Assembly (NCBI RefSeq): GCF_014208105.1
Contig: NZ_JACHMQ010000001.1
Coordinates: 2,480,001 to 2,544,000 of the forward strand
DNA: 64,000 bases
Reading direction: 5' to 3'
Source of the DNA: Actinomadura coerulea
GTDB taxonomy: Bacteria > Actinomycetota > Actinomycetes > Streptosporangiales > Streptosporangiaceae
Part shown: positions 1 to 64,000 of the stretch, in pieces
Numbering within the stretch: position 1 is the first letter of the stretch
How the letters are laid out: each line of letters begins with the position of its first letter
The notes under the pieces: model-generated
Seen by the model: only the letters and a program-made list of their open reading frames with translations
Database searches by the model: none
What the model was told of the DNA's origin: nothing
Position numbers and translations under genes: made by a program

Positions 1-1
1 G

Positions 2-124
2 ACCGCCGCCGTCGCCGTGGGGATCCCCCTGCTGACCGGCTACCTCCTGGTCCGCCGCCGCTGCGACCGCCGCCGCGCCGCCCACTGGGACGAGAGCTGG
101 ACGAGCCTGGCCCAGCACGCCTGA
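2..124 (+). CDS. C-terminal fragment of an Rv1733c-like membrane protein (5' end outside window)
   Basis: Only the last 40 codons are present, in the frame beginning at base 2 and ending with TGA at 122-124. The peptide has the end of a hydrophobic helix (VGIPLLTGYLL) followed by an arginine-rich stretch and a tail with WDESW. That layout of last membrane helix, Arg-rich loop and acidic/Trp tail is what I recall for actinobacterial Rv1733c-family transmembrane proteins. The family assignment rests on a short tail and is tentative; membrane location is better supported than the family name. Confidence 0.5.
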   Translation, partial: TAAVAVGIPLLTGYLLVRRRCDRRRAAHWDESWTSLAQHA

Positions 125-235
125 TCGGCTCCCCAAGCCGCCCCCATTTCCGGGTAACGGCGACCACGCCGAGACGATCTTCCCGGGCCCCGGGGGTAGG
201 CCGAGGGCATCAGGTCCTCGGGGGAAGGGGCGCGT

Positions 236-979
236 GTGTTCAGGAGGATCGCGGCGGAGCTCGTGGGCACGCTGCTCCTGGTCTACTTCGCGGTGGGCGT
301 GGCGACCCTGTCGTTCGGGTTCGGCGTCGCCGGGCGCAGCCTGTCGGCGGGCGTCGTCGCGACGGCGCTGGCCTTCGGCCTCGTGCTCCTCGTCCTGGTC
401 TACGCGATCGGGCCGATCTCGGGCTGCCACGTCAACCCGGCCGTCACGCTCGGCGTGCTGCTCGCCCGCCGGATCCCGCCGCTCGACGCCGTCGGCTACT
501 GGATCGCCCAGTTCGCCGGCGGCATCCTGGGCGCGCTCCTGCTGTGGGCGACCTTCTCCGGTTCGCCGCTGTACGCCCGCTCCGTGACCGGGCTCGGCGC
601 CGACGGGTGGGGCGCCGCCAGCCTCATCCGCATCGACATGGGCGGCGCGTTCCTCACGGAGGTCGTGCTGACCGCGCTGTTCGTGTTCATCGTGCTGTCC
701 ATGACGAGCACGGCGGCCATCCCGTCGGTCGCCGGGGTCGGCATCGGCCTCGCCCTCACGACCGTGCACCTGATCGGCATCCCGATCACGGGGACGTCGG
801 TCAACCCGGCCCGCAGCCTCGGTCCCGCCGTCGTCCTGGGCGGGACCGCCCTCTCGCAGGTGTGGCTGTTCATCGTCGCGCCCCTGGTGGGGGCCGTGGT
901 CGCCGCGGCGCTGCACGGCTTCGTCGGGCCGCCGGAGAAGGAGACCCCGCTCCCGCCCGTGGAGGAGGAGGCCCCCTAG
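236..979 (+). CDS. AqpZ-type aquaporin (MIP family water channel)
   Basis: A 247-residue integral membrane channel of normal MIP length. Both pore half-helix motifs are visible: the first NPA at residues 67-69 and the second NPAR at 190-193. The aromatic/arginine filter predicted by spacing from AqpZ is complete, with F47, H178, T187 and R193, which favours a strict water channel over a glycerol facilitator. Start is a GTG preceded by a purine-rich ribosome site (about 219-229). The acidic, proline-rich C-terminal tail is cytoplasmic. It stands alone, convergent with argG, and its stop codon sits in the loop of a strong terminator hairpin. Confidence 0.93.
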   Translation: MFRRIAAELVGTLLLVYFAVGVATLSFGFGVAGRSLSAGVVATALAFGLVLLVLVYAIGPISGCHVNPAVTLGVLLARRIPPLDAVGYWIAQFAGGILGALLLWATFSGSPLYARSVTGLGADGWGAASLIRIDMGGAFLTEVVLTALFVFIVLSMTSTAAIPSVAGVGIGLALTTVHLIGIPITGTSVNPARSLGPAVVLGGTALSQVWLFIVAPLVGAVVAAALHGFVGPPEKETPLPPVEEEAP

Positions 980-994
980 CTCTCGGGGGCCTCC
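967..994. terminator. Bidirectional terminator hairpin between aquaporin and argG
   Basis: A perfect 10-bp stem (GGAGGCCCCC at 967-976 and its complement at 985-994) encloses an 8-nt loop that contains the aquaporin TAG stop. It lies between convergent genes, so it can serve both. No U-tract follows, as is common in actinomycetes. Confidence 0.75.
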
Positions 995-1007
995 CGGCAG
1001 GCGCGCC

Positions 1008-3434
<2,427 letters not shown>

Positions 3435-3692
3435 ATGGACACGCCCGTCAACCCCGCTGACCAGGCGTTAGCCCGACTCCGCGAGGACTTCCAAGGCCAC
3501 CGAATCTGGCGCGCCACGCGCTACGACGGGAGGCTCGGCGACTGGGTCGCCACCCTGCACGACCCAAAGGCCGGCATTGACCCGACCGTTATATGCAGCA
3601 CCGCCGACGAGCTCCGCAAGGCCCTCACGAACGAGCTCAGTCGCGCGGCCTGCCGCCCGACGCCCGACCCGCGTAAGTGGGTGCGCCGGTAA
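3435..3692 (+). CDS. Small conserved actinomycete protein of unknown function (85 aa)
   Basis: The protein has no signal peptide or membrane helix. It opens with a charged helix (ALARLREDFQGH) and then a compact region rich in Trp, Arg and Asp (RIWRATRYDGRLGDW, ATLHDP). I recall similar small proteins in multiple copies in Actinomadura-like genomes, but I know no function. The ATG is preceded by GGAAG about 12 nt upstream. Its stop overlaps the start of the next gene (TAATG at 3690-3694), so the pair is probably translationally coupled. Confidence 0.7.
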   Translation: MDTPVNPADQALARLREDFQGHRIWRATRYDGRLGDWVATLHDPKAGIDPTVICSTADELRKALTNELSRAACRPTPDPRKWVRR

Positions 3693-4258
3693 TGGGATGG
3701 ATCGAACCGAAGAATCTGCACGCCGGAGCCTCGACTTCCTCCATTACAAGCCTTCTTGACCGACTTGCACAGGAAGTCGTCCGGGAGGGCTGGAAGGCCG
3801 TGCCGCACTACGGCGGGCCCCTGCCGCTCCTGCGCGTCTTCGACCCGGCCGTCCCGGGATTCGGGGAGAGCGTCACACTCGCCTCCGAATCGGCCACCGA
3901 CGCCTGGTGGTACCGGTCGAGCACCGGCGAGGATCTGGCCCCGCACACCGACCCGGTGCGCGCGGCGGAGAGGATCACCCGGATCCTCACCCCCTACGTG
4001 GCGGCCGCGCTCGCCGCGCGGGCGCGGCGGCCGGTGAGGGACGGCACCGCGCTCCCGATCCCGCCGCCCGGCCCCGGCGCGCCCGACACGGACACGATCG
4101 CCTACCTCCATGCCCGATTCGGTGTCCTGTGCTGGTGGGGCACCCACACCAAGGAATGGTGGGCCCTCATCCCCTGCGCCGCGCAGTGGAGGCTCGTCAA
4201 CGCGCCCGCCTCGGAGACCCTCGCCCAGGCCATCCTCGACGTCCACGCGCACAGCTAG
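3692..4258 (+). CDS. Hypothetical protein coupled to the preceding small gene (188 aa)
   Basis: A soluble protein of unknown family. The N-terminal half contains a Trp/Tyr-rich stretch (DAWWYRSSTGEDL) that could be an alpha/beta fold, followed by a helical Ala/Arg-rich segment, and a C-terminal half with repeated Trp residues (LCWWGTHTKEWWALI). No catalytic motif is recognisable. An in-frame GTG exists 15 nt upstream, but the ATG at 3692 overlaps the previous stop as TAATG, which I take as the real start. The gene ends just before a strong hairpin shared with the convergent acyl-CoA synthetase gene. Confidence 0.7.
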   Translation: MGWIEPKNLHAGASTSSITSLLDRLAQEVVREGWKAVPHYGGPLPLLRVFDPAVPGFGESVTLASESATDAWWYRSSTGEDLAPHTDPVRAAERITRILTPYVAAALAARARRPVRDGTALPIPPPGPGAPDTDTIAYLHARFGVLCWWGTHTKEWWALIPCAAQWRLVNAPASETLAQAILDVHAHS

Positions 4259-4260
4259 AT

Positions 4261-4299
4261 CCCGGCCGCGGGTGAGGCCCCTCCTCCCCCGCGGCCGGG
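4261..4299. terminator. Bidirectional terminator hairpin
   Basis: Perfect 12-bp inverted repeat, CCCGGCCGCGGG (4261-4272) and its complement (4288-4299), with a 15-nt loop. It lies exactly between the convergent stops at 4258 and 4301. Confidence 0.8.
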
Positions 4300-4300
4300 C

Positions 4301-5827
4301 TCAGCGAGCCACGGAGTCGTCGCGCTCCTTGAGGAGGGCTTTGTGAATCTTGCCTACCGGCGTCAGGGGCACGTCCTGGGTGATGACGAACTGGCGGGGC
4401 ACCTTGTAGTCGGCCAGGCGGTCGCGGCAGTAGGCGGTCAGTTCGTCGGCGGTGGGGGGCTCGGCGTCCGGGCGCGGGACGACGTAGAAGCGGCCGACCT
4501 CGCCGAGGACCGCGTCGGGGACGCCGATCCCGGCGGCCATCGCGACCTTCGGGTGGGCGGTCAGGACGTTCTCGATCTCCACCGGGTAGACGTTGAAGCC
4601 GCCCTGGATGTACATCTCCTTCTTGCGTCCGCGCAGGACGAGGTGCCCGTCGGGCTCCATGGCGACCATGTCCCCGGTGGCGAGCCAGCCGTCCGGCAGG
4701 AAGACCTCGGCGGTCTCTTCCGGCATGTTCCAGTAGCCGGCGGCGACGCAGGCGCCGCGGATCTGGAGCTCGCCGGTCTCGCCCGGTGGCAGCACGGTCC
4801 CGTCCGGGGCCGTCACGCGCGCCTCGAAGTCGCCGATGACCGCGCCGAGGGTCCGGGAGACGGTCTCGGGGTCGTCGTCCACCGGGGACAGCACGCAGGC
4901 GCCCGAGGATTCGGACAGGCCGTAGAGACCGTAGAGAGGCGCTCCGGGGAAGCCGCGGCGGACCGCGTCGGCGAGCGCCGGCTCCACGTTGGAGCCGCCC
5001 GCCATGCACAGCCGGACGGACGAGACGTCGTGCTCGGCGAAGTCGGGGCGGCCGAGCATCAGCACGTACATCGTGGGGACGGCGCCGAGGAAGGTCACCC
5101 GGTGGCGTTCGACGGCGCGCAGCGCGGCGTCCGGGGAGAAGGCGGGCAGCAGCGCGACCGAGCCGCCGCTGACCAGGGCGGCCATGATCGTGCAGGTGAT
5201 GCCGCCGACGTGGTTGAACGGGAGATGGCCGAGCAGGACGTCGTCGCGGGTCATCCCGAAGTGGCCGGCCTGGGCGGAGGCCGAGGCCAGGATGCTCCGG
5301 TGGGTGATGACGGCGCCCTTGGGGCGCCCCGTGGTGCCGGACGTGTAGAGGATCATCAGCGGGTCGTCCGGGTCCACCGCGGCACGGGCCGCGGCCGGGG
5401 ACGGCGGGGCCGGGGCCGAGGCCAGGGCGTCGAAGCCCGCGCCGAAGTACACGGCGGGGACTCCGGCCGACTCGAAGTACGCGGCGAAGTCGAAGCCGGG
5501 CACGGAGTCGACGCCGACGACCAGCCGGGCGCCGCTCTGTCCGAGCATGAAGGACAGCTCCCGCTCCCGGTAGCGGACGTTGAGCGGGACGACGACGGCG
5601 CCGATCCGGGCCGCGCCGAAGAACACCGCGAGCCACTGCGCGGTGTTGGGGCCGAGCAGGCCGATCCGGTCGCCCCGTTCCACGCCGCGGGCGAGCAGGC
5701 CCGCCGCGACACGGTCCGCCAGCTCGTCGAAACCGGAGAACGTGATGGTGTCGTCGCCGTCGTGGAGGAACGCCTCGTCCCGCGTCGCCGCGGCCTCGAG
5801 CGCCCCTCCGACCGTCACTGCCCGCAT
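4301..5827 (-). CDS. AMP-dependent acyl-CoA synthetase (FadD-like)
   Basis: A 508-residue member of the ANL adenylating family. It activates a carboxylic acid to acyl-AMP and then to the CoA thioester. The P-loop TSGTTGRPK is at 162-170. The A5-like GLSESSG, the hinge region around TGDMVAMEPDGHLVLRGR, the GGFNVYPVEIE motif and the C-terminal lysine in LTPVGKIHK are all intact, so it should be active. Substrate cannot be read from the sequence; the family handles fatty, aromatic and other acids. Start ATG at 5825-5827 follows GGGAAGG at good spacing; the longer frame start lacks one. It lies 55 bp downstream of the methyltransferase on the same strand and may be cotranscribed with it. Confidence 0.9.
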   Translation of the reverse strand: MRAVTVGGALEAAATRDEAFLHDGDDTITFSGFDELADRVAAGLLARGVERGDRIGLLGPNTAQWLAVFFGAARIGAVVVPLNVRYRERELSFMLGQSGARLVVGVDSVPGFDFAAYFESAGVPAVYFGAGFDALASAPAPPSPAAARAAVDPDDPLMILYTSGTTGRPKGAVITHRSILASASAQAGHFGMTRDDVLLGHLPFNHVGGITCTIMAALVSGGSVALLPAFSPDAALRAVERHRVTFLGAVPTMYVLMLGRPDFAEHDVSSVRLCMAGGSNVEPALADAVRRGFPGAPLYGLYGLSESSGACVLSPVDDDPETVSRTLGAVIGDFEARVTAPDGTVLPPGETGELQIRGACVAAGYWNMPEETAEVFLPDGWLATGDMVAMEPDGHLVLRGRKKEMYIQGGFNVYPVEIENVLTAHPKVAMAAGIGVPDAVLGEVGRFYVVPRPDAEPPTADELTAYCRDRLADYKVPRQFVITQDVPLTPVGKIHKALLKERDDSVAR

Positions 5828-5882
5828 GTCGCCTTCCCTCGTTCCGGTGGCATTCGTCAGGGAGCGGTCGTGCACGCACACC

Positions 5883-6686
5883 TCAGAGCTTGCGGCCGAC
5901 TCCGGCGTAGAACCAGATCGGCAGGGCCTCCTCCAGGGTGACCGGGCGTTCGGGCCGCCACAGCGGTGCCCACACCAGGCCGGGATCGACCAGTTCGAAG
6001 TCGCCGAACAGGCCCGTCACCTGGTCCAGGGTGCGCGGGGTGCCGGGCGCGTTCGTCCTCTTGTAGACCTCGACGACCTTCGCCACGATGTCGGGGACGC
6101 CGTCGGCGGAGGCGTGGGTGATCGCCATGTGGCTGCCGGGGGCGAGCGCCTCGCGCAGCTCGGCCATGACGCCGGGCGGGTCGTCCTCGTCCGGGATGAA
6201 GTGCAGGGTGGCGATCGTCAGCAGCGCGATCGGCTTCCCGAAGTCCAGCAGGCGGGTGATCTCGGGATGCTCCAGGATCTCGCGGGGGCGGCGGATGTCG
6301 GCCTGGACCATCCGGGTGCCGGGCGAGTCCGCGAGGATCGCCCGTCCGTGCGCGACGACCTGGCCGTCGTAGTCGGCGTAGGCGACGCGGGCGGCGGGGT
6401 TCACCGCCTGGGCGATCTGGTGGACGTTCTGCTGGGTGGGAAGCCCGGTGCCGATGTCGAGGAACTGGTCGATGCCCTGCTCGGCCATGTACCGGACGGC
6501 GCGCCCCATGAACGCCCGGTTCTCCTTGATCAGAGTGATCAGGGTGGGGTCGGCGGCCTTGGCCTCCTCGGCGCGGAGGCGGTCGGCCTCGTAATGGTCC
6601 TTGCCGCCGAGGTAGTAGTCGTACATGCGAGCGATGTTCGGCACGCTCGGGTCGAATCCGCCTGGCCCAAACCGCTCGTCTGCCAC
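5883..6686 (-). CDS. SAV2177/DUF574-family SAM-dependent methyltransferase
   Basis: A Rossmann-type methyltransferase of the actinomycete family that starts with a DPSVPNIARMYDYYLGGKDH-like motif (here near residues 10-30). The SAM-binding loop FLDIGTGLPTQ is clear. The physiological substrate of this family is unknown, although paralogues are numerous in actinomycetes. The GTG start at 6684-6686 has GGGAGG 4 nt upstream and matches the family N-terminus. The frame continues unbroken upstream through the EamA gene, so a fused protein is possible. The C-terminus ends in the family-typical GVGRK. A paralogue lies at 8770-9591, beyond the LysR gene. Confidence 0.88.
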   Translation of the reverse strand: MADERFGPGGFDPSVPNIARMYDYYLGGKDHYEADRLRAEEAKAADPTLITLIKENRAFMGRAVRYMAEQGIDQFLDIGTGLPTQQNVHQIAQAVNPAARVAYADYDGQVVAHGRAILADSPGTRMVQADIRRPREILEHPEITRLLDFGKPIALLTIATLHFIPDEDDPPGVMAELREALAPGSHMAITHASADGVPDIVAKVVEVYKRTNAPGTPRTLDQVTGLFGDFELVDPGLVWAPLWRPERPVTLEEALPIWFYAGVGRKL

Positions 6687-7667
6687 CGTGCCTCCCTGCC
6701 GGCCGCCCACGCTGATCATCTTCGCGTCCCACTCTACGGGCTGGGATCGCGCCGCCGGACCGGTCCACGAGAACGACCGATCACGATTCGGTCCGGCGGG
6801 CGGTCCCGCCCGGGGCGGCCCTGAGGGCGCGCTCCCGCCGGCGCGGCCCAGGGCCGCGCCGGCGGCCGCCGCGGAGACGCAGGCGATGGCGAGCCAGGCG
6901 CGCCAGGTCAGGTGCTCGTGCAGGAGGACGAGCCCGGCGAGCGCCCCGGCGGCCGGCTCCAGGCTGACCATCACGGCGACCGCGCGGGCGGGGAGCCGGC
7001 GCAGGGCCGCCATGTCCAGCGACCACGGGATGACGGCGGACAGCAGCGCGAGGCCGAGGCCCGCGAGCAGCACCCGCGGCCGCAGCGCCGCCCCGCCGGC
7101 CAGGGGCGCGAGGGGCAGGACGAGCAGCGCCGCTAACGCCACCGCCCAGGCCAGCGGAGCGCCGTCCCGCGTCCCGGCCCGCTGGTTGAGGACCAGGTAG
7201 GCGGCCATGCAGGCGCCGGAGGCCAGCGCGAGCAGGACCCCGGCCGCGGGCATCGGCGAGCCGGACGGGGCGGCCAGCAGGATCACGCCGGTGCCCGCGA
7301 GGGCGGCCCACAGCAGGTCGGCGGGACCGCGCGCCCCGACGAGGGCCAGCGTGAGCGGGCCGAGGAACTGCAGCGTGGAGGCGACGCCGACCGGCAGCAG
7401 CGCCATCGCCGGGTAGATCAGGTGCATCCCGGCGATCGCGGTCCCGAGGGCCGCGACCAGGCCCAGCGAGTCCCGGGCCGGCGGGCCGGGGCGGCGGGCG
7501 AGCAGCAGGACGAGGGCCGCGAACGTCAGCCGGAGCGCGACCACGCCGGCGGGCCCGGCCACCGCCAGCATCGCCTTGCCGCAGGCCTGGCCGGACTGGA
7601 CCGACGTCACGCTGCCGAGGACCAGCAGCGGCGCGGGGACGCCGGGGCCGGTCGTTCTGATCGCCAT
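6687..7667 (-). CDS. EamA/DMT-family exporter (RhtA-like), frame open into the downstream methyltransferase
   Basis: About ten hydrophobic helices over the first 280 residues, with two EamA repeats, as in RhtA/YdcZ-type amino-acid or metabolite exporters. ATG at 7665-7667 is the only good start and is divergent from a LysR gene, a common arrangement for this transporter class. The oddity is the end: no stop occurs in this frame before the methyltransferase GTG at 6686, so the reading continues through a linker that looks like translated intergenic DNA. In the adjacent frame a stop at 6781-6783 would end the protein at a typical place. Either a real fusion or a frameshift/assembly error; see findings. 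Confidence 0.8.
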
Positions 7668-7691
7668 GGGGACAGTCTGGGAAGCGGCGAC

Positions 7692-7710
7692 CTTTCGGGT
7701 CTATCGAAAG
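7692..7710. promoter_or_regulatory. LysR-type operator between the exporter and lysR genes
   Basis: Perfect inverted repeat CTTTCG-N7-CGAAAG in the 73-bp divergent gap. It contains the T-N11-A arrangement typical of LysR boxes and lies 31 bp before the lysR ATG, so it could serve both autoregulation and exporter activation. Confidence 0.55.
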
Positions 7711-7740
7711 ATTCCGCACATCATCGTGTTGAATTGCCAC

Positions 7741-8640
7741 ATGATCGACCATCGCCTGGAGACGCTGCGGGTGCTGCGGGAGCGGGGCACGGTCACCGCG
7801 ACCGCCGAGGCGCTGCACCTGACGCCCTCGACGGTGTCGCAGCAGCTCCGGCGGCTCGGGCACGACCTCGGCGTCGACCTCCTGGAGGCGCAGGGGCGGC
7901 GGGTGCGGCTCACCGCCGCGGCGCACACGGTGCTGCGGCACGCCGACGTCCTGGCCGCGCAGTGGGAGCGGGCCCGCGCCGACCTCGCCGGGCACCGCGC
8001 CGGGACGGCCGGGCAGGTGCGGTTCTGCGCCGTCTCCAGCGCCCTCGCCGCTCTGGTGGCGCCGGCCGCCGCGCGGCTGCGCGAGGACCATCCGGCGCTC
8101 GCCGTCCACATGAGCGAGAAGGAGAGCGAGGACGCCGCCCACCTGCTCCTCGCCCGGCGGTGCGACATCGCCGTGGTCATCCCCAGCGAGCAGACCCCGG
8201 CCCCGGACGACGCGCGGTTCGCGCAGTGGCCCGTGCTCGACGAGCCGCAGGACCTGCTGGTCCCGGCCGGGCACCCGCTCGCCTCGCGCGGGCCGGCCCG
8301 GCTCGCCGACGCCGCCGGCGAGCCGTGGATCGGCTCGCCGGACCGGTTCGACCAGCACCAGCTCATGCTCGCCGCCTGCGCCGCCGCCGGGTTCACGCCG
8401 CGCCTCGCCCACGAGGCCAACGAGTGGTTCGCCGTCTCGGCGCTCGTCGCCCGCGGTTTCGGCATCGGCCTGGTGCCCCGGCTGGCGCCGCTGCCGCCGG
8501 AGGACGACGTCGTCCGGGTGCCGCTGCGGGGCGCGGCGGCACCGTCCCGGCGCATCATCGCGATCGTCCGCCGGGGCAGCGAGACGCAGCCGCCGATCGC
8601 GCGGGGACTGGACGCCCTCCGCGCCGCCGCGCGGCGCTGA
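7741..8640 (+). CDS. LysR-family transcriptional regulator
   Basis: A 299-residue regulator. It has an N-terminal winged helix-turn-helix (residues about 3-60, with LHLTPSTVSQQLRRL as the recognition region) and a C-terminal periplasmic-binding-like effector domain. The frame is open further upstream, but ATG at 7741 gives the standard LysR N-terminus and leaves the operator outside the coding sequence. Divergence from the EamA exporter suggests it controls that exporter in response to the exported compound. The ligand is unknown. Confidence 0.9.
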   Translation: MIDHRLETLRVLRERGTVTATAEALHLTPSTVSQQLRRLGHDLGVDLLEAQGRRVRLTAAAHTVLRHADVLAAQWERARADLAGHRAGTAGQVRFCAVSSALAALVAPAAARLREDHPALAVHMSEKESEDAAHLLLARRCDIAVVIPSEQTPAPDDARFAQWPVLDEPQDLLVPAGHPLASRGPARLADAAGEPWIGSPDRFDQHQLMLAACAAAGFTPRLAHEANEWFAVSALVARGFGIGLVPRLAPLPPEDDVVRVPLRGAAAPSRRIIAIVRRGSETQPPIARGLDALRAAARR

Positions 8641-8673
8641 CGATCGGCTCGCCCGGTGGCGGCGCCCGCCTCC

Positions 8674-8690
8674 GGTACGTCGGACGTACC
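8674..8690. promoter_or_regulatory. 17-bp palindrome upstream of methyltransferase gene
   Basis: GGTACGTC-G-GACGTACC is a perfect inverted repeat with a single central base, 79 bp before the start at 8770. A -10-like CATACT lies just downstream (8705-8710). It reads as a repressor operator for the methyltransferase gene; the regulator is not identified in this window. Confidence 0.5.
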
Positions 8691-8769
8691 AGAAAGTAGC
8701 GTGCCATACTGGGCGATTCCTCGCGGCGACCGCGCGTCACCGCTCGGACGTCGGCTGAATGGAGAAGCC

Positions 8770-9591
8770 ATGCCCTTCCCCGCGGGGCACGAGCCGCAGG
8801 CTTTCGATCCGACGGCGCCCAACGAGAGCCGGATGCACGACTACTTCCTCGGCGGCAAGGACAACTACGCCGCGGACCGGCAGGCGGCGCTCCAGGCGAT
8901 CGAACTGGCGCCGGAACTGCCGGTCCTGGCGCGCGAGGGGCGCAAGTTCCTGGACCGCGTCGTGCGTTTCCTCGCCGCCGCCGGGATACGCCAGTTCCTC
9001 GACATCGGGACCGGCCTGCCCACCCAGGGAAGCGTCCACCAGATCGCCCAGGCGGTGGCGCCCGACTGCCGGGTCGTCTACGTGGACAACGACCCGGTGG
9101 TCCGCGTCCACGCGCAGGCGCTGCTGGGAGGGGACCCCCGCACCACGGTCGTCGAGGCCGACATGCGGGACGCCGAGGGCATCGCGAGCCACCCCAACCT
9201 GCGCCGCCTGATCGACCTCGACCAGCCGACGGCGCTGCTGTTCTTCCACGTGCTCTACACCGTCCCCGACGACGAGGAAGCGGCGCGGACCGTCCGGCGG
9301 CTGAGCGACCTGATGGCGCCGGGCAGCCATGTCGCGATCTCGCATCCGGTCAGCGACCTGTGCCCGGAGGTCACCGCCAGGCTCGCCTTCCTCTACCAGC
9401 AGGAGACCCACGCGATCCGCGGCACGCCGCGCTCGAACATCCGCAGCAGGGCCGAGGTGGAGAAGCTCTTCTCCGGCTGGGACCTGATCGAGCCCGGCGT
9501 CGTCTACCTCCCCCTGTGGCGTCCCGAGCACGAGACGATCGAGTCGTCCAGGCCGATCTGGAGCGTCGGGGGCGTCGGGCGCAAGCCCTGA
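8770..9591 (+). CDS. SAV2177/DUF574-family SAM-dependent methyltransferase (second copy)
   Basis: A 273-residue paralogue of the protein at 5883-6686. It shares the family N-terminal block (FDPTAPNESRMHDYFLGGKD), the SAM-binding FLDIGTGLPTQ loop and the GVGRKP end. Differences in the middle third suggest a diverged target. ATG at 8770 follows GGAG at 8761-8764; the frame is open upstream but without a ribosome site. It is a single-gene unit behind a palindromic operator. Family substrate is unknown. Confidence 0.88.
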   Translation: MPFPAGHEPQAFDPTAPNESRMHDYFLGGKDNYAADRQAALQAIELAPELPVLAREGRKFLDRVVRFLAAAGIRQFLDIGTGLPTQGSVHQIAQAVAPDCRVVYVDNDPVVRVHAQALLGGDPRTTVVEADMRDAEGIASHPNLRRLIDLDQPTALLFFHVLYTVPDDEEAARTVRRLSDLMAPGSHVAISHPVSDLCPEVTARLAFLYQQETHAIRGTPRSNIRSRAEVEKLFSGWDLIEPGVVYLPLWRPEHETIESSRPIWSVGGVGRKP

Positions 9592-10012
9592 TCCGTCACC
9601 CGGCCGGAGCGCCGTAGGCGCTCACCTGCACCTGGACCTCGACGAGGTCTGGCGCCCCCTCACCGTCTGAGACGCGGGCGGCGCGGCCGGGCTGAAAACC
9701 GATAGCGCCCTGAAGCCGGGACGGGCGCGGGCAGGGAGGGACCTGCCCACGTGAGACTGCTCCCGGACGCGCGGCACGCCGCCCACCCCTCGGGCAATTG
9801 CTAACAATTCATATAGCGAATTGCTTCCGAAGGCCATTCACGGGGCCGACTTCCCGGCTTGGACACCGGCGCATCGGCCCCGGCCCCGGACAGGCCGCCG
9901 CCGCACGAGAATGCGCCACCGCCCGGCCGCAGAACCATTGAGTGTGGTTGGCAATGCGCTACGCTCAACAGTGATTGCTTTGTAGCCGTTCGGTGCGGGC
10001 AGGGGTCGTCAC
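9592..10012. promoter_or_regulatory. Intergenic regulatory region with AT-rich and palindromic elements
   Basis: No gene is supported in these 420 bp. Two features stand out. An AT-rich patch at 9794-9824 carries GCAATTGC, then AATTC and AATTGC repeats with the outer inverted pair GCAATT/AATTGC. Closer to the next gene, TTGAGTGT (9938-9945) and ACGCTCAA (9961-9968) form a 7-of-8 inverted repeat spaced like an operator. Both probably belong to the promoter of the FAD/PEP gene pair. Confidence 0.4.
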
Positions 10013-11887
10013 GTGGGCTTTCCAGAGACCCGACGGGTCGTCATCGTCGGAGCGGGCTTAGCCGGAACCGCCACCGCCATACGGCTCATGCAGTTCGCCC
10101 GGGAACCTTTACAAGTAGTGCTCATAGAGCGGCGACCCGAATATCGCAGTGCGGGCGTCGCCTATCATCCTTCGGGCAACCACTGGCACCACGTCTTCAA
10201 TATTCAGGCGGGCCGCATGTCGATGTTCCGCGAGGACGTCGACGATTTCGTGGACTGGGCCAACACCGAGGCCGACCGGACCGGCTGGCCTCCCGGGTGG
10301 AGCGGCTTCACCTTCACCGAGTCCGGGCCGGCGCCCCGCAGGCTCTACGCCGACTACCTCCGGGCCCGCCTGGCCGAAGCCGCGCAGGAGGCGCCCGACG
10401 GCGTGGAGCTGCTCGGAGTCGACGGCGAGGCGGTCGACATGACGGCCCGCACCGCGGGCGGAACCGGCCGCGTGCGCGTCGTCGTCGAGGAGCGCTCATC
10501 GAAGCGGCCCGGCGCCGCGCCTGGCCCCATGACGATCGACGCCGACCACGCCGTCCTCGCCACGGGGCTGGAGGAACGGAAACTCCCGTTCGCGGCCGGT
10601 GTGGAGGACCACCCCTGCTTCGTACGGCACCCCTACTCCGAGCAGGGGATCGAGCGGATCCTCGGCGTGCGGCGCGACGCCGAGGTCGCCGTCATCGGCA
10701 CGCTGCTCAGCGCGTACGACTCGGCGTCGCTCCTGCTGCGGCACGGCCACACCGGCAAGATCCACATGATCTCGCGCTCCGGGCTGACGCCGCGCACCTA
10801 TCCCTCCGGCCACCGCCACCACGTCCTCGACCTGCCGGCTCCGCGGCTGCACACCGACGGCTACGAGGGGTGCGACGAGCTCGTCCGGCGCTTCAGGGAC
10901 GAGTGGGAACGCGCCTGCGCCCACCTCGCCCGCCGGCATCCCGGCGTGGCGCCCGCGGTCGTGAGCGAGCGCATCGCCAAGTCCTGGGAGCCCCGCCTGC
11001 CCGAGGTCCTGGCCCGGATCCCCTCGGCCGATCTCCGCGCGCTCCTCGACCGGTACGGGAGCCTGCTGGCCACGCTGCGCGTGAGCGCCGTCCCCTACAT
11101 CACCGAGTTCGTCGACGCCGCGATGGCGGAGGGCGGGCCCGTCGCCCTCACCACCGGCACCGTCGGCGGGATCACCGCCACCGAGGCCGGCACCCTGCGG
11201 GTGGCGGTGTCCGGGCCCGTGCCGGCGCGGACCATCGAGGCCGACCTGGTGATCTCCAACTTCGGACGGGAGACCGACTACGGGCGAGTCGGTTCGGCGC
11301 TCTGGAGGAACCTGCTGCGCAGGGGGACCGCAGTACCGCACCGGCGGACCGGGCGCGGCGTCGAGGTGGACGGCCACGGCTTCCTGCTCGGAGCGGCCGG
11401 CGTGCGCACCGCTCCGGTCACCGTGGTCGGCTGCCCCCGGGAGGGCGACGAGATCACCCGGTACGGGCGGATGGGCGCGTTCACGTTCAACCTCGCCGCT
11501 ATCAAGAACCACTCGGTCGGCGTCGCCGCGGCCGTGCTGCGCGACCTCGAATCCTGCTACGACGAGCCGGCCGAGACCGTGTCCAAGGCCGTGGCCCACG
11601 GCGCGGACGACGAGGTGCGCGCGGCGTTCGCCCGCGCGGTCCGCCTCGACGTGCACCGGATGGCCGCCCGGCGCCGCCGGGAACGCCGGGCCCGCGCGGC
11701 GAGCCTCGCGAGCGGACTGCGCGCCCTGCGCGGCGCCATGACCGCCGGCGGCGAGGCCCCCGTGCCGGACGGGGCGCTGCGCTTCGTCGTGAACGCCGCC
11801 GCCACGGCGAGGCTCAACGACCTGTCCGTAACGCCGCGGGAGCTCCGTGCGCTGCTCGAACTCGACGGATCACCGGAGCCGGCATAG
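10013..11887 (+). CDS. FAD/NAD(P)-binding protein (NAD_binding_9 type)
   Basis: A 624-residue flavin-dependent enzyme candidate. The dinucleotide-binding motif VIVGAGLAGTA is at residues 9-20, and a second nucleotide-binding region with AVIGTLLSAYD lies near 230. Family members are large single-polypeptide proteins in actinomycetes and proteobacteria, often of unknown reaction. No signal peptide or membrane helix. GTG at 10013 gives a start 8 residues before the FAD motif. The next gene begins 154 bp downstream on the same strand and encodes a PEP-utiliser fragment; the two are probably an operon. Reaction and substrate cannot be named. Confidence 0.82.
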   Translation: MGFPETRRVVIVGAGLAGTATAIRLMQFAREPLQVVLIERRPEYRSAGVAYHPSGNHWHHVFNIQAGRMSMFREDVDDFVDWANTEADRTGWPPGWSGFTFTESGPAPRRLYADYLRARLAEAAQEAPDGVELLGVDGEAVDMTARTAGGTGRVRVVVEERSSKRPGAAPGPMTIDADHAVLATGLEERKLPFAAGVEDHPCFVRHPYSEQGIERILGVRRDAEVAVIGTLLSAYDSASLLLRHGHTGKIHMISRSGLTPRTYPSGHRHHVLDLPAPRLHTDGYEGCDELVRRFRDEWERACAHLARRHPGVAPAVVSERIAKSWEPRLPEVLARIPSADLRALLDRYGSLLATLRVSAVPYITEFVDAAMAEGGPVALTTGTVGGITATEAGTLRVAVSGPVPARTIEADLVISNFGRETDYGRVGSALWRNLLRRGTAVPHRRTGRGVEVDGHGFLLGAAGVRTAPVTVVGCPREGDEITRYGRMGAFTFNLAAIKNHSVGVAAAVLRDLESCYDEPAETVSKAVAHGADDEVRAAFARAVRLDVHRMAARRRRERRARAASLASGLRALRGAMTAGGEAPVPDGALRFVVNAAATARLNDLSVTPRELRALLELDGSPEPA

Positions 11888-12041
11888 TCCGAAAAGCCAT
11901 ATCGGCATTCGGAAAGGTGCGTTTTCTCATCCGCGGTTGCACTCTCTATTCATGCTCTGCCCGGGACGGGCCGGACCGCGGATCGCCTTGGCGCGGCCGG
12001 GCCCGCGTCGCCAACCGGGACCGGCGAGAGAGAGGACATCC

Positions 12042-13259
12042 GTGAGCCCTCGCGAAGTACCAGGGGTCGTGCTCGTCGATTCGCACAAGCGATCCGTCCA
12101 GGGGACCTGCAACCGCAGCAGGAAACCGGTCGAGGGCGCCATTCTCGTCGTCGATGCACTCGGCCCCGAACTCTACGACGCCATCGTCTCCTGCGCCGCC
12201 GTGATCTGCGCGAAAGGCGGCCGGACCGGCCACATGCAATCCCTTTGCCGCTCGCGCGGAATACCCGTGCTGCGCGTCGCCCCGTCCGAACTGGACTCGC
12301 TCGCCGGGCAGGCCACGGTCCTGCTCGACCGCGCGTCGGTCGTCCTCGGCGAGGCCGCACCGGCGGCGCCCGCCCGCCGGCGGCGGGCCGCCGCCTTCGG
12401 CGACATCGAGTCGATCTGCGTCGTCGTCGCCGGCACCGCCGACATCCGGGCGACCAACGCCCTCGCACCCCGCGTCGAGCACGCCGACTCGTTCTTCATC
12501 CGCGAGGAGTTCGTCTGCTTCTCCGCCGGGCTGAGCCCGATCGACTCGCTCCGGGAGGGCGTCGCTGAAGCCGAGCGCTACGGCGCCGCGGTGGCGTCGC
12601 GGCTGTGCCCGATGGTGCGCGAGCTCCTTCCCGGCCAGCGCCTGATCATGAGACTGCTCGACCTGCGCTCCGACGACGCCGCCAAGATCACCTCAGGCGC
12701 CCACGTCGACGACGAGCCGAACCCCGAGCTCGGCCGGCACGGCGCCCGGTGGCTGCTGCGGGAGCGCGGCTACCCGCACGCCTTCCGGGCGCTGCGCGTC
12801 CACCTGCGGGACCGGCTCGGCGCGGACGCGGACCGGGTGCGCTTCGCCGTTCCGTTCATCAACGACCGCGACGAGTACGTGCGGCTGCGGCGGCACCTCG
12901 GACTCGGGGACGAGACGCCGCTCGCCGTCTTCGTCGAGACGCCGGCCGCGGTGCATTCGGCGGCCGACTTCTGCGCCTCCGGGGCGGGCGAGCTGTTCGT
13001 CGGCACCAAGGACCTGATCCAGTTCTACCTCGCCGCCGACCGCGGCAACCACCTGGTCTCGGCCGCCTACCAGACACGGCATCCGGCGGTCCTGGCCGCG
13101 CTGCGCCAGGCCGTCGAGTCCGGACGCGGCGCCGGCGCGCCGGTCCACGTGTTCGCGCTGGGCGCCGACCTGGACCACTACGCGCGGCACCTTCCGGTGC
13201 GCAGGCTCATGATGTGCGCCGCCGAGCTGCGGCACCTCGCCGGGAGGCGGGCGGCCTAG
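12042..13259 (+). CDS. PEP-utilising enzyme: swivelling His domain plus TIM barrel only, altered active site
   Basis: A 405-residue relative of the C-terminal two thirds of PTS enzyme I. The mobile phosphohistidine domain is at about 1-100 with GGRTGH (His64 equals the phospho-His of GGRTSH). The PEP-binding barrel follows, with R154 (REEF), R204, NPELG near 227, E299 (VETPAA), D324 and R334 (DRGN). Two positions differ from enzyme I: the Asn before the Asp is Lys323 (GTKDL), and the catalytic Cys near the C-terminus is missing (FALGADLD). It lacks both an ATP-grasp domain and an HPr-binding domain, so it is neither PpsA/PPDK nor a full enzyme I. GTG at 12042 follows GAGAGGA. Function unknown. 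Confidence 0.8.
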   Translation: MSPREVPGVVLVDSHKRSVQGTCNRSRKPVEGAILVVDALGPELYDAIVSCAAVICAKGGRTGHMQSLCRSRGIPVLRVAPSELDSLAGQATVLLDRASVVLGEAAPAAPARRRRAAAFGDIESICVVVAGTADIRATNALAPRVEHADSFFIREEFVCFSAGLSPIDSLREGVAEAERYGAAVASRLCPMVRELLPGQRLIMRLLDLRSDDAAKITSGAHVDDEPNPELGRHGARWLLRERGYPHAFRALRVHLRDRLGADADRVRFAVPFINDRDEYVRLRRHLGLGDETPLAVFVETPAAVHSAADFCASGAGELFVGTKDLIQFYLAADRGNHLVSAAYQTRHPAVLAALRQAVESGRGAGAPVHVFALGADLDHYARHLPVRRLMMCAAELRHLAGRRAA

Positions 13260-13603
13260 CGGGCCGGGCCGGCGCCGCCGAAGGCGATCTCGTTGCCCTC
13301 CGGGTCGCGGAAGACCACCTTGGTCACGCCGTTGCCGTACTCCTCGCGTCCCGCCGGCGGGATGCCCCGCCGCGCGACCCCCGCGACCCGGTCGGCGAGA
13401 TCGTCGACGAACGCGAGGACCAGAGCGCGGCCCGCCCGCTCCGGGTCCTGCACGATGTAGACGTAGCGGTGCTCGGCCACCTCCCACACGGCCTCGATGT
13501 CGTTGGGCAGGAACGACGGCTTCGCGCCGAAGAACCGCTCGTACCACGGCAGCGCCTCCCCGTAGTCGGTGACGGGGATGCCGGCGAAGAGATCGAGTGA
13601 CAT
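13256..13603 (-). CDS. VOC-family (glyoxalase/bleomycin-resistance fold) protein
   Basis: A 115-residue single VOC module: beta-alpha-beta-beta-beta repeats, opening with LDLFAGIPVTDYGEALPWYE and ending with VFRDPEGNEIAF. The metal-type Glu in GNEI and a His in the central AEHRYVYI are present. The family covers dioxygenases, isomerases and drug-binding proteins, so the role is open. The gene converges on the PEP-utiliser with a 4-bp overlap of the stops and is divergent from the CoA-transferase gene. Confidence 0.85.
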   Translation of the reverse strand: MSLDLFAGIPVTDYGEALPWYERFFGAKPSFLPNDIEAVWEVAEHRYVYIVQDPERAGRALVLAFVDDLADRVAGVARRGIPPAGREEYGNGVTKVVFRDPEGNEIAFGGAGPAR

Positions 13604-13703
13604 GTCGCTCCTCGTGCGTCAGGATGCGTCACAGATGATGACCCCGGCGGGGCCGCGAACTCATCGCCCCCCGGCGCTCCGCCCTCGGCGTCGGCTCCGT
13701 TGC

Positions 13704-13724
13704 GGCCAGTCGGGCAGACTGGCC
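13704..13724. promoter_or_regulatory. Perfect 8-bp inverted repeat upstream of the CoA-transferase gene
   Basis: GGCCAGTC-GGGCA-GACTGGCC lies about 50 bp before the ATG at 13775. It may be an operator or a 5' leader hairpin. Two direct TGCGTCA copies (13615-13621 and 13625-13631) lie just upstream. Confidence 0.4.
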
Positions 13725-13774
13725 ACGCGGACCACCGCGACCTGGTCACCCACGTCTTTCGGAAAGGGCTCTCG

Positions 13775-15007
13775 ATGCGCGTTGTCTCCCAGGAGGATCT
13801 GGCACGGGTGCTGGCCGGACTGCCGGGGCGGCCCCGGATCGTGGCCGGCGGCAACTTCGCCGCGCCCCGCCGGGCCCTGCAGATCCTGGACGCGGCGGTC
13901 GGCGAGTACCGCCTGTTCATGCTCAACGCCCAGACGGAGCTGCCGGAGCGCGAGGGGGTCGACCTGGAGACGCCCTTCGTCGGCGCCGGGATGCGCGGCC
14001 GCGCGAACCTGCGCTACTTCCCGTCGCGGCTGTCACTGGTGCCGAACCTGCTGAAGGACTCGCTGCCGCCGGACGTGGTGATCGTGCAGACCTCCACGCC
14101 GGTCGCCGGGACCGTCTCCCTCGGCATCGAGGTCAACATCCTGCCCGCTGCCATCGAGGCGGTCCGCGCGCGCGGCGGCCTGGTCGTCGCCCAGATCAAC
14201 CCCCGCATGCCCTACACGTTCGGCGACGCCGTCCTCGCGACCGACGAGATCGACCTGGCGATCGAGGACGACGAGGCGCTCGCCACCCCGGTCCCCCGGC
14301 CGCCCGGCGAGGTCGCCCACGAGATCGGCGAGCGGGTGGCCCGGCTCGTCCCGCAGGACGCCACCCTCCAGCTCGGCATCGGCGCCATACCGGACGCCGT
14401 GCTCTCCTCGCTCCTCGACCGGCGGGGGCTGCGCGTGTGGTCGGAGATGTTCAGCGACGGGGTGCTGGCGCTGGAGAAGGCGGGCGCGCTCGACGCCGAC
14501 ACCCCGATCACCGCGTCCTTCGCCTTCGGAAGCCCTGAGCTGTACGCCTGGGCCGACCGCAACGAGCGGATCCGGATGCTGCGCACCGAGAAGACCAACG
14601 ACCCGAGCCTCATCGCCCGCCGGCCCCGGATGGTCTCGGTGAACTCGGCGCTCCAGGTCGACCTGTTCGCCCAGGCCAACGCCAGCCGCGTCCGCGGGGT
14701 CATCTACTCCGGCTTCGGCGGGCAGACCGACTTCGTCGTCGGCGCGCTGCACTCCCCCGGCGGGCACGCCGTCATCGCCCTGCCGTCGTGGCATCCGCGC
14801 GCGGACGTCTCGACCGTCATCCCGCGCCTCGCCGGCCCGGTCACCTCGTTCCAGCACAGCTACATCGTCAGCGAGCGGGGCGCCGCCACCGTGTGGGGGA
14901 ACGACGCCGCCTCCCAGGCCCAGCAGATCATCGACAACGTCGCCCACCCCTCCGCCCGCGACGAGCTGCGCGAGCAGGGCCGCGAGCTCGGCTTCCCGCT
15001 CCGCTGA
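13775..15007 (+). CDS. Acetyl-CoA hydrolase / 4-hydroxybutyrate-type CoA-transferase
   Basis: A 410-residue family I CoA-transferase of the AbfT/Cat1 type. It moves CoA between acetyl-CoA and a short-chain acid, or hydrolyses acetyl-CoA. The catalytic glutamate is visible in WSEMFSDGVLAL, and the CoA-site motif GFGGQTDF is intact. ATG at 13775 follows GGAAAGGG. The next gene on the strand is the rubber oxygenase lcp, so a link to catabolism of isoprenoid acids is conceivable, but lcp has its own promoter and no direct tie is shown. Confidence 0.88.
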   Translation: MRVVSQEDLARVLAGLPGRPRIVAGGNFAAPRRALQILDAAVGEYRLFMLNAQTELPEREGVDLETPFVGAGMRGRANLRYFPSRLSLVPNLLKDSLPPDVVIVQTSTPVAGTVSLGIEVNILPAAIEAVRARGGLVVAQINPRMPYTFGDAVLATDEIDLAIEDDEALATPVPRPPGEVAHEIGERVARLVPQDATLQLGIGAIPDAVLSSLLDRRGLRVWSEMFSDGVLALEKAGALDADTPITASFAFGSPELYAWADRNERIRMLRTEKTNDPSLIARRPRMVSVNSALQVDLFAQANASRVRGVIYSGFGGQTDFVVGALHSPGGHAVIALPSWHPRADVSTVIPRLAGPVTSFQHSYIVSERGAATVWGNDAASQAQQIIDNVAHPSARDELREQGRELGFPLR

Positions 15008-15072
15008 CGGCCCCGGCCCCCGCGGCCCACCGCACCGCCGCGCCGCCGGGCCGTCCCGAACGCGCCGACGGC

Positions 15073-15103
15073 TATTGGCAGAGCGCCAATAAGGGTCTAG
15101 TGT
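15073..15103 (+). promoter_or_regulatory. lcp promoter with operator overlapping the -35
   Basis: A perfect inverted repeat TATTGGC-AGAGC-GCCAATA (15073-15091) overlaps a -35-like TTGGCA (15075-15080). A -10-like TAGTGT (15098-15103) follows after 17 nt. The layout is that of a repressor-blocked promoter. In known lcp systems the repressor is a TetR protein; none is encoded next to this gene. Confidence 0.6.
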
Positions 15104-15180
15104 TCCGGTCAGCTCAGGAAACCCGGGGGTGCCCGGCGCCGCGACCGGCGGACGCCTCCGGCCCCCAGGAGGAGCAGGGC

Positions 15181-16422
15181 ATGGACAGACCCAGCAGACG
15201 CAACGTGTTGATGACCGGTGGGGCGCTCGGAGCGCTCGGCGCCCTCGGCGTCGCCTCGCCCGCGCAGGCGTCCCCTCGGTGGACGTGGTCGCCCGAGGGC
15301 TCGGTGGCGGGAGCGGGCAGGGGCGCCGACCCGCGGTGGGTGTGGGACCCGGAGGCCGACGCGCTGGTCGCCTCGCTGATCGACCGGGGAGACGTCCCCA
15401 GGGTCAACGAGCTGCTCCGCACGTGGACCAAGAACGGCCAGCCGCTGCCGGACGGGCTGCCGACCGACCTGCGCGACTTCATGGAACGCGCCCGCCGGCT
15501 GCCTCCTTGGGCCGACCCGGGCAAGCTGGCCACCGCGTTCGAGTTCAACGAGAAGCGCGGCCTCTACCTCGGCGTCACCTACGGCTTCGCCAGCGGGATG
15601 ATGAGCACGGCCATCCCCAAGGAGGCGCGCGCGGTCTACTACTCCAAGGGCGGCGCGGACATGAGGGACCGCATCACCAAGACCGCCAAGCTCGGCTACG
15701 ACATCGGCTCCGAGAAGGCCTTCGAGCCCGACGGCGAGATGATCGTCACCTGCGTCAAGACGCGGCTGGTGCACGCCGCCGTGCGCCACCTGCTGCCGAA
15801 GTCCCCGTACTGGACCAAGGCGGCCGACGAGAAGATCCCGATCAGCCAGGCGGACATGATGGTCACCTGGCACAGCCTGCCCACGACCGTCATGCAGAAC
15901 CTGGTCAGGTGGAAGGTGCCGATCCCGGACGCCGAGTCCGAGGCGTTCCTGCTGTCCTGGCAGCTCGCCGGCCACATGCTCGGGATCCGGGACGAGTACA
16001 TCCCGAAGTCGTGGGCCGAGGCGAACTCCCAGGCCGAGCAGGTGCTGACCCCGGTGCTCGCGCCGACCCCCGAGGGGGTCAAGCTGGCCGACATCCTGCT
16101 CAACCTCGGCTCCACGATCGACGGCGGGATCCTCACCAAGCCCATCCTCGGCTCGCTCACCCGCTTCATGCTCGGCGACGAGATCGCCGGATGGCTGAAG
16201 ATCCCGCGGGACCCGCTGTGGGACCCGCTCATCCGGACCCTGTGGCCGCCCTTCGTCGCCGTCCGCGAAGGCCTGCTCGACCTCACGAAGGCGCCGAAGG
16301 AGCTGCGGCAGCTCTACTGGGCCTTCGACGAGATCCTCCGCCAGGGCGCCCTGCTCTACCTGTCCGGGTTCACGACGCCGATCAGCATCGAGATCCCGCA
16401 GACCAACAACCCGCACTACTGA
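15181..16422 (+). CDS. lcp: Latex-clearing protein, haem-dependent rubber oxygenase, Tat-exported
   Basis: A 413-residue DUF2236 protein that cleaves cis-1,4-polyisoprene to oligo-isoprenoid aldehydes/ketones. A twin-arginine signal (PSRRNVL, hydrophobic core, SPAQA) marks export. The residues known in the Streptomyces K30 enzyme occur at the same numbers: R164, K167, T168 and H198 (proximal haem ligand, in RLVHAAVR); a lysine at 84 is close to the distal Lys83. This coincidence in numbering and the full length argue for a true Lcp rather than a distant MpaB homologue. ATG at 15181 follows CAGGAGGAGCAGGGC. The oxiAB genes seen beside some lcp genes are absent here. A cytosolic relative lies at 59614-60756. 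Confidence 0.9.
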   Translation: MDRPSRRNVLMTGGALGALGALGVASPAQASPRWTWSPEGSVAGAGRGADPRWVWDPEADALVASLIDRGDVPRVNELLRTWTKNGQPLPDGLPTDLRDFMERARRLPPWADPGKLATAFEFNEKRGLYLGVTYGFASGMMSTAIPKEARAVYYSKGGADMRDRITKTAKLGYDIGSEKAFEPDGEMIVTCVKTRLVHAAVRHLLPKSPYWTKAADEKIPISQADMMVTWHSLPTTVMQNLVRWKVPIPDAESEAFLLSWQLAGHMLGIRDEYIPKSWAEANSQAEQVLTPVLAPTPEGVKLADILLNLGSTIDGGILTKPILGSLTRFMLGDEIAGWLKIPRDPLWDPLIRTLWPPFVAVREGLLDLTKAPKELRQLYWAFDEILRQGALLYLSGFTTPISIEIPQTNNPHY

Positions 16423-16469
16423 GCCGGGGCGCCGGCGGCGCCCTCGCGGGCCGCGCGCACCGCGTCGTC

Positions 16470-16504
16470 GCCGGGCTCGGGACCGGCCGGATCCCGAGCC
16501 CGGC
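16470..16504. terminator. Bidirectional terminator hairpin
   Basis: Perfect 12-bp stem GCCGGGCTCGGG (16470-16481) / complement (16493-16504) with an 11-nt loop, between the convergent lcp and DUF4132 genes. Confidence 0.8.
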
Positions 16505-16521
16505 ATCCCCGCCCCGTCCGG

Positions 16522-19125
16522 CTAGTACGCGCTGCGGACGAGGTCGTGGACGGCCTCGCTCATGGTGACCGGATCGACCCGGCCCAGCGGGACCGTGTCC
16601 TCGGGCGCGCGCCCCGGGGCCGGGCCCGCCCACAGAGCGGTGATCTTCTGGTCCTCGCCCTCCCCGTACATGTAGTGGCCCAGGCCGGGGCTCAGGACGG
16701 CCACGACGTACAGGCCGGCCGGGTCGCGCCGGGCGAGCCACCCGCCCGCGAAGCCGCCGTCGGCGTCCACGGACTCCCAGCGCCCCTGCGAGTGGCCCTT
16801 GGCCTTGCCGTAGGGCAGCACGAGCCCCTCGACCCGGGCGAGCCGGTGCGCGGCGCGCTCGCCTTCGGTGAGCCGGTGGACGGGCCGCCCGAGCTGCTCG
16901 AACGGCTGGAGGATCTCGTAGTCGGCGAACAGCTCGGCCCAGGCGCGCAGCTCGTCGCCCAGCAGGACCGGATGGGCGACGCCGACGCGGTCGCCCGGCG
17001 CGGGGGTGAACGGATCGTCGCGGACGTCGGCGTAGTCGCGGCCCTCGTCCACGCGGAAGGCCGTCCCGGAGGCGGTGGTCCACACCAGCCGGCGGACGAT
17101 GTGCCCCAGCAGCGGGTGGGCGACGAACAGGGTCCGGAAGTCCTCCGGCGTCCAGCTCCGCCGGGTGGTCATGGCGAGCTCCAGGCGCCTGATCTCCTGG
17201 TCGGCGATCGTCCTCAGGTCCTTCCTGAGGCCGGTGAACAGGGCGTGCGCGGCCGGGGCGAGGGCGGGGTCGTCCTTCGGGCCGGGCTTCGGCGCGCTCC
17301 TGCGCACCCTGCCGCCCGGCTCCCGCACCAGCGGGACGAGCTGCTCGTCGAAGGCCACGGTGAACCGGCGGGGGCCGTAGTCCAGGACGAGCGTGCCCCG
17401 CTCGTCCAGCCCGAAGCCGGGGACGGCCCGGTCGGCGAGGGCGTCGCGCGTCATGCCGCGCGCCGCGGCGATCTCGTCGATCTTGAGGGCGGCCCGGGCC
17501 TTCAGCCCCTTGTACCTGCCGCGGCGTGTCAGCTCGAACAGGTGGGTGAGGGCCACGTCGGAGCCGATCGCGGCCAGGACGTCCAGCGCGGCCGCGGCCC
17601 GGGCGGCGAGCCCCTGGCCCGGCCAGGCCTTGATCAGCGGGCTGAGCCGCCGCACCGTCGTGTCGTCGCCGACCAGGCCGAGCTGCGCCAGCGCCCAGTT
17701 GTGCCGGGTCGGCGCGCCGAGCGCCTGCCAGCGTTCGAACACCGCCCAGGAGAACTCGGCCAGCGAGTGCGGGTCGCAGAACGCGCGGACCCGCGCGGCC
17801 TCGGGCGCCTTCCTGGCGAGCAGGCCCAGCAGGTGCCGGGTCGCGCCCGCGGGAAGGGCCCGGTCGCGGTCGCGCGTGAGGATCCGCGGAAGCAGCGCCG
17901 GATCGGCCCAGTCGGACTTCGCGCCGCGGGCGGGCCTGCCGGTGAGCACCTCGGGCAGGTCGGCGCAGTCCGGAACGGCCGGACGCGGCAGGAGCGCCTC
18001 GACACTCCCCGCAGGCACCGCCTCGGCCAGGCCGGGCCTGGCGTGCAGCAGCCGGCGCACCGTGCCCGCGGCTTGCAGGCCCCTGGTCGTGCCCTCGTCG
18101 ATCAACGGGGCCAGCGCCCGGAGCGCGTGCTCCGGGTACCGGTCCGCCGCCTCCTGCAAGGCGGCGGGCACCCCCTTCTCGCCCAGGTGGTCGAGCAGGA
18201 GCGGGAAGACCGCCTCGTCGGCGATCCCCGCGAGCGCCCGCAGCACGACCGCGCGCGTCGCCTCGGCGTCGTGACCGTGCCGGAAGGCGAGGTCGAGCAG
18301 GGGAAGCGCGTCGGTGCCCAGCCCGTCGAGCAGCGTCCCGATCACCGCGGGGGTGACCGGCACCCACCTCACCTTCCCGATCTGCGCCGCGCTGGACAGG
18401 GAGCAGAGCAGGAACTCGTAGTCGAGGTCCGCGGACCCGAAGGAGCTGCCGGGGGAACCGTCCAGCCAGGCCGTCTCCGTGGGCGCGAGGTAGGACGCCA
18501 CGCGCTGCCTCCAGGCGTCGCCGCGATGGTTCGACAGGCGCGCGACGGCGTCGGCGTACCCGTCGTCGGGCGCGGCGGCCAGCAGCGTGCGGAGCCGTTT
18601 GGCCGCCGCGTCCCCGGCGACCCACCGGCCGACCGGGAAGTGGTCGTGGAAGGTGACGCGCCGGATCTCGCCGCGCCATCCTCCGGGGGCGCCGTCGCCG
18701 TAGGCGACGAGCCGGGCGACGAAGCCGGAACCGGGCGTCGCGGGCCGCGGCACCGGGCCGGGCTCGACCGAGAACGCCTCGGTGACCGCGCAGGCGGCGA
18801 AGGCGAGGCCGTGGTCCAGCACCCATGCGTCCAGGAACGCCGTGCCGTCGACCTCTTCGAGGTACTTGACCGCGACGGCGGCCGCGGCCGCCGCGCCCGC
18901 CGGATCGGCCTCCCCGCCCAGCCATGCCCGCAGGGCCCGGCCGAGCTCCGGGTCGGTGCGCTCGTGCTCCAGCATCTCTCCGGCGATCGGCCGGGCCGCG
19001 AGGTCCCACGCGCGGGCGCTCCGCGCCGCGCCCTCGTCCACGGCGACCGGCGGGCCGGGGATGCCGCCGCGCCTCGGATGGATGTGCTCGCGCCACTCGA
19101 CCGGGATCTCCACCGTCTCGCCCAT
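16522..19125 (-). CDS. DUF4132-domain protein with HEAT-like repeats
   Basis: An 867-residue cytosolic protein. The first two thirds consist of Ala/Leu-rich helical pairs (for example LALTHLFELTRRGRYKGLK), consistent with HEAT-like repeats. The last 250 residues form the DUF4132 module, including WTTASGTAFRVDEGRDYADV, the conserved ILQPFEQLGRPVH block and a C-terminal LSPGLGHYMYG segment. Proteins of this family sometimes carry an N-terminal WGR domain; none is evident here. Function is unknown; some relatives sit near MoxR ATPase/VWA genes, which are not present in this window. ATG at 19123-19125 is the only start that fits. Confidence 0.75.
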   Translation of the reverse strand: MGETVEIPVEWREHIHPRRGGIPGPPVAVDEGAARSARAWDLAARPIAGEMLEHERTDPELGRALRAWLGGEADPAGAAAAAAVAVKYLEEVDGTAFLDAWVLDHGLAFAACAVTEAFSVEPGPVPRPATPGSGFVARLVAYGDGAPGGWRGEIRRVTFHDHFPVGRWVAGDAAAKRLRTLLAAAPDDGYADAVARLSNHRGDAWRQRVASYLAPTETAWLDGSPGSSFGSADLDYEFLLCSLSSAAQIGKVRWVPVTPAVIGTLLDGLGTDALPLLDLAFRHGHDAEATRAVVLRALAGIADEAVFPLLLDHLGEKGVPAALQEAADRYPEHALRALAPLIDEGTTRGLQAAGTVRRLLHARPGLAEAVPAGSVEALLPRPAVPDCADLPEVLTGRPARGAKSDWADPALLPRILTRDRDRALPAGATRHLLGLLARKAPEAARVRAFCDPHSLAEFSWAVFERWQALGAPTRHNWALAQLGLVGDDTTVRRLSPLIKAWPGQGLAARAAAALDVLAAIGSDVALTHLFELTRRGRYKGLKARAALKIDEIAAARGMTRDALADRAVPGFGLDERGTLVLDYGPRRFTVAFDEQLVPLVREPGGRVRRSAPKPGPKDDPALAPAAHALFTGLRKDLRTIADQEIRRLELAMTTRRSWTPEDFRTLFVAHPLLGHIVRRLVWTTASGTAFRVDEGRDYADVRDDPFTPAPGDRVGVAHPVLLGDELRAWAELFADYEILQPFEQLGRPVHRLTEGERAAHRLARVEGLVLPYGKAKGHSQGRWESVDADGGFAGGWLARRDPAGLYVVAVLSPGLGHYMYGEGEDQKITALWAGPAPGRAPEDTVPLGRVDPVTMSEAVHDLVRSAY

Positions 19126-19187
19126 GGCACCGCAAGCTAGCGGCGGCGTCCGACATCCCGGTCACGCGTCCGCGGCGGCGCCTCGGC

Positions 19188-20126
19188 TCAGGACCCTTCG
19201 CGGGTCTTGTGGTCCCATCGCGCCGGGTCGGCCTCCAGCGCGGAGCGGTCCCAGCCTGCGAGGTCGGCCGCCGCCTCGTAGGTGCCCTGCAGGAACTCCA
19301 GTAGGGCCCGGTCGGGGTCGGGATCCTCCCGCACCGCCTCGTACGGGAGCAGGAACTGGCCGTTCTCCCTGCTGTAGAAGGCGGCGGACGGGCCCACCGG
19401 GCGGTCGGCGAACCCGTCGGGCTCGGGGTAGGCGTAGGCGTAGAAGGCTCCCTCCTCGCCGCCGCCGGGCCAGAACCCGCAGCTGCTGAGCTCCCGCGAG
19501 TAGCCCTCGACCATCACCCAGTCTCCGCAGTTCGGGGCGCCTCCGGGGTGCTCGGGCGCGTCCCGCCCGGAGAAGCGCGTGCAGGCGAGGTCCATGGCGC
19601 CCCAGAAGAAGTGCACGGGGCTGACCTTGCCGATGTACTGGGACCGGAACTCCCCCAGCACGCGCGCGGCCTGGAGCAGTTGGCGCCAGAACAGGTGAGC
19701 CGCCTCGGGATCGTAGGAGGCGTGCTGGTCGTCCTCCTCGAACGGGATCGCCGGTTCGACCTCGTTCGGGCGTGCCTGGATGTGCGTCTCGATCCCCAGC
19801 TCGTGCAGGGCGGCCATCGTCCGGGTGTAGAACCGCGACACCGGCATGGGCGCGAGCTCGAACTCCCGGAGGCTGCCGTCCGACGTGCGCAGCCGCAGCC
19901 GGTGGTCGACGAAGTCGAACTCGACGTCGAACGCGCCGCCCCCGTACGGGATCGCGGACGTGGTCAGCCCGCGCGGGCTGACGTACAGCGTCACGTTCCA
20001 CCAGTGGTTCACCAGCGGCGCGTGGGCCAGACGCACCTTGCCGACGATCTGCGTCCACATGTGCAGCGTGTCGCGCGTCGCCGTCCAGTCGGCGACGCGC
20101 AGCCGCGGCCAGGGCTGCTGTTCCAC
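19188..20126 (-). CDS. DUF5996 family protein
   Basis: A 312-residue soluble protein. It shows the DUF5996 pattern: an N-terminal WTATRDTLHMWTQIVGKVRLA block, NHWWNVTLYVSPRGLTT, a middle FDFVDHRLRL, then VSPVHFFWGAMDLACTRFSG and a C-terminal LLPYEAVR. Conserved Trp/His-rich segments suggest a ligand or cofactor site but no reaction is known. GTG start at 20124-20126 is preceded by a G-run. It is 62 bp downstream-adjacent to the DUF4132 gene on the same strand and may share its transcript. Confidence 0.82.
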   Translation of the reverse strand: MEQQPWPRLRVADWTATRDTLHMWTQIVGKVRLAHAPLVNHWWNVTLYVSPRGLTTSAIPYGGGAFDVEFDFVDHRLRLRTSDGSLREFELAPMPVSRFYTRTMAALHELGIETHIQARPNEVEPAIPFEEDDQHASYDPEAAHLFWRQLLQAARVLGEFRSQYIGKVSPVHFFWGAMDLACTRFSGRDAPEHPGGAPNCGDWVMVEGYSRELSSCGFWPGGGEEGAFYAYAYPEPDGFADRPVGPSAAFYSRENGQFLLPYEAVREDPDPDRALLEFLQGTYEAAADLAGWDRSALEADPARWDHKTREGS

Positions 20127-20244
20127 CAGGCCCCCCTTCCAGCCGGAACATCCGGGTCATGCCCCGGATCGGGCTTCCGCAACAGTGCGGGACGGGACGT
20201 TCCGCATCGAGCCTCGGGGGGCCGCGGCGGTGGCCGCGGGGGCG

Positions 20245-22740
20245 TCAGTCCGGTCGGGCGCCGGGATCGAGGTCCCGCCGGACGGCCAGCGCGGCCGCGC
20301 GGTGCTCGGCGGCCGCGGCCGGGTCCGTCCCGTCGAGGACGGCGGCGATCCCCTCGCGGGCCAGCGCCTCGGCGTGGCGGTACCCCAGCCTCGGGGCCAG
20401 TTCCAGCGCCTGCCGGTGCAGGCGCAGGGCCTCCTCCGGCTGACCCGCCAGCCGGCACGTCTCGGCATGGCCGTAGAGGAAGTGGATCTTCCAGTGCTCC
20501 TCGAACAGCTCGTCCAGCAGGGCGAAGGCCCGGCGGTGCGCGTCCAGCGCCTCCTCGTACCGGCCCGCCTGCCGCAGGGCGACGCCCAGGCAGTTCAGGC
20601 ACCAGGCCTCGTTGTGCCGGTGGCCGTCCTCGCGGGCCAGCGCGAGCGCCCCTTCCAGGTGCCCCGTCGCCTCACCGGGCTCCTCGGCGGCGATGGCGAC
20701 GCCGAGGGTGATCCGGGCCGTCAGCGCGGGCGGCCAGGCCGGGTCGGCGTGCGGGATCTCCAGCACGGTGCGGGCGAGCCGCGCCGCCTCCTCGCGGTGC
20801 CCGAGCTGGAGCATCGCCCACGCCTCGTACGCGGTCGCGTGGGCGGTGCCCGTCGGGCAGCCCGCGTCGCGGTACAGCCCGCCCGCCCGCCGGAAGAGGT
20901 CGAGGGGCTCCTCGACCCGGCCCTCGTCCCACTTCAGGTAGCCCCGGCGCATGGTCAGCTCGGCCTCGGTCCTGACGTTCCCGGCCCGGGACACCAGCGG
21001 TTCCGCCGCCTCGTACGCGGCGTCCGCCTCCGCCATCCGTCCCGCGTTGTAGCGGGCGAAGCCGAGGTCGCTGTGCGCCTCCGCCAGTCGCAGCGGGTCG
21101 TCCAGGCGCCGCGCGGCGGCCAGCGAATGCTCGAAGAGGACGTTCAGGTGCGTCGTGCCGCAGCGCCGGGCGAAGAAGGCCCGCATGCGGCGGGGAAGCT
21201 CGCACACGTGCGCGTCGGCTCCGGCGGCGACCGCCGCATCGAAGACGGCCATCAGGTTGGTGTACTCGGTGGCGAACCAGAGGAGCGCCGCGTGCTTGCC
21301 CGTGAACTCGGGCAGGTCGGCCGGCGGCCGGCCCGCGGAGGTCTCCAGGGCCGGGGACAGGTACGACACCGCGGCGTCGGCGGCGGCCGCCGCGTGCACG
21401 TAGTAGTCGAGCACCCGGCCGAGCGCCCGCTCCCGCTCGGCGGGCGGGTCCTGCTCGGCGGCGGCCCGGCGCGCGTGCTGGCGCACCAGGTCGTGCAGCC
21501 GGTAGCGCCCGGCCGCCGGCTGCTGGACGAGGTGCGCGTCGAGAAGGTCCTCCAGCATCGCCCGGGCGGCGCGCGGCGGCACGTCCGCCAGCGCCGCGGC
21601 CACGTGCTCGTCGAAGGTCGATCCGGGCACCAGGCCCAGCAGGCGGAAGAAGCGGCGCCGCCCCCGGTCCAGCTGCCTCACGGACATCGCGAACGCCGTG
21701 TCGAACTCCGTGGCCCCCTCGGCCATCCGCTCGACGAGGATGCCCACGGTCCAGCCCGGCCGGTGCCGCAGCCGCGCCGCCGCCAGCCGCAGCGCCAGCG
21801 GCAGGTGGCCGCACCGCCGCAGCACCTCGGCGGCGGCCTCCGGCTCGCGGGCCAGCCGGCCGTCGGGTCCGCCCGGGTCGCCGCTGGCGCGGGCCAGCAG
21901 CTCGGCGCCCTCCAGCGGCGTCAGCACGTCCAGCGACACCGGGGGCACCTCCTCCAGGCCCAGCAGCCGGTTGCGGCTGGTGACCAGCGCGACGGACGGG
22001 CCGGCGCCGGGCAGCAGCGGGCGGACCTGGTCGGCGTCCGCGGCGTTGTCGAGCACCACCACGGCCCGCCGGTGCGCCAGTTCCGAGCGCCAGCAGGCGG
22101 CCAGCGGCTCGATGCCGCCCTCCTGCGGGATCTTCTCCGACGGCACGTCCAGGGCGGCGAGCAGGGCCCGCAGCGCGGGGTCGGGGCCGAGCGGCTCCCG
22201 CCCGGCGGTGAAGCCGTGCAGGTCGATGTAGAGCTGGGCGTCGGGATACGCGGCGGCGAGCCGGTGCGCGGCGTGCACCGCGAGGCACGTCTTGCCGACG
22301 CCCGCCATGCCGTCCACGGCGACCACGCCGCCGGCGCCCACCGCGGCGAGCACGGCCGCGAGCTCGGCCTCGCGTCCGGTGAAGTCGGGGACGTCGCGCG
22401 GCAGGTCGTTGCGGGGCGGGCGCGGCGCGCCGGCGGGCGGCGCCGGGGGCTGGACCTGCCGGCTGGTCTTCGGCGGCGCGGGCAGCGGGCTGGAGGCCCG
22501 CTCCCAGAGGGGGCGCAGCGGGCGGGGGTCGCGCTTGAGGAGCCGGCAGAGCGCGATCACCGCCGTCCACGGCGGCACCGTCTGGCCGCTGAGGTACCGC
22601 GACAGCGAGGACGAGCTGAGCCCGGCGTCCCGCGCGAGGGCCCGGACGCCGCGTCCGGACAGCTCCTGGAGCATGCGCAGCCGGGCCGCGAGCTCGTCCT
22701 GGGGATCGGCCTTCTCCGCCCGACGCCGCTGCACGACCAC
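20245..22740 (-). CDS. HTH/STAND NTPase/TPR transcriptional regulator
   Basis: An 831-residue regulator of the XRE-NB-ARC-TPR type. The N-terminal HTH (about 15-70, with ALARDAGLSSSSLSRYLSG) is followed by a nucleotide-binding domain with Walker A GMAGVGKT near 160 and Walker B VVVLDN near 250. The last 350 residues are TPR-like pairs. Such proteins bind DNA in an ATP- and ligand-dependent way and often control specialised metabolism or development. Start is GTG at 22738-22740 behind a G-rich ribosome site; a second in-frame GTG two codons later is equally possible. It is divergent from the AhpD-like gene, which may be a target. Confidence 0.87.
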   Translation of the reverse strand: MVVQRRRAEKADPQDELAARLRMLQELSGRGVRALARDAGLSSSSLSRYLSGQTVPPWTAVIALCRLLKRDPRPLRPLWERASSPLPAPPKTSRQVQPPAPPAGAPRPPRNDLPRDVPDFTGREAELAAVLAAVGAGGVVAVDGMAGVGKTCLAVHAAHRLAAAYPDAQLYIDLHGFTAGREPLGPDPALRALLAALDVPSEKIPQEGGIEPLAACWRSELAHRRAVVVLDNAADADQVRPLLPGAGPSVALVTSRNRLLGLEEVPPVSLDVLTPLEGAELLARASGDPGGPDGRLAREPEAAAEVLRRCGHLPLALRLAAARLRHRPGWTVGILVERMAEGATEFDTAFAMSVRQLDRGRRRFFRLLGLVPGSTFDEHVAAALADVPPRAARAMLEDLLDAHLVQQPAAGRYRLHDLVRQHARRAAAEQDPPAERERALGRVLDYYVHAAAAADAAVSYLSPALETSAGRPPADLPEFTGKHAALLWFATEYTNLMAVFDAAVAAGADAHVCELPRRMRAFFARRCGTTHLNVLFEHSLAAARRLDDPLRLAEAHSDLGFARYNAGRMAEADAAYEAAEPLVSRAGNVRTEAELTMRRGYLKWDEGRVEEPLDLFRRAGGLYRDAGCPTGTAHATAYEAWAMLQLGHREEAARLARTVLEIPHADPAWPPALTARITLGVAIAAEEPGEATGHLEGALALAREDGHRHNEAWCLNCLGVALRQAGRYEEALDAHRRAFALLDELFEEHWKIHFLYGHAETCRLAGQPEEALRLHRQALELAPRLGYRHAEALAREGIAAVLDGTDPAAAAEHRAAALAVRRDLDPGARPD

Positions 22741-22914
22741 CGTCCCCCCGCCTCCCGTCCCACCGCGGCGAAACTCCCGCGGGCGCGTCGCCGCTGCTCA
22801 GAGGCGTTGCGGCTGTCCCACGGCGTCCCATCGACGTCGTCATCGTAGGCCGTCCGGGCTGGAATCGGGACATGCCCCCGAGGGACGGGGGCACGACCGC
22901 GGAGGAGAACGCAG

Positions 22915-23370
22915 ATGCAGTCCCGTATGAAGAACCCCGCCATGGTCCTGTCCGGCGCGATGCAGCCGATCCAGGAGCTCTTCAAGGCCGTGCACACCGG
23001 CGGAGTCCCGGAGGAGACCCTGGAGCTGGTGCACCTGCGGGTCAGCCAGATCAACGGCTGCAGCGCCTGCGTCGACGCCGGCGCCAAGACGGCGCGCAAG
23101 GCGGGGGTGACCGACGAGCGGCTGGCCACCGTCGCCGCCTGGAGGGAGGCCCCCTACTTCACCGACGAGGAGCGCGCGGCGTTGGCCCTGGCCGAGGCCG
23201 CGACGCGGCTGGCCGACCGCGCCGACGCCGTGAGTGACGACGTCTGGGACACGGCCGCCACCTACTTCGACGAGAAGCAGCTGGCCGCGATCGTCCTCAT
23301 GATCGGCGTCACCAACCTGTTCAACCGGCTCAACGCCACGACCCGGCAGATCGCCGGCGCGTGGGGCTGA
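22915..23370 (+). CDS. Carboxymuconolactone decarboxylase family / AhpD-like protein
   Basis: A 151-residue alpha-helical protein with the family signature LRVSQINGCSACVDAGAK, including the CxxC pair used for peroxide or thiol chemistry in AhpD. Length is typical for the stand-alone alkylhydroperoxidase-like group. ATG at 22915 follows GGAGGAGAA. It is divergent from the STAND regulator and 48 bp upstream of a DUF1801 gene on the same strand; the two probably share a transcript. No peroxiredoxin gene is next to it. Confidence 0.9.
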   Translation: MQSRMKNPAMVLSGAMQPIQELFKAVHTGGVPEETLELVHLRVSQINGCSACVDAGAKTARKAGVTDERLATVAAWREAPYFTDEERAALALAEAATRLADRADAVSDDVWDTAATYFDEKQLAAIVLMIGVTNLFNRLNATTRQIAGAWG

Positions 23371-23418
23371 GCAGGCCCGGTCCAGCGACGACCCCTCACC
23401 GACCAGGAGGATCCAGCC

Positions 23419-23892
23419 ATGAGCGAGACGAAGAAGACCAGCGGGACCACGGCGTCCGGCGAGAAGTTCGACGGCTTCACCGCCGAGGAGCGGGCGGCGA
23501 TGAAGGACCACGCCCAGGAGCTGAAGAAGGCCGCGCGCCGCGGCCCGGCCAGGGCCACGGCCGACGGGGAGAGCGACGTCCTCGCCAAGATCGCCGAGAT
23601 GGAGGAGGCGGACCGCGCCATCGCCGGGCGGCTGCACGAGATCGTCCGGGCCGCCGCGCCGGACCTCGTGCCGAGGCTCTGGTACGGCCAGCCGGCCTAC
23701 TCCAAGGACGGCAAGGTGCTGTGCTTCTTCCAGGCCAGGGCCAAGTTCAAGACGAGGTACCCGACCCTCGGGTTCAGCGACGTGGCGGCCCTCGACGAGA
23801 GCGCCATGTGGCCGACCTCCTTCGCCCTGCCGGAGCTGACCGCCGAGGGCGAGGAGCGCATCGCCGAGCTGGTGGGGCGGGCCGCGGGCTGA
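23419..23892 (+). CDS. DUF1801 domain protein (YdhG-like)
   Basis: A 157-residue soluble protein. A charged, lysine-rich N-terminal helix (about 1-60) precedes the DUF1801 domain, recognisable by [19 protein letters not shown] followed by a short beta-sheet segment. The family is widespread and of unknown biochemical role. ATG at 23419 has AGGAGG upstream. Probably cotranscribed with the AhpD-like gene. Confidence 0.85.
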
Positions 23893-23927
23893 GGGCGCGG
23901 CGGGCGGCGCCCCGGGGCCTGCTAGCC

Positions 23928-23947
23928 TGAGTTTAGACCTAAACTCA
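23928..23947. promoter_or_regulatory. MarR-type operator for the SDR-marR operon
   Basis: TGAGTTTAG-AC-CTAAACTCA is a perfect palindrome with 9-bp arms directly abutting the ribosome site AAGGAGGG, 14 bp before the SDR ATG. AT-rich in a GC-rich context. Because the second gene of the operon is a MarR regulator, autorepression is the simplest reading. Confidence 0.7.
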
Positions 23948-23961
23948 AGGAGGGTTCCGAC

Positions 23962-24684
23962 ATGGCGCGCACGATCGTGGTCAGCGGCGGCGGCACCGGC
24001 ATCGGCAGGGCGGTGGCGGCGCGCTTCGCGGCCGGCGGGGACCGGGTGGCCGTCGTCGGCCGCCGCGCCGGGGTGCTGGAGAAGGCGGCCGGGGAGATCG
24101 GCGGCACGGCGCTGCCGGCGGACCTGGCCGACCCCGCCGAGGTCGAGCGCGTCCGCGCCGGGCTGGCCGAGCGCTTCGGAGGGATCGACGTGCTGGTCAA
24201 CGCCGCGGGCGGCAACGCCGAGTACCACGGCGGCCCCGGCGGCGTCCTGGAACAGTGGACGAGCAACTTCCGCACCAACGTGCTGACGTCGGTCCTGCCG
24301 ACCGAGGCGCTGCGCGACCTGCTGAACCCATCGGGGCGGGTCGTGTTCATCTCCTCGGTCGCGGCGCTGCGCGGCTCCCGCGGCACGTCCTACGGCCCGA
24401 TGAAGGCCGCCCTGCACCCGTACGCCTTCGATCTCGCCGCCGCCCTCGGGCCGCGCGGCATCACGGTCAACGTGGTCGCACCGGGATACATCGAGGACAC
24501 CGAGTTCTTCGGCGGCTCCATGAGCGACGAGCGCCGCGCGGCGCTGGTCGCGCAGACCCACACCGGGCGGGCCGGGACGCCGGGGGACGTCGCCGAGACC
24601 GTGCACTGGCTCGCCTCACCCGGCGCCGGGCACGTCACCGCGCAGATCGTCCAGGTCAACGGCGGTGCCGAGCGTGGCCGCTGA
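23962..24684 (+). CDS. Short-chain dehydrogenase/reductase
   Basis: A 240-residue classical SDR. The cofactor loop SGGGTGIG is at 8-15; an Arg pair after beta-2 (VVGRRAG) favours NADP(H). The NAAG motif, catalytic Ser (SSV) and YxxxK (YGPMK) are all intact. Substrate is unknown. It overlaps the marR gene by 20 bp and lies directly behind a palindromic operator, so it is probably induced when the MarR protein binds its ligand, which may be the SDR substrate. Confidence 0.92.
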   Translation: MARTIVVSGGGTGIGRAVAARFAAGGDRVAVVGRRAGVLEKAAGEIGGTALPADLADPAEVERVRAGLAERFGGIDVLVNAAGGNAEYHGGPGGVLEQWTSNFRTNVLTSVLPTEALRDLLNPSGRVVFISSVAALRGSRGTSYGPMKAALHPYAFDLAAALGPRGITVNVVAPGYIEDTEFFGGSMSDERRAALVAQTHTGRAGTPGDVAETVHWLASPGAGHVTAQIVQVNGGAERGR

Positions 24685-25204
24685 GCCGCCGCGCGACGGC
24701 GCCGACGCCATCCAGGACGCCTGGCGGCGGGAGCTGCCGGGCGTCCCGGTGGAGTCGATCGGGGTCGTCACCCGGATCTGGTGGGCAGCCAAGATCTTCG
24801 GCGACGAGCGCCGCCGCCTCCTGGCGGGCCTCGGGGTGGACGTCGCGACGCTGGACCTGCTGTCCACCCTGCGGCGCTCCGGCCCGCCGTACCGGATGAG
24901 CCCCGGCGAGCTGGCCGACGCCTGCATGGTGACGCGCGGGGCGATCACCCAGCGGGTGGAGCGCGCCGCCGGGGCCGGGCTGGTCGAGCGGACCACCGCC
25001 GGCTCCGGGTACCACGCGCGCGCGGTCGCCCTCACCGGGGAGGGCCGCGCCCTGCTCGACCGCGTCGTCGCCGACCTGCTCGCGGCCGAGGACCGGCTCA
25101 TCGGCCACCTCGCCCCCGACCGCCGCGATCAGCTCGCCGGCCTCCTGCGCGAACTGCTCGCCGGGCTCGGCGGCCCGAGCATGGCGGGGCAGGTCGGGGA
25201 CTGA
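24665..25204 (+). CDS. MarR-family transcriptional regulator
   Basis: A 179-residue winged-helix repressor. The DNA-binding part spans about 60-125, with MSPGELADACMVTRGAITQRVERAAGAGL as helix-turn-helix and a following wing. GTG at 24665 overlaps the SDR gene; a second GTG at 24674 is an alternative start. The perfect palindrome in front of the SDR gene is the likely operator. The operon ends 42 bp before the convergent helR stop, with a hairpin between. Confidence 0.9.
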   Translation: MPSVAAEPPRDGADAIQDAWRRELPGVPVESIGVVTRIWWAAKIFGDERRRLLAGLGVDVATLDLLSTLRRSGPPYRMSPGELADACMVTRGAITQRVERAAGAGLVERTTAGSGYHARAVALTGEGRALLDRVVADLLAAEDRLIGHLAPDRRDQLAGLLRELLAGLGGPSMAGQVGD

Positions 25205-25217
25205 CCCCTCGGGGCCC

Positions 25218-25246
25218 GGCCGGCCGGGGCGTCCGCCCGGCCGGCG
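25218..25246. terminator. Terminator hairpin between marR and helR
   Basis: A GC-only stem of 12 pairs with one bulged base (25218-25230 against 25235-25246) and a 4-nt loop, in the 42-bp gap between convergent genes. Confidence 0.55.
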
Positions 25247-27418
25247 TCAGGGACTCGTGAGGATGACGAGCTCCTGGGTCGCCCGGGTCATCGCGACATA
25301 GCGGTCGACCGCTCCTTCGATGCCCTCGCCGAACCCGTCCGGGTCCACGAGCACGACGAGGTCGAACTCCAGCCCCTTGGCCAGCTCGGGGGTCAGCGAC
25401 CGGACGCGGGGCCTTCCCGGGAACGCGGGGTCGCCGATGACGCAGGCGACTCCGTCGTCGTGGGCGTCGAGCCAGGCGTCGAGGACCCGGTCCAGGTCCG
25501 CGAGCGGTCCGCGGACGACGGGAACACCGGTGCGGCGGATCGAGGCCGGCACGTTGGCGTCCGGGAGGGCGGCCCGGATGACCGGCTCGGCCTCCGCCAT
25601 GATCTCCTCCGGCGTCCGGTAGTTGACGCCGAGGGACGCCTCCTCGATCCGGTCGAGCCCGACCCGTTCGAGCCGCTCGCGCCACGACTCGGTGAACCCG
25701 TGCCTGGCCTGCGCGCGGTCCCCGACGACGGTGAAGCTCCGCGACGGGCAGCGCAGCAGCAGCATCTGCCATTCCGCGTCGGTCAGCTCCTGCGCCTCGT
25801 CCACGACGACGTGCGCGAACGGGCCGGCGAGCATGTCGGGGTCGGCACCGGTCAGTGCGCTCTCGTCGACGAGGGCGTCGTGGAAGTCCTCGCCGCGCAG
25901 CATCGTCACCAGCCCCGTCCCGTACTCGTCGTCGGCCACCTCGATGAGGTCGTCCACGACCCTCTCCATGCGCTCGCGCTCGGCGGCGACGGCGGCCTCG
26001 TGGCGGCGCCTGCGCAGCGAGGCCCCCGGGTCGCCGAGGCACTGCCGCGCCGCGTCCAGGAGCGGCAGGTCCGCGACCGTCCAGGCCTGGGCGTCCTCGC
26101 GCTGCAGCCTGCGGATCTCGTCCCGGCCGAGCCAGGGAGCGCACAGCCGCAGGTAGGCGGGCACCGACCACAGGTCCGCGACGAGGTCGGCCGCCTCGAT
26201 CAGCGGCCACGCCCGGTTGAAGGCGGTGCGCAGCTCCCGGTCCTGCCGGAGCGACCTGCGGAGCAGGTCGGGCGACGCCGCGCCCTCGCCCTCGTCCGGC
26301 CCCGCGTGCTTGTCCGCGAGGATCGTGAGCAGCTCCTCCCAGATCTGGTCGCGCGCCTCGTTGTGCGGCGTGCCGGGCTCCGGCGCCTGGAACGCCTCGG
26401 CCCAGTCGGCGGGGCTCAGCCACACGTCGCCCCAGTGGGTGGTGACCTCCATGCCCTCCGCGGGCGGGTTCTCGTAGAACGCGACGGCCTTCTCGATCGC
26501 CTTCACCAGGTCCGCGGACGACTTCAGCCGGGCCACCTCCGGGTCGGCCTCGGCCCCCGCGCCGGCCCCCTCGGCGACGAGGTCGCGCAGGGTGCAGATC
26601 TGCACGCCCTCCTCCCCGAGGCTGGGGAGCACGTCGGACACGTAGGCCAGGTAGGGCTGGTGCGGGCCGACGAACAGGACGCCGCCCCGGTGGCGGCCGA
26701 GGCGGGGGTCGGAGTACAGCAGGTAGGCGGAGCGGTGCAGGGCGACGACCGTCTTGCCCGTCCCCGGTCCGCCGTCGACGACGAGGGCGCCGCGCGACCC
26801 CGCGCGGATGATCGCGTCCTGGTCGGCCTGGATGGTGCCGAGCACGTCGCGCATCCGGTCCGAGCGGTCGCTCCCCAGGCTCGCGATGAACGCGGACTGG
26901 TCGTCCAGCGCCGCGTGCCCGGCGAACCCGTCCGCGGTGAACACCTCGTCCCAGTAGTCGCTGATCCGGCCGCGGGTCCAGCGGTACCTGCGGCGGCTCG
27001 CGAGCCCCATCGGGTTGGCGTGGGTCGCCCCGAAGAACGGTTCGGCCGCCGGCGAGCGCCAGTCGAGCAGCAGCCGGCGGCCCGCGCTGTCGGTGAGACC
27101 GAGCCGCCCGATGTACACGGGGTCGGAGCCGTCCGCGCCGACCATGTGCCCGAGGCAGAGGTCCAGGCCGAAGCGGCGCAGCGTGCGCAGGCGGGAGGTC
27201 AGGCGATGGATCTCCATGTCCCGGTCCATCGCCCCCTGGCCGATCCCGCCCGGCGCCCTGCGCTCGGCTTCGAGGCGGTCGGACAGCTCGGAGACGGTCT
27301 GGTCGAGGCTCTCCGCGATGGCCGCGAAATGCCGCTCGTCACGCTCGATCAGCACCGGGTCGGCCTTGGCGGACAGCCGTTCGGGCAGGTCGAACACGCT
27401 GGCGGTCAGAGGATTCAC
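25247..27418 (-). CDS. helR: HelR-type RNA polymerase recycling motor ATPase (HelD/UvrD-like)
   Basis: A 723-residue superfamily 1 helicase-like ATPase. An N-terminal antiparallel coiled coil (about 25-90) that enters the RNA polymerase secondary channel in HelD proteins precedes Walker A GGPGTGKT at 216-223 and the later motifs VVDEAQELT and VVGDRAQA. HelR displaces rifamycin-stalled polymerase and gives rifamycin tolerance in actinobacteria. A 19-bp rifamycin-associated element lies about 175 bp upstream, matching known helR regulation and supporting HelR over a generic UvrD/HelD. The start codon is GTG with only a weak ribosome site. Confidence 0.88.
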   Translation of the reverse strand: MNPLTASVFDLPERLSAKADPVLIERDERHFAAIAESLDQTVSELSDRLEAERRAPGGIGQGAMDRDMEIHRLTSRLRTLRRFGLDLCLGHMVGADGSDPVYIGRLGLTDSAGRRLLLDWRSPAAEPFFGATHANPMGLASRRRYRWTRGRISDYWDEVFTADGFAGHAALDDQSAFIASLGSDRSDRMRDVLGTIQADQDAIIRAGSRGALVVDGGPGTGKTVVALHRSAYLLYSDPRLGRHRGGVLFVGPHQPYLAYVSDVLPSLGEEGVQICTLRDLVAEGAGAGAEADPEVARLKSSADLVKAIEKAVAFYENPPAEGMEVTTHWGDVWLSPADWAEAFQAPEPGTPHNEARDQIWEELLTILADKHAGPDEGEGAASPDLLRRSLRQDRELRTAFNRAWPLIEAADLVADLWSVPAYLRLCAPWLGRDEIRRLQREDAQAWTVADLPLLDAARQCLGDPGASLRRRRHEAAVAAERERMERVVDDLIEVADDEYGTGLVTMLRGEDFHDALVDESALTGADPDMLAGPFAHVVVDEAQELTDAEWQMLLLRCPSRSFTVVGDRAQARHGFTESWRERLERVGLDRIEEASLGVNYRTPEEIMAEAEPVIRAALPDANVPASIRRTGVPVVRGPLADLDRVLDAWLDAHDDGVACVIGDPAFPGRPRVRSLTPELAKGLEFDLVVLVDPDGFGEGIEGAVDRYVAMTRATQELVILTSP

Positions 27419-27592
27419 GTATCGGCTCCGGCTCGTGGTCGCTGGTCGTCTTCGCGGCCGGTTCCCGCGGACGCCGGGGGCCGGCCGGCGGACCGCCGTC
27501 CCCGCGCCACTCGCACGACGACGACGGCCCCCGCGCTGCGCCCCCGGTCTCCGCAGGTTCCGGCCTCGGCCGACGATTCTGCGGCACGACCC

Positions 27593-27611
27593 GGGTCTTG
27601 CCGCAAGCCCC
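27593..27611 (-). promoter_or_regulatory. Rifamycin-associated element (RAE) upstream of helR
   Basis: GGGTCTTGCCGCAAGCCCC (plus strand) is a 19-bp inverted repeat that matches the RAE as I recall it from actinobacterial rifamycin-inducible genes. A -10-like TATAGC (minus strand, plus about 27620-27625) lies just upstream in the direction of helR. It predicts induction of helR by rifamycins. Confidence 0.72.
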
Positions 27612-27687
27612 CCGGTGCGCTATACGTTGAGAATGGAGGGGGAAGTCTTTCCGCCCTCCGCGCCCCTCCCCGGATTCGCCTCCCGCC

Positions 27688-28179
27688 TCAGACCATGTAC
27701 TGGTCGTGGCGGTGGTAGAGGTCGGCCCACTCCTCCTCGCTGAGCCGCCGCCCGCTCCCCACGATCTCCGCCAGTTCCTCGAAGTAGGCCTCGCGCGGAG
27801 CACCCGGGGCGAACAGGACCAGCATCGAAGCCGCCCCGTGCGGGTTGTCGAACGCGTGGATACCGCCCGGAGGGACGAACAGGAAGTCGCCGGGCGAGGC
27901 GTCGGCCCAGCGGTCCCCGTCGTAGAGGGCGACGGTGCCGGACAGGACGAAGAACGACTCCGACATCGTCCTGTGGAAGTGCGCGCCCGCGCCGCGACCG
28001 GGCTCGGCCGCCATGTCCCACCGGTAGAGCCCGTACTGGCCGCCGGTGGATTCGCCCGTGGCCAGGTAGTGCACCTTCGAGCGCGTGCCGATCAGCAGGT
28101 CGGGCGCGGAGCCGCCCTTCCACATCGTGCCGCTGACCTCGCCCTCGTCACCGTGGTAGAGCTCTTTCGGGTACGACAT
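27688..28179 (-). CDS. Cupin-domain protein
   Basis: A 163-residue single cupin. The first metal-binding motif is seen in GAHFHRTMSESFFVLSG (His, His, Glu), and the second in PGGIHAFDNPHG. Likely a small metal-dependent enzyme or sensor; substrate unknown. ATG at 28177-28179 follows GAGGAGG; the longer open frame start is not supported. It sits upstream of helR on the same strand, but the RAE promoter lies between, so it is probably a separate unit. Confidence 0.85.
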   Translation of the reverse strand: MSYPKELYHGDEGEVSGTMWKGGSAPDLLIGTRSKVHYLATGESTGGQYGLYRWDMAAEPGRGAGAHFHRTMSESFFVLSGTVALYDGDRWADASPGDFLFVPPGGIHAFDNPHGAASMLVLFAPGAPREAYFEELAEIVGSGRRLSEEEWADLYHRHDQYMV

Positions 28180-28368
28180 TCCGGCCTCCTCTTCGACTGT
28201 CCGGCCCATCGTGGCGTCCGGCCGTGACACTTCCTCCGCCGCCGGTGCGCCGGGGCGGCGAACACGCCCGGCTCGCGGGAGCCGCCTGGCGCCGCCTGGG
28301 CGCCGCCCTGTGACGAGGGTCGGCGGCCGTGGTCGTTAGAGCCGGGTGTGGCCGGGTAGCCGTATGCG

Positions 28369-28578
28369 GTGGCCGGAGGAGCCGGCGACTCGATCGACAC
28401 CGAGGGGGCGGAGTTGACCACGCCGGAGGAGAACGCTCCGAAGACCGAGGACACCGACCAGGTGAAGCCCGAGCAGGAGCGCAAGACGAAGCCTGACGTG
28501 CGCACCGAGTTGGGCGCCGAGCTTGAGGACAAGATGGCGGAGAAGGGGCTGTCGCGGGACGACTTCACCGAGTCCTGA
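28369..28578 (+). CDS. Small acidic hypothetical protein (69 aa)
   Basis: A highly charged, Glu/Lys/Asp-rich peptide with no hydrophobic segment (for example DQVKPEQERKTKPDVRTEL), likely disordered with one C-terminal helix. The composition and third-position GC are coding-like. The start is uncertain: GTG at 28369 lacks a ribosome site, while a TTG about 48 nt downstream has GGGGGCGGAG in front. No family recognised. Confidence 0.5.
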   Translation: MAGGAGDSIDTEGAELTTPEENAPKTEDTDQVKPEQERKTKPDVRTELGAELEDKMAEKGLSRDDFTES

Positions 28579-28644
28579 GAAGTACCCGGATCCGGTGTCC
28601 TCCGTGCCTCGGCGGGGAGCCTCGCGGGGGCGGAAGGGAGCGAT

Positions 28645-28830
28645 GTGCCGGCTGTCCAGCTGAGTTCGCAGGCCACCGAGGCGCCGCCGGCCAGGGCCAC
28701 GGTCGCCGACACGCTCCGGATCGGCGCGGCGGTGTTCGTCCCGACGCTCGCCCGGGGCGTGCTGGCGCACCGCCCGGGGGTGGTGGCGCTGGCCGAGGCG
28801 GTCCAGGCGGACCGGCGGGTACGCGGCGTC
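28645..28830 (+). pseudogene. Probable 5' remnant of a cytochrome P450 gene
   Basis: A GTG with GGAAGGGAG upstream starts a frame whose first 60 codons resemble the N-terminal leader of actinomycete P450s: an Ala/Pro-rich stretch, then RIGAAVFVPTLARGVLAH and RPGVVALAEAVQADRR. After about base 28830 the P450-like pattern stops. None of the catalytic parts (I-helix, ExxR, haem Cys) is present anywhere before the next gene. The identification rests on N-terminal resemblance only, so confidence is limited. Confidence 0.38.
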
Positions 28831-28916
28831 CAAGGCCTTCCTGTACTCCTTCGCCAGGCGCTCCCGGGCCCGCCGACGACTGAACGGGCGGTTTCCGCCG
28901 ACCACTCCCCCGGCCG

Positions 28917-29423
28917 TCACTCGGGCAGGGGCTGGATGGTCAGGTCGCAGAGGCGGCAGCCCAGCATGCCGTTGTAGAGGGCGTGCTTCGGGCAGCGCTC
29001 AAGGTATTCGGGGGGCGGCGGGACGGTCCAGTCGGGCCGCGTCGCCGGAGTCCTCACCGGGATGGGCGCGCGCCATCCGTCCACCATCGCGCGGTACCGG
29101 CGCAGGTAGTCGGGCGCGAACGGAGGCTGGTAGGCGAGGAGGTCCCAGCCGTGACGTGTCATCGCCAGGTCGACGACGCGCAGCAGGAACGCCTTCTCGG
29201 CCGGCCAGTTCGCCGTCCACGGCAGCTCGTTCAGATCGAACCCGTCCGTACCGCGGCCGATGCGATGCCCATCCGCGAAGAGCAGCACGAGATTGCTCTC
29301 CCAGGCGGATTCCGCGAGGGCGCACCCGGCGAGAGTGAGCACGTCGAAGAAGACGTCGGTCCCGCCGTTGGACAGGTTGAGATTTCCCACCGGCGTCCCC
29401 AGGGCTTTGAAGGTGTTGCTCAC
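28917..29423 (-). CDS. Hypothetical protein with C-terminal zinc-ribbon-like motif (168 aa)
   Basis: A soluble protein with an unrecognised alpha/beta N-terminal region (LNLSNGGTDVFFDVL) and a C-terminal CPKHALYNGMLGCRLCD segment whose Cys/His spacing looks like a metal-binding knuckle. The GTG start at 29421-29423 is only 6 bp after the stop of the upstream MMPL gene, so it is probably cotranscribed with the exporter. Function unknown. Confidence 0.7.
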   Translation of the reverse strand: MSNTFKALGTPVGNLNLSNGGTDVFFDVLTLAGCALAESAWESNLVLLFADGHRIGRGTDGFDLNELPWTANWPAEKAFLLRVVDLAMTRHGWDLLAYQPPFAPDYLRRYRAMVDGWRAPIPVRTPATRPDWTVPPPPEYLERCPKHALYNGMLGCRLCDLTIQPLPE

Positions 29424-29429
29424 GCCTCG

Positions 29430-31553
29430 TCACCTGTCTCCCGGGGTGGAGCGCACGGTCTCGGCCGTTCCCGCGTCCTGCGGATGGTGCGCGAAACGGG
29501 CGGGCCACCACACCTTGGGACCGATCATACGGACGAGCGCCGGGACCAGCAGGGACCGCACCACGAGCGTGTCCAGCAGCACGCCGAACGCGACGATGAA
29601 CGCGATCTGCGCCAGGAACGACAACGGGATGACGACCAGGGCGGCGAACGTGGCGGCCAGCACGACTCCCGCCGAGGTGATCACTCCGCCGGTCGCCGTC
29701 AGACCGCGCAGGACGCCCTCGCGCACGCCCCAGCGCCGCGTCTCCTCCCGGACCCGCGACATCAGGAAGATGTTGTAGTCGACGCCGAGCGCCACCAGGA
29801 AGACGAAACCGTAGAGGGGCACCGAGGCGTCCAGGCCGGTGAAGCCGAACACATGGCGGAACACCAGGGCCGCGACGCCGAGCGTGGCGACGTAGTTGAG
29901 CGCGACGGTCGCGATGAGCAGGACGGGCAGCGGCAGCGAGCGCAGCAGCACCACCAGGATGACCAGAATGATCGCCAGTACGACCGGGATGATGACGGTC
30001 CGGTCGTGGGCGGCGGTCTGCTGGGTGTCGTACTGCTGCGCGGTGTAGCCGCCGACCAGCGCGTCCGCCCCGGGGACGCCGTGCACGGCGGCGCGCAGGC
30101 GCTTGAGGGCGGCCTTCGCGGCGTCGCTGTCGGCGGCCGCCTTCAGCGTCGCGTCGATCCGGATCCGCCCGTCCACGACCTTCGGCGGCCCGCCGGGGCG
30201 GCCGGACGCGCCTACGGGCGCGGCGTCCGCGACGCCCTCGGTGCGGGCGGCGGCCTCGGTCACGGCCCGGGCCCGCGCCGCGTCGGCGATGATGATCGCC
30301 GGCTGGCCGGACCCGCCGGGGAAGTGCTGGGACAGCGTCCGCTGCGCGGCGACCGAGGGCGCGTCGTTGATGAACGTCTCGTCCAGGGGGACGCCGTGGG
30401 CGCGCAGCCCCGGCGCGAACGCGGCGCAGGCGACGAGGGCGATGCCCGTCGCGGCGACGACGCGGCGCGGGTGCAGGTCGACCAGGCGGGCGACGCGGGC
30501 CCACAGGCCCCTCCCCCCATGGGCGCCTTCGGCCGGGGGCCTCGGCTTCGCGGGCCAGAACGCGACCCGGCCGAGCACGACGAGGACCGCCGGGAGGAAC
30601 GTCAGCGCGCTGAGGACGGCGCAGGCGATGCCGATCGCGCCGACCGGCCCGAGGGCCCGGTTGTTGGTGAGGTTGCTGAGCAGCAGCGCGAGCAGTCCGA
30701 GCGCGACGGTGGCGCCGCTCGCGACGATGGCGCCGAACGATCCGCGCACGGCCGCCCATCCGGCGGCGAAGCGGTCCCGGCCCGCCGCCGCCTCCTCCCG
30801 GAAGCGGGCCGCCAGCAGCAGCGCGTAGTCGGTGGCGGCGCCGATGACCAGGATCGACAGGATGCCCTGGACCTGCCCGTCGACCCTGACGATGTCGTTC
30901 TTGGCGAGGGCGTAGACCACCGCGCATGCCAGGCCCAGCGCGAACACCGCCCCGAGGATGATCACCAGTGGGAGCAGAACGCTGCGGTAGACCAGCAGGA
31001 GGATGAGCAGGACGGCGACGAGCGCGACGCCCAGCAGCAGCCCGTCGATCCCGGCGAACGCGTCCGACAGGTCGGCCTGGGTGGCGGCGGGCCCGCTGAT
31101 CTGCGCCTTCGTCCCGGGGACGGTCTTCGCCGCCGCGCGGACGTCGTCCAGCACGGCCGGCAGCTCGTCGCCGAGGTCGGGCCTGAGCGGGACCACGCCC
31201 TCCAGCGCCCGGCCGTCGTCCGATCGCAGGGCCGGCGACGGCGTCCCGAGCGTGCCGGGCGCGCCCCGCAGGCCGGCGAGCGCGCGGGTCGCCGCGTCCC
31301 GCTGGGCGTCGGAGACCCGGCCGTTCACCGTCCACACGACGATGGCGGGGATGGTCTCCTTCTCGGCGAAGGCCTGCTGGGCCCGCAGGACCTGGGTGGA
31401 CTCGGCGCTGCGCGGCAGGAAGGCGGCCTGGTCGTTGGTGGAGACCTCGCCGAGCTTCCCCGCGTAGGGGCCGAAGGCGCCACCGACGGCGAGCCAGACC
31501 AGGAGCAGCACGGCCGGGATCGCCCAGCGGACGGGGCGCGGCGGTGTACGCAT
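29430..31553 (-). CDS. MMPL/RND-family transporter
   Basis: A 707-residue inner-membrane exporter with twelve predicted helices in two halves. Each half has one helix, a large extracytoplasmic domain (about 40-180 and 380-540) and five helices, the actinobacterial MMPL layout. These proteins export lipids, drugs or fatty-acid derivatives using the proton gradient; the transmembrane GATDYALLLAARFREE and GVDYNIFLMSRVREE motifs carry the proton-relay Asp-Tyr pairs. ATG at 31551-31553. Divergent from a marR gene across an AT-rich operator, so drug- or lipid-inducible expression is likely. Confidence 0.92.
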   Translation of the reverse strand: MRTPPRPVRWAIPAVLLLVWLAVGGAFGPYAGKLGEVSTNDQAAFLPRSAESTQVLRAQQAFAEKETIPAIVVWTVNGRVSDAQRDAATRALAGLRGAPGTLGTPSPALRSDDGRALEGVVPLRPDLGDELPAVLDDVRAAAKTVPGTKAQISGPAATQADLSDAFAGIDGLLLGVALVAVLLILLLVYRSVLLPLVIILGAVFALGLACAVVYALAKNDIVRVDGQVQGILSILVIGAATDYALLLAARFREEAAAGRDRFAAGWAAVRGSFGAIVASGATVALGLLALLLSNLTNNRALGPVGAIGIACAVLSALTFLPAVLVVLGRVAFWPAKPRPPAEGAHGGRGLWARVARLVDLHPRRVVAATGIALVACAAFAPGLRAHGVPLDETFINDAPSVAAQRTLSQHFPGGSGQPAIIIADAARARAVTEAAARTEGVADAAPVGASGRPGGPPKVVDGRIRIDATLKAAADSDAAKAALKRLRAAVHGVPGADALVGGYTAQQYDTQQTAAHDRTVIIPVVLAIILVILVVLLRSLPLPVLLIATVALNYVATLGVAALVFRHVFGFTGLDASVPLYGFVFLVALGVDYNIFLMSRVREETRRWGVREGVLRGLTATGGVITSAGVVLAATFAALVVIPLSFLAQIAFIVAFGVLLDTLVVRSLLVPALVRMIGPKVWWPARFAHHPQDAGTAETVRSTPGDR

Positions 31554-31600
31554 CGGTTCCTCCAGCGAGTTCGGCCTGCGGCGGCCATACCCACAAATAG

Positions 31601-31629
31601 CTCAATCATTAACTATCTCAATGATTGAG
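31601..31629. promoter_or_regulatory. Divergent MarR operator between MMPL and marR genes
   Basis: CTCAATCATT (31601-31610) and AATGATTGAG (31620-31629) form a perfect 10-bp inverted repeat with a 9-nt centre, in a strikingly AT-rich 95-bp gap between divergent exporter and MarR genes. It is placed to repress both. Confidence 0.68.
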
Positions 31630-31647
31630 TTAATGTAATCTATCCGC

Positions 31648-32142
31648 ATGTCCGAGGGAGCGGAGGAGACGGAGGGTCCCGCCGGCCTCCGGACGTTCGC
31701 CGTCGAGCTGCGCCGGATGAACGCCGAGTTCAACCGGATCGCGCACGAGTTCGCCCACGCCAGCGGCCTGCACCCCACCGACGTCCAGGCCCTGGTCGCG
31801 ATCATGGACGCGCCGCTGCGCGCCCCCGGCCGGCCGATGACGCCGGGGCGGCTGCGCGAGGAGCTGAACGTCACCTCCGGCGCGGTCACCGCCTGCCTCG
31901 ACCGCCTCGAACGCCTCGGCCACATCACCCGGACGCGCGACCCGGCCGACCGGCGGGTCGTCCACCTGCGCTACGAGCCGTCCGCGATGGCCATGGGACG
32001 CGAGTACTTCCGCCCCCTGGCGGAGAGCACCGACGCGGCGCGGAGCGGGTTCAGCGAGGAGGAGCTGCGGCTCGTCCTGCGCTTCCTCCGCGCGATGAAC
32101 GAGGAGCTGTCGGCCCTCCGCACCCGCGGTTCCGGCCGCTAG
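31648..32142 (+). CDS. MarR-family transcriptional regulator
   Basis: A 164-residue winged-helix protein. The helix-turn-helix (MTPGRLREELNVTSGAVTACLDRL, about 70-95) is followed by the wing TRDPADRRVVHLRYE, a canonical MarR feature with the DxR core. ATG at 31648. It probably represses the divergent MMPL exporter and itself. Its stop overlaps the convergent VOC gene by 4 bp. Confidence 0.92.
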   Translation: MSEGAEETEGPAGLRTFAVELRRMNAEFNRIAHEFAHASGLHPTDVQALVAIMDAPLRAPGRPMTPGRLREELNVTSGAVTACLDRLERLGHITRTRDPADRRVVHLRYEPSAMAMGREYFRPLAESTDAARSGFSEEELRLVLRFLRAMNEELSALRTRGSGR

Positions 32143-32555
32143 GTCCGCGGCGGGTCCTCCACGGGACCGAGCAGGTCCCAGCGGTTGCCGGCGATGTCGA
32201 GGAACACGGCGACCCGTCCGTAGGGCTCGGAGCGGGGCGGCGTGACGAACTCGACGCCCGCGGCCGTCATGCGTTCGCGGGCGGCGTCGAAGTCCGCCAC
32301 CCGCAGGAAGAACCCCACGCGCCCGGCGACCTGCTCGCCGACCACGGCGGCCTGCCGCGGGCCGTCGGCGCGGGCGAGCAGGACGCCCGTCCGGGCGCCC
32401 GGCGGCCGGACGACCACCCACCGCTTGGGGCGCCCGTCGTTCGTGAGGGAGGGCGAGTCCTCGACCAGGTCGAACCCGAGGGCCCCGGTGAAGAATTCGA
32501 CGGCTTCGTCGTAATCGTCCACGACGATCGTGATGAGATCGATCAGCACCGTCAT
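32139..32555 (-). CDS. VOC-family protein
   Basis: A 138-residue single VOC module. It opens with LITIVVDDYDEAVEFFTGAL and ends with VAVFLDIAGNRWDLL. The usual metal-binding Glu near the end is replaced (GNRWDL), so a metal-independent or binding role is possible. ATG at 32553-32555 fits the family N-terminus; the longer open frame has no family match. Convergent with marR. Confidence 0.86.
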   Translation of the reverse strand: MTVLIDLITIVVDDYDEAVEFFTGALGFDLVEDSPSLTNDGRPKRWVVVRPPGARTGVLLARADGPRQAAVVGEQVAGRVGFFLRVADFDAARERMTAAGVEFVTPPRSEPYGRVAVFLDIAGNRWDLLGPVEDPPRT

Positions 32556-32619
32556 GAGGGTACGGCGCACCGCGGTCGTCCAGGCGGCCAGGCGGCCGGT
32601 GAACGGAGGGACGCTCGAC

Positions 32620-32937
32620 GTGGACAGGACCGAGGGAAGCCGTACCGCCGTGCTGGTCTGCCAGGCCCGGGCCTTCGCGCACGGCCGCCTGGCACCCGAA
32701 GCCCGTGCGCTGAGGCGGCTGTCCCGGCAGCCCGACCCGATGGCGCACGAACCGTGGCGGTCCGCCTGGACACCGGCCGCCATGCGCGAGCTGCTGACCG
32801 GGGGTGACTACGCGGTGGCCGGCGACACCGACCTGCTCACGCTGGCCGGGACGCTCGACATGCCCGTCCGCGGCCGGGCCTCCCGACACCGCCGGTCACG
32901 AGGCGGGGCCCCTCACACCCGGCCCCGCCGCCCGTGA
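32620..32937 (+). pseudogene. Internally deleted SAM-dependent methyltransferase (LCM-type) remnant
   Basis: GTG at 32620 with GGAGGG upstream starts a 105-codon frame. Its first part (SRTAVLVCQARAFAHGRL) matches the N-terminus of the actinobacterial LCM/SAV-type methyltransferases. The later part (AMRELLTGGDYAVAGDTDLL, TLAGTLDMPV) resembles their C-terminus. The SAM-binding centre, about 150-200 residues, is missing. It is therefore probably a deletion pseudogene that kept start and frame. The assignment is from memory of the family ends. Confidence 0.5.
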
Positions 32938-32994
32938 AACACCGCCGCGCATGAACCCCGCCGGGCGGGAACACCTCCCTTGCAGGAGGTCCAT

Positions 32995-33351
32995 GTGAAC
33001 GCAGGTGAACTGCTCGACCGGCTCCCCGGGCTGACGTACCGGCAGCTCGACCGGTGGACCAGCGCCGGCTACCTGCGCGCGACGCAGGCGGGCGAAGGCG
33101 CCGGCCACGCCCGCGACTACAGCGCCGAGGAGGTCCGCGTGGCCGCGCTGATGGTCCGCCTCCACGGCGCGGGGCTGAACGTCGCCTCCTCCCACCGCGC
33201 GGCCCGCGCCCTGGCCGCCGGGCGGTCGGCGGTCCTGGCGCCGGGGGTCGAGGTCGTCGTCCACGACGAGGCCCCGGCCGCCGGGCCGCCCGAGGACGCC
33301 TCCGCCGGGCCGCCCGAGGAGGCGCCCGGCGGTCCCCTCGCGGCGGCCTGA
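32995..33351 (+). CDS. MerR-like DNA-binding protein (118 aa)
   Basis: The N-terminal half is a winged-helix of the MerR/HTH_17 type (LPGLTYRQLDRWTSAGYL, then YSAEEVRVAALMVRL). The C-terminal half is a Pro/Glu/Ala-rich tail with no effector domain. The GTG at 32995 has a perfect AGGAGGT ribosome site. It could be a small adaptor or excisionase-like regulator; targets are unknown. Convergent with the ZIP transporter gene, 14 bp apart. Confidence 0.72.
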   Translation: MNAGELLDRLPGLTYRQLDRWTSAGYLRATQAGEGAGHARDYSAEEVRVAALMVRLHGAGLNVASSHRAARALAAGRSAVLAPGVEVVVHDEAPAAGPPEDASAGPPEEAPGGPLAAA

Positions 33352-33365
33352 GGCGGCCGCGCGGG

Positions 33366-34115
33366 TCAGGCGTGCGACAGGGCGAACGCCGCCAGGAACC
33401 CCACCACCATGATCAGGCCGGTGAGCAGGTGGGTGTCCTCGTAGGCCTCGGGGATCATCGTGTCGGCGATCATGGTGAGGATGGCGCCGCCGGCCAGCGC
33501 GGTGATGCCGGCCAGGACGCCGGCGGAGGCGCCGCCGAGCACCGTGTAGCCCGAGACCGCCGCCAGGGCGCTGATCACCGCGATCCCGGTCCACAGCCCG
33601 AAGACGTACCCGCGGCCGCGGCCCGCGCGGCGCATCCCCGAGGCGCTGGAGAGGCCCTCGGGCACGTTGCTGATGAACACCGCGACCACGGTGACCAGGC
33701 TGACCGCGCCGCCGCCCAGCAGGCTCGTGCCGATCACGATGGACTCGGGCACGCCGTCCAGCAGCGCGCCCAGCGCGATCGCACTCCCCGATCCGGGCTG
33801 CTGCTCCTCCGACGGCTGCTGCCCGCCCGAGCGCTTGCGGTGCCGCGCGCCCCTCCAGGCCAGGACGGCGTTGGCGCCGGCGTAGAGCACCGCACCGATC
33901 ACCGCACCGATCGCCGTCGGGGTCAGCCCGCCCTTCTCGTGCGCCTCGGCGATGAGATCGAACGAGACCGCCGACAGCAGCACGCCGCTGCCGAACGCCA
34001 TCACACTCGCCACGATGGGGGCCGGTACCGGCACGAGGAAGCCGACCAGGGCCCCCATCACCAGCGCCGACCCGGCCAGCAGGCCCCATCCTCCGGCCTG
34101 CAACGCTCCCTGCAC
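33366..34115 (-). CDS. ZIP-family divalent metal transporter
   Basis: A 249-residue membrane protein with eight predicted helices. The two central metal-site helices read LGALLDGVPESIVIG and ISNVPEGLSSA. The usual His in the first of these is Asp, as in some bacterial ZupT/ZIP relatives. The cytoplasmic loop (about 90-110) is Lys/Arg/Gln-rich rather than His-rich. Zinc, iron or manganese uptake is likely; the metal cannot be read. GTG start. No metalloregulator is adjacent. Confidence 0.87.
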   Translation of the reverse strand: MQGALQAGGWGLLAGSALVMGALVGFLVPVPAPIVASVMAFGSGVLLSAVSFDLIAEAHEKGGLTPTAIGAVIGAVLYAGANAVLAWRGARHRKRSGGQQPSEEQQPGSGSAIALGALLDGVPESIVIGTSLLGGGAVSLVTVVAVFISNVPEGLSSASGMRRAGRGRGYVFGLWTGIAVISALAAVSGYTVLGGASAGVLAGITALAGGAILTMIADTMIPEAYEDTHLLTGLIMVVGFLAAFALSHA

Positions 34116-34437
34116 GGTTCTCCCCTCCGACCACGTCCGCCGCGCGCACGCCGGCGTCGGGATCCAGATCTTGCCGCCGCTCTGCTACCCGCACGCTCCG
34201 CCCGAAACGTCCCCATGGTCCGGCCTGCCACGTACCGAAGCAGTGTGGTGATCTGCCAGTCGACCGCCGAGTGGCCGATGGTGCAGTGCACGGGCGACCC
34301 CGCCGAGGGCCGGCCGGCGTCGACGTCAACGAGCTGATCATCGTCCCACCGCCCAGGGCTGACGCGCGGCCGCCCGGACCCGGCCGCCGTCACCGGCGGG
34401 CGTATTCGCGGCGCCGTCGGCTAGTAGGGTCGGCCGC
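34116..34437. other. Intergenic region, no supportable gene
   Basis: About 320 bp between divergent ZIP and pentapeptide genes. Open frames exist on both strands but show no recognisable domain. A -10-like TAGGGT lies 10 nt before the pentapeptide ATG, suggesting a leaderless transcript. Confidence 0.35.
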
Positions 34438-35121
34438 ATGCCCGCTCGTACCCCCGCCTCGCCGTTGAGAGAGCCCAAGCCACCGCAGATCCCCCGCAGG
34501 CTCACGCCTGCGGGGAAGGTGGAGCGGCATATCCGGCACGACGGGAAGTACCTGTCGCTGGAGTACGGCCCGGAAGCCCTTTCCATGGACGACCCGGACG
34601 GTGTCGAGGACGTCGAGTTCGAGCGCTGCCGGTTCACTCAGACCGGCTTCTCCGGGCTGGTCCTGCACCGGGCGGGGTTCGCCGACTGCGCGTTCGGCGA
34701 CGCGGACCTGGCGAACCTGCGGGCGTTCAACTCGCGGATGTTCAACTCGCGGATCGTCAACGCGCGCATGACGGGGATGCAGCTCGCCGAGTGCGGGCTA
34801 CGGGACGTACTGGTCGACGGATGCCGCGCCGACCTCACCGGCTTCAGGTTCGCGCACCTGCGGGACGTGGTGTTCCGCGACTGCAACCTGGCCGAGGCGA
34901 CGTTCCAGTCCGCCGAGATGACCGACGTGCGGTTCGAGAACTGCCGGCTCGGCGGCGCCCAGTTCTCCGGGGCCACGATGAGGACGGTCCGCTTCCGCGG
35001 CTGCGACCTGCGCGGCGTCGCCGGCCTGGACTCCTTCCAGGGGGCGATCGTCGCGAGCGGCGACGCCATGAGCCTCCTGGACGCGTTCGCCGCGGAACTC
35101 GGCATCACCATCGAGGACTGA
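34438..35121 (+). CDS. Pentapeptide-repeat protein (MfpA/Qnr-like fold)
   Basis: A 227-residue protein. After a Pro/Arg-rich leader (1-50), residues about 60-205 contain degenerate A(D/N)LxX pentapeptides (for example ADLANLRAFNSRMFNSRI, CNLAEATFQS), predicting a right-handed quadrilateral beta-helix. Such proteins can mimic DNA and protect gyrase from quinolones, but most members have other or unknown roles, and the C-terminal dimer module of MfpA is not evident. Single gene with a probably leaderless start. Confidence 0.82.
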   Translation: MPARTPASPLREPKPPQIPRRLTPAGKVERHIRHDGKYLSLEYGPEALSMDDPDGVEDVEFERCRFTQTGFSGLVLHRAGFADCAFGDADLANLRAFNSRMFNSRIVNARMTGMQLAECGLRDVLVDGCRADLTGFRFAHLRDVVFRDCNLAEATFQSAEMTDVRFENCRLGGAQFSGATMRTVRFRGCDLRGVAGLDSFQGAIVASGDAMSLLDAFAAELGITIED

Positions 35122-35162
35122 CGGCCCGCCGGCGGGTACCGCTCCCGGCGCGCCGGCCGGTC

Positions 35163-35852
<690 letters not shown>

Positions 35853-36596
35853 TCAGCGGCCGGGGAACTCGATCTCGGCGGCCTCGCCGGCGCCGAGCAG
35901 GAAGTAGCCGAGGAACGTCACGCCGTCCCCCTCGGCGTCGAAGCGCGCGATCCGGACGCCCTCGGGCTCGTGGAACACGTCGCCGGGCCGCAGGACGGCC
36001 GCCGCTTCGCCTTCGACCTGGTAGACGGCCGACCCGGCCTCGATGCTGCCGAACACCGGCCCGTTGTGCACATGGGGTCCGGCCGCGTGGCGGGGCGCGA
36101 TGGTGATGCGACGGACCTCGACCCGGTGCGTGCCGCGGGGTGGCGACAGCAGCTGGTCGAGCAGCACCCTACGGGCGACCGGCTGGACGTCCTCCACGTG
36201 ACCCCCGTGATACTCACCGTCGCCGACCGGTTCGCCGGCCTCGGTGGAACTCCCGTCGTCCGGCACCGGCTCGATGGCCAGATGCGTCATGGGACGGTCG
36301 GGAGCAGCGCCGTGCCAGTGCCATTCACCGGGCGCGATGTGCACGGTGTCTCCGGCCCGGATCGCCTCGACCGGCCCGCCGCGACGCTGAACGCGCCCGG
36401 CGCCTTCGGTGACGACCAGTACCTGCCCGAGCGGATGGCGGTGCCACACGGTGCGGCACCCCGGAGCGAAGCGGACACTGTCGACCTGGGTCCGCGCCCC
36501 TCCCCCGGGTTCGACCACCGGCGCGATCCAGGCGTCACCGGTGAACCACTCAGGCGGAGCAGGGACGCCATCGAAGGGTCCGCGGGATATCTGCAT
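35853..36596 (-). CDS. Bicupin protein
   Basis: A 247-residue two-cupin protein. Cupin 1 (about 40-110) has VWHRHPLGQVLVVTEG and GEWHWHG; cupin 2 (about 165-235) has GPHVHNGPVFGSIEAG and a less complete second motif. Proteins of this build act as dioxygenases or sugar-binding regulators; substrate unknown. It begins 16 bp after the tetR stop on the same strand, so it is probably in that operon. Confidence 0.85.
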   Translation of the reverse strand: MQISRGPFDGVPAPPEWFTGDAWIAPVVEPGGGARTQVDSVRFAPGCRTVWHRHPLGQVLVVTEGAGRVQRRGGPVEAIRAGDTVHIAPGEWHWHGAAPDRPMTHLAIEPVPDDGSSTEAGEPVGDGEYHGGHVEDVQPVARRVLLDQLLSPPRGTHRVEVRRITIAPRHAAGPHVHNGPVFGSIEAGSAVYQVEGEAAAVLRPGDVFHEPEGVRIARFDAEGDGVTFLGYFLLGAGEAAEIEFPGR

Positions 36597-36611
36597 GCGT
36601 TTCTCCGATGG

Positions 36612-37178
36612 TCAGCGGACGGTGCGCGCGTCCAGCAGCGCGATGATTCCCGCGATCGCCTGGTCGAAGGGCTCCGTGGCGTCCGCGGCGCGGGCGAGGA
36701 CGTAGCCGCCTTGGAGCGCGGCGACGATCGCGGCCGCGGTGGAGGCGGGGTCGACCGAACGCTCCAGCTCTCCGCGCTCCACTCCCTCCCGCACCACCGC
36801 CGCGAGCCGGGCGCTCAGCCAGGCGAAGGTCTCCTCGACGGGCTCGCGCAGCGCGGGCGCGGCGATGACGTCGGGGTCCTGGGTGAGCCTTCCGATGGGG
36901 CAGCCCCGTAGGACGTCCCGCTCGCGGCGCAGGTAGGCGGCGATGCGCTCGACGGCCGTGCCCGGACCGGCCAACCGCGCTTCGGCGGAGGCGCGCATCT
37001 CCTCGGCGGTCCGGTCGATGGCGGCGCGAGCGAGTTCCTCCTTGCCCGCGAAGTGGTGGTACATGCTGCCCTGGCCGGCCTCGGCCCGCTGCTGGATCGT
37101 CTTGGGGCTGGTCCCCACGTAGCCGCGCTCCCACAGCAGTTCGCGCGCGCTCTCGACCAGCCGTTCCCTCGCACTCAC
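36612..37178 (-). CDS. TetR-family transcriptional regulator
   Basis: A 188-residue regulator. The N-terminal helix-turn-helix (about 1-55) contains RELLWERGYVGTSPKTIQQ and SMYHHFAGKEEL; the C-terminal ligand domain is all-helical. The chosen start is GTG at 37176-37178; an ATG at 37191-37193 is also in frame but lies inside the palindromic operator. The divergent MFS exporter begins 246 bp away and is a likely target along with the cotranscribed bicupin. Confidence 0.87.
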   Translation of the reverse strand: MSARERLVESARELLWERGYVGTSPKTIQQRAEAGQGSMYHHFAGKEELARAAIDRTAEEMRASAEARLAGPGTAVERIAAYLRRERDVLRGCPIGRLTQDPDVIAAPALREPVEETFAWLSARLAAVVREGVERGELERSVDPASTAAAIVAALQGGYVLARAADATEPFDQAIAGIIALLDARTVR

Positions 37179-37186
37179 CCGGCCAG

Positions 37187-37206
37187 TGTACATACCGATA
37201 GGTACA
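37187..37206. promoter_or_regulatory. TetR-type operator
   Basis: TGTAC-ATACCGATAG-GTACA is a 20-bp imperfect palindrome (14 of 20 positions symmetric) immediately upstream of the tetR gene, between it and the divergent MFS gene. Probable autoregulatory site. Confidence 0.55.
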
Positions 37207-37423
37207 GAAGCGTCCGCGCCGCCGTCCGCGATGGAAGGTCGTCGGCACCGACGCCCTGGACGCCCCCTCCGTCCGCCGCGACCGTTCTCCGCGTGGACCG
37301 GCCGGAGACGATGTCGTCGGCCAGCGGCGGCGGGACCATGGCGTCGCGAACCTGCCAGACCTGCGCGGATGACGCCTGTTGAGTGGGCGCACACGACGAA
37401 TGCCCCTCACAGGACGGAACCCG

Positions 37424-38677
37424 ATGTCCACAGTGGCCACTTCGGCCGGCGGCTCTCCCACGTCAGCGCGGTCGGCCGCGACCAACTGGCCTGCGGTGGT
37501 CTCGGTGATGATGGGGATCTTCGCGATCGTCACCACCGAGATCCTGCCGATCGGACTGCTGACGTCCGTCGGCACCAGCTTCACCGTCTCCGACGGGACC
37601 GCCGGGCTGATGATGACCATGCCCGGATACCTCGCGGCCGCCGCCGCGCCCACGGTCACCGTCGCGACGGCGCGGGTCGACCGGCGGTTCATGCTGTGCG
37701 CCTGCATGATCCTTCTGGCGTCGGCGAACTTCATCGCCGCCGCGGCTCCGGGTTACTGGGCGATGCTCGTCTCGCGCGTCCTCGTGGGGCTGGTCATCGG
37801 CGGCTTCTGGTCGATCGGCGCGGGGCTGGCCGACCGGCTGGTCCCGGCACGGTCGACGCGCCGGGCGACGGCGGTGGTCTTCTCGGCCGTCCCGCTGGGG
37901 TCGGTCCTCGGCGTGCCGCTGGGGACGCTGGTCGGAGACCTCGCGGGCTGGCGGACCAGCTTCGCGGTCATGGGCCTGCTGTCGGTGGCGGTGCTCGTCG
38001 CGCTCGCCGTGCTCGTTCCCCCGCTGCCCGCCGAGAACGCCACCCGCCTGACCGCGCTGCGCGGCATGGCGCGGAGCCCCGACACGCGATTCGCGCTCCT
38101 GGTGACCGTCCTGGTCGTCCTCGCGCATTTCGGCGCCTACACCTACGTCACGCCCTTCCTCGAACGCGTGACGCACGTGTCCTCGGGGCTGATCACGGTG
38201 TTCCTGCTGGCCTACGGCGCCGCGGGCATCCTGGGCAACTTCCTGGCGGGGACGGCTCTGGCCCGCCATCCGCGGGCCGCCGTCGGCGTGGCCGGAGGCC
38301 TGATCGCCTTCGCCACCCTGGCGCTTCCCTTCCTGGGGCGATGGGACCTGGGCGCCGTCGCGCTGCTCGTCCTGTGGGGTGCCGGCTACGGCGCCGTCCC
38401 GGTCTGCTCGCAGGCCTGGTTCGCCAGAGCGGCCCCCCATGCCCCGGAGGCGGCCTCCGTCCTGTTCACGGCCTCGTTCCAGGCGACGCTGTCGACCGGT
38501 GCCCTGGCCGGAGGAGTCGTCATGGACCGCACCTCCCCCTCGGCGGTCATGATGCTGGGCGGAGCCACCGCGATCGTCATGGTGGCGGCCGTGGTCAGCG
38601 GGCGGCCTCGCCGCTCAGCCAGCGAGCTGCCTTGCCATCGGGTGCGACCCCCCAGATCGGCGGGTCCTGGCCTGTAG
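37424..38677 (+). CDS. MFS exporter (AraJ/SotB-like)
   Basis: A 417-residue major facilitator with twelve helices. The family motif around GLVIGGFWSIGAGLADRL and the drug-antiporter motif region ADRLVPARSTRRATAV are visible. Resembles efflux permeases for sugars, purine ribonucleosides or drugs. ATG at 37424 after AGGACGG fits the first helix; the frame is open 15 codons more. Divergent from tetR, hence probably drug- or metabolite-inducible. Convergent with kdpD, 10 bp apart. Confidence 0.9.
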   Translation: MSTVATSAGGSPTSARSAATNWPAVVSVMMGIFAIVTTEILPIGLLTSVGTSFTVSDGTAGLMMTMPGYLAAAAAPTVTVATARVDRRFMLCACMILLASANFIAAAAPGYWAMLVSRVLVGLVIGGFWSIGAGLADRLVPARSTRRATAVVFSAVPLGSVLGVPLGTLVGDLAGWRTSFAVMGLLSVAVLVALAVLVPPLPAENATRLTALRGMARSPDTRFALLVTVLVVLAHFGAYTYVTPFLERVTHVSSGLITVFLLAYGAAGILGNFLAGTALARHPRAAVGVAGGLIAFATLALPFLGRWDLGAVALLVLWGAGYGAVPVCSQAWFARAAPHAPEAASVLFTASFQATLSTGALAGGVVMDRTSPSAVMMLGGATAIVMVAAVVSGRPRRSASELPCHRVRPPRSAGPGL

Positions 38678-38687
38678 GGCCGCGCCG

Positions 38688-41411
38688 TCAGCCCTGCCGG
38701 GGACCGTCCGGTGGGGGCGGGCGGTCCTTGCCGTGGCCGATGCGGTCGCGCCAGGCGGCGACCCGGTCGACGATCACAGGGTCGGCCAGGTCGGATCCGG
38801 AGACGTCCCCGGCCCGCTCATCTACCGGCTCACCGGGTGGCCGCCCGGACGGCCGCGGCGGGCGGGTCGGCATGGTGAGGACCATGGTCAGGCCCCCGCC
38901 CGGGGTCTCCTCGGGGGTGAGGTCGCCGCCCATGGCCTCGGCGAGGCCGCGGGCGAGGGCCAGGTCGACGCCGGCCTCGTCGTCCCGGCCGCCGGCGCGC
39001 TGGAGCGGCTGGAAGAGGCGGTCGCGGTCGCCGGGCCGGACGCCGGGCCCGCGGTCGACGACGCGGATCTCCAGGCGGTCGCCGAGGGCGCTGGCGGTGA
39101 CGAGTACGGGCGCGCCCGGCGGGTTGAAACGGACGGCGTTCGCGATGACGTTGGCCAGGACGCGTCGCAGCAGGGCCGGGTCGGCGACCATCTCGGGCAG
39201 GCCCTCGGGGATGCGGAGTTCGACGGCCTCCCGGTCGCCGCCGCCGACGGCGCCGGGGACGGCCTCCCCGGCGGCGACCCGGCGCGGGGAGATGCCGAGC
39301 GAGCCGGATCGCAGGCGGCTCATGTCCAGCAGGTCGGCCACCAGATGGTCGAGCCGGGCCAGGGAGTCGGCGGCCGTGTCGGCCGCTTCGCCGCGGCGCC
39401 CGCCGGCCCGGGACGCGTCCGGGCCGCGCAGGCTCTCGACGGCGGCCCTCGCGGACGCGAGCTGGGCGCGCAGGTCGCGGCTGACGGTGGTGAGCAGCGC
39501 GGTGCGCATCTCCTCGGCGGCCTCCAGCGGCCGGACCCGCCGGGCCCGCTCGGCGAGCCGCCCGTGGTGCAGCGCGACGGCGGCCTGGGCGGCGAACGCC
39601 TCCAGGACGCGCCGGTCCGAGGCGGGCATGGTCCGTCCCCGCAGGACGAGGGCGAGCGTGCCGTCCTCGACCAGGATGTCGGCCTCTCCGGCGTCCGGGC
39701 AGGCGCAGGGCTCGCCGCCGGTGCTGGCGACGATGTCCCAGCAGTCCGGGTCGCGGAGGCTGTCGGGGGTCACCGGCGCGGCGGGGTCGCGCTCCAGCAG
39801 CGTGACCGTGGTCAGCGCGAACGTCTCGCGGAGCCGTTCGAGGATGCCGCCGAGCGCGTCATAGGGGCCCCCGCGGGCGGTGACCGCGCCGCGCTCCCCG
39901 CGCAGGATGTCCCCCGCGAGGGTGGACAGCACCTCCGCGTCGGCGCGGGCCCCGGCCACCTCCCTGCCGCGGCGGGCGGTGACGTCCACGACCGTGCTGA
40001 CCGTCACTCCCACCACGACGAAGACGACGAGCTGGAGCAGACCCTGGGGCCGGTCGACGGTGAAATGCCCGGTCGGCGGGGTGAAGAGGTAGTTCAGCAG
40101 CAGGGAGCCGCCGATCGCGGCGAACAGCGCGGGATACAGCCCGCCCACCAGCGCCACCCCGACCACCGCGGCCTGGAAGAGCAGGATGTCGCTGGCCAGC
40201 GGCACCTGCCCGCGCAGCCGCACCAGCAGGAGCGCCATCAGCGGCAGCCCGGCCGCGGCCAGCGCGAACCCGGCGTAGCGGCGGACGGACGGAAGGCCCG
40301 CCGCCCGCAGCGCCCTCCAGCGGCGCCCCTGGCCGATCTCCTCGTGCGTGACGAGGTGCACGTCGATGGACCCGGACCGCGCCGTCGTCGTGACGCCGAC
40401 GCCCGGCGAGAACAGCTGCGCGATCCTTCCGCGCCGGGACGCGCCGAGGACGAGCTGGGTGGCGTTGACGCCGCGGGCGAAGTCCAGCAGCGCGTCCGGC
40501 ACGTTCGCGCCGACGACCTGGTGGTAGCCGCCGCCGAGGCTCTCCACCAGGGCGCGCTGCCGGGTCAGGTTCGCCGGGCTCACGCCGGCCAGCCCGTCGC
40601 TGCGGGCGACGTGGACGGCCAGCAGGTCGGCGCCCTTGGTGCGGGCCGCGACGCGGGCGGCGCGGCGGATCAGGGTGTCGCCCTCCGGCCCGCCGGTGAG
40701 CGCCACGACGACGCGTTCGCGCGTCTCCCACGTGCCGGCGATGCCGTGGTCGGCGCGGTAGCGGTCGAGCTGGTCGTCGACCTTGCCGGCCAGCCACAGC
40801 AGCGCCAGCTCGCGCAGGGCGATGAGGTTGCCTGCCCGGAAGTAGTTGCCGAGCGCGGCGTCGATCTTCTCGGGCGGGTAGATGTTGCCGTGGGCCATCC
40901 TGCGGCGCAGGGCCTCGGGCGTCATGTCGACGAGTTCGACCTGGTCGGCGCGGCGGACCACCTCGTCCGGGACGGTCTCGCGCTGCGGCACGCCGGTGAT
41001 CTGCTCGACGACGTCGTTCACCGACTCCAGATGCTGGATGTTGACGTTGGTGACCACGTCGATGCCGGCGTCCAGGATCCCCTCGATGTCCTGCCAGCGC
41101 TTGGCGTGCCGGGAGCCGGGCACGTTGGTGTGGGCCAGCTCGTCGATGAGCGCGACCTGCGGGCGCCGGGCGATGACGGCGCCGGTGTCCATCTCGGTGA
41201 AGCTCGCGCCGCGGTAGGAGACGGCGGCGCGCGGGACGATCTCCAGCCCCTCCAGGAGCGCGGCGGTGCGGGGCCGGCCGTGGGTCTCCACGAAGCCGAC
41301 CACCACGTCGGTCCCGCGACCGGCGCGGCGGCCGCCTTCGGCGAGCATCGCGTAGGTCTTGCCCACCCCGGGCGCCGAGCCCAGGTAGACGCGCAACCTG
41401 CCGCGTCCCAT
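38688..41411 (-). CDS. kdpD: KdpD-type sensor kinase with His-to-Arg at the phosphorylation site
   Basis: A 907-residue protein with the full KdpD layout: KdpD/Walker domain (GSAPGVGKT, 11-19), USP domain (about 230-360), four DUF4118 helices (about 375-480), GAF region and C-terminal kinase region. The H-box reads TTVSRDLRAQLA with Arg at 645 (codon at 39477-39479) where the phospho-accepting His should be; the G2 box (GVDLALARG) is also degraded. Autophosphorylation is therefore unlikely. ATG at 41409-41411 follows GGAGG. It ends the kdp operon, 32 bp after kdpC, with no kdpE next to it; an intact KdpDE pair lies at 61.5-64 kb. Confidence 0.88.
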   Translation of the reverse strand: MGRGRLRVYLGSAPGVGKTYAMLAEGGRRAGRGTDVVVGFVETHGRPRTAALLEGLEIVPRAAVSYRGASFTEMDTGAVIARRPQVALIDELAHTNVPGSRHAKRWQDIEGILDAGIDVVTNVNIQHLESVNDVVEQITGVPQRETVPDEVVRRADQVELVDMTPEALRRRMAHGNIYPPEKIDAALGNYFRAGNLIALRELALLWLAGKVDDQLDRYRADHGIAGTWETRERVVVALTGGPEGDTLIRRAARVAARTKGADLLAVHVARSDGLAGVSPANLTRQRALVESLGGGYHQVVGANVPDALLDFARGVNATQLVLGASRRGRIAQLFSPGVGVTTTARSGSIDVHLVTHEEIGQGRRWRALRAAGLPSVRRYAGFALAAAGLPLMALLLVRLRGQVPLASDILLFQAAVVGVALVGGLYPALFAAIGGSLLLNYLFTPPTGHFTVDRPQGLLQLVVFVVVGVTVSTVVDVTARRGREVAGARADAEVLSTLAGDILRGERGAVTARGGPYDALGGILERLRETFALTTVTLLERDPAAPVTPDSLRDPDCWDIVASTGGEPCACPDAGEADILVEDGTLALVLRGRTMPASDRRVLEAFAAQAAVALHHGRLAERARRVRPLEAAEEMRTALLTTVSRDLRAQLASARAAVESLRGPDASRAGGRRGEAADTAADSLARLDHLVADLLDMSRLRSGSLGISPRRVAAGEAVPGAVGGGDREAVELRIPEGLPEMVADPALLRRVLANVIANAVRFNPPGAPVLVTASALGDRLEIRVVDRGPGVRPGDRDRLFQPLQRAGGRDDEAGVDLALARGLAEAMGGDLTPEETPGGGLTMVLTMPTRPPRPSGRPPGEPVDERAGDVSGSDLADPVIVDRVAAWRDRIGHGKDRPPPPDGPRQG

Positions 41412-41443
41412 CACACCTCCAGTCGCCGGGGCCCCTCGCGGGG

Positions 41444-42352
41444 TCAGCCGCGGACCGGGTACCGCCGGTCCAGCGCGATGTTCAGCCTGAGGACGTTCAC
41501 CCGGGGCTCGCCCATGAAGCCGAGGTCGCGGCCGTCGGTGCTGTCCTCGACCAGCCACCTCACCTGGCCGGAGTCGACGCCGCGGGCCCGGGCGACCCTG
41601 CCGGTCTGGAGGGCGGCGTAGGCGGGCGAGATGTGCGGGTCCAGGCCGCTGCCACTGGCGGTGACCGCGTCGGCCGGGACGGGCGGATCGGCGGGGGCGC
41701 CTCCCCTCACGGGGACGACCAGGCCGTCGGCGTAGTCTTCGCCAGACCGGGCCGGCCGCACGGGAACGCCCTTGTAGGCGGCGATGAACGGCGTCTTCAC
41801 CACGCCCTGCTCCTCGTTCAGGCTGACCACCCGGGTCGGGCGCGGGACGGTGCCGTCGGCCGTACGGCGCCCGAACACCGCCAGCACCGCTCCGACCCCG
41901 CCCGGAGTGCAGAACGGGCGGGCACCGCTGACGCCTTCGAGGTCGCCGACCGCCTTGCTGCGCGAGCAGACCCGGGTGAGCAGGCTCCGCCTGCCGCTCT
42001 CCCCCGCCGTGGCCGCCTCCGGGCCGGGCAGGGTGTCCACGATGTCCTCGGGACCCAGGTTACTCGCGGCCGTCGAGGTCGGGTCGTATCCGTCGCCGGC
42101 CTCGGACGGGCGGCTCTGGAAGTACCACCTGAGCGGTGTCCCGTCCTTGCCGGTGAAGGACTGGCCGATCAGGGCGCTGCCGACCGTCCGGCCGCGCAGG
42201 GTGACGGTCGAGCCGCCGGCGCGGCTCCGGAGGCCGGGCGCCTGCGCGACCGCGAACACCGCGAGCGGGTAGGCGACGCCGCACACGGCCGTCAGGACGA
42301 GCAAGGCGCGCAGCGCGGCCAGGTGCTGCCGGGCCCAGGTCGGATATGACAT
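41444..42352 (-). CDS. kdpC: Potassium-transporting ATPase subunit C, enlarged
   Basis: The single-helix chaperone subunit of the KdpFABC pump. One N-terminal membrane helix (about 12-35), then the periplasmic domain with [22 protein letters not shown] and the C-terminal [15 protein letters not shown]. At 302 residues it is about 100 longer than usual; the extra part (about 115-215) is a soluble, basic stretch with two Cys. ATG at 42350-42352 is 1 bp from the kdpB stop. Confidence 0.92.
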
Positions 42353-42353
42353 G

Positions 42354-44528
42354 TCACGCCATCCCCGGTAGTAGCCGTATGACGAGGTCGATGAGCTTGA
42401 TGCCGGCGAACGGCGCGACGATGCCGCCGAGTCCGTAGACGCGGAGGTTGCGCGACAGCAGCCGGGAGGCGCTGCTCGGCCGGTACTTCACCCCGCGCAG
42501 TGCCAGCGGGATCAGCGCGAGGATGATCAGCGCGTTGAACACCACGGCCGACAGGACCGCCGACTGCGGGCTGGGCAGCCGCATGACGTTGAGCGCCTCC
42601 AGTCCCGGGTAGAGCCCGGCGAACATCGCCGGGATGATCGCGAAGTACTTGGCGATGTCGTTGGCGATGGAGAACGTGGTCAGCGCCCCGCGCGTGATCA
42701 GCAACTGCTTGCCGATCATCACGATCTCGATGAGCTTGGTGGGGTCGGAGTCCAGGTCCACCATGTTCCCGGCCTCCTTGGCGGCGGAGGTGCCGGTGTT
42801 CATCGCCACTCCGACGTCGGCCTGGGCGAGCGCCGGGGCGTCGTTGGTGCCGTCCCCGGTCATGGCGACGAGCCGTCCCCCCTCCTGCTCCTTCTTGATC
42901 AAGGCGAGCTTGTCCTCCGGCCTGGCCTCGGCGAGGAAGTCGTCCACGCCGGCCTCGTCGGCGATCGCCCTGGCGGTCAGCGGGTTGTCACCGGTGATCA
43001 TGACCGTCCGGATGCCCATCCGGCGCATCTCCTCGAACCGCTCCCGCATCCCCGCCTTGACCACGTCCTTGAGGTGGATGACGCCGAGGACCCTCGCCGC
43101 GCCGACGGCGACCTCGCCGACGACCAGCGGAGTGCCGCCGGAGGCGGAGATTCCGTCCACGACGCGGCTCAGCTCGGCGGGCACGGTCCCGCCCCGCCGG
43201 CGGACCCAGTCGGCGACCGCCCCGGCCGCGCCCTTGCGCAGCATCCGGTCCGGCCCCCGGTCCCCCGGCTCGCCCAGATCGACGCCGCTCATCCGGGTCT
43301 GGGCCGAGAACGGGACCCACCGCGCCTGCGACAGCTCCCCCGGCGAGCGCTCCCGCAGGCCGTAGCGCCGCTTCGCCAGCACGACCACCGAGCGGCCCTC
43401 GGGGGTCTGGTCGGCGAGGCTCGACAGCTGCGCCGCGTCGGCCAGCTCGTCCTCGCCGACGCCCTGGACGGGCAGGAACGCCGCCGCCTCCCGGTTCCCG
43501 AGGGTGATCGTGCCGGTCTTGTCCAGCAGCAGGGTGCTCACGTCGCCCGCGGCTTCGACGGCGCGCCCTGACATCGCCAGGACGTTGCGCTGGACGAGCC
43601 GGTCCATCCCCGCGATGCCGATCGCCGACAGCAGCGCCCCGATCGTCGTCGGGATCAGGCACACCAGCAGCGACACCAGCACGATCCCCGTGACACCGTG
43701 GGCGTCCAGGGCGAGGGTGTCGGCGACGCCGGGGTTGACGGCCTTGGAGAAGATCGCCAGAGGCTGGAGCGTCGCCACCGCCAGCAGGAAGACGATCGTC
43801 AGCGCGGCGAGCAGGATGTTCAGCGCGATCTCGTTCGGCGTCCGCTGCCGGCTCGACCCCTCCACCAGCGCGATCATCCGGTCGATGAACGACTCCCCCG
43901 GCCGCTGGGTGATCCTCACGACGACGCGGTCCGACAGCACCCTCGTCCCGCCCGTCACCGCCGAGCGGTCCCCGCCCGACTCCCGGATCACCGGCGCCGA
44001 CTCCCCGGTGATCGCCGACTCGTCCACGCTCGCGATGCCCTCGACCACGTCCCCGTCGCCGGGAACGACCTGCCCCGCCTCGACGACGACGTGGTCGCCC
44101 TCCCTCAGCTCCGGGGCGGTGACCGCCTCCTCCCTGACCCGCTCCTGACCGGGCGTCCAGTCGAGCAGGCGGCGGGCCACGGCGTCGGTCTTCGCCCTGC
44201 GCAGCGAATCCGCCTGCGCCTTGCCGCGGCCCTCGGCCACCGCCTCCGCGAGGTTGGCGAAGAGCACGGTCAGCCACAGCCACACCGCGGTCAGCCAGGC
44301 GAAGGCGCTCGGGCGCAGGCCCGCCAGGACCGTGGTCCACACCGCGCCGACCTCGACGATCAGCATGACGGGGTTGCGCCACAGCGTGCGCGGGTCGAGC
44401 TTGGCCGCGGCGCCCGGGAGGGACCTCAGCACCTGCCTCCAGTCGAGCAGGCCGCCCCGGTCCCTGCCGCCGCGCCGTTCCGGCGCCCGCGGCGGGGGGC
44501 CTGCCGATCGGCGGACCCGCGCGGTCAT
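42354..44528 (-). CDS. kdpB: Potassium-transporting P-type ATPase subunit B
   Basis: The 724-residue catalytic subunit. The phosphorylation motif DKTGTIT, the actuator TGES, the nucleotide-binding KGA and the hinge [17 protein letters not shown] are all intact. It hydrolyses ATP to drive K+ uptake through KdpA. The frame extends upstream, but ATG at 44526-44528 overlaps the kdpA stop as ATGA, giving coupled translation. A long Arg/Pro-rich cytosolic leader (about 50 residues) is unusual. Confidence 0.95.
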
Positions 44529-46195
44529 GTGTGGAGGCCTTCGGCGAGCGGTCCCAGCGCCAGCGCGGGCAGGAAGGTCAGGGCGACGAGGACGACGGTG
44601 ACGCCGACGACCAGCCCGACGAACTGCGGCCGGTGCGTGGGCAGCGTGCCCTCCGAGACGGGGGCGCGGCCCTGGCGTGCCAGCGACCCCGCCAGCGCCA
44701 GTACGAAGATCATGGGGAGGAACCGGCCGAAGGCCATGCACAGTCCCAGCGCCGTCTCGTACCAGAGGGTGCCGGACGTCAGGCCGGCGAACGCCGAGCC
44801 GTTGTTGTTGGACGCCGAGGTGAACGCGTACAGCACCTCCGACAGGCCGTGGGGCCCGGGGTTCAGGATCGCGGCCCTGCCGTCGCCGGTCGCCATCGCC
44901 GCTCCCGTCCCGGCCAGTACCAGGATCGGTGTGCTCAGGAAGTACAGCGCGGCGAACCTGATCTCCCGGGATCCGATCTTCTTGCCCAGGTACTCGGGGG
45001 TGCGGCCCACCATCAGCCCCGCCACGAACACGGTGACGACCGCCAGGATCAGGATCCCGTACAGGCCCGAGCCGACGCCGCCGGGCGCCACCTCGCCGAG
45101 CATCATGCCGACCATCGCCACCATGCCGCCGAGACTGGTGTAGGAGTCGTGCGAGGAGTCCGTCGCGCCCGCCGACGTCATCGTCGTGCCGGTGGCGAAC
45201 GCGCCGGAGTCCGGCACCCCGAACCGGGTCTCCACCCCCTCCGTCGCGACGCCGACCGCCGTCGGGACCGTGCCGTGGTGCATGAGCTGGAAGACCTGCA
45301 TCAGCACGGCGCTGACGATCGCCAGCGTCGCCATCACCGCGACGAGGGCGTGGCCCTGCCCGTTGTCGCCGACCATCCGGCCGAAGGTGCGCGGCAGCGA
45401 GAACGCGATGACCAGGAGCAGGAGGATCTCCAGCCAGTTCGTCCAGGCGGCGGGGTTCTCGAACGGATGCGCGGAGTTGACGTTGGTGAAGCCGCCGCCG
45501 TTCGTCCCGAGCAGCTTGATCGCCTCCTGGCTCGCCACCGGCCCGCCCGTCAGCGTCTGGGCGCCGCCGGCGATCGTGCGCACCACGTGGTGGGCCGGAT
45601 CCCAGAAGTTCTGCACCGCCCCGCCCGCCACCAGCACGAGGGCGGCGGCGAACGCGGCGGGCAGCAGGATGCGCAGGGTGCCGCGGACCAGGTCGACCCA
45701 GAAGTTGCCGAGGTGGCCGGTCCGCCTGCGGGCGAAGCCACGCACCAGCGCGACGGCGACCGCCATGCCGACGGAGGCGGACGCGAAGTTCTGCACCGCC
45801 AGGCCGGCCATCTGCACCAGGTCGCCCATCGTCGACCCGCCCGCGTACGACTGCCAGTTGGTGTTGGTCACGAAGCTGACCGCGGTGTTCCAGGCCTGGC
45901 CGGGCTTGACCGGGTCGAACCCCAGGCTGAGAAGGAGGCGGTCCTGCACCCGCTGGAGCCCGTAGAGGAACAGCACGCTGACGACCGAGAACGCCAGGAC
46001 GCTGCGCGCGTAGACGGGCCAGGTCTGCTCGGCGTCCGGCGCGACCCCGGTCAGCCGGTAGATGATCCGCTCGACGCGTGCGTGCCCCGTGCCCGTGTAG
46101 ACCCGGTACATGTAGTCGCCCAGCGGCCGGTGCACCGCCGCCAGGGCGAGGAGGAGGGAGGCGAGGAAGATGATTCCGGCGGCGGTCGGGCTCAT
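44525..46195 (-). CDS. kdpA: Potassium-transporting ATPase subunit A
   Basis: A 556-residue K+-channel-like subunit with about ten helices and four selectivity-filter regions, seen in [44 protein letters not shown] and [14 protein letters not shown]. Length and motifs are standard. ATG at 46193-46195 directly abuts the kdpF stop. Part of the high-affinity K+ uptake operon used at low potassium. Confidence 0.96.
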
Positions 46196-46285
46196 CTAGA
46201 AACGCTCCGGAAAAAGCAGGGCGATGATCAGGAGAACGGTCAGCAGCGCGGCCAGCACGAGACCGATCGCGTTCTCGGCCGTCAC
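46196..46285 (-). CDS. kdpF: Potassium-transporting ATPase subunit F
   Basis: A 29-residue single-helix peptide ([20 protein letters not shown]), the stabilising subunit of KdpFABC. GTG start at 46283-46285 overlaps the stop of the preceding 27-aa gene as GTGA; its TAG abuts the kdpA ATG. Easily missed because of its size. Confidence 0.9.
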
Positions 46286-46365
46286 AGCTTCTCCAGCCCC
46301 TTCACCACGAGGGCGAGCAGGACGAAGACCGCCACCGTCAGCAGAACGAAAGCGACGTCGCCCAT
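46282..46365 (-). CDS. 27-aa membrane peptide, first gene of the kdp operon
   Basis: ATG at 46363-46365 with GGAAGGAAG upstream encodes [20 protein letters not shown] followed by a short basic tail (VKGLEKL). It is a single membrane helix with a clear ribosome site and a 4-bp overlap with kdpF, so translation is coupled. I recall comparable unnamed peptides ahead of kdpF in other actinobacteria. It may be a second small Kdp subunit or regulator of the pump; function is not established. Confidence 0.8.
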
Positions 46366-46369
46366 GGTC

Positions 46370-47398
46370 GTCTTCCTTCCAGGAGCGCATGGAGCAAAGC
46401 GCCTGCTCGGGGAGTTTTGGCGGAACTTGACGTCGCGAGCGCCTGCCAGGCCCTGTCCAAGGTCTGCTCAGTCCAAGGTCTGCTCAACAGGCGGGACTCC
46501 GTCCTGCCCTGGAGATGAGGGGTTGCCGGCAGGCGCGCTCGAAGTCGAGGTAGAGGCGGTCGGTGCCGCCCGAGGCGCCGGCCCCGATGAACTCGCCGAG
46601 TTCGCGGGCGCGGCGGGCTCCGGCGAGCGCGGCCGTCGTCTGCGCGGCGACGTCGAGGTGGTCGGCGCGCGTGCGGCCGGGCCCGGCGGCCTTGCGCATG
46701 AGCCGCGACAGCGACTCCAGCGCGTCGACGGGCGGGTAGGCGCCGAGCGCGTGCAGGTCGGCGGACAGGACGATCTGCCCCTCGGTGATGTAGCACGTGA
46801 GGTCGGGCACGGGGCGGGTGATGTCGCCGCCGGGCATGGTCAGCACGGGGACGAGGGTGACCGATCCGGGGCGTCCGCGGACGCGGCCGCGGCGCTCGTA
46901 GAGGGAGGCCAGGTCGCTGTAGAGGTTTCCAGGTGCGGGAGGCCCGCGCGGGAGAAGACCTGCAGCTTCTGGCCCCGGGCGAGCGTGGTGAGCGCGTCGA
47001 TGGCGGAGATCCCGGTCAGCACCGGCTCGGCGGGCGGCTCGCGGTGCACGGGTTGAGGGGGACCCCGGCGACGGGGGCGGCGGCGCCGCCCAGCACCGGC
47101 GGGCCGCCGTCGAGCGGCTGCCCCATCCCGTCGCAGACCCGCCCGAGCCAGGCCGACCGCCTGCTCGCGAGCCGACCCCGTGAGGGTCCGCGCCAGGTCG
47201 TGCGCCGCCGCCACGGTGCGCCGCCGCTCCTGCTCCGCCTCCTCCAGCCGGGCGAAGACCGGTTCCAGCTCGTCCTCCGCGGCCCGGTGCTCCGAGGGGA
47301 CGGCGGCCGCGACGCCCCGGCAGGGCGGAAGCGCTGGAGAAGGTCGTGGAGTGCTGGCACCGTGCCTCACCCTGGACTCGCCCGCTCGGTCCCCTCAT
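46370..47398 (-). pseudogene. Decayed V/A-type ATP synthase subunit B gene
   Basis: Pieces of a V/A-type ATPase B subunit appear in order but in changing frames: [10 protein letters not shown] and PLNP at about 47040-47110, then [20 protein letters not shown] and FSRAGLPH at about 46950-47040, then [36 protein letters not shown] and TEGQIVLSADLHALGAYPPV at about 46730-46930, and finally LDRAWQALATSSS near 46400-46460. At least three frame changes and a missing central block show it is broken. The upstream part ([16 protein letters not shown]) may come from another subunit. No other V-ATPase gene is in the window. Confidence 0.72.
46455..46486. repeat. Perfect 16-bp tandem duplication
   Basis: GTCCAAGGTCTGCTCA occurs twice in direct succession (46455-46470, 46471-46486). 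It lies in the C-terminal part of the V-ATPase pseudogene and shifts its frame, so it may be one of the inactivating events. Confidence 0.85.
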
Positions 47399-47478
47399 CC
47401 CCGGTGAAGGCGTCGCGAGCCGACACGGCCGGGTGCCCCCTTCGCAGGACGAGTCCCCTCCACGCCGTCACACAAGAA

Positions 47479-47494
47479 GTGATCGGTCGATCAC
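47479..47494. promoter_or_regulatory. Orphan palindrome GTGATCG-GT-CGATCAC
   Basis: A perfect 16-bp inverted repeat with a 2-bp centre, just before an ATG (47496) whose frame has no recognisable product and runs antisense into the sigma-factor gene. It looks like an operator left behind when its gene was lost. Confidence 0.4.
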
Positions 47495-47534
47495 GATGAG
47501 CGACCGTCAGGTCCGCGCGGCCCCGCCTCCGGGT

Positions 47535-48203
47535 TCAGGCCGCCCTGGAGCCGGCGGGATGGTCCGAGGCGCCTGCGACGTCCGCCGCGAGGAGCTCTTC
47601 CAGCACCACCAGGTTCCCCTTCCGGGCGGCGTCGAGGAAGGCCGCGAGGAGCCGCCGGTGCTCGCCGGCGCCGATCGGCTCGTGCCGGGCGGTGCCCAGG
47701 TGCCTGCGGCCGCGGCTCACCAACTGGCGGACGCAGACCGGGCTGACCTGGATGATCTCGGCGATCCGCTCGTAGGGGTAGACGAAGGCCTCGCGCAGGA
47801 CGTAGGCCGCCCGCTGAGCCGGGGTGAGCTTCTCCACCAGCATCAGCAGGGCGTGTCCGAGCGCCTCCTCCCGTTCGACCCCGACGGCGGGATCGGCGCC
47901 GGGGTCGACGGGCTCGGGCAGCCCGGCCCCCAGGGGCGTCACGCTGCGGACGCGGGCGGACCGCGCGATGTTGAGGGCCAGCCGGGTCGTGATCAGAGCC
48001 AGGAAGGCCGCCGGGTTGCCGATCTCCGAACGCTCGGTCCGCTGCCAGCGCAGCCAGGTCTCCTGGACGACGTCCTCGGCCTCGGCGGGGTCGGCGAGCG
48101 TCCGGTGGGCGATGCCGAACAGGCGTCCCCTCACCTCGACGAACGCGGCGGCGGCCCGGTCGAGCGAGCCCGCCCGGTCTCGTTCTCCAAGAAGAATGCT
48201 CAT
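47535..48203 (-). CDS. ECF sigma factor, probably ECF41/SigJ type, C-terminally truncated
   Basis: A 222-residue sigma-70 family ECF factor. Region 2 (about 20-90, AEDVVQETWLRWQ) and region 4 (about 120-180, VREAFVYPYERIAEIIQVSPVCVRQLVSRGR-like) are complete. The following stretch (FLDAARKGNLVVLEELL) is the start of the SnoaL-like extension that regulates ECF41 factors, but the protein ends about 25 residues into it rather than about 100. Loss of that domain changes activity in studied ECF41 proteins. The genes upstream on the same strand form a likely target operon with a matching promoter. Confidence 0.82.
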   Translation of the reverse strand: MSILLGERDRAGSLDRAAAAFVEVRGRLFGIAHRTLADPAEAEDVVQETWLRWQRTERSEIGNPAAFLALITTRLALNIARSARVRSVTPLGAGLPEPVDPGADPAVGVEREEALGHALLMLVEKLTPAQRAAYVLREAFVYPYERIAEIIQVSPVCVRQLVSRGRRHLGTARHEPIGAGEHRRLLAAFLDAARKGNLVVLEELLAADVAGASDHPAGSRAA

Positions 48204-48539
48204 TCCAGCCCAAGCGGTGGCGGCATTTCGCGCGCCGATCCCCGGTCAGGCGGGTGATCGCCGTGCCGCGCGGTTCTCATGCATTCACCATCTCGCGTGT
48301 CGCGTCTAACAGTGCATGACACCACGGAACGATACTAGGAAAGCCCAGCCAGGCACCTAAATCACGGGTAACGGCAGCGGAGATTCCCAGTTAGCCGAAA
48401 AGGCCGGACCTGCACTGTGCAACAGTTCCGCTTTTTAGTTTCTGGAATGGCAGGTCGTCGCCGCCTGCCGGGCTTCGCCGAGCCGCCGCGCGGCACCGGG
48501 GGCGGCCCGGCGCCGCGCGGCTCCCTCGCGGGCCGGCGC
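48204..48539. other. Intergenic region upstream of the sigma factor
   Basis: About 336 bp with lower GC between 48290 and 48460. No gene or clear promoter is recognised. Two similar words, AACAGTGCATGACA near 48309 and TGCACTGTGCAACAG near 48412, face each other and might be regulatory. Confidence 0.3.
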
Positions 48540-49265
48540 TCAGCCCTGCTCGTGGTCGGCGGCCTCGATGATGGTGGCGGCCACGGCGTCGGGCTGGGAG
48601 GCGGCGACGGCGTGCGACGCGCCGGGGATCTCCCGGGTGCCGCGCGAGGAGGCGCGGTCGGCCATGAACCGGATCGCCTCGGCCGGGATGTTGCGGTCGC
48701 TCCCGCCGAAGACGAACCACGACGGCCGGGTCCGCCAGGCCGGCTCGTCCGTCTCCAGCCCGTCGGTCAGCGCCTTCTCGGTCACCGGGCGCTGGGTCGC
48801 CGCCATCAGGGCGGCCTCGTCGGCGTCCAGGTCGGCGCAGAACTGGTGGTGGTACTTCTCCTCGTCGATCCGGAACTCGTTGCCGCCGGACCCGACCGGG
48901 TAGGCCACCAGCGCCTCACCGAGCGTGCTGCCCTCGAACTTGCCCGACAGCTGGAGGGCGCTCTCACCGGGGTCGGGGGTGAAGGCGCCGACGTAGACCA
49001 GGGAGCGGACGGCCGGCTCGCCGGCCGCCGCCTGGCTGATCACCATGCCGGCGTAGGAGTGGCCGACGAGGACGACCGGCCGGTCGACGGCGCGGATCAC
49101 GTCCCGGACATAGACGGCGTCGCCCGCCAGGTCGCGCAGCGGGTTGGCCGCCGCGACGGCGCGCAGCCCGCGGCCGTGCAGGCGCTGGATGACGCGGTTC
49201 CAGCTGGCCGACTCGGCGAAGGCTCCGTGGACGAGGACGACGACGGGCTTCTCGGAGGTGCTCAT
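48540..49265 (-). CDS. Alpha/beta hydrolase (EstA-like)
   Basis: A 241-residue single-domain hydrolase. The oxyanion segment VVLVHGAFAES is at 8-18, the nucleophile elbow GHSYAG at about 68-73 and a C-terminal His in PGASHAVAAS. The set of motifs matches the small salicylate-esterase/haloperoxidase-like group. Its start overlaps the stop of the upstream lipase gene by 4 bp (ATGA), so the two hydrolases are coupled. Substrate unknown. Confidence 0.9.
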   Translation of the reverse strand: MSTSEKPVVVLVHGAFAESASWNRVIQRLHGRGLRAVAAANPLRDLAGDAVYVRDVIRAVDRPVVLVGHSYAGMVISQAAAGEPAVRSLVYVGAFTPDPGESALQLSGKFEGSTLGEALVAYPVGSGGNEFRIDEEKYHHQFCADLDADEAALMAATQRPVTEKALTDGLETDEPAWRTRPSWFVFGGSDRNIPAEAIRFMADRASSRGTREIPGASHAVAASQPDAVAATIIEAADHEQG

Positions 49266-50224
49266 GATGTTCCCTTTCCGGTGTGCACAGCGGTCCTGAC
49301 GACCGCGATGGCTTGGGCGGTGGCCGCCCGGGCGGCGTGGGTATCGCGGACGGGGTCGAGCATCATGAAGTCGTGGAGCGTGCCGTTGTAGCGGACGCTG
49401 GTGGTGGGGACGCCCGCCTCGGTGAGGCGGCGGGCGTAGGCCTCGCCCTCGTCGCGCAGGACGTCGTTCTCGTCCACGATGACCAGGGCGGGCGGCAGGC
49501 CGGCCAGGTCGCCCAGGGTGGCGCGCAGAGGTGAGGCTGTGATCTCGTCGCGCTCCTCCGGGCTGGTGGTGTAGGCGTCCCAGAACCAGGCCATGGCCTT
49601 GGCGGTCAGGTGCGGTCCGTCCGCGAACTCGCGGTAGCTGGCGGTGTCCTGGGCGGCGTCGGTGACCGGGTAGTACAGCGACTGGTGCACGAAGTGGACG
49701 TCGCGGCGCCGTTTGGCCAGGATCGCCAGGGCGGCGGCCATGTTGCCGCCCACCGAGTCACCCGCCACCGCCATGCGGGACGCGTCGAGTCCTTCGGCCG
49801 CGCCGTCGCCGGTGATCCACTGCGCGGCGGCGTAGGCCTGCTCGATCGCCACCGGGTAGCGGGCCTCGGGCGAGCGGTCGTACTCCACGAACGCCACAGC
49901 GACACCGGCGCCGGTCGCCAGTTCGCGGACCAGGCGGTCGTGGGTGCCCGCATTGCCCAGGACCCATCCGCCACCATGGACGTAAAGGACCACCGGCAGC
50001 GTCCCGGGCGTGTCAGGCGGCCTGACCAGGCGCACCCGCACGTCCCCCGCCCCGGCTGGGACCGTCAGCCACTTCTCTTGCACTTCGGGCATCTCGACCG
50101 GGCCGGACTGGACGTCGTCCAGCAGCTTGCGCGCGCCCTCCACACCCCGCTCGTACAGCAGCGGCGGCTTGGCGGCGGCTTCGGCGAACTCCTGCGCCGC
50201 CGGTTCCAGAACGTGCCTGCTCAT
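49262..50224 (-). CDS. Alpha/beta hydrolase of the hormone-sensitive lipase (GDXG) family
   Basis: A 320-residue esterase. The oxyanion motif HGGGW and the nucleophile motif GDSVGG are both present; the Asp and His of the triad are expected in VDENDVLRDEGEAY and GTLHDF. No signal peptide. Both ends overlap neighbours by 4 bp, giving a coupled run CDGSH-lipase-hydrolase. Part of the probable ECF41-controlled operon. Confidence 0.92.
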   Translation of the reverse strand: MSRHVLEPAAQEFAEAAAKPPLLYERGVEGARKLLDDVQSGPVEMPEVQEKWLTVPAGAGDVRVRLVRPPDTPGTLPVVLYVHGGGWVLGNAGTHDRLVRELATGAGVAVAFVEYDRSPEARYPVAIEQAYAAAQWITGDGAAEGLDASRMAVAGDSVGGNMAAALAILAKRRRDVHFVHQSLYYPVTDAAQDTASYREFADGPHLTAKAMAWFWDAYTTSPEERDEITASPLRATLGDLAGLPPALVIVDENDVLRDEGEAYARRLTEAGVPTTSVRYNGTLHDFMMLDPVRDTHAARAATAQAIAVVRTAVHTGKGTS

Positions 50225-50385
50225 GCTTTCCTCCCCTTCTCGGTGGTGCCCCCGTCACCGGCCGGGCGGGGCTCTGCGCCGGGCCCGGCCTCACGGAAGC
50301 CGATCTCTCGGTGGGTTCCGTCGCACAGCGGCTTGGCCGCCGAACGGCCGCAGCGGCACAGCGCGTAGGTGTCCTCGGTGGCCAT
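50221..50385 (-). CDS. Short CDGSH iron-sulfur protein
   Basis: A 54-residue frame from ATG at 50383-50385, ending by a 4-bp overlap with the lipase start. It contains the CDGSH cluster motif as LCRCGRSAAKPLCDGTH (Cys-Cys-Cys-His), which binds a [2Fe-2S] cluster. The sequence upstream in this frame (EPPEGDALTWQTGD) looks like the usual lead-in of the domain, but no start codon with a ribosome site was found there, so the gene may be 5' truncated. It follows the eroded epimerase gene. Confidence 0.65.
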   Translation of the reverse strand: MATEDTYALCRCGRSAAKPLCDGTHREIGFREAGPGAEPRPAGDGGTTEKGRKA

Positions 50386-50428
50386 GGCGTCGCCGGTCTG
50401 CCAGGTCAGCGCGTCGCCCTCGGGCGGT

Positions 50429-50623
50429 TCACGCGGCGTCGCCGGCCGGCCGGTCGGCGTACTCGATCTCGCCGAGGGTCGCGGCGCCGTCGTCCGGGAC
50501 GAGGTCGCGCTCCCGCATCTCGGCCCCGAAGTAGTGCGCGGGCGGGTCGGCGAGCACCTCGCGGGGTCTCGCCACGACCTTGGCCCCGATCAGTCCGGTA
50601 CCGCCAACGATCACGATCTTCAT
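50429..50623 (-). pseudogene. Internally deleted NAD(P)-binding epimerase remnant
   Basis: ATG at 50621-50623 opens a 64-codon frame. The first 17 residues (MKIVIVGGTGLIGAKVV) are the Rossmann start of an NmrA-type SDR. The rest (DPPAHYFGAEMRERDLVPDD, then GEIEYADRP) looks like the C-terminus of that family. The middle, about 180-200 residues, is absent without a frameshift. It is first behind an ECF41-like promoter, which fits since epimerases are classic ECF41 targets. Confidence 0.55.
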
Positions 50624-50673
50624 GGAATGCCTTCCTTATCCCCGGACGCCGGTTCCGCCCGGTCACCAGCTAA

Positions 50674-50700
50674 GACAGGGAACTCGTCCGGCCTGTGACA
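50674..50700 (-). promoter_or_regulatory. ECF41-like promoter
   Basis: Minus-strand TGTCACA (plus 50694-50700) and TGTC (plus 50674-50677) are 16 nt apart, close to the ECF41 consensus TGTCACA-N16-CGTC as I recall it. It lies 51 bp upstream of the epimerase remnant and points into the epimerase-CDGSH-hydrolase run. Confidence 0.5.
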
Positions 50701-50812
50701 GCTCCGGGAGAAACGGCGGAACCGGCCGAATATCGCGATCACTGTCACGGCCGGACCGTCTCGCTTGTCTTTCTCAGCGGAAACGGACTCATGGAGAGAC
50801 GGGAGAGAGACA

Positions 50813-52327
50813 GTGCCCCCAGAAGGTGCTCGGTGCCGGATCCGGGTCCGGATGACCGCTCGGGCGATCGACGAGCCGCACCGTTCCGCGAGCCCGCTGG
50901 AGCTGCTGTTCGACCTGACGTTCGTGGTGGCGGTGGCGGCCGTCACGGCGCGGTACGCCCACCACGTGGCCGACGGGCACGCCCTCACCGGGCTCGTGCC
51001 GTTCCTCCAGGTCTTCTTCGCGGTGTGGTGGGCGTGGATGAACTTCACCTGGTTCGCCTCGTCGTACGACACCGACGACGTCCCCTACCGGCTGCTGACC
51101 ATGGTGCAGATGGCCGGGGTCCTGGTCATCGCCGCGGGCGTGCCGGCGGCGGACGGCCGCTCCGACTACCGCGCCGTCGCGATCGGCTACCTGGTCATGC
51201 GGACCGCCCTCGTCGCGCAGTGGCTGCGGGCGGGGGCCGAGGACCCGGCTGGCCGCCGCACCGCGCTGCGCTACGCCCTCGGCATCGCCGTCGCGCAGGC
51301 GGGATGGATCCTCTGGATCGTCGCGGCGGAGGCGGGCGCCCTGCCCTCCTCGGCGCAGGTGTCGTGCTTCGCTCTCCTGGCCGTCCTGGAGCTCGCGGTG
51401 CCGCGGTGGGCGGAACGGGCCGCGCCCACCGCCTGGCACCCGCACCACATCGCCGAGCGCTACGGCCTGTTCACGCTCATCCTCTTCGGGGAGAGCGTCC
51501 TCGCCGCGTCCAGCGGCGTCGGCAGTGCGCTCGACGAGGCCGGGCCCGGCCGGCCTCTCATCGTCGTCGCCGGATCGGGCCTCGTCCTGCTGTTCTCCCT
51601 CTGGTGGCTGTACTTCCTCGCGCCCGCGGGCGACGGGCTCGACGGCCGCCGCCACCTCTCCTACCTCTGGGGCTACGGCCACTACGGGATCTTCGCCGGC
51701 CTGGCCGTCCTCGGCGCCGGGCTGGAGGTGGCCGTCGAGCAGACGGGGCACGGTCTACGGGCGTCGCCCCTCGCGATCTGCTACGCCGTGGCGGTCCCGA
51801 CCGCGGTGTTCGTCCTGCTGCTCTGGATCGTCCACAGGCCCCTGCTGGCCGAGCCGGTCCCGCGTCCGGCGGTGGCGCTGTGCGGGGCCGCCGCCGTCCT
51901 GCTCCTGCCGCTCGCGGCGCCGCGGGCCGGTACCGTCCCGGTCGTCGCGGGCATCGCCGCCGTCTGCGCCCTGATGGCCGGCGTGACCGTCGCCCTGGGC
52001 ACCGGAGAAAAGGGGGCCCGACCACGGCCGGAACCCCTTTCAGAGAATGTGGCGCCGGCGCCGCGGCCGGCACGGGGGTCCTCACGCGATGCGGGTCAGG
52101 TCTCCCAGAAGGCCCGGGTGGGGCACACGCGGGCGCCTTCCGAGGGGCCGGAACGGACCGGTCCCTCGAAAGGCGCTCCTGGCACGTCCTCCGCCTTCAG
52201 CGGAGGAGGGGATGGCGTCGGATCACCGGCAGCCGTTCCCAGAGCCGTCCGAGCCCGAACGTCCTTCCGGCGTCGGCGAGCGCGGCGGAGATCAGCATGG
52301 CGGCGTAGATCCAGTGCATGTCCATGA
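50813..52327 (+). CDS. LtrA (low temperature requirement A) family membrane protein, with over-long C-terminus
   Basis: The first about 400 residues contain some twelve hydrophobic helices and the LtrA markers: SPLELLFDLTFVVAVAAVT near the start, YRLLTMVQMAGVLV, and ERYGLFTLILFGESVLA with HPHHIAERY. Function of the family is poorly known. GTG at 50813 follows GGGAGAGAGA. The final 100 residues are Arg/Pro/Ser-rich, unlike the family, and the frame overlaps the convergent doxX gene by 130 bp. An AAAAGGGGG run near 52010 is where a frameshift could have abolished the normal stop. Confidence 0.8.
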   Translation: MPPEGARCRIRVRMTARAIDEPHRSASPLELLFDLTFVVAVAAVTARYAHHVADGHALTGLVPFLQVFFAVWWAWMNFTWFASSYDTDDVPYRLLTMVQMAGVLVIAAGVPAADGRSDYRAVAIGYLVMRTALVAQWLRAGAEDPAGRRTALRYALGIAVAQAGWILWIVAAEAGALPSSAQVSCFALLAVLELAVPRWAERAAPTAWHPHHIAERYGLFTLILFGESVLAASSGVGSALDEAGPGRPLIVVAGSGLVLLFSLWWLYFLAPAGDGLDGRRHLSYLWGYGHYGIFAGLAVLGAGLEVAVEQTGHGLRASPLAICYAVAVPTAVFVLLLWIVHRPLLAEPVPRPAVALCGAAAVLLLPLAAPRAGTVPVVAGIAAVCALMAGVTVALGTGEKGARPRPEPLSENVAPAPRPARGSSRDAGQVSQKARVGHTRAPSEGPERTGPSKGAPGTSSAFSGGGDGVGSPAAVPRAVRARTSFRRRRARRRSAWRRRSSACP

Positions 52328-52718
52328 AGGGATTGGCGTCCGGCCACAGGGACGCCGCCCACAGCATGACGAGGAGGACGGTGCCGCCGATCGCGGCGAG
52401 GCGGAGGCAGATCCCGAGGAGCAGCGCGGCGCCGAGGCCGCCGAGCCCGAACATGAACAGGGCGTCGACCCAGACCTTCCCCGCCATCGCGTGGAAGACC
52501 TCCTTGAACGGGCCCTCGGCGTGGCTGAGAAAGCCCTCGGACGGCGAGACGCCGGCCAGCCAGCCCTTCTCCGTGGGCTTGCCGAGACCGAAGAGCTTGT
52601 CGACGAAGGCCCAGAGAAAGGTCCAGCCCAGAAAGAGCCGTCCTGTCGCGAGGGCGTAACGGGCCGGGTGTTCGGTCGCCACGGCCGACGGGGGCCGCAG
52701 GGGGGTCTCTACGGACAT
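52197..52718 (-). CDS. DoxX-family membrane protein
   Basis: A 173-residue protein with four predicted helices (about 24-45, 88-108, 110-125, 135-150) and the family features ATGRLFLGWTFLWAFVDKLFGLG and FMFGLGGLGAALLLGI. Relatives include the DoxD thiosulfate:quinone oxidoreductase subunit and proteins linked to thiol redox stress. It lies downstream of the NsrR-flavohaemoglobin operon on the same strand but has its own AT-rich palindrome, so it may be nitric-oxide or redox controlled. Confidence 0.87.
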   Translation of the reverse strand: MSVETPLRPPSAVATEHPARYALATGRLFLGWTFLWAFVDKLFGLGKPTEKGWLAGVSPSEGFLSHAEGPFKEVFHAMAGKVWVDALFMFGLGGLGAALLLGICLRLAAIGGTVLLVMLWAASLWPDANPFMDMHWIYAAMLISAALADAGRTFGLGRLWERLPVIRRHPLLR

Positions 52719-52742
52719 GGGGAGTCCTTGGGGCGGGGGGAC

Positions 52743-52769
52743 TATTGATAGTTAAGTTTCCTATCAATA
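52743..52769. promoter_or_regulatory. AT-rich operator upstream of doxX
   Basis: TATTGATAG (52743-52751) and CTATCAATA (52761-52769) are a perfect 9-bp inverted repeat with a 9-nt spacer, 25 bp before the doxX start. Binding protein unknown; an Rrf2 or MarR/TetR factor is plausible. Confidence 0.6.
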
Positions 52770-52790
52770 AGCCGTCTTGGCAAGCCGCTT

Positions 52791-53984
52791 TCAGCCGCCT
52801 GTGTTCCACAGGTCGGGCCCGAAGACCTCGTAGTGGACGCGTTCGTCCGAGACTCCGGCTTCGGCCAGTCCGCGCCGGACCTCGCGCATGAACGGGATCG
52901 GACCGCACATGAAGACACGGGCCTTGGGCGGCAGCGGCAGCCGAGCGACCTCGATCCGGCCTGGCCTGGCGTCCCGGCTCCCGTCCACGTCCTCGTACCA
53001 GGTCAGCTGCCGGAAGTCGGTCATCCTGGCGCCCGCCTCCGCGATCTGGCGCCGCAGGGCGTGGGTGCGGACGCTCCGGTCGGCGTGCACGGCGAGGACG
53101 GGGCGGTCCGGCCGCTCGGCGGCCAGGTGGTCGATCATCGCGGCGACCGGGGTGATGCCGATCCCCGCGCTGACCAGGACGAGAGGGGCGTCGTCGTCCT
53201 CCACCACCACGTCACCGAAGGGCGGGGAGAGCTCCACCACGTCGCCGGCGCCGACGTGCTCGAACAGGAACGTCGAGACGGCGCCGTCGGGGGCCGCGCC
53301 GTCGCCCCGCACCCGCCGCAGCGTGATCTGCACGGTGCCCCCGGCCGCTCGCGACAGCGTGTACTGGCGGGGCTGGCGCAACCCGTCCGGCAGCGTGACC
53401 GCGAGGGAGACGTACTGGCCCGGCCGGTGCGCGGGCACCGTGCCGCCGTCGGCGGGGGCGAGAACGAGGGAGACGGTGTCCTCGGCCTCGTCCCGCCGCT
53501 CGGTGACGTGCCACGGCCGGAACGGCGCCGCCGGGTCGCAGGAGGCGTCCTGGTACAGGCGGGCCTCCTCCGCGATCAGCAGCGTCGCGAAGAGCCAGTA
53601 CACCTCGGACCAGGCCGCGTGCACCTGCGGCGTCACCGCGTCGCCGAGCACCTTGGCGACCGCGTCCATCAGGTGCCGGCCCACGATCGTGTACTGCTCG
53701 GGGCGGATGCCGAGCGAGGCGTGCTTGTGCGCGATCCGCGAGAGGATCTGCTGGAAGGGAATGGACGACCGCTCCGTCACCAGGTGCCCGGCGAACGCGG
53801 CCACCGAGCCGGCCAGGGCGCGGCGCTGCTCGCCGTTGGCCTGGTTGCCCTGGTTGAACAGGTGCCGCAGCTCGGGGTGCGCGGCGAACATCGCGGCGTA
53901 GAACTCGCCGGTGATCGCGGTGCCGTTGGCGGCGACGGCGGGCAGCGTGGCCCGCACGGTCTCGGCGTGGTCGGTCGAGAGCAT
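52791..53984 (-). CDS. hmp: Flavohaemoglobin (nitric oxide dioxygenase)
   Basis: A 397-residue globin-reductase. The globin part (1-140) has Phe43 (CD1) and the proximal His in IAHKHASLG (His88). The FAD domain (about 150-255) has RQYTLS and the NAD domain (about 260-395) has VSAGIGITPVAAM and FMCGPIPFM. It converts NO to nitrate with NADH and O2. ATG at 53982-53984 overlaps the regulator stop by one base (TGATG). Cotranscription with an NsrR-type gene indicates NO-inducible expression. Confidence 0.95.
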   Translation of the reverse strand: MLSTDHAETVRATLPAVAANGTAITGEFYAAMFAAHPELRHLFNQGNQANGEQRRALAGSVAAFAGHLVTERSSIPFQQILSRIAHKHASLGIRPEQYTIVGRHLMDAVAKVLGDAVTPQVHAAWSEVYWLFATLLIAEEARLYQDASCDPAAPFRPWHVTERRDEAEDTVSLVLAPADGGTVPAHRPGQYVSLAVTLPDGLRQPRQYTLSRAAGGTVQITLRRVRGDGAAPDGAVSTFLFEHVGAGDVVELSPPFGDVVVEDDDAPLVLVSAGIGITPVAAMIDHLAAERPDRPVLAVHADRSVRTHALRRQIAEAGARMTDFRQLTWYEDVDGSRDARPGRIEVARLPLPPKARVFMCGPIPFMREVRRGLAEAGVSDERVHYEVFGPDLWNTGG

Positions 53985-54448
53985 CAGAGACCCTCCTCTA
54001 CGGGGGACGGCGCGCCGGCGGACGCCGGCGGCGCCAGGGACAGCAGGACCGGTCCGGTCGGATCGGCCACCAGTTCGCGCAGCCGCACCCGGTTCAGCGA
54101 CGCCAGGAAGCCCTCCTGCGCCGCCCGCAGCGCTCCGCGCAGGCGGCAGTCGCCGCGCAGCGGGCAGGGCGGGCTGTCGCATTCGACCGCTTCGCCGGGG
54201 CCTTCCAGCACGCGGACGATCTCACCGACCGGGAGGTCGGTCACCCCGCCGGCGAGGACGACGCCGCCCCCGCGGCCACGGGTCGTGCTGACGAACCCGT
54301 CCCTGCGGAGCCGCTGGACGATCTTGGCCATGTGCTGCGGCGCCACCCGCAGGCTCTCGGCCAGTTCGGCGGCGGAGCGCCGCTCGTCGCGCGCCCCCAG
54401 CAGCATGAGCACGCGCAGGGCCAGGTCGGTCGACTGGGTCAGGTGCAC
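53984..54448 (-). CDS. nsrR: Rrf2-family nitric-oxide sensor NsrR
   Basis: A 154-residue winged-helix repressor with a predicted Fe-S cluster. Cys90, Cys95 and Cys101 match the three-Cys loop of NsrR (C93, C99, C105 in Streptomyces), and Asp8, the fourth ligand in that protein, is also present (TQSTDLALR). It precedes hmp in the same transcript. A TTTGA/TCAAA inverted element overlaps its promoter, consistent with autoregulation. Confidence 0.9.
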   Translation of the reverse strand: MHLTQSTDLALRVLMLLGARDERRSAAELAESLRVAPQHMAKIVQRLRRDGFVSTTRGRGGGVVLAGGVTDLPVGEIVRVLEGPGEAVECDSPPCPLRGDCRLRGALRAAQEGFLASLNRVRLRELVADPTGPVLLSLAPPASAGAPSPVEEGL

Positions 54449-54454
54449 GACTTG

Positions 54455-54480
54455 ATCATAATTTGAATCGGAATCTCAAA
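54455..54480 (-). promoter_or_regulatory. nsrR-hmp promoter with probable NsrR site
   Basis: A minus-strand -10-like TATGAT (plus 54455-54460) lies 6 bp before the nsrR ATG, so the mRNA would be leaderless. Directly upstream, TTTGAATCGGAATCTCAAA (54462-54480) is an imperfect AT-rich palindrome suitable for NsrR. Confidence 0.5.
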
Positions 54481-54494
54481 GTCCTATTAATCCT

Positions 54495-54510
54495 TGTGGG
54501 GATCCCCACA
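54495..54510. promoter_or_regulatory. Perfect 16-bp palindrome TGTGGGGATCCCCACA
   Basis: An uninterrupted 16-bp palindrome in the 231-bp gap between divergent nsrR and the DMT gene, beside the putative NsrR site. Either a second operator or the site controlling the transporter pair. Confidence 0.5.
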
Positions 54511-54679
54511 GTTCCGCCGCGATGGCCGTGACGTGCGGCGATGTCGCGCCCGCCGGTGGCCGCCCGCATCGGGAGGGGCCACCTCCCCGCCTTTCGGTCA
54601 TCCCTATGGGTCGGATTCGGGCACCCGGACCCGGGTAGGGGTCCGGCGCGAGAGTCACGGCGGGAAATCGTGGACGAGG

Positions 54680-55567
54680 ATGAGCCTTCTCGGGATGGGC
54701 GTCGCGGTGGTGGCGGCCTGCCTCATCGGCCTGGGGTTCGTGGCCCAGCAGCACGCGGCGTTCCAGGAGCCGTTGGGACGGATTCTGCATCCGCGCCTGC
54801 TGCTGGACCTGCTGCACAGCCGGCTGTGGCTGGCCGGCATAGCCCTGATGGTCGCCGGCCAGCTCGTCTTCGCGTTCGCGCTCGACCTCGTCGGCGTCTC
54901 CCAGGCCACGCCGGTGCTCACCGTCAACCTCGTCTTCGCTCTGATCGCCGCGCACGTGATCTACCGGGAGCCGTTCGGCGCCAGGGCGCTGCTGGGATCG
55001 CTGATGCTGACCGGCGGGGTGGCGCTGTTCCTCGGGGTCGGGCAGCCGCACGGAGGCGCACCGCCCGGCACGCTGTCGTTCCGCTGGTTGAGCGGAGCGG
55101 TCGTGCTGGTCCTCGCCGCGCTGGTCGGGGTGGCGGGAGGCCATCGGGACCTGCGCGTCCGCGCGATGCTGCTCGCCTCGGCCGCCGGGCTGCTGTTCGG
55201 GCTCCAGGACACGCTGACCCGCAGCGTCGTGCTGCTGTTCGGCACGGGCGTGGCCGACGCCTTCAGGACCTGGCAGCCCTACGGCCTGGTGTGCATCGGG
55301 GCGCTCGCCCTGCTCTTCGCGCAGAGCGCCTTCGACGCGGCGCCGCTGCGCATCTCGCTGCCCGCCAGCACGGCGGCCGAGCCGCTGACCGCGATCGCGC
55401 TGGGTGTCGCGATCTTCGGCGAGCGGATCCGGCTGTCCCCCCGTGACCTGGCCCTCGAGGCGCTGGGGCTGGCGGGCATGGTGGCGGGCATCGTCGTCCT
55501 CGGCCGGTCGCCGTATCTCGGCAAGCCGGGCGAGCTGGCGTCCCGGGACGGGGGCGGGGGCCAGTGA
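54680..55567 (+). CDS. DMT-family transporter
   Basis: A 295-residue membrane protein with nine or ten predicted helices in the two-repeat DMT layout, including VSQATPVLTVNLVFALIAAH and PASTAAEPLTAIALGVAIFG. The frame is open 62 codons upstream; ATG at 54680 starts the first helix and has GACGAGG close by. It overlaps the next transporter gene by 4 bp (GTGA), so the two are coupled and may form a heterodimer, as in some DMT pairs. Substrate unknown. Confidence 0.85.
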   Translation: MSLLGMGVAVVAACLIGLGFVAQQHAAFQEPLGRILHPRLLLDLLHSRLWLAGIALMVAGQLVFAFALDLVGVSQATPVLTVNLVFALIAAHVIYREPFGARALLGSLMLTGGVALFLGVGQPHGGAPPGTLSFRWLSGAVVLVLAALVGVAGGHRDLRVRAMLLASAAGLLFGLQDTLTRSVVLLFGTGVADAFRTWQPYGLVCIGALALLFAQSAFDAAPLRISLPASTAAEPLTAIALGVAIFGERIRLSPRDLALEALGLAGMVAGIVVLGRSPYLGKPGELASRDGGGGQ

Positions 55568-56433
55568 TCGCCGTCATCCTCGGCCTGCTGGGCGGAGCCG
55601 CCAACGCCCTGGCCTCGGTGCTCCAGCGCCGGGCCGCCCGGGGCGCGCCCGAGGCCGACGCCTTCAAGCCGTCCCTCATCCTCGACCTGCTGCGGCAGCC
55701 GCTCTGGCTCGGCGGGGTGGGCGCTCTCATCGCCGCGTTCGCCCTGCAGGCCGCGGCGCTGTCGATGGCGGGCCTCGCGCTCGTCCAGCCGCTGCTGGCC
55801 TCCGAACTGCCGTTCACCATGATCCTCATCGCCTGGTTTCCGCCGCGCGGGCTGCGCCAGGTGCCGTGGACGGGCGTCGTCGTCCTCACCGTGGGCCTGG
55901 CCGCGCTGCTCGTCGCCGCCTCCCCCAGCGAGGGCCTGGGCACGCCGGGGGCCGGCGAGTGGATCATCGCGACGGCCGCCACGGTGGGATGCGCCGCCGC
56001 CCTGGTCGCGGCGGCGTGGTCCATCCGCGGACCCTTCCGCGGCGTGCTGCTGGGAGTGACGACGTCCCTGGGCTTCGCGCTGACGGCGGCGTTCATGAGG
56101 ACGGCCACGCGCGCCTTCTCCGACGGGTTCGTCGCCGTCCTGACCTCCTGGGAGCTCTACGCGATGGCCGTGGCGGGGACGGCGAGCCTCTTCCTGCTCC
56201 AGAACGCGCTCCAGAGCGGCAGCCTGGTGGCGGTGCAGCCCGCCCTGACGGTCACGGACCCGGCCGCCAGCATCCTGCTGGGCGTCGGCCTCTTCGACGA
56301 GAGCATCCGGACCGGTCCGTGGATCGCCGCGGAGGTCCTGGGCATCGTGCTGATCCTGCTCGGCAGCGCCGTCATCGCCCGGTCCCCCCTGCTGCACGAC
56401 GAGCGCGCCGTCACCCCAGCGCGGCGCGAATGA
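55564..56433 (+). CDS. DMT-family transporter (partner of preceding gene)
   Basis: A 289-residue protein of the same family, with the repeat signatures ALVQPLLASELPFTMILIAW and VAVQPALTVTDPAASILLGV. GTG at 55564 is inside the end of the first transporter gene. Equal size, coupling and related sequence suggest a two-component exporter. Its 3' end overlaps the convergent glycosyltransferase gene by 23 bp. Confidence 0.87.
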   Translation: MIAVILGLLGGAANALASVLQRRAARGAPEADAFKPSLILDLLRQPLWLGGVGALIAAFALQAAALSMAGLALVQPLLASELPFTMILIAWFPPRGLRQVPWTGVVVLTVGLAALLVAASPSEGLGTPGAGEWIIATAATVGCAAALVAAAWSIRGPFRGVLLGVTTSLGFALTAAFMRTATRAFSDGFVAVLTSWELYAMAVAGTASLFLLQNALQSGSLVAVQPALTVTDPAASILLGVGLFDESIRTGPWIAAEVLGIVLILLGSAVIARSPLLHDERAVTPARRE

Positions 56434-57484
56434 CGTGGTCGGCCTGAGCTGCGTCGAACAGCAGGTCCACCCGGCGTTGCCGGGCCCTGCGCGCCCGCTC
56501 GCCCCCGAGCCCGTCCAGGATCTCGAGGAGTTCGGCGGGCGACCGCGCGAGGGCGCTCAGGCCCGCCCGCGCCATCGCCTCGGCTCCGTCGCGTCCGTGG
56601 CCGGGGATGGGGCGGTGGGAGACGACCGGCAGCCCGCACGCGAACGCCTCCCGGCACGTCTGCCCCGCCGCGTTGTCGACCAGGGCGTACGCGCCCGGCA
56701 TCAGGGCGGGCATGTCGTCCCGCCAGCCGAGGGCGTGCCCGATCCCGTCCTCGCGGAGCCGGGCGCGCAGCCGCCCGTTCCGCCCGCACAGCACGACCGG
56801 CACGTACCGGCCGGACGCCGCGAGCCCGCGGGCCGTCTCGGTCACCCCGCCGATGCCCCAGGCGCCCGCGGAGACCAGCACGATCCGCTCCCCGGGCCGC
56901 GCGCCGACCGCGCGGCGCAGCCGTCCGCCGTCGCCGGCGCGCCGGAACCCGGGCCGCACCACGGGCGCCACGCGGGCGGCCGGACGTCCCGTCCGCTCCG
57001 CGACCGCGCGCGCCGAGGCCTCGTCCGGGCACAGGTAGCGGTCGTTGCCCGGGTGGGCCCACATCCGGTGGGCGGCGAAGTCGGTCACCAGCACGAGCGA
57101 CGGCGCCTCCAGCCGCCCGCGCAGGCGCATCCACCCCGCGGCCTGCGCCGCGACATGGAAGGTGGACACCACCGCGTCCGGCGGCAGCTCCCCCGTCCGC
57201 CGCTCCAGCCCCCTGGCGATCAGGACGGTGAGCGGCGAGGCCGGCGGCGGGCCCGGCGCCACGAAGAACTCCTGGTAGACCCACTCGTACAGCCACGGCG
57301 CCCCGCGGAGCATCGCCCCGTACATCCGCCGGAGTCCGTGCCCGAGGCGCAGCGGCACCAGGTCCAGCACGTCGACGACGCACACCTCCACGCCCCGCGG
57401 CGCGATCCGGCGCGCCAGCTCCCCGGCGACGGCGTCATGGCCCGCCCCCATCGCGGCCGAGAGGATGAGGAGTCGTTTGCCCAT
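56411..57484 (-). CDS. MGDG-synthase-type glycosyltransferase (GT28)
   Basis: A 357-residue retaining-type processive glycosyltransferase relative. The N-terminal MGDG_synth domain opens with LLILSAAMGAGHDAVAGEL; the C-terminal nucleotide-sugar domain has VLVSAGAWGIGG, a DDMPALM loop and NAAGQTCREAFACGLPVV. Such enzymes add galactose or glucose to diacylglycerol or similar lipids at the membrane. Divergent by 29 bp from a polysaccharide deacetylase gene, suggesting a joint role in envelope glycans or glycolipids. Confidence 0.87.
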   Translation of the reverse strand: MGKRLLILSAAMGAGHDAVAGELARRIAPRGVEVCVVDVLDLVPLRLGHGLRRMYGAMLRGAPWLYEWVYQEFFVAPGPPPASPLTVLIARGLERRTGELPPDAVVSTFHVAAQAAGWMRLRGRLEAPSLVLVTDFAAHRMWAHPGNDRYLCPDEASARAVAERTGRPAARVAPVVRPGFRRAGDGGRLRRAVGARPGERIVLVSAGAWGIGGVTETARGLAASGRYVPVVLCGRNGRLRARLREDGIGHALGWRDDMPALMPGAYALVDNAAGQTCREAFACGLPVVSHRPIPGHGRDGAEAMARAGLSALARSPAELLEILDGLGGERARRARQRRVDLLFDAAQADHVIRAALG

Positions 57485-57513
57485 GCGATCGATCCCCCTG
57501 TGAAACTGGTCCC

Positions 57514-58245
57514 ATGTCGCATCTGACGCGGGCTCTCGCCGGGGTCCTGCTGGCGCACGCCCTGCCCGCCGCGACCTGGCTTCCGCCCGTCCGCCTCCTG
57601 ACGCCCCGCCTCGCCGGCCGCGGCGGGGCCCGCCATGTCGCGCTCACGCTGGACGACGGGCCCGACCCGCGCTCCACGCCCCTCTTCCTGGACGAGCTGG
57701 CCCGGCTCGGCTGCCATGCGACCTTCTTCGTCCTCGGCGCGATGCTCCAGCGCGACCCGTCCCTCGGCCGGCGCATCGTCGCCGACGGCCACGAGATCGC
57801 CGTCCATGGGTGGCACCACGGCAACGCCCTGTTGGCCCGCCCCGGCCGCGTCTCGGCCGAGGTGCGCCGCACCGTCCGCCTCATCGAGGACGTCTGCGGC
57901 ACGACCCCCGCCTGGTACCGCCCCCCGTACGGTGTCCTCACCGCCGAAGCCCTCTTCGCGGCCCACCGCGACGATCTGAGGCCCGTTCTGTGGACGGCGT
58001 GGGGCAAGGACTGGACGGCATCCGCGACGCCCCGTTCGGTGCTGGCCACGCTTTCCCCGGGCCTGGACGGGGGCGCGACGCTCCTCCTGCACGACAGCGA
58101 CGCCACCTCGGCGCCGGGCGCGTGGAAAGCGTCTCTCGGCGCCCTCCCCGGCGTGGTGGCGGCCTGCCGCGCCACCGGCCTGGCCGTCGGCCCGCTACGC
58201 GACCACGAGGTCCACTCCGCAAGGACGTCACCTGGTCACTCATAA
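57514..58245 (+). CDS. Polysaccharide deacetylase (NodB-type)
   Basis: A 243-residue carbohydrate esterase family 4 protein. After a hydrophobic N-terminus (signal or anchor, 1-25) come motif 1 TLDDGPDP (catalytic Asp and metal Asp), motif 2 HGWHH (metal His), motif 3 RPPYG and motif 5 LLHDSD. All catalytic residues are present. It removes acetyl groups from extracellular or cell-wall glycans. Divergent partner of the MGDG-type glycosyltransferase. Confidence 0.92.
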   Translation: MSHLTRALAGVLLAHALPAATWLPPVRLLTPRLAGRGGARHVALTLDDGPDPRSTPLFLDELARLGCHATFFVLGAMLQRDPSLGRRIVADGHEIAVHGWHHGNALLARPGRVSAEVRRTVRLIEDVCGTTPAWYRPPYGVLTAEALFAAHRDDLRPVLWTAWGKDWTASATPRSVLATLSPGLDGGATLLLHDSDATSAPGAWKASLGALPGVVAACRATGLAVGPLRDHEVHSARTSPGHS

Positions 58246-58345
58246 CCAGACGGCGCCCGTCCATGCTGCCGCGCATCGCCCGCAACAGTCGGAGAGTGAC
58301 TATTCCGTCGTGCGGCGGCGAGGCAGACCTGCCACCCCGTTTCAG

Positions 58346-58373
58346 TTGTGAACCGCCGCTTTCCTGATATCAC
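58346..58373 (+). promoter_or_regulatory. Promoter of the polyprenyl synthase operon
   Basis: TTGTGA (58346-58351) and TATCAC (58368-58373) are separated by 16 nt, followed by the ribosome site AAGGAG at 58388-58393. Good housekeeping-type match directly before the three-gene operon. Confidence 0.5.
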
Positions 58374-58399
58374 TGACTGCGACGACAAAGGAGCGGAAA

Positions 58400-58645
58400 G
58401 TGATGATGGGGCAGTCTGACGGAAGAGTCGGCTCACGGAGTGAAGTGCTCTGCCTGGCCGCCGGGTTCGCCGACGTGGTGGCGGAGGGGCTGCGGGGCCT
58501 GACCCGGCGCGTGCCCGGCCCGGCCGAGGTGCGGCAGGAGCTCCGCGCACGCGGTGAGCTGGCGCTGCGGCGCAGCGGCGCGGCCCCGGAGGCGCACATG
58601 GAGGTCCTGGCCCGCCGGGCCGCCGCGCGGCTCCGCGATGGCTGA
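58400..58645 (+). CDS. Small helical protein, first gene of the polyprenyl synthase operon (81 aa)
   Basis: A soluble, Ala/Arg/Leu-rich peptide predicted as two or three helices (CLAAGFADVVAEGLRGLTRR; EVRQELRARGELALRR). No family recognised. GTG at 58400 or the ATG at 58403 both fit the AAGGAG site. Its last 8 bp overlap the start of the synthase gene, so translation is coupled. An adaptor, small subunit or substrate carrier for the following enzymes is possible; nothing shows which. Confidence 0.75.
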   Translation: MMMGQSDGRVGSRSEVLCLAAGFADVVAEGLRGLTRRVPGPAEVRQELRARGELALRRSGAAPEAHMEVLARRAAARLRDG

Positions 58646-59621
58646 CCTGCGGACCCGGGTCGACCGGGCGCTGGAGGAGTTCGTCGAGGCGGAGACCGCC
58701 GAGCTGCTGGCCCTGGACGGCGAGCTCGCGCCCGTCGCCGACCAGTTGCGGATCTCGGTCGGCGGCGGGAAGCGGATCCGCCCGGCGTTCTGCTACTGGG
58801 GGTGGCGCGCGGCGGGGCAGCCCGACACCGACGCCGTGGTCCGCGCGGCGGCGGCGCTGGAACTGGTGCACGCCGCGGCGATCGTCCACGACGACGTCAT
58901 CGACCGCAGCCCGATGCGGCGCGGGCGGCCGAGCGCGCACGAGCGGCTCGGCGACGCCCTCGCCATCATGGTCGGCGACCTGCTGGTGGCGTGGGCCGCG
59001 GAGCTGTTCCACTCCTGCGGCCTGCCGCGCACCTTCCTCGGCCGGGCGATGCCGCTGTGGACGGCGATGGGGCGCGAGCTCGTGGCGGGCGAGTGCCTGG
59101 AGATCCTGCGGACCGGGGCGGCGCCGGACGTGGCCCGGTCGCTGGCGATCGTGCGGTTCAAGACCGGCTCCTACACCGTCGAGGGGCCCCTGCGGATCGG
59201 CGCGGTGCTGGGCGGGGCCGCCGCGCCGACCCTGGACGCGCTGGCCGCCTACGCCCGTCCGCTCGGAGAGGCCTTCCAGTTGCGGGACGACCTGTGGGGC
59301 GTGTTCGGCGACCCGGGCCGGACGGGCAAGTCGTCCCTGGACGACCTGGCGGGCCGCAAGCCCACCGCCCTGCTCGCGCTGACCCTGACCGACGCCGCCG
59401 AGCCCGACCGCCGGCGCCTGCGGGACCTGCTGGACGGACCGCTCACCCCGGACGGCGCCGCGGAGATCCGGGAGATCATGCTCCGCGCCCGGGCGCCGGC
59501 CCGCGTCCGGCAGATGATCGACGAGCGCGCGCACGCCGCGCACGCGGCCCTCGCCGGCACCCGGCCGGACGCCGCCGACGCCCTGGCCCGACTGATCTGC
59601 GAGGTGACCGCCGATGACTGA
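58638..59621 (+). CDS. Polyprenyl diphosphate synthase
   Basis: A 327-residue trans-prenyltransferase. It condenses isopentenyl diphosphate with an allylic diphosphate. The first Asp-rich motif DDVID (85-89) and the second DDLWG (217-221) bind Mg2+; GGGKRIRP (42-49) is the phosphate site. The residues 4 and 5 before the first motif are both Ala, leaving room for chains longer than C15, so a C20 or longer product is likely. ATG at 58638 overlaps the previous stop by 8 bp; the stop overlaps the oxygenase start by 8 bp. The pairing with an Lcp-like oxygenase is unusual. Confidence 0.93.
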   Translation: MADLRTRVDRALEEFVEAETAELLALDGELAPVADQLRISVGGGKRIRPAFCYWGWRAAGQPDTDAVVRAAAALELVHAAAIVHDDVIDRSPMRRGRPSAHERLGDALAIMVGDLLVAWAAELFHSCGLPRTFLGRAMPLWTAMGRELVAGECLEILRTGAAPDVARSLAIVRFKTGSYTVEGPLRIGAVLGGAAAPTLDALAAYARPLGEAFQLRDDLWGVFGDPGRTGKSSLDDLAGRKPTALLALTLTDAAEPDRRRLRDLLDGPLTPDGAAEIREIMLRARAPARVRQMIDERAHAAHAALAGTRPDAADALARLICEVTADD

Positions 59622-60756
59622 GTACACCGACCGGTACATGGACGCTCTGCGGCTGAAGGGCGACCCGCTCGCCGACGCGACCGTCGAAGCCCTGTTCGGC
59701 ACGGGGGAGGTGGGCAGGTACAACACCCTCATGCGCTGGTTCACGACCTCCGGGCAGGCGCTCCCCGAGGGCCTGCCCGACGCGGCGCGCGACTACCTGC
59801 ACGCCACCGCGACCCCGCCGGACTGGATCGACTGGGGCGTCATGGAACAGGCGCGGCAGTTCTTCCTCGACAACGACGTCCACGTCTCCACCGCCCTGTC
59901 GTTCGCGGCGATGCCGGCCTGCTACGTCGTCCCGCACGTGGCCAAGCTGCTGTCGGCCACGCACTCGCTGGCCTACCCCTCGCGCCGGATGGCCGAGACG
60001 GGGCAGTTCACCGTCTACCTCATGCAGCCCGACGCGTTCCAGGCCGGCGGGCGGTTCCTCCCCGCGGCGCAGAAGGTCCGGCTGCTGCACGCCTCCATCC
60101 GCCGGCACCTGAAGGAGGAGGGCCGCTGGCCCGAGCCCGTCGCGATCTGCCAGGAGGACATGCTCGGCGGGCTGATGATGTTCAGCATCCAGGTCCTGGA
60201 CGCCCTGCACCGCATGGGCGTCCACATCACCGCCGAAGGCGCGGACGCCTACTACTACGCCTGGCGCGTCGTCGGCACCATCCTCGGGATCGACCTCGGC
60301 ACCATCCCCCCGGACCTCCCGGCGGCCCGGGAGTTCTCCGACCGGTACATGGTGCGCCACATGGGCCCCTCCCCCGAGGGGGCGCACCTGACGCGGCAGC
60401 TGATCGACATGTATGAGCAGGTCGTGCCCGGGACGCTGCTCGACCCGATCGTGCCCGCGCTCATCCGCTACCTCGTCGGCGACACGTCCGCGGACTGGCT
60501 CCAGGTGCCGCGCACGCGGTTCGACTCCCTCATCGGGCTCGCCCCGGCCCTGCTGGGCGCGCTGGAATGGGTCGAGGACCGCGGGCCGTGGGCCGAGTAC
60601 ATCTCCGACCGGCTCGGCCACCTGGTCACCATGCTGGAACTGTCGTCCCTGACGCGGGGGCGCGTCATGCACTACGCCATCCCCCAGGAACTCAAGTCCG
60701 ACTTCGGGGTGCCCTCGAAGAACGCCCGCTGGACCCCGCCCGGCCCTGCTCTCTGA
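59614..60756 (+). CDS. Cytosolic Lcp/MpaB-like (DUF2236) oxygenase
   Basis: A 380-residue DUF2236 haem-oxygenase candidate. R125, T129 and H159 (RRMAETG and RLLHASIR) have the same spacing as R164, T168 and H198 of Lcp, including the proximal haem His; the Lcp Lys167 is Glu128 here. No signal peptide, so it acts inside the cell, unlike the Tat-exported Lcp at 15.2 kb. MpaB-family enzymes cleave prenyl chains. ATG at 59614 overlaps the polyprenyl synthase stop by 8 bp, strongly suggesting that it oxidises or cleaves that enzyme's product. Confidence 0.87.
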   Translation: MTEYTDRYMDALRLKGDPLADATVEALFGTGEVGRYNTLMRWFTTSGQALPEGLPDAARDYLHATATPPDWIDWGVMEQARQFFLDNDVHVSTALSFAAMPACYVVPHVAKLLSATHSLAYPSRRMAETGQFTVYLMQPDAFQAGGRFLPAAQKVRLLHASIRRHLKEEGRWPEPVAICQEDMLGGLMMFSIQVLDALHRMGVHITAEGADAYYYAWRVVGTILGIDLGTIPPDLPAAREFSDRYMVRHMGPSPEGAHLTRQLIDMYEQVVPGTLLDPIVPALIRYLVGDTSADWLQVPRTRFDSLIGLAPALLGALEWVEDRGPWAEYISDRLGHLVTMLELSSLTRGRVMHYAIPQELKSDFGVPSKNARWTPPGPAL

Positions 60757-60853
60757 CCGTGCGCGCTCGGCGCCCGGCGCACCGGGGAGGATGTTTCGGC
60801 AGCGCAGGAGGGGCAGGAGCCAACCATCGCTGTCGACTCTCCCGGGGGGGAAG

Positions 60854-61429
60854 ATGAGTGAGCGATCAGAAGCCGCGCCCGGCGACGTCGTCGACCTCCT
60901 GCTGAGGCAGCACGCGGAGATCCGGCAGCTGTTCGACCGGGTCGAGGCCGCCGCCGGGCACGAGCGGGCCGAGGCCTTCGACCGGCTGCGCCGGTTGCTG
61001 GCCGTGCACGAGACCGCCGAGGAGGAGGTCCTGCACCCCTACGCCCGCCGTCACATCGACCGGGGCCAGGAGGTGGTCGACGCTCGCCTGGCCGAGGAGA
61101 ACCAGGCCAAGCAGCTCCTGTCGGACGCCGACTACTTCGGCCCGAGGAGTTCCGACTTCCTCCAGCGGCTCGGCGACCTGCGCCTGTCCGTCTTGGACCA
61201 CGCCCGGCACGAGGAGGAAGAGGAGTTCCCCGAGATCCGGCGGCATGCCGGCGAGAAGGATCTGCGCAGGATGGCCACCGCGGTGAAGGCCGCCGAGGCC
61301 GTGGCCCCCACCCGCCCGCACGTCGGGTTCGAGTCCGCCCCCGCCAACCTGGTCGCCGGGCCGTTCGCCGCCGTCGCCGACCGCACCCGGGACGCGATCC
61401 GCAGGGCCGTCGGCAGGCAGCGGGAGTGA
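60854..61429 (+). CDS. Haemerythrin HHE-domain protein
   Basis: A 191-residue protein with an N-terminal four-helix HHE domain (about 10-125). The diiron ligands are visible: His in LLRQHAEIRQLFD, His and Glu in VHETAEEEVLHPYARRH, and His-Glu in LDHARHEEEEEFPEI. It may sense or buffer O2, NO or iron. The C-terminal 60 residues are basic and unstructured. ATG at 60854 after a G-run. Convergent with kdpE. Confidence 0.9.
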   Translation: MSERSEAAPGDVVDLLLRQHAEIRQLFDRVEAAAGHERAEAFDRLRRLLAVHETAEEEVLHPYARRHIDRGQEVVDARLAEENQAKQLLSDADYFGPRSSDFLQRLGDLRLSVLDHARHEEEEEFPEIRRHAGEKDLRRMATAVKAAEAVAPTRPHVGFESAPANLVAGPFAAVADRTRDAIRRAVGRQRE

Positions 61430-61465
61430 GGAGCGGAGGGAGCCGGATCGCGGCGGCGGCGCGGG

Positions 61466-62143
61466 TCAGGGCTCGAAGCGGTAGCCCATGCCCGGCTCGG
61501 TGATCAGGTGCCGGGGGCGGGACGGGTCCGGCTCCAGCTTGCGGCGCAGGTGGGCGAGGTAGACGCGCAGGTAGTTCGTCTCCTTGTCGTAGGCGGGGCC
61601 CCACACCTCCTGGAGGAGCTGCCGCTGGCCGACGAGGGCGCCGGTGTTGCGGACCAGGACCTCCAGGATGTTCCACTCGGTGGGGGTCAGGCGGATCTCC
61701 TGCCCCGCCCGCGTCACCCGCTTGGCCCCCAGGTCGATCGTGAAGGCCGCCGTCTCCACCACGGCGGAGGCCTGCTCCGCAGGGGCGGCCCGCCGGACGG
61801 CCGCGCGCAGCCGGGCCAGGAGCTCGTCCATGCCGAACGGCTTGGTGACGTAGTCGTCGGCCCCGGTGTCCAGGGCCCGGACCTTCTCCTGGGAGGCGTG
61901 CCGCGCGGAGAGGACGATGATGGGGGCGTTCAGCCAGCCGCGCAGCCCCTGGATCACCTCGACCCCGTCCATGTCCGGCAGCCCGAGGTCGAGCACCACC
62001 ACGTCCGGCCGGTGCCGGGCGGCCAGGTCCAGGGCGGTGCGGCCGTCGGGCGCGGTGTCCACCTCGTAGCCGCGCGTCCTCAGGTTGATCCGCAGGGCCC
62101 GGACGAGCTGCTCCTCGTCCTCGACGAGGAGGACGCGGGTCAC
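61466..62143 (-). CDS. kdpE: KdpE-type response regulator
   Basis: A 225-residue OmpR-class regulator. The receiver (1-120) has the acidic pair EDEE, the phospho-Asp in VVVLDLGLPDMDG and Lys in DYVTKPF; the winged-helix output domain follows (about 130-222, TPTEWNILEVLVRNTG, TNYLRVYLAHLRRKLE). GTG at 62141-62143 overlaps the sensor-kinase stop by 4 bp. It is far from the kdpFABC operon it presumably controls. Confidence 0.92.
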   Translation of the reverse strand: MTRVLLVEDEEQLVRALRINLRTRGYEVDTAPDGRTALDLAARHRPDVVVLDLGLPDMDGVEVIQGLRGWLNAPIIVLSARHASQEKVRALDTGADDYVTKPFGMDELLARLRAAVRRAAPAEQASAVVETAAFTIDLGAKRVTRAGQEIRLTPTEWNILEVLVRNTGALVGQRQLLQEVWGPAYDKETNYLRVYLAHLRRKLEPDPSRPRHLITEPGMGYRFEP

Positions 62144-64000
62144 AGCGGTCCCCCGCCCTCGTCGCCGGGCGCGGGACCGTCCCCGCGCGCGGCGGCGGCG
62201 GGCAGCGCGAAGACCATGGTGAGACCGCCTCCCGGGGTGTCCTCGGCCCGCAGGGTGCCGCCCATCGCCTCGGTGAAGCCCCGGGCCACGGCCAGGCCCA
62301 GCCCCACCCCGGCGCCCCGGGGGGAGTCCCCGAGGCGCTGGAACGGCGCGAAGATCTGTGCCTTGGCCGCCTCCGGCACTCCGGGACCCCGGTCCGCGAC
62401 CCTGATCTCGAGCCGGTCCCTCCGCAGGCCGGCGGCCGACAGGGTGACGGCGCCGGCCCCGTGCCGGACGGCGTTCTCGACCACGTTGGCCAGCGCCCGC
62501 TCCAGCAGCCCGGGGTCGGCCAGGACCGGCGGGAGCGTCTCCGGGACGTCCACCTCGACCCGGCCGGCCGGGACGCCCTGGAGGGCGGGTGCCACCACCT
62601 GCTCCAGGGACACCGGCTGGGTCAGCGGGGAGACGGCGCCCGTCTGCAGGCGGCTCATGTCGAGCAGGTTGCCGATGAGGCCGTCGAGCCTGTCGGCCGA
62701 CTCCTCGACGGTGGCCAGCAGTTCGGCCTCGTCGCGCGGATCCCAGTCGACGTCGGTCTGGCGCAGACTGCTCACGCCGGCCTTGATCGAGGCGAGCGGG
62801 GTGCGCAGGTCGTGCGAGACGGCGGCGAGCAGGGCGGTGCGGATCCTGTTGCCCTCGGCGAGCCGCCGGGCCCGCCCCGCCTCCTCGGCCAGCCGCCGCC
62901 ACTCCAGCGCGGCGGCGGCCTGGGCCGCGAAGGCCGACAGCACCCGGCGGTCCGCGGCGGGCAGGACGCGTCCGCGCAGGGCCAGCACGGTCTCGCCGCG
63001 CCGCTCCGCCCCCTCGCCCGCCCCCACCCTGGCCTGAGCGTCGGCCCGGTCGGGGTCGGTGCACGCGCCGGAGCCGGTCGAGCCCAGGACCGTCCAGCCG
63101 TCGCCCGTCCTCTCCAGCAGCGCGACCGAGGTCACGCCGAAGGTCTCGCGGACGCGTTCCAGCAGGGCGGGCAGCGCCTTCTCGCCGCGCAGCACGCTGG
63201 TCGCCAGCATGCTCAGCGTCTCGGCCTCCGCGCCGCTCTGCGCCGCCTGCCGGGAGCGGCGGGCGGCCAGGTCGACCACCGAGGCGACCGCCGCCGCCAC
63301 CCCGACGAAGATCACAAGCGCGAGGGCGTTGTCGCGGTCGCCGATGGTGAGGGTGTGGAAGGGAGGGGTGAAGAACCAGTTGGCGAGCAGGCTGCCCAGC
63401 ACCGCGGCGACGACGGCCGGCCACAGCCCTCCCGCGAGGGCGACGCCGACGGTCAGCGCCAGGTAGGACAGGATGTCGATGACCAGGCCGAACTCCAGAC
63501 CCGTACCGGCCAGCAGACCGGTCAGGGCCGGCGGGCCCGCGACGGCGAGCGCCCAGCCGGCCGCCCTGCGCCGGCGGCTGAGCGCCGGGCCGCTCGCGCG
63601 GGCGGCGCCGGCGCGCTCCCCGGCGTGCTGGTGCCCGACGATGTGGACGTCGAAGTCGCCGGACCGCCGGGTCACGGAGGTCCCGACGCCGGTTCCGAGG
63701 ATCCGCCTGCGGCCGGAGGGGCGCCCGGCCCCCACGACGAGCTGCGTGGCGTTGACACCGCGGGCGAACTCCAGCAGCGCCGTCGCCACATCGTCGCCCA
63801 CCACCTGGTGGAACGTCCCGTTCATGCTCTCCACCAGGGCGCGCTGGCGGGCCGGCGCGCCGGTGGAGCCCCCGTCGAGGCCGTCACTGCGCACCACCCG
63901 GACGGCCAGCAGGTCCGCGCGCCCGGTCCGGGCCCCCATGCGGGCCGCGCGGCGGATCAGCGCGTCGCCCTCCGGGCCGCCGCCCAGCGCCACCACGATG
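62140..64000 (-). CDS. kdpD: KdpD-type sensor kinase, intact H-box (5' end outside window)
   Basis: At least 620 residues of a second KdpD; the N-terminal KdpD/Walker domain lies beyond base 64000. Present are the USP domain (GGGPEGDALIRRAA), DUF4118 helices, GAF region and a full kinase core with AVSHDLRTPLAS (phospho-His), NVVENAVRHG, DRGPGVPEAA and GVGLGLAVARG. Unlike the copy in the kdp operon it can autophosphorylate. Coupled to kdpE by a 4-bp overlap. Confidence 0.93.
   Translation of the reverse strand, partial: IVVALGGGPEGDALIRRAARMGARTGRADLLAVRVVRSDGLDGGSTGAPARQRALVESMNGTFHQVVGDDVATALLEFARGVNATQLVVGAGRPSGRRRILGTGVGTSVTRRSGDFDVHIVGHQHAGERAGAARASGPALSRRRRAAGWALAVAGPPALTGLLAGTGLEFGLVIDILSYLALTVGVALAGGLWPAVVAAVLGSLLANWFFTPPFHTLTIGDRDNALALVIFVGVAAAVASVVDLAARRSRQAAQSGAEAETLSMLATSVLRGEKALPALLERVRETFGVTSVALLERTGDGWTVLGSTGSGACTDPDRADAQARVGAGEGAERRGETVLALRGRVLPAADRRVLSAFAAQAAAALEWRRLAEEAGRARRLAEGNRIRTALLAAVSHDLRTPLASIKAGVSSLRQTDVDWDPRDEAELLATVEESADRLDGLIGNLLDMSRLQTGAVSPLTQPVSLEQVVAPALQGVPAGRVEVDVPETLPPVLADPGLLERALANVVENAVRHGAGAVTLSAAGLRRDRLEIRVADRGPGVPEAAKAQIFAPFQRLGDSPRGAGVGLGLAVARGFTEAMGGTLRAEDTPGGGLTMVFALPAAAARGDGPAPGDEGGGPL

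Follow-up and report, generated by a model that had tools for sequence, protein, structure and literature searches.

In Actinomadura coerulea, the genes of an 81-aa protein, a polyprenyl diphosphate synthase and an oxygenase of the Lcp/MpaB family stand together as a trio whose composition is conserved in an all-or-none fashion, and whose oxygenase carries an active site that is rewired in comparison to the rubber oxygenase Lcp. Co-function of the three genes is strongly supported. The explanation that we favor, and to which we give an even chance, is a self-contained, horizontally scattered cytosolic isoprenoid cassette, in which the synthase would make a prenyl chain, the haem oxygenase would subsequently oxidize or cleave it and the small protein would work with the synthase.

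The window, that is the whole stretch of 64,000 nucleotides analyzed here, covers positions 2480001-2544000 of a host genome (G000) consisting of a single contig of 8.19 Mb. All three genes lie on the forward strand (+). The first (58400..58645) has a GTG start, is preceded by an AAAGGAG ribosome-binding site (58387..58393, +) and encodes the 81-aa protein, which by Pfam and NCBIfam falls outside known families, is modeled with three helices and is present in trio loci. The second (58638..59621) encodes a trans-polyprenyl diphosphate synthase of 327 aa (PF00348), assigned by profile, alignment and tree. It was counted from the ATG at 58638; the mechanical open reading frame begins further upstream. 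Profile, fold and tree assign the third (59614..60756) as a haem oxygenase of the Lcp/MpaB family (PF09995), 380 aa in length and with no visible export signal. Both junctions are exact 8-bp overlaps, as an earlier sequence-only reading had stated: ATGGCTGA between small gene and synthase (58638..58645, +) and ATGACTGA between synthase and oxygenase (59614..59621, +).

Conservation of the trio in relatives, on which that reading had staked itself, proved to be strong, with the trio at 14/14 class genomes, 12/12 genus loci, 40/40 named loci and 71/72 Streptomyces loci. Three separate profile searches in 296 genomes of the class returned the small protein and the two clades, of synthase and oxygenase, from the identical 14 genomes (G000, G102, G120, G175, G186, G196, G224, G236, G262, G271, G304, G330, G340 and G346), the searches having scored the best first-look candidates per genome (17, 6, 7), such that a lone distant copy could escape. 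According to the listed coordinates, the three genes lie side by side, in order and on one strand in all 14. E-values in these genomes were at most 1.1e-20 for the small protein, 3.1e-226 for the oxygenase and 6.7e-159 for the synthase, and the next-best synthase reached 6.3e-112. The oxygenase gene of G224 contains one in-frame TGA. Two further oxygenases, from G312 (3.1e-97) and G232 (8.7e-61), fall outside the clade and have no trio synthase or small protein within the surrounding 20 kb. Weak matches to the small protein (E 4e-4 to 0.009) in 11 of the 296 genomes were put down to chance, as those genomes lacked any trio-clade oxygenase or synthase.

The same arrangement was found in closer and wider samples. 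Within the genus, 12 of 60 genomes carry the oxygenase (E at most 1.6e-164), and the three genes are present at each of the 12 loci, one of which (L018) is truncated where its contig ends. Among named genomes, 40 loci were retrieved, all with the trio, spanning Actinomadura, Actinoallomurus, Thermomonospora, Sphaerisporangium, Streptosporangium, Nonomuraea, Streptomyces, Kitasatospora, a Catenulisporales MAG and a Streptosporangiaceae MAG; among these, L052 has only the small-gene end on its contig, the synthase is broken in L057, and in L078 the small gene is broken and the oxygenase match truncated. Streptomyces sp. SirexAA-E (locus L073) is a laboratory strain with the trio. In Streptomyces, 78 of 246 genomes encode the oxygenase, all at E of 4.2e-184 or below (cut-off 1e-90), and the trio is present in all 77 of them with readable upstream DNA. 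Six of the 78 belong to the 14 class genomes; at the 72 newly examined loci the trio is in order and on one strand in all except G463, which ends at a contig end. A sample of the whole phylum yielded the trio in 5 of 296 genomes, all from the same class. The oxygenase also matched seven plasmid records. Of these, five are megaplasmids of Streptomyces, between 0.5 and 1.6 Mb in size, whose oxygenase is 67-72% identical and each of which has the trio; the other two matches are distant (30-33%).

The trio might be switched through its own upstream element. In the window, motif scanning located a conserved element, CTGATATCACTGACTGCG (also written CTGATATCACTNNCTGYG), with the palindrome TGATATCA (58364..58381, +). 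This Actinomadura-lineage element, first spotted by eye, is found at the trio with at most one mismatch in 6 of 10 genomes from the genus or family that have the trio. It has 16 matches in total, the other 10 each with two mismatches, against 10 matches for the backward control, which makes for weak evidence. In the Streptomyces-type loci, a pattern based on TCACTCG-N2/3-GTG stands upstream of 42 of 93, compared to a mean of 0.06 in 50 plain shuffles, the pattern having been drawn from some of the same sequences and some species being counted twice. The 19-bp element GATCACTCGWTSGTGAGTT, at two mismatches or fewer, produced 14 matches in 12 hand-chosen trio-bearing Streptomyces genomes. Twelve of these matches lie just upstream of the trio, one per genome, and the backward pattern gave 0; hence, the element is nearly exclusive to the trio. 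In Streptomyces, the element TCACTCGATCGTGA is similar to the BldM Group I site. Control by BldM was rejected as it stands, because that site, given as TCACcCgnncGgGTGA in the excerpt of PMC4125116, has two more central bases. Scans of the trio for sigma-70-type promoters and for terminators returned nothing, and neither did Rfam at gathering scores between 58150 and 60900. The single promoter proposed for the three genes was not borne out by the empty sigma-70-type scan, but conserved upstream elements with a putative regulatory function are present.

The identity of the synthase is well supported. It scores 166 bits against a curated Pfam cut-off of 27 for PF00348 (E 1.2e-48) and has both Asp-rich motifs, the first at D85-D89 (DDVID, 58890..58904, +), preceded by A79-A81, and the second at D217 D218, which is invariant in all 19 aligned trio synthases. 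The small residues claimed to precede the first motif are indeed there, with Ala at -4 and -5 in 19/19 of these proteins; seven other synthases of the class have C, S or G at -5. In prenyl synthases, small residues before the first Asp-rich motif let the chain exceed C15. The enzyme would condense IPP onto an allylic primer, giving an all-trans prenyl diphosphate that, judged from the Ala pair only, may be C20 or longer. The actinobacterial GGPP and FPP/GFPP synthases (3lk5, 8f8f and the paralogue of the host, G000:C1:667262) likewise have both Asp-rich motifs and include the best PDB matches. The trio synthases differ from them in forming their own clade, in the A-A before the first motif and in reading K/R-P-T (T-P-T in L044) where these relatives have GKRT or GKQT. 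The best NCBIfam match, NF041169 (Family 2 encapsulin cargo polyprenyl transferase; 228.6 bits, residues 37-321), is yet far under its cut-off of 450. An encapsulin cargo was rejected on this score and on the ends flanking the matched core, which count only 36 residues in front and 6 behind. Such cargo is described with a large unannotated terminus in the excerpt of PMC8346489. Among the best 25 of 100 families from 97 neighbor proteins, no encapsulin shell gene was present.

The small protein matched nothing in Pfam or NCBIfam, and its best PDB profile match (E 0.14) was taken as chance. The model is all-helical with three helices, at modest to low confidence (pLDDT 68.1, pTM 0.31), and a Foldseek search with it gave no match, which says little for a model of this quality. 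The best-conserved stretches are LAAGxAD, RARG and AHLEVLAR. Two annotated megaplasmids label the protein 'polyprenyl synthetase'; of 26 small proteins scanned, none matches PF00348. No fusion to the synthase occurs in the 77 loci examined, and an apparent negative gap in L210 is not a fused open reading frame. With gene starts picked by script, small gene and synthase gene overlap in 37 of the 40 named loci (28 by 8 bp, 6 by 11 and 3 by 4). The junction between synthase and oxygenase has the 8-bp overlap in 13 and a longer one in 2, and is open in 25, namely in 3 Actinomadura-type loci and in all 22 of the Streptomyces type. Across the named loci the junction overlaps exceed chance. Because its gene stays overlapping the synthase gene in both lineages, the small protein probably serves the synthase as subunit or docking partner.

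A more specific version of this role, compatible with the favored cassette and in our judgment somewhat short of an even bet, is that the synthase is heteromeric, with the 81-aa protein as the subunit for its chain length or activity, and that the protein does not act as an oxygenase scaffold. Small subunits of this kind are known from hexaprenyl and heptaprenyl diphosphate synthases. The all-helical model agrees with this proposal, as do the overlap with the synthase gene at 37/40 loci, set against a synthase-oxygenase junction that is open in 22/22 Streptomyces-type loci, and the Ala pair at -4/-5, which leaves the cavity unblocked at that point. However, the protein has no Pfam or PDB relative and hence no detected homology to known small subunits.

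That the third gene encodes an Lcp/MpaB-family protein was confirmed by its score against PF09995 (MPAB_Lcp_cat; 62.8 bits, curated Pfam cut-off 23, E 6.6e-17). Lcp was the only PDB relative found by profile at E up to 1 (LcpK30, open and closed, 3.7e-35) and the top fold match of the model (Z 16.6, rmsd 3.6, 222 aligned residues). The model is poor (mean pLDDT 54.6), and the substrate channel is unreadable from it. In the excerpts of PMC5522427 and PMC6311187, Arg164, Thr168 and His198 are haem-site residues of Lcp, Lys167 is the distal ligand and Glu148 the base. Alignment places R125 (59986..59988, +) at Arg164, T129 (59998..60000, +) at Thr168 and H159 (60088..60090, +) at the proximal haem ligand His198, in exactly the R-x3-T-x29-H spacing that had been claimed; Arg, Thr and His are kept in all 20 aligned trio oxygenases. 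This spacing is shared with LcpK30 (5o1l/5o1m), and the fold is the same by profile and model. The trio oxygenase would be expected to bind haem b via His159, with Arg125 and Thr129 alongside, as Lcp does.

The trio oxygenase differs from LcpK30 in that it lacks a visible Tat signal and both Glu148 and Lys167, adjoins a prenyl synthase gene and belongs to a separate clade. V109 (59938..59940, +) occupies the position of the catalytic base Glu148, and E128 (59995..59997, +) that of the distal haem ligand Lys167. Among the 20 aligned proteins, the former position holds V in 16, I in 3 and G in 1, the latter E in 19 and A in 1. Lcps of relatives, one of them from the same window, keep both residues in 19/19. 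Two more distant oxygenases (L142 and L143) are also without the Glu and have E for the Lys; therefore, the replacement is probably older than the trio. As proposed, inspection by eye revealed no export signal at the N-terminus, nor in any of the 20 aligned trio oxygenases. A twin-Arg signal was seen by eye in 18 of the 19 Lcps of relatives, that of L023 not lying in the frame read. The host genome hence encodes both an exported-type Lcp and a trio oxygenase without visible signal. Crude hydropathy alone was useless as an export test, because the most hydrophobic 19-aa stretch of the trio oxygenase (mean 1.45, from residue 270) is equaled by that of the Tat-type Lcp in the window (1.45), which is N-terminal, from residue 8 of the translated stretch.

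The rewired active site bears directly on the reaction. In the favored cassette, the oxygenase would use O2 to cleave a C=C bond of the prenyl chain, or of an alcohol derived from it, releasing an apo-isoprenoid with an aldehyde or ketone end. Formation of aldehydes had been part of the sequence-only reading and stays a proposal, the residues that mark Lcp, Glu148 and Lys167, being replaced in 20/20 trio oxygenases. Loss of their equivalents may mean a different reaction, and thus oxidation other than cleavage is possible. An unlikely but serious rival is therefore that the enzyme hydroxylates, epoxidizes or desaturates the prenyl chain without cutting it. The change of Glu148 to V, I or G and of Lys167 to E or A throughout the clade, with both residues retained in the Lcps of relatives, speaks for this, all the more as Glu148 is the proposed cleavage base of Lcp in the excerpt of PMC5522427. 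However, a monooxygenase would need a reductase partner, and the trio encodes none. The fold also matches a second PDB entry, named t-anethole oxygenase, at a Z of only 5.5 that means little alone; this enzyme presumably cleaves alkenes, which would also count against a non-cleaving reaction. An enzyme from P. putida that bears this name is described in an abstract as a flavoprotein.

That the oxygenase acts on the product of the synthase is the natural reading. The three trio genes encode no phosphatase, dehydrogenase or reductase that would finish or detoxify an aldehyde. A bolder form of the favored explanation, which we consider improbable, is a minimal three-gene apo-terpenoid pathway, in which a new cytosolic clade of rubber-oxygenase-like enzymes would cut fresh prenyl diphosphate as a source of volatiles or signals, the three-helix protein handing over the chain. 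A cut beside the diphosphate would yield methyl ketones of the geranylacetone or farnesylacetone type and glycolaldehyde diphosphate, and a cut at the far end an omega-aldehyde prenyl diphosphate.

Somewhat less probable still is that the oxygenase acts on another isoprenoid, such as a quinone tail, a carotenoid, a hopanoid or a dolichol-like lipid, with the synthase supplying the precursor and membrane-lipid remodeling as the outcome. Neither a cyclase nor a prenyltransferase or phosphatase is encoded in the cassette itself, and the host genome encodes five further PF00348 proteins, which could feed the oxygenase in place of the trio synthase. Against this stand the many genomic settings in which the trio is kept without a shared neighbor, which fit a pathway complete in three genes. 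Beyond the trio, any one gene family occurs in at most 8 of 41 loci and any one Pfam family in at most 4 of 97 sampled neighbor proteins, and no neighbor function was enriched in these two sets. In three loci (L065, L069 and L070), an extra, distant prenyl synthase lies just upstream of the trio; confined to these, it was rejected as a general fourth gene of the cassette.

With no flanking genes in common between loci, the trio has the look of a movable cassette that is complete in itself. In Streptomyces chromosomes of one contig, its position ranges from near an end through to the middle. The trio synthases form one clade (SH-aLRT 98), as do the trio oxygenases (SH-aLRT 99), in trees built quickly and with only 10 and 22 outside rows, the long branches to which were flagged. 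Both trees set the Actinomadura type apart from the Streptomyces-type rows, and small inner groups match; the placement of L072 differs slightly between them. Unshared flanks and matching one-clade trees thus indicate that the three genes were passed on and moved together, as one unit, and seem to suffice. That three unrelated genes merely hitch-hike on mobile DNA is barely credible: the trio does occur on megaplasmids and at many chromosomal places, but each readable locus retains all three members in the same order and on one strand, in Streptomyces and Actinomadura types without common flanks. Overall, the sequence-only reading held for conservation, family identities and the lack of a visible export signal, and went beyond the data in its cleavage to aldehydes and, with only the Ala pair to point to, in its C20 or longer chain.

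Fungal MpaB has a membrane-anchor helix, and the Pfam name describes MpaB as ER-bound; as a crude gauge of such an anchor in the trio oxygenase, hydropathy peaks at the mean of 1.45 from residue 270 given above. The trio oxygenase shares PF09995 with MpaB and Nro1 and was set against them by description only; it differs from MpaB in being encoded with its own prenyl synthase and in having Lcp as its PDB relative by profile. PMC12724181 reports oxidative cleavage of a farnesyl side chain by MpaB in mycophenolic acid biosynthesis, and cleavage of C=C bonds by bacterial kin of the family such as Nro1. Among open-licence PMC papers, searches for DUF2236, MpaB or latex clearing protein with polyprenyl or diphosphate synthase gave no description of the trio; subscription papers may differ. 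Latex clearing protein with Streptomyces and polyprenyl led to one review, in the excerpt of which 'polyprenyl' refers to plant rubber, and of 191 papers matching any two of MpaB, oxygenase and polyprenyl, the best 20 include none that combines MpaB with polyprenyl. Twelve papers of this collection mention DUF2236. The trio thus appears uncharacterized in the open-access literature.

Judged by its oxygenase, the cassette is found in 78 of 246 sampled Streptomyces, with the trio read in 77 of these, a genus among the most mined for natural products, and yet seems to have escaped characterization. A family known mainly for rubber degradation and for fungal MpaB may here have a natural prenyl substrate in the cytosol, and the trio oxygenase is a natural active-site variant of Lcp from which to learn which residues decide cleavage. 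As three adjoining genes, it is a compact genetic unit for making oxidized isoprenoids. Should the apo-terpenoid pathway be true, the trio, present in about one third of the sampled Streptomyces species, would serve soil actinobacteria as a dedicated source of apo-isoprenoid volatiles or signals.

The loss of Glu148 (LcpK30 numbering) and a glutamate in the place of Lys167 are features that the oxygenases of the trio share with two distant oxygenases outside it. Alignment revealed both changes in the proteins encoded at about 9428-10510 of locus L142 and at 9606-10790 of locus L143, and by eye these genes adjoin acyl-CoA dehydrogenase-like or chaperone-like genes. The window itself holds an Lcp-type rubber oxygenase on the + strand (15181-16422), 42 kb from the trio. 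When aligned with Lcps, this protein retained the equivalents of Glu148, Arg164, Lys167, Thr168 and His198 intact, and a Tat-like signal was recognized by eye. In the whole A. coerulea genome, 11 matches to PF09995 and six to PF00348 were found. In one searched genome (G224:C1:3471917-3473047) the trio oxygenase is interrupted by an in-frame TGA, reflecting either a pseudogene or a sequencing error.

In public annotation, the small protein of the trio is named 'polyprenyl synthetase' at two Streptomyces megaplasmid loci (L218, 4609-4893; L219, 4532-4816). Contrary to this naming, none of the 26 trio small proteins scanned matched PF00348. At the first of these megaplasmid loci, the gene that immediately precedes the trio (L218, 2849-4414) is annotated as an oleate hydratase.

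In three Streptomycetaceae loci, the trio is immediately preceded by a second prenyl diphosphate synthase gene of a distant branch (L065, 5443-6516; L069, 5447-6520; L070, 5449-6522). In the window, the trio is preceded by genes (54494-58245) for two transporter-like proteins, an MGDG-synthase-like glycosyltransferase and a polysaccharide deacetylase. Of the 40 named loci, L041 alone has these genes too, and they are therefore placed outside the cassette. Upstream of the Streptomyces trios lies a 19-bp element (for example G516:C1:7737823-7737841), which is nearly private to the trio. Together with the preceding base, many copies of this element contain the palindromes GTGATCAC and CGATCG.
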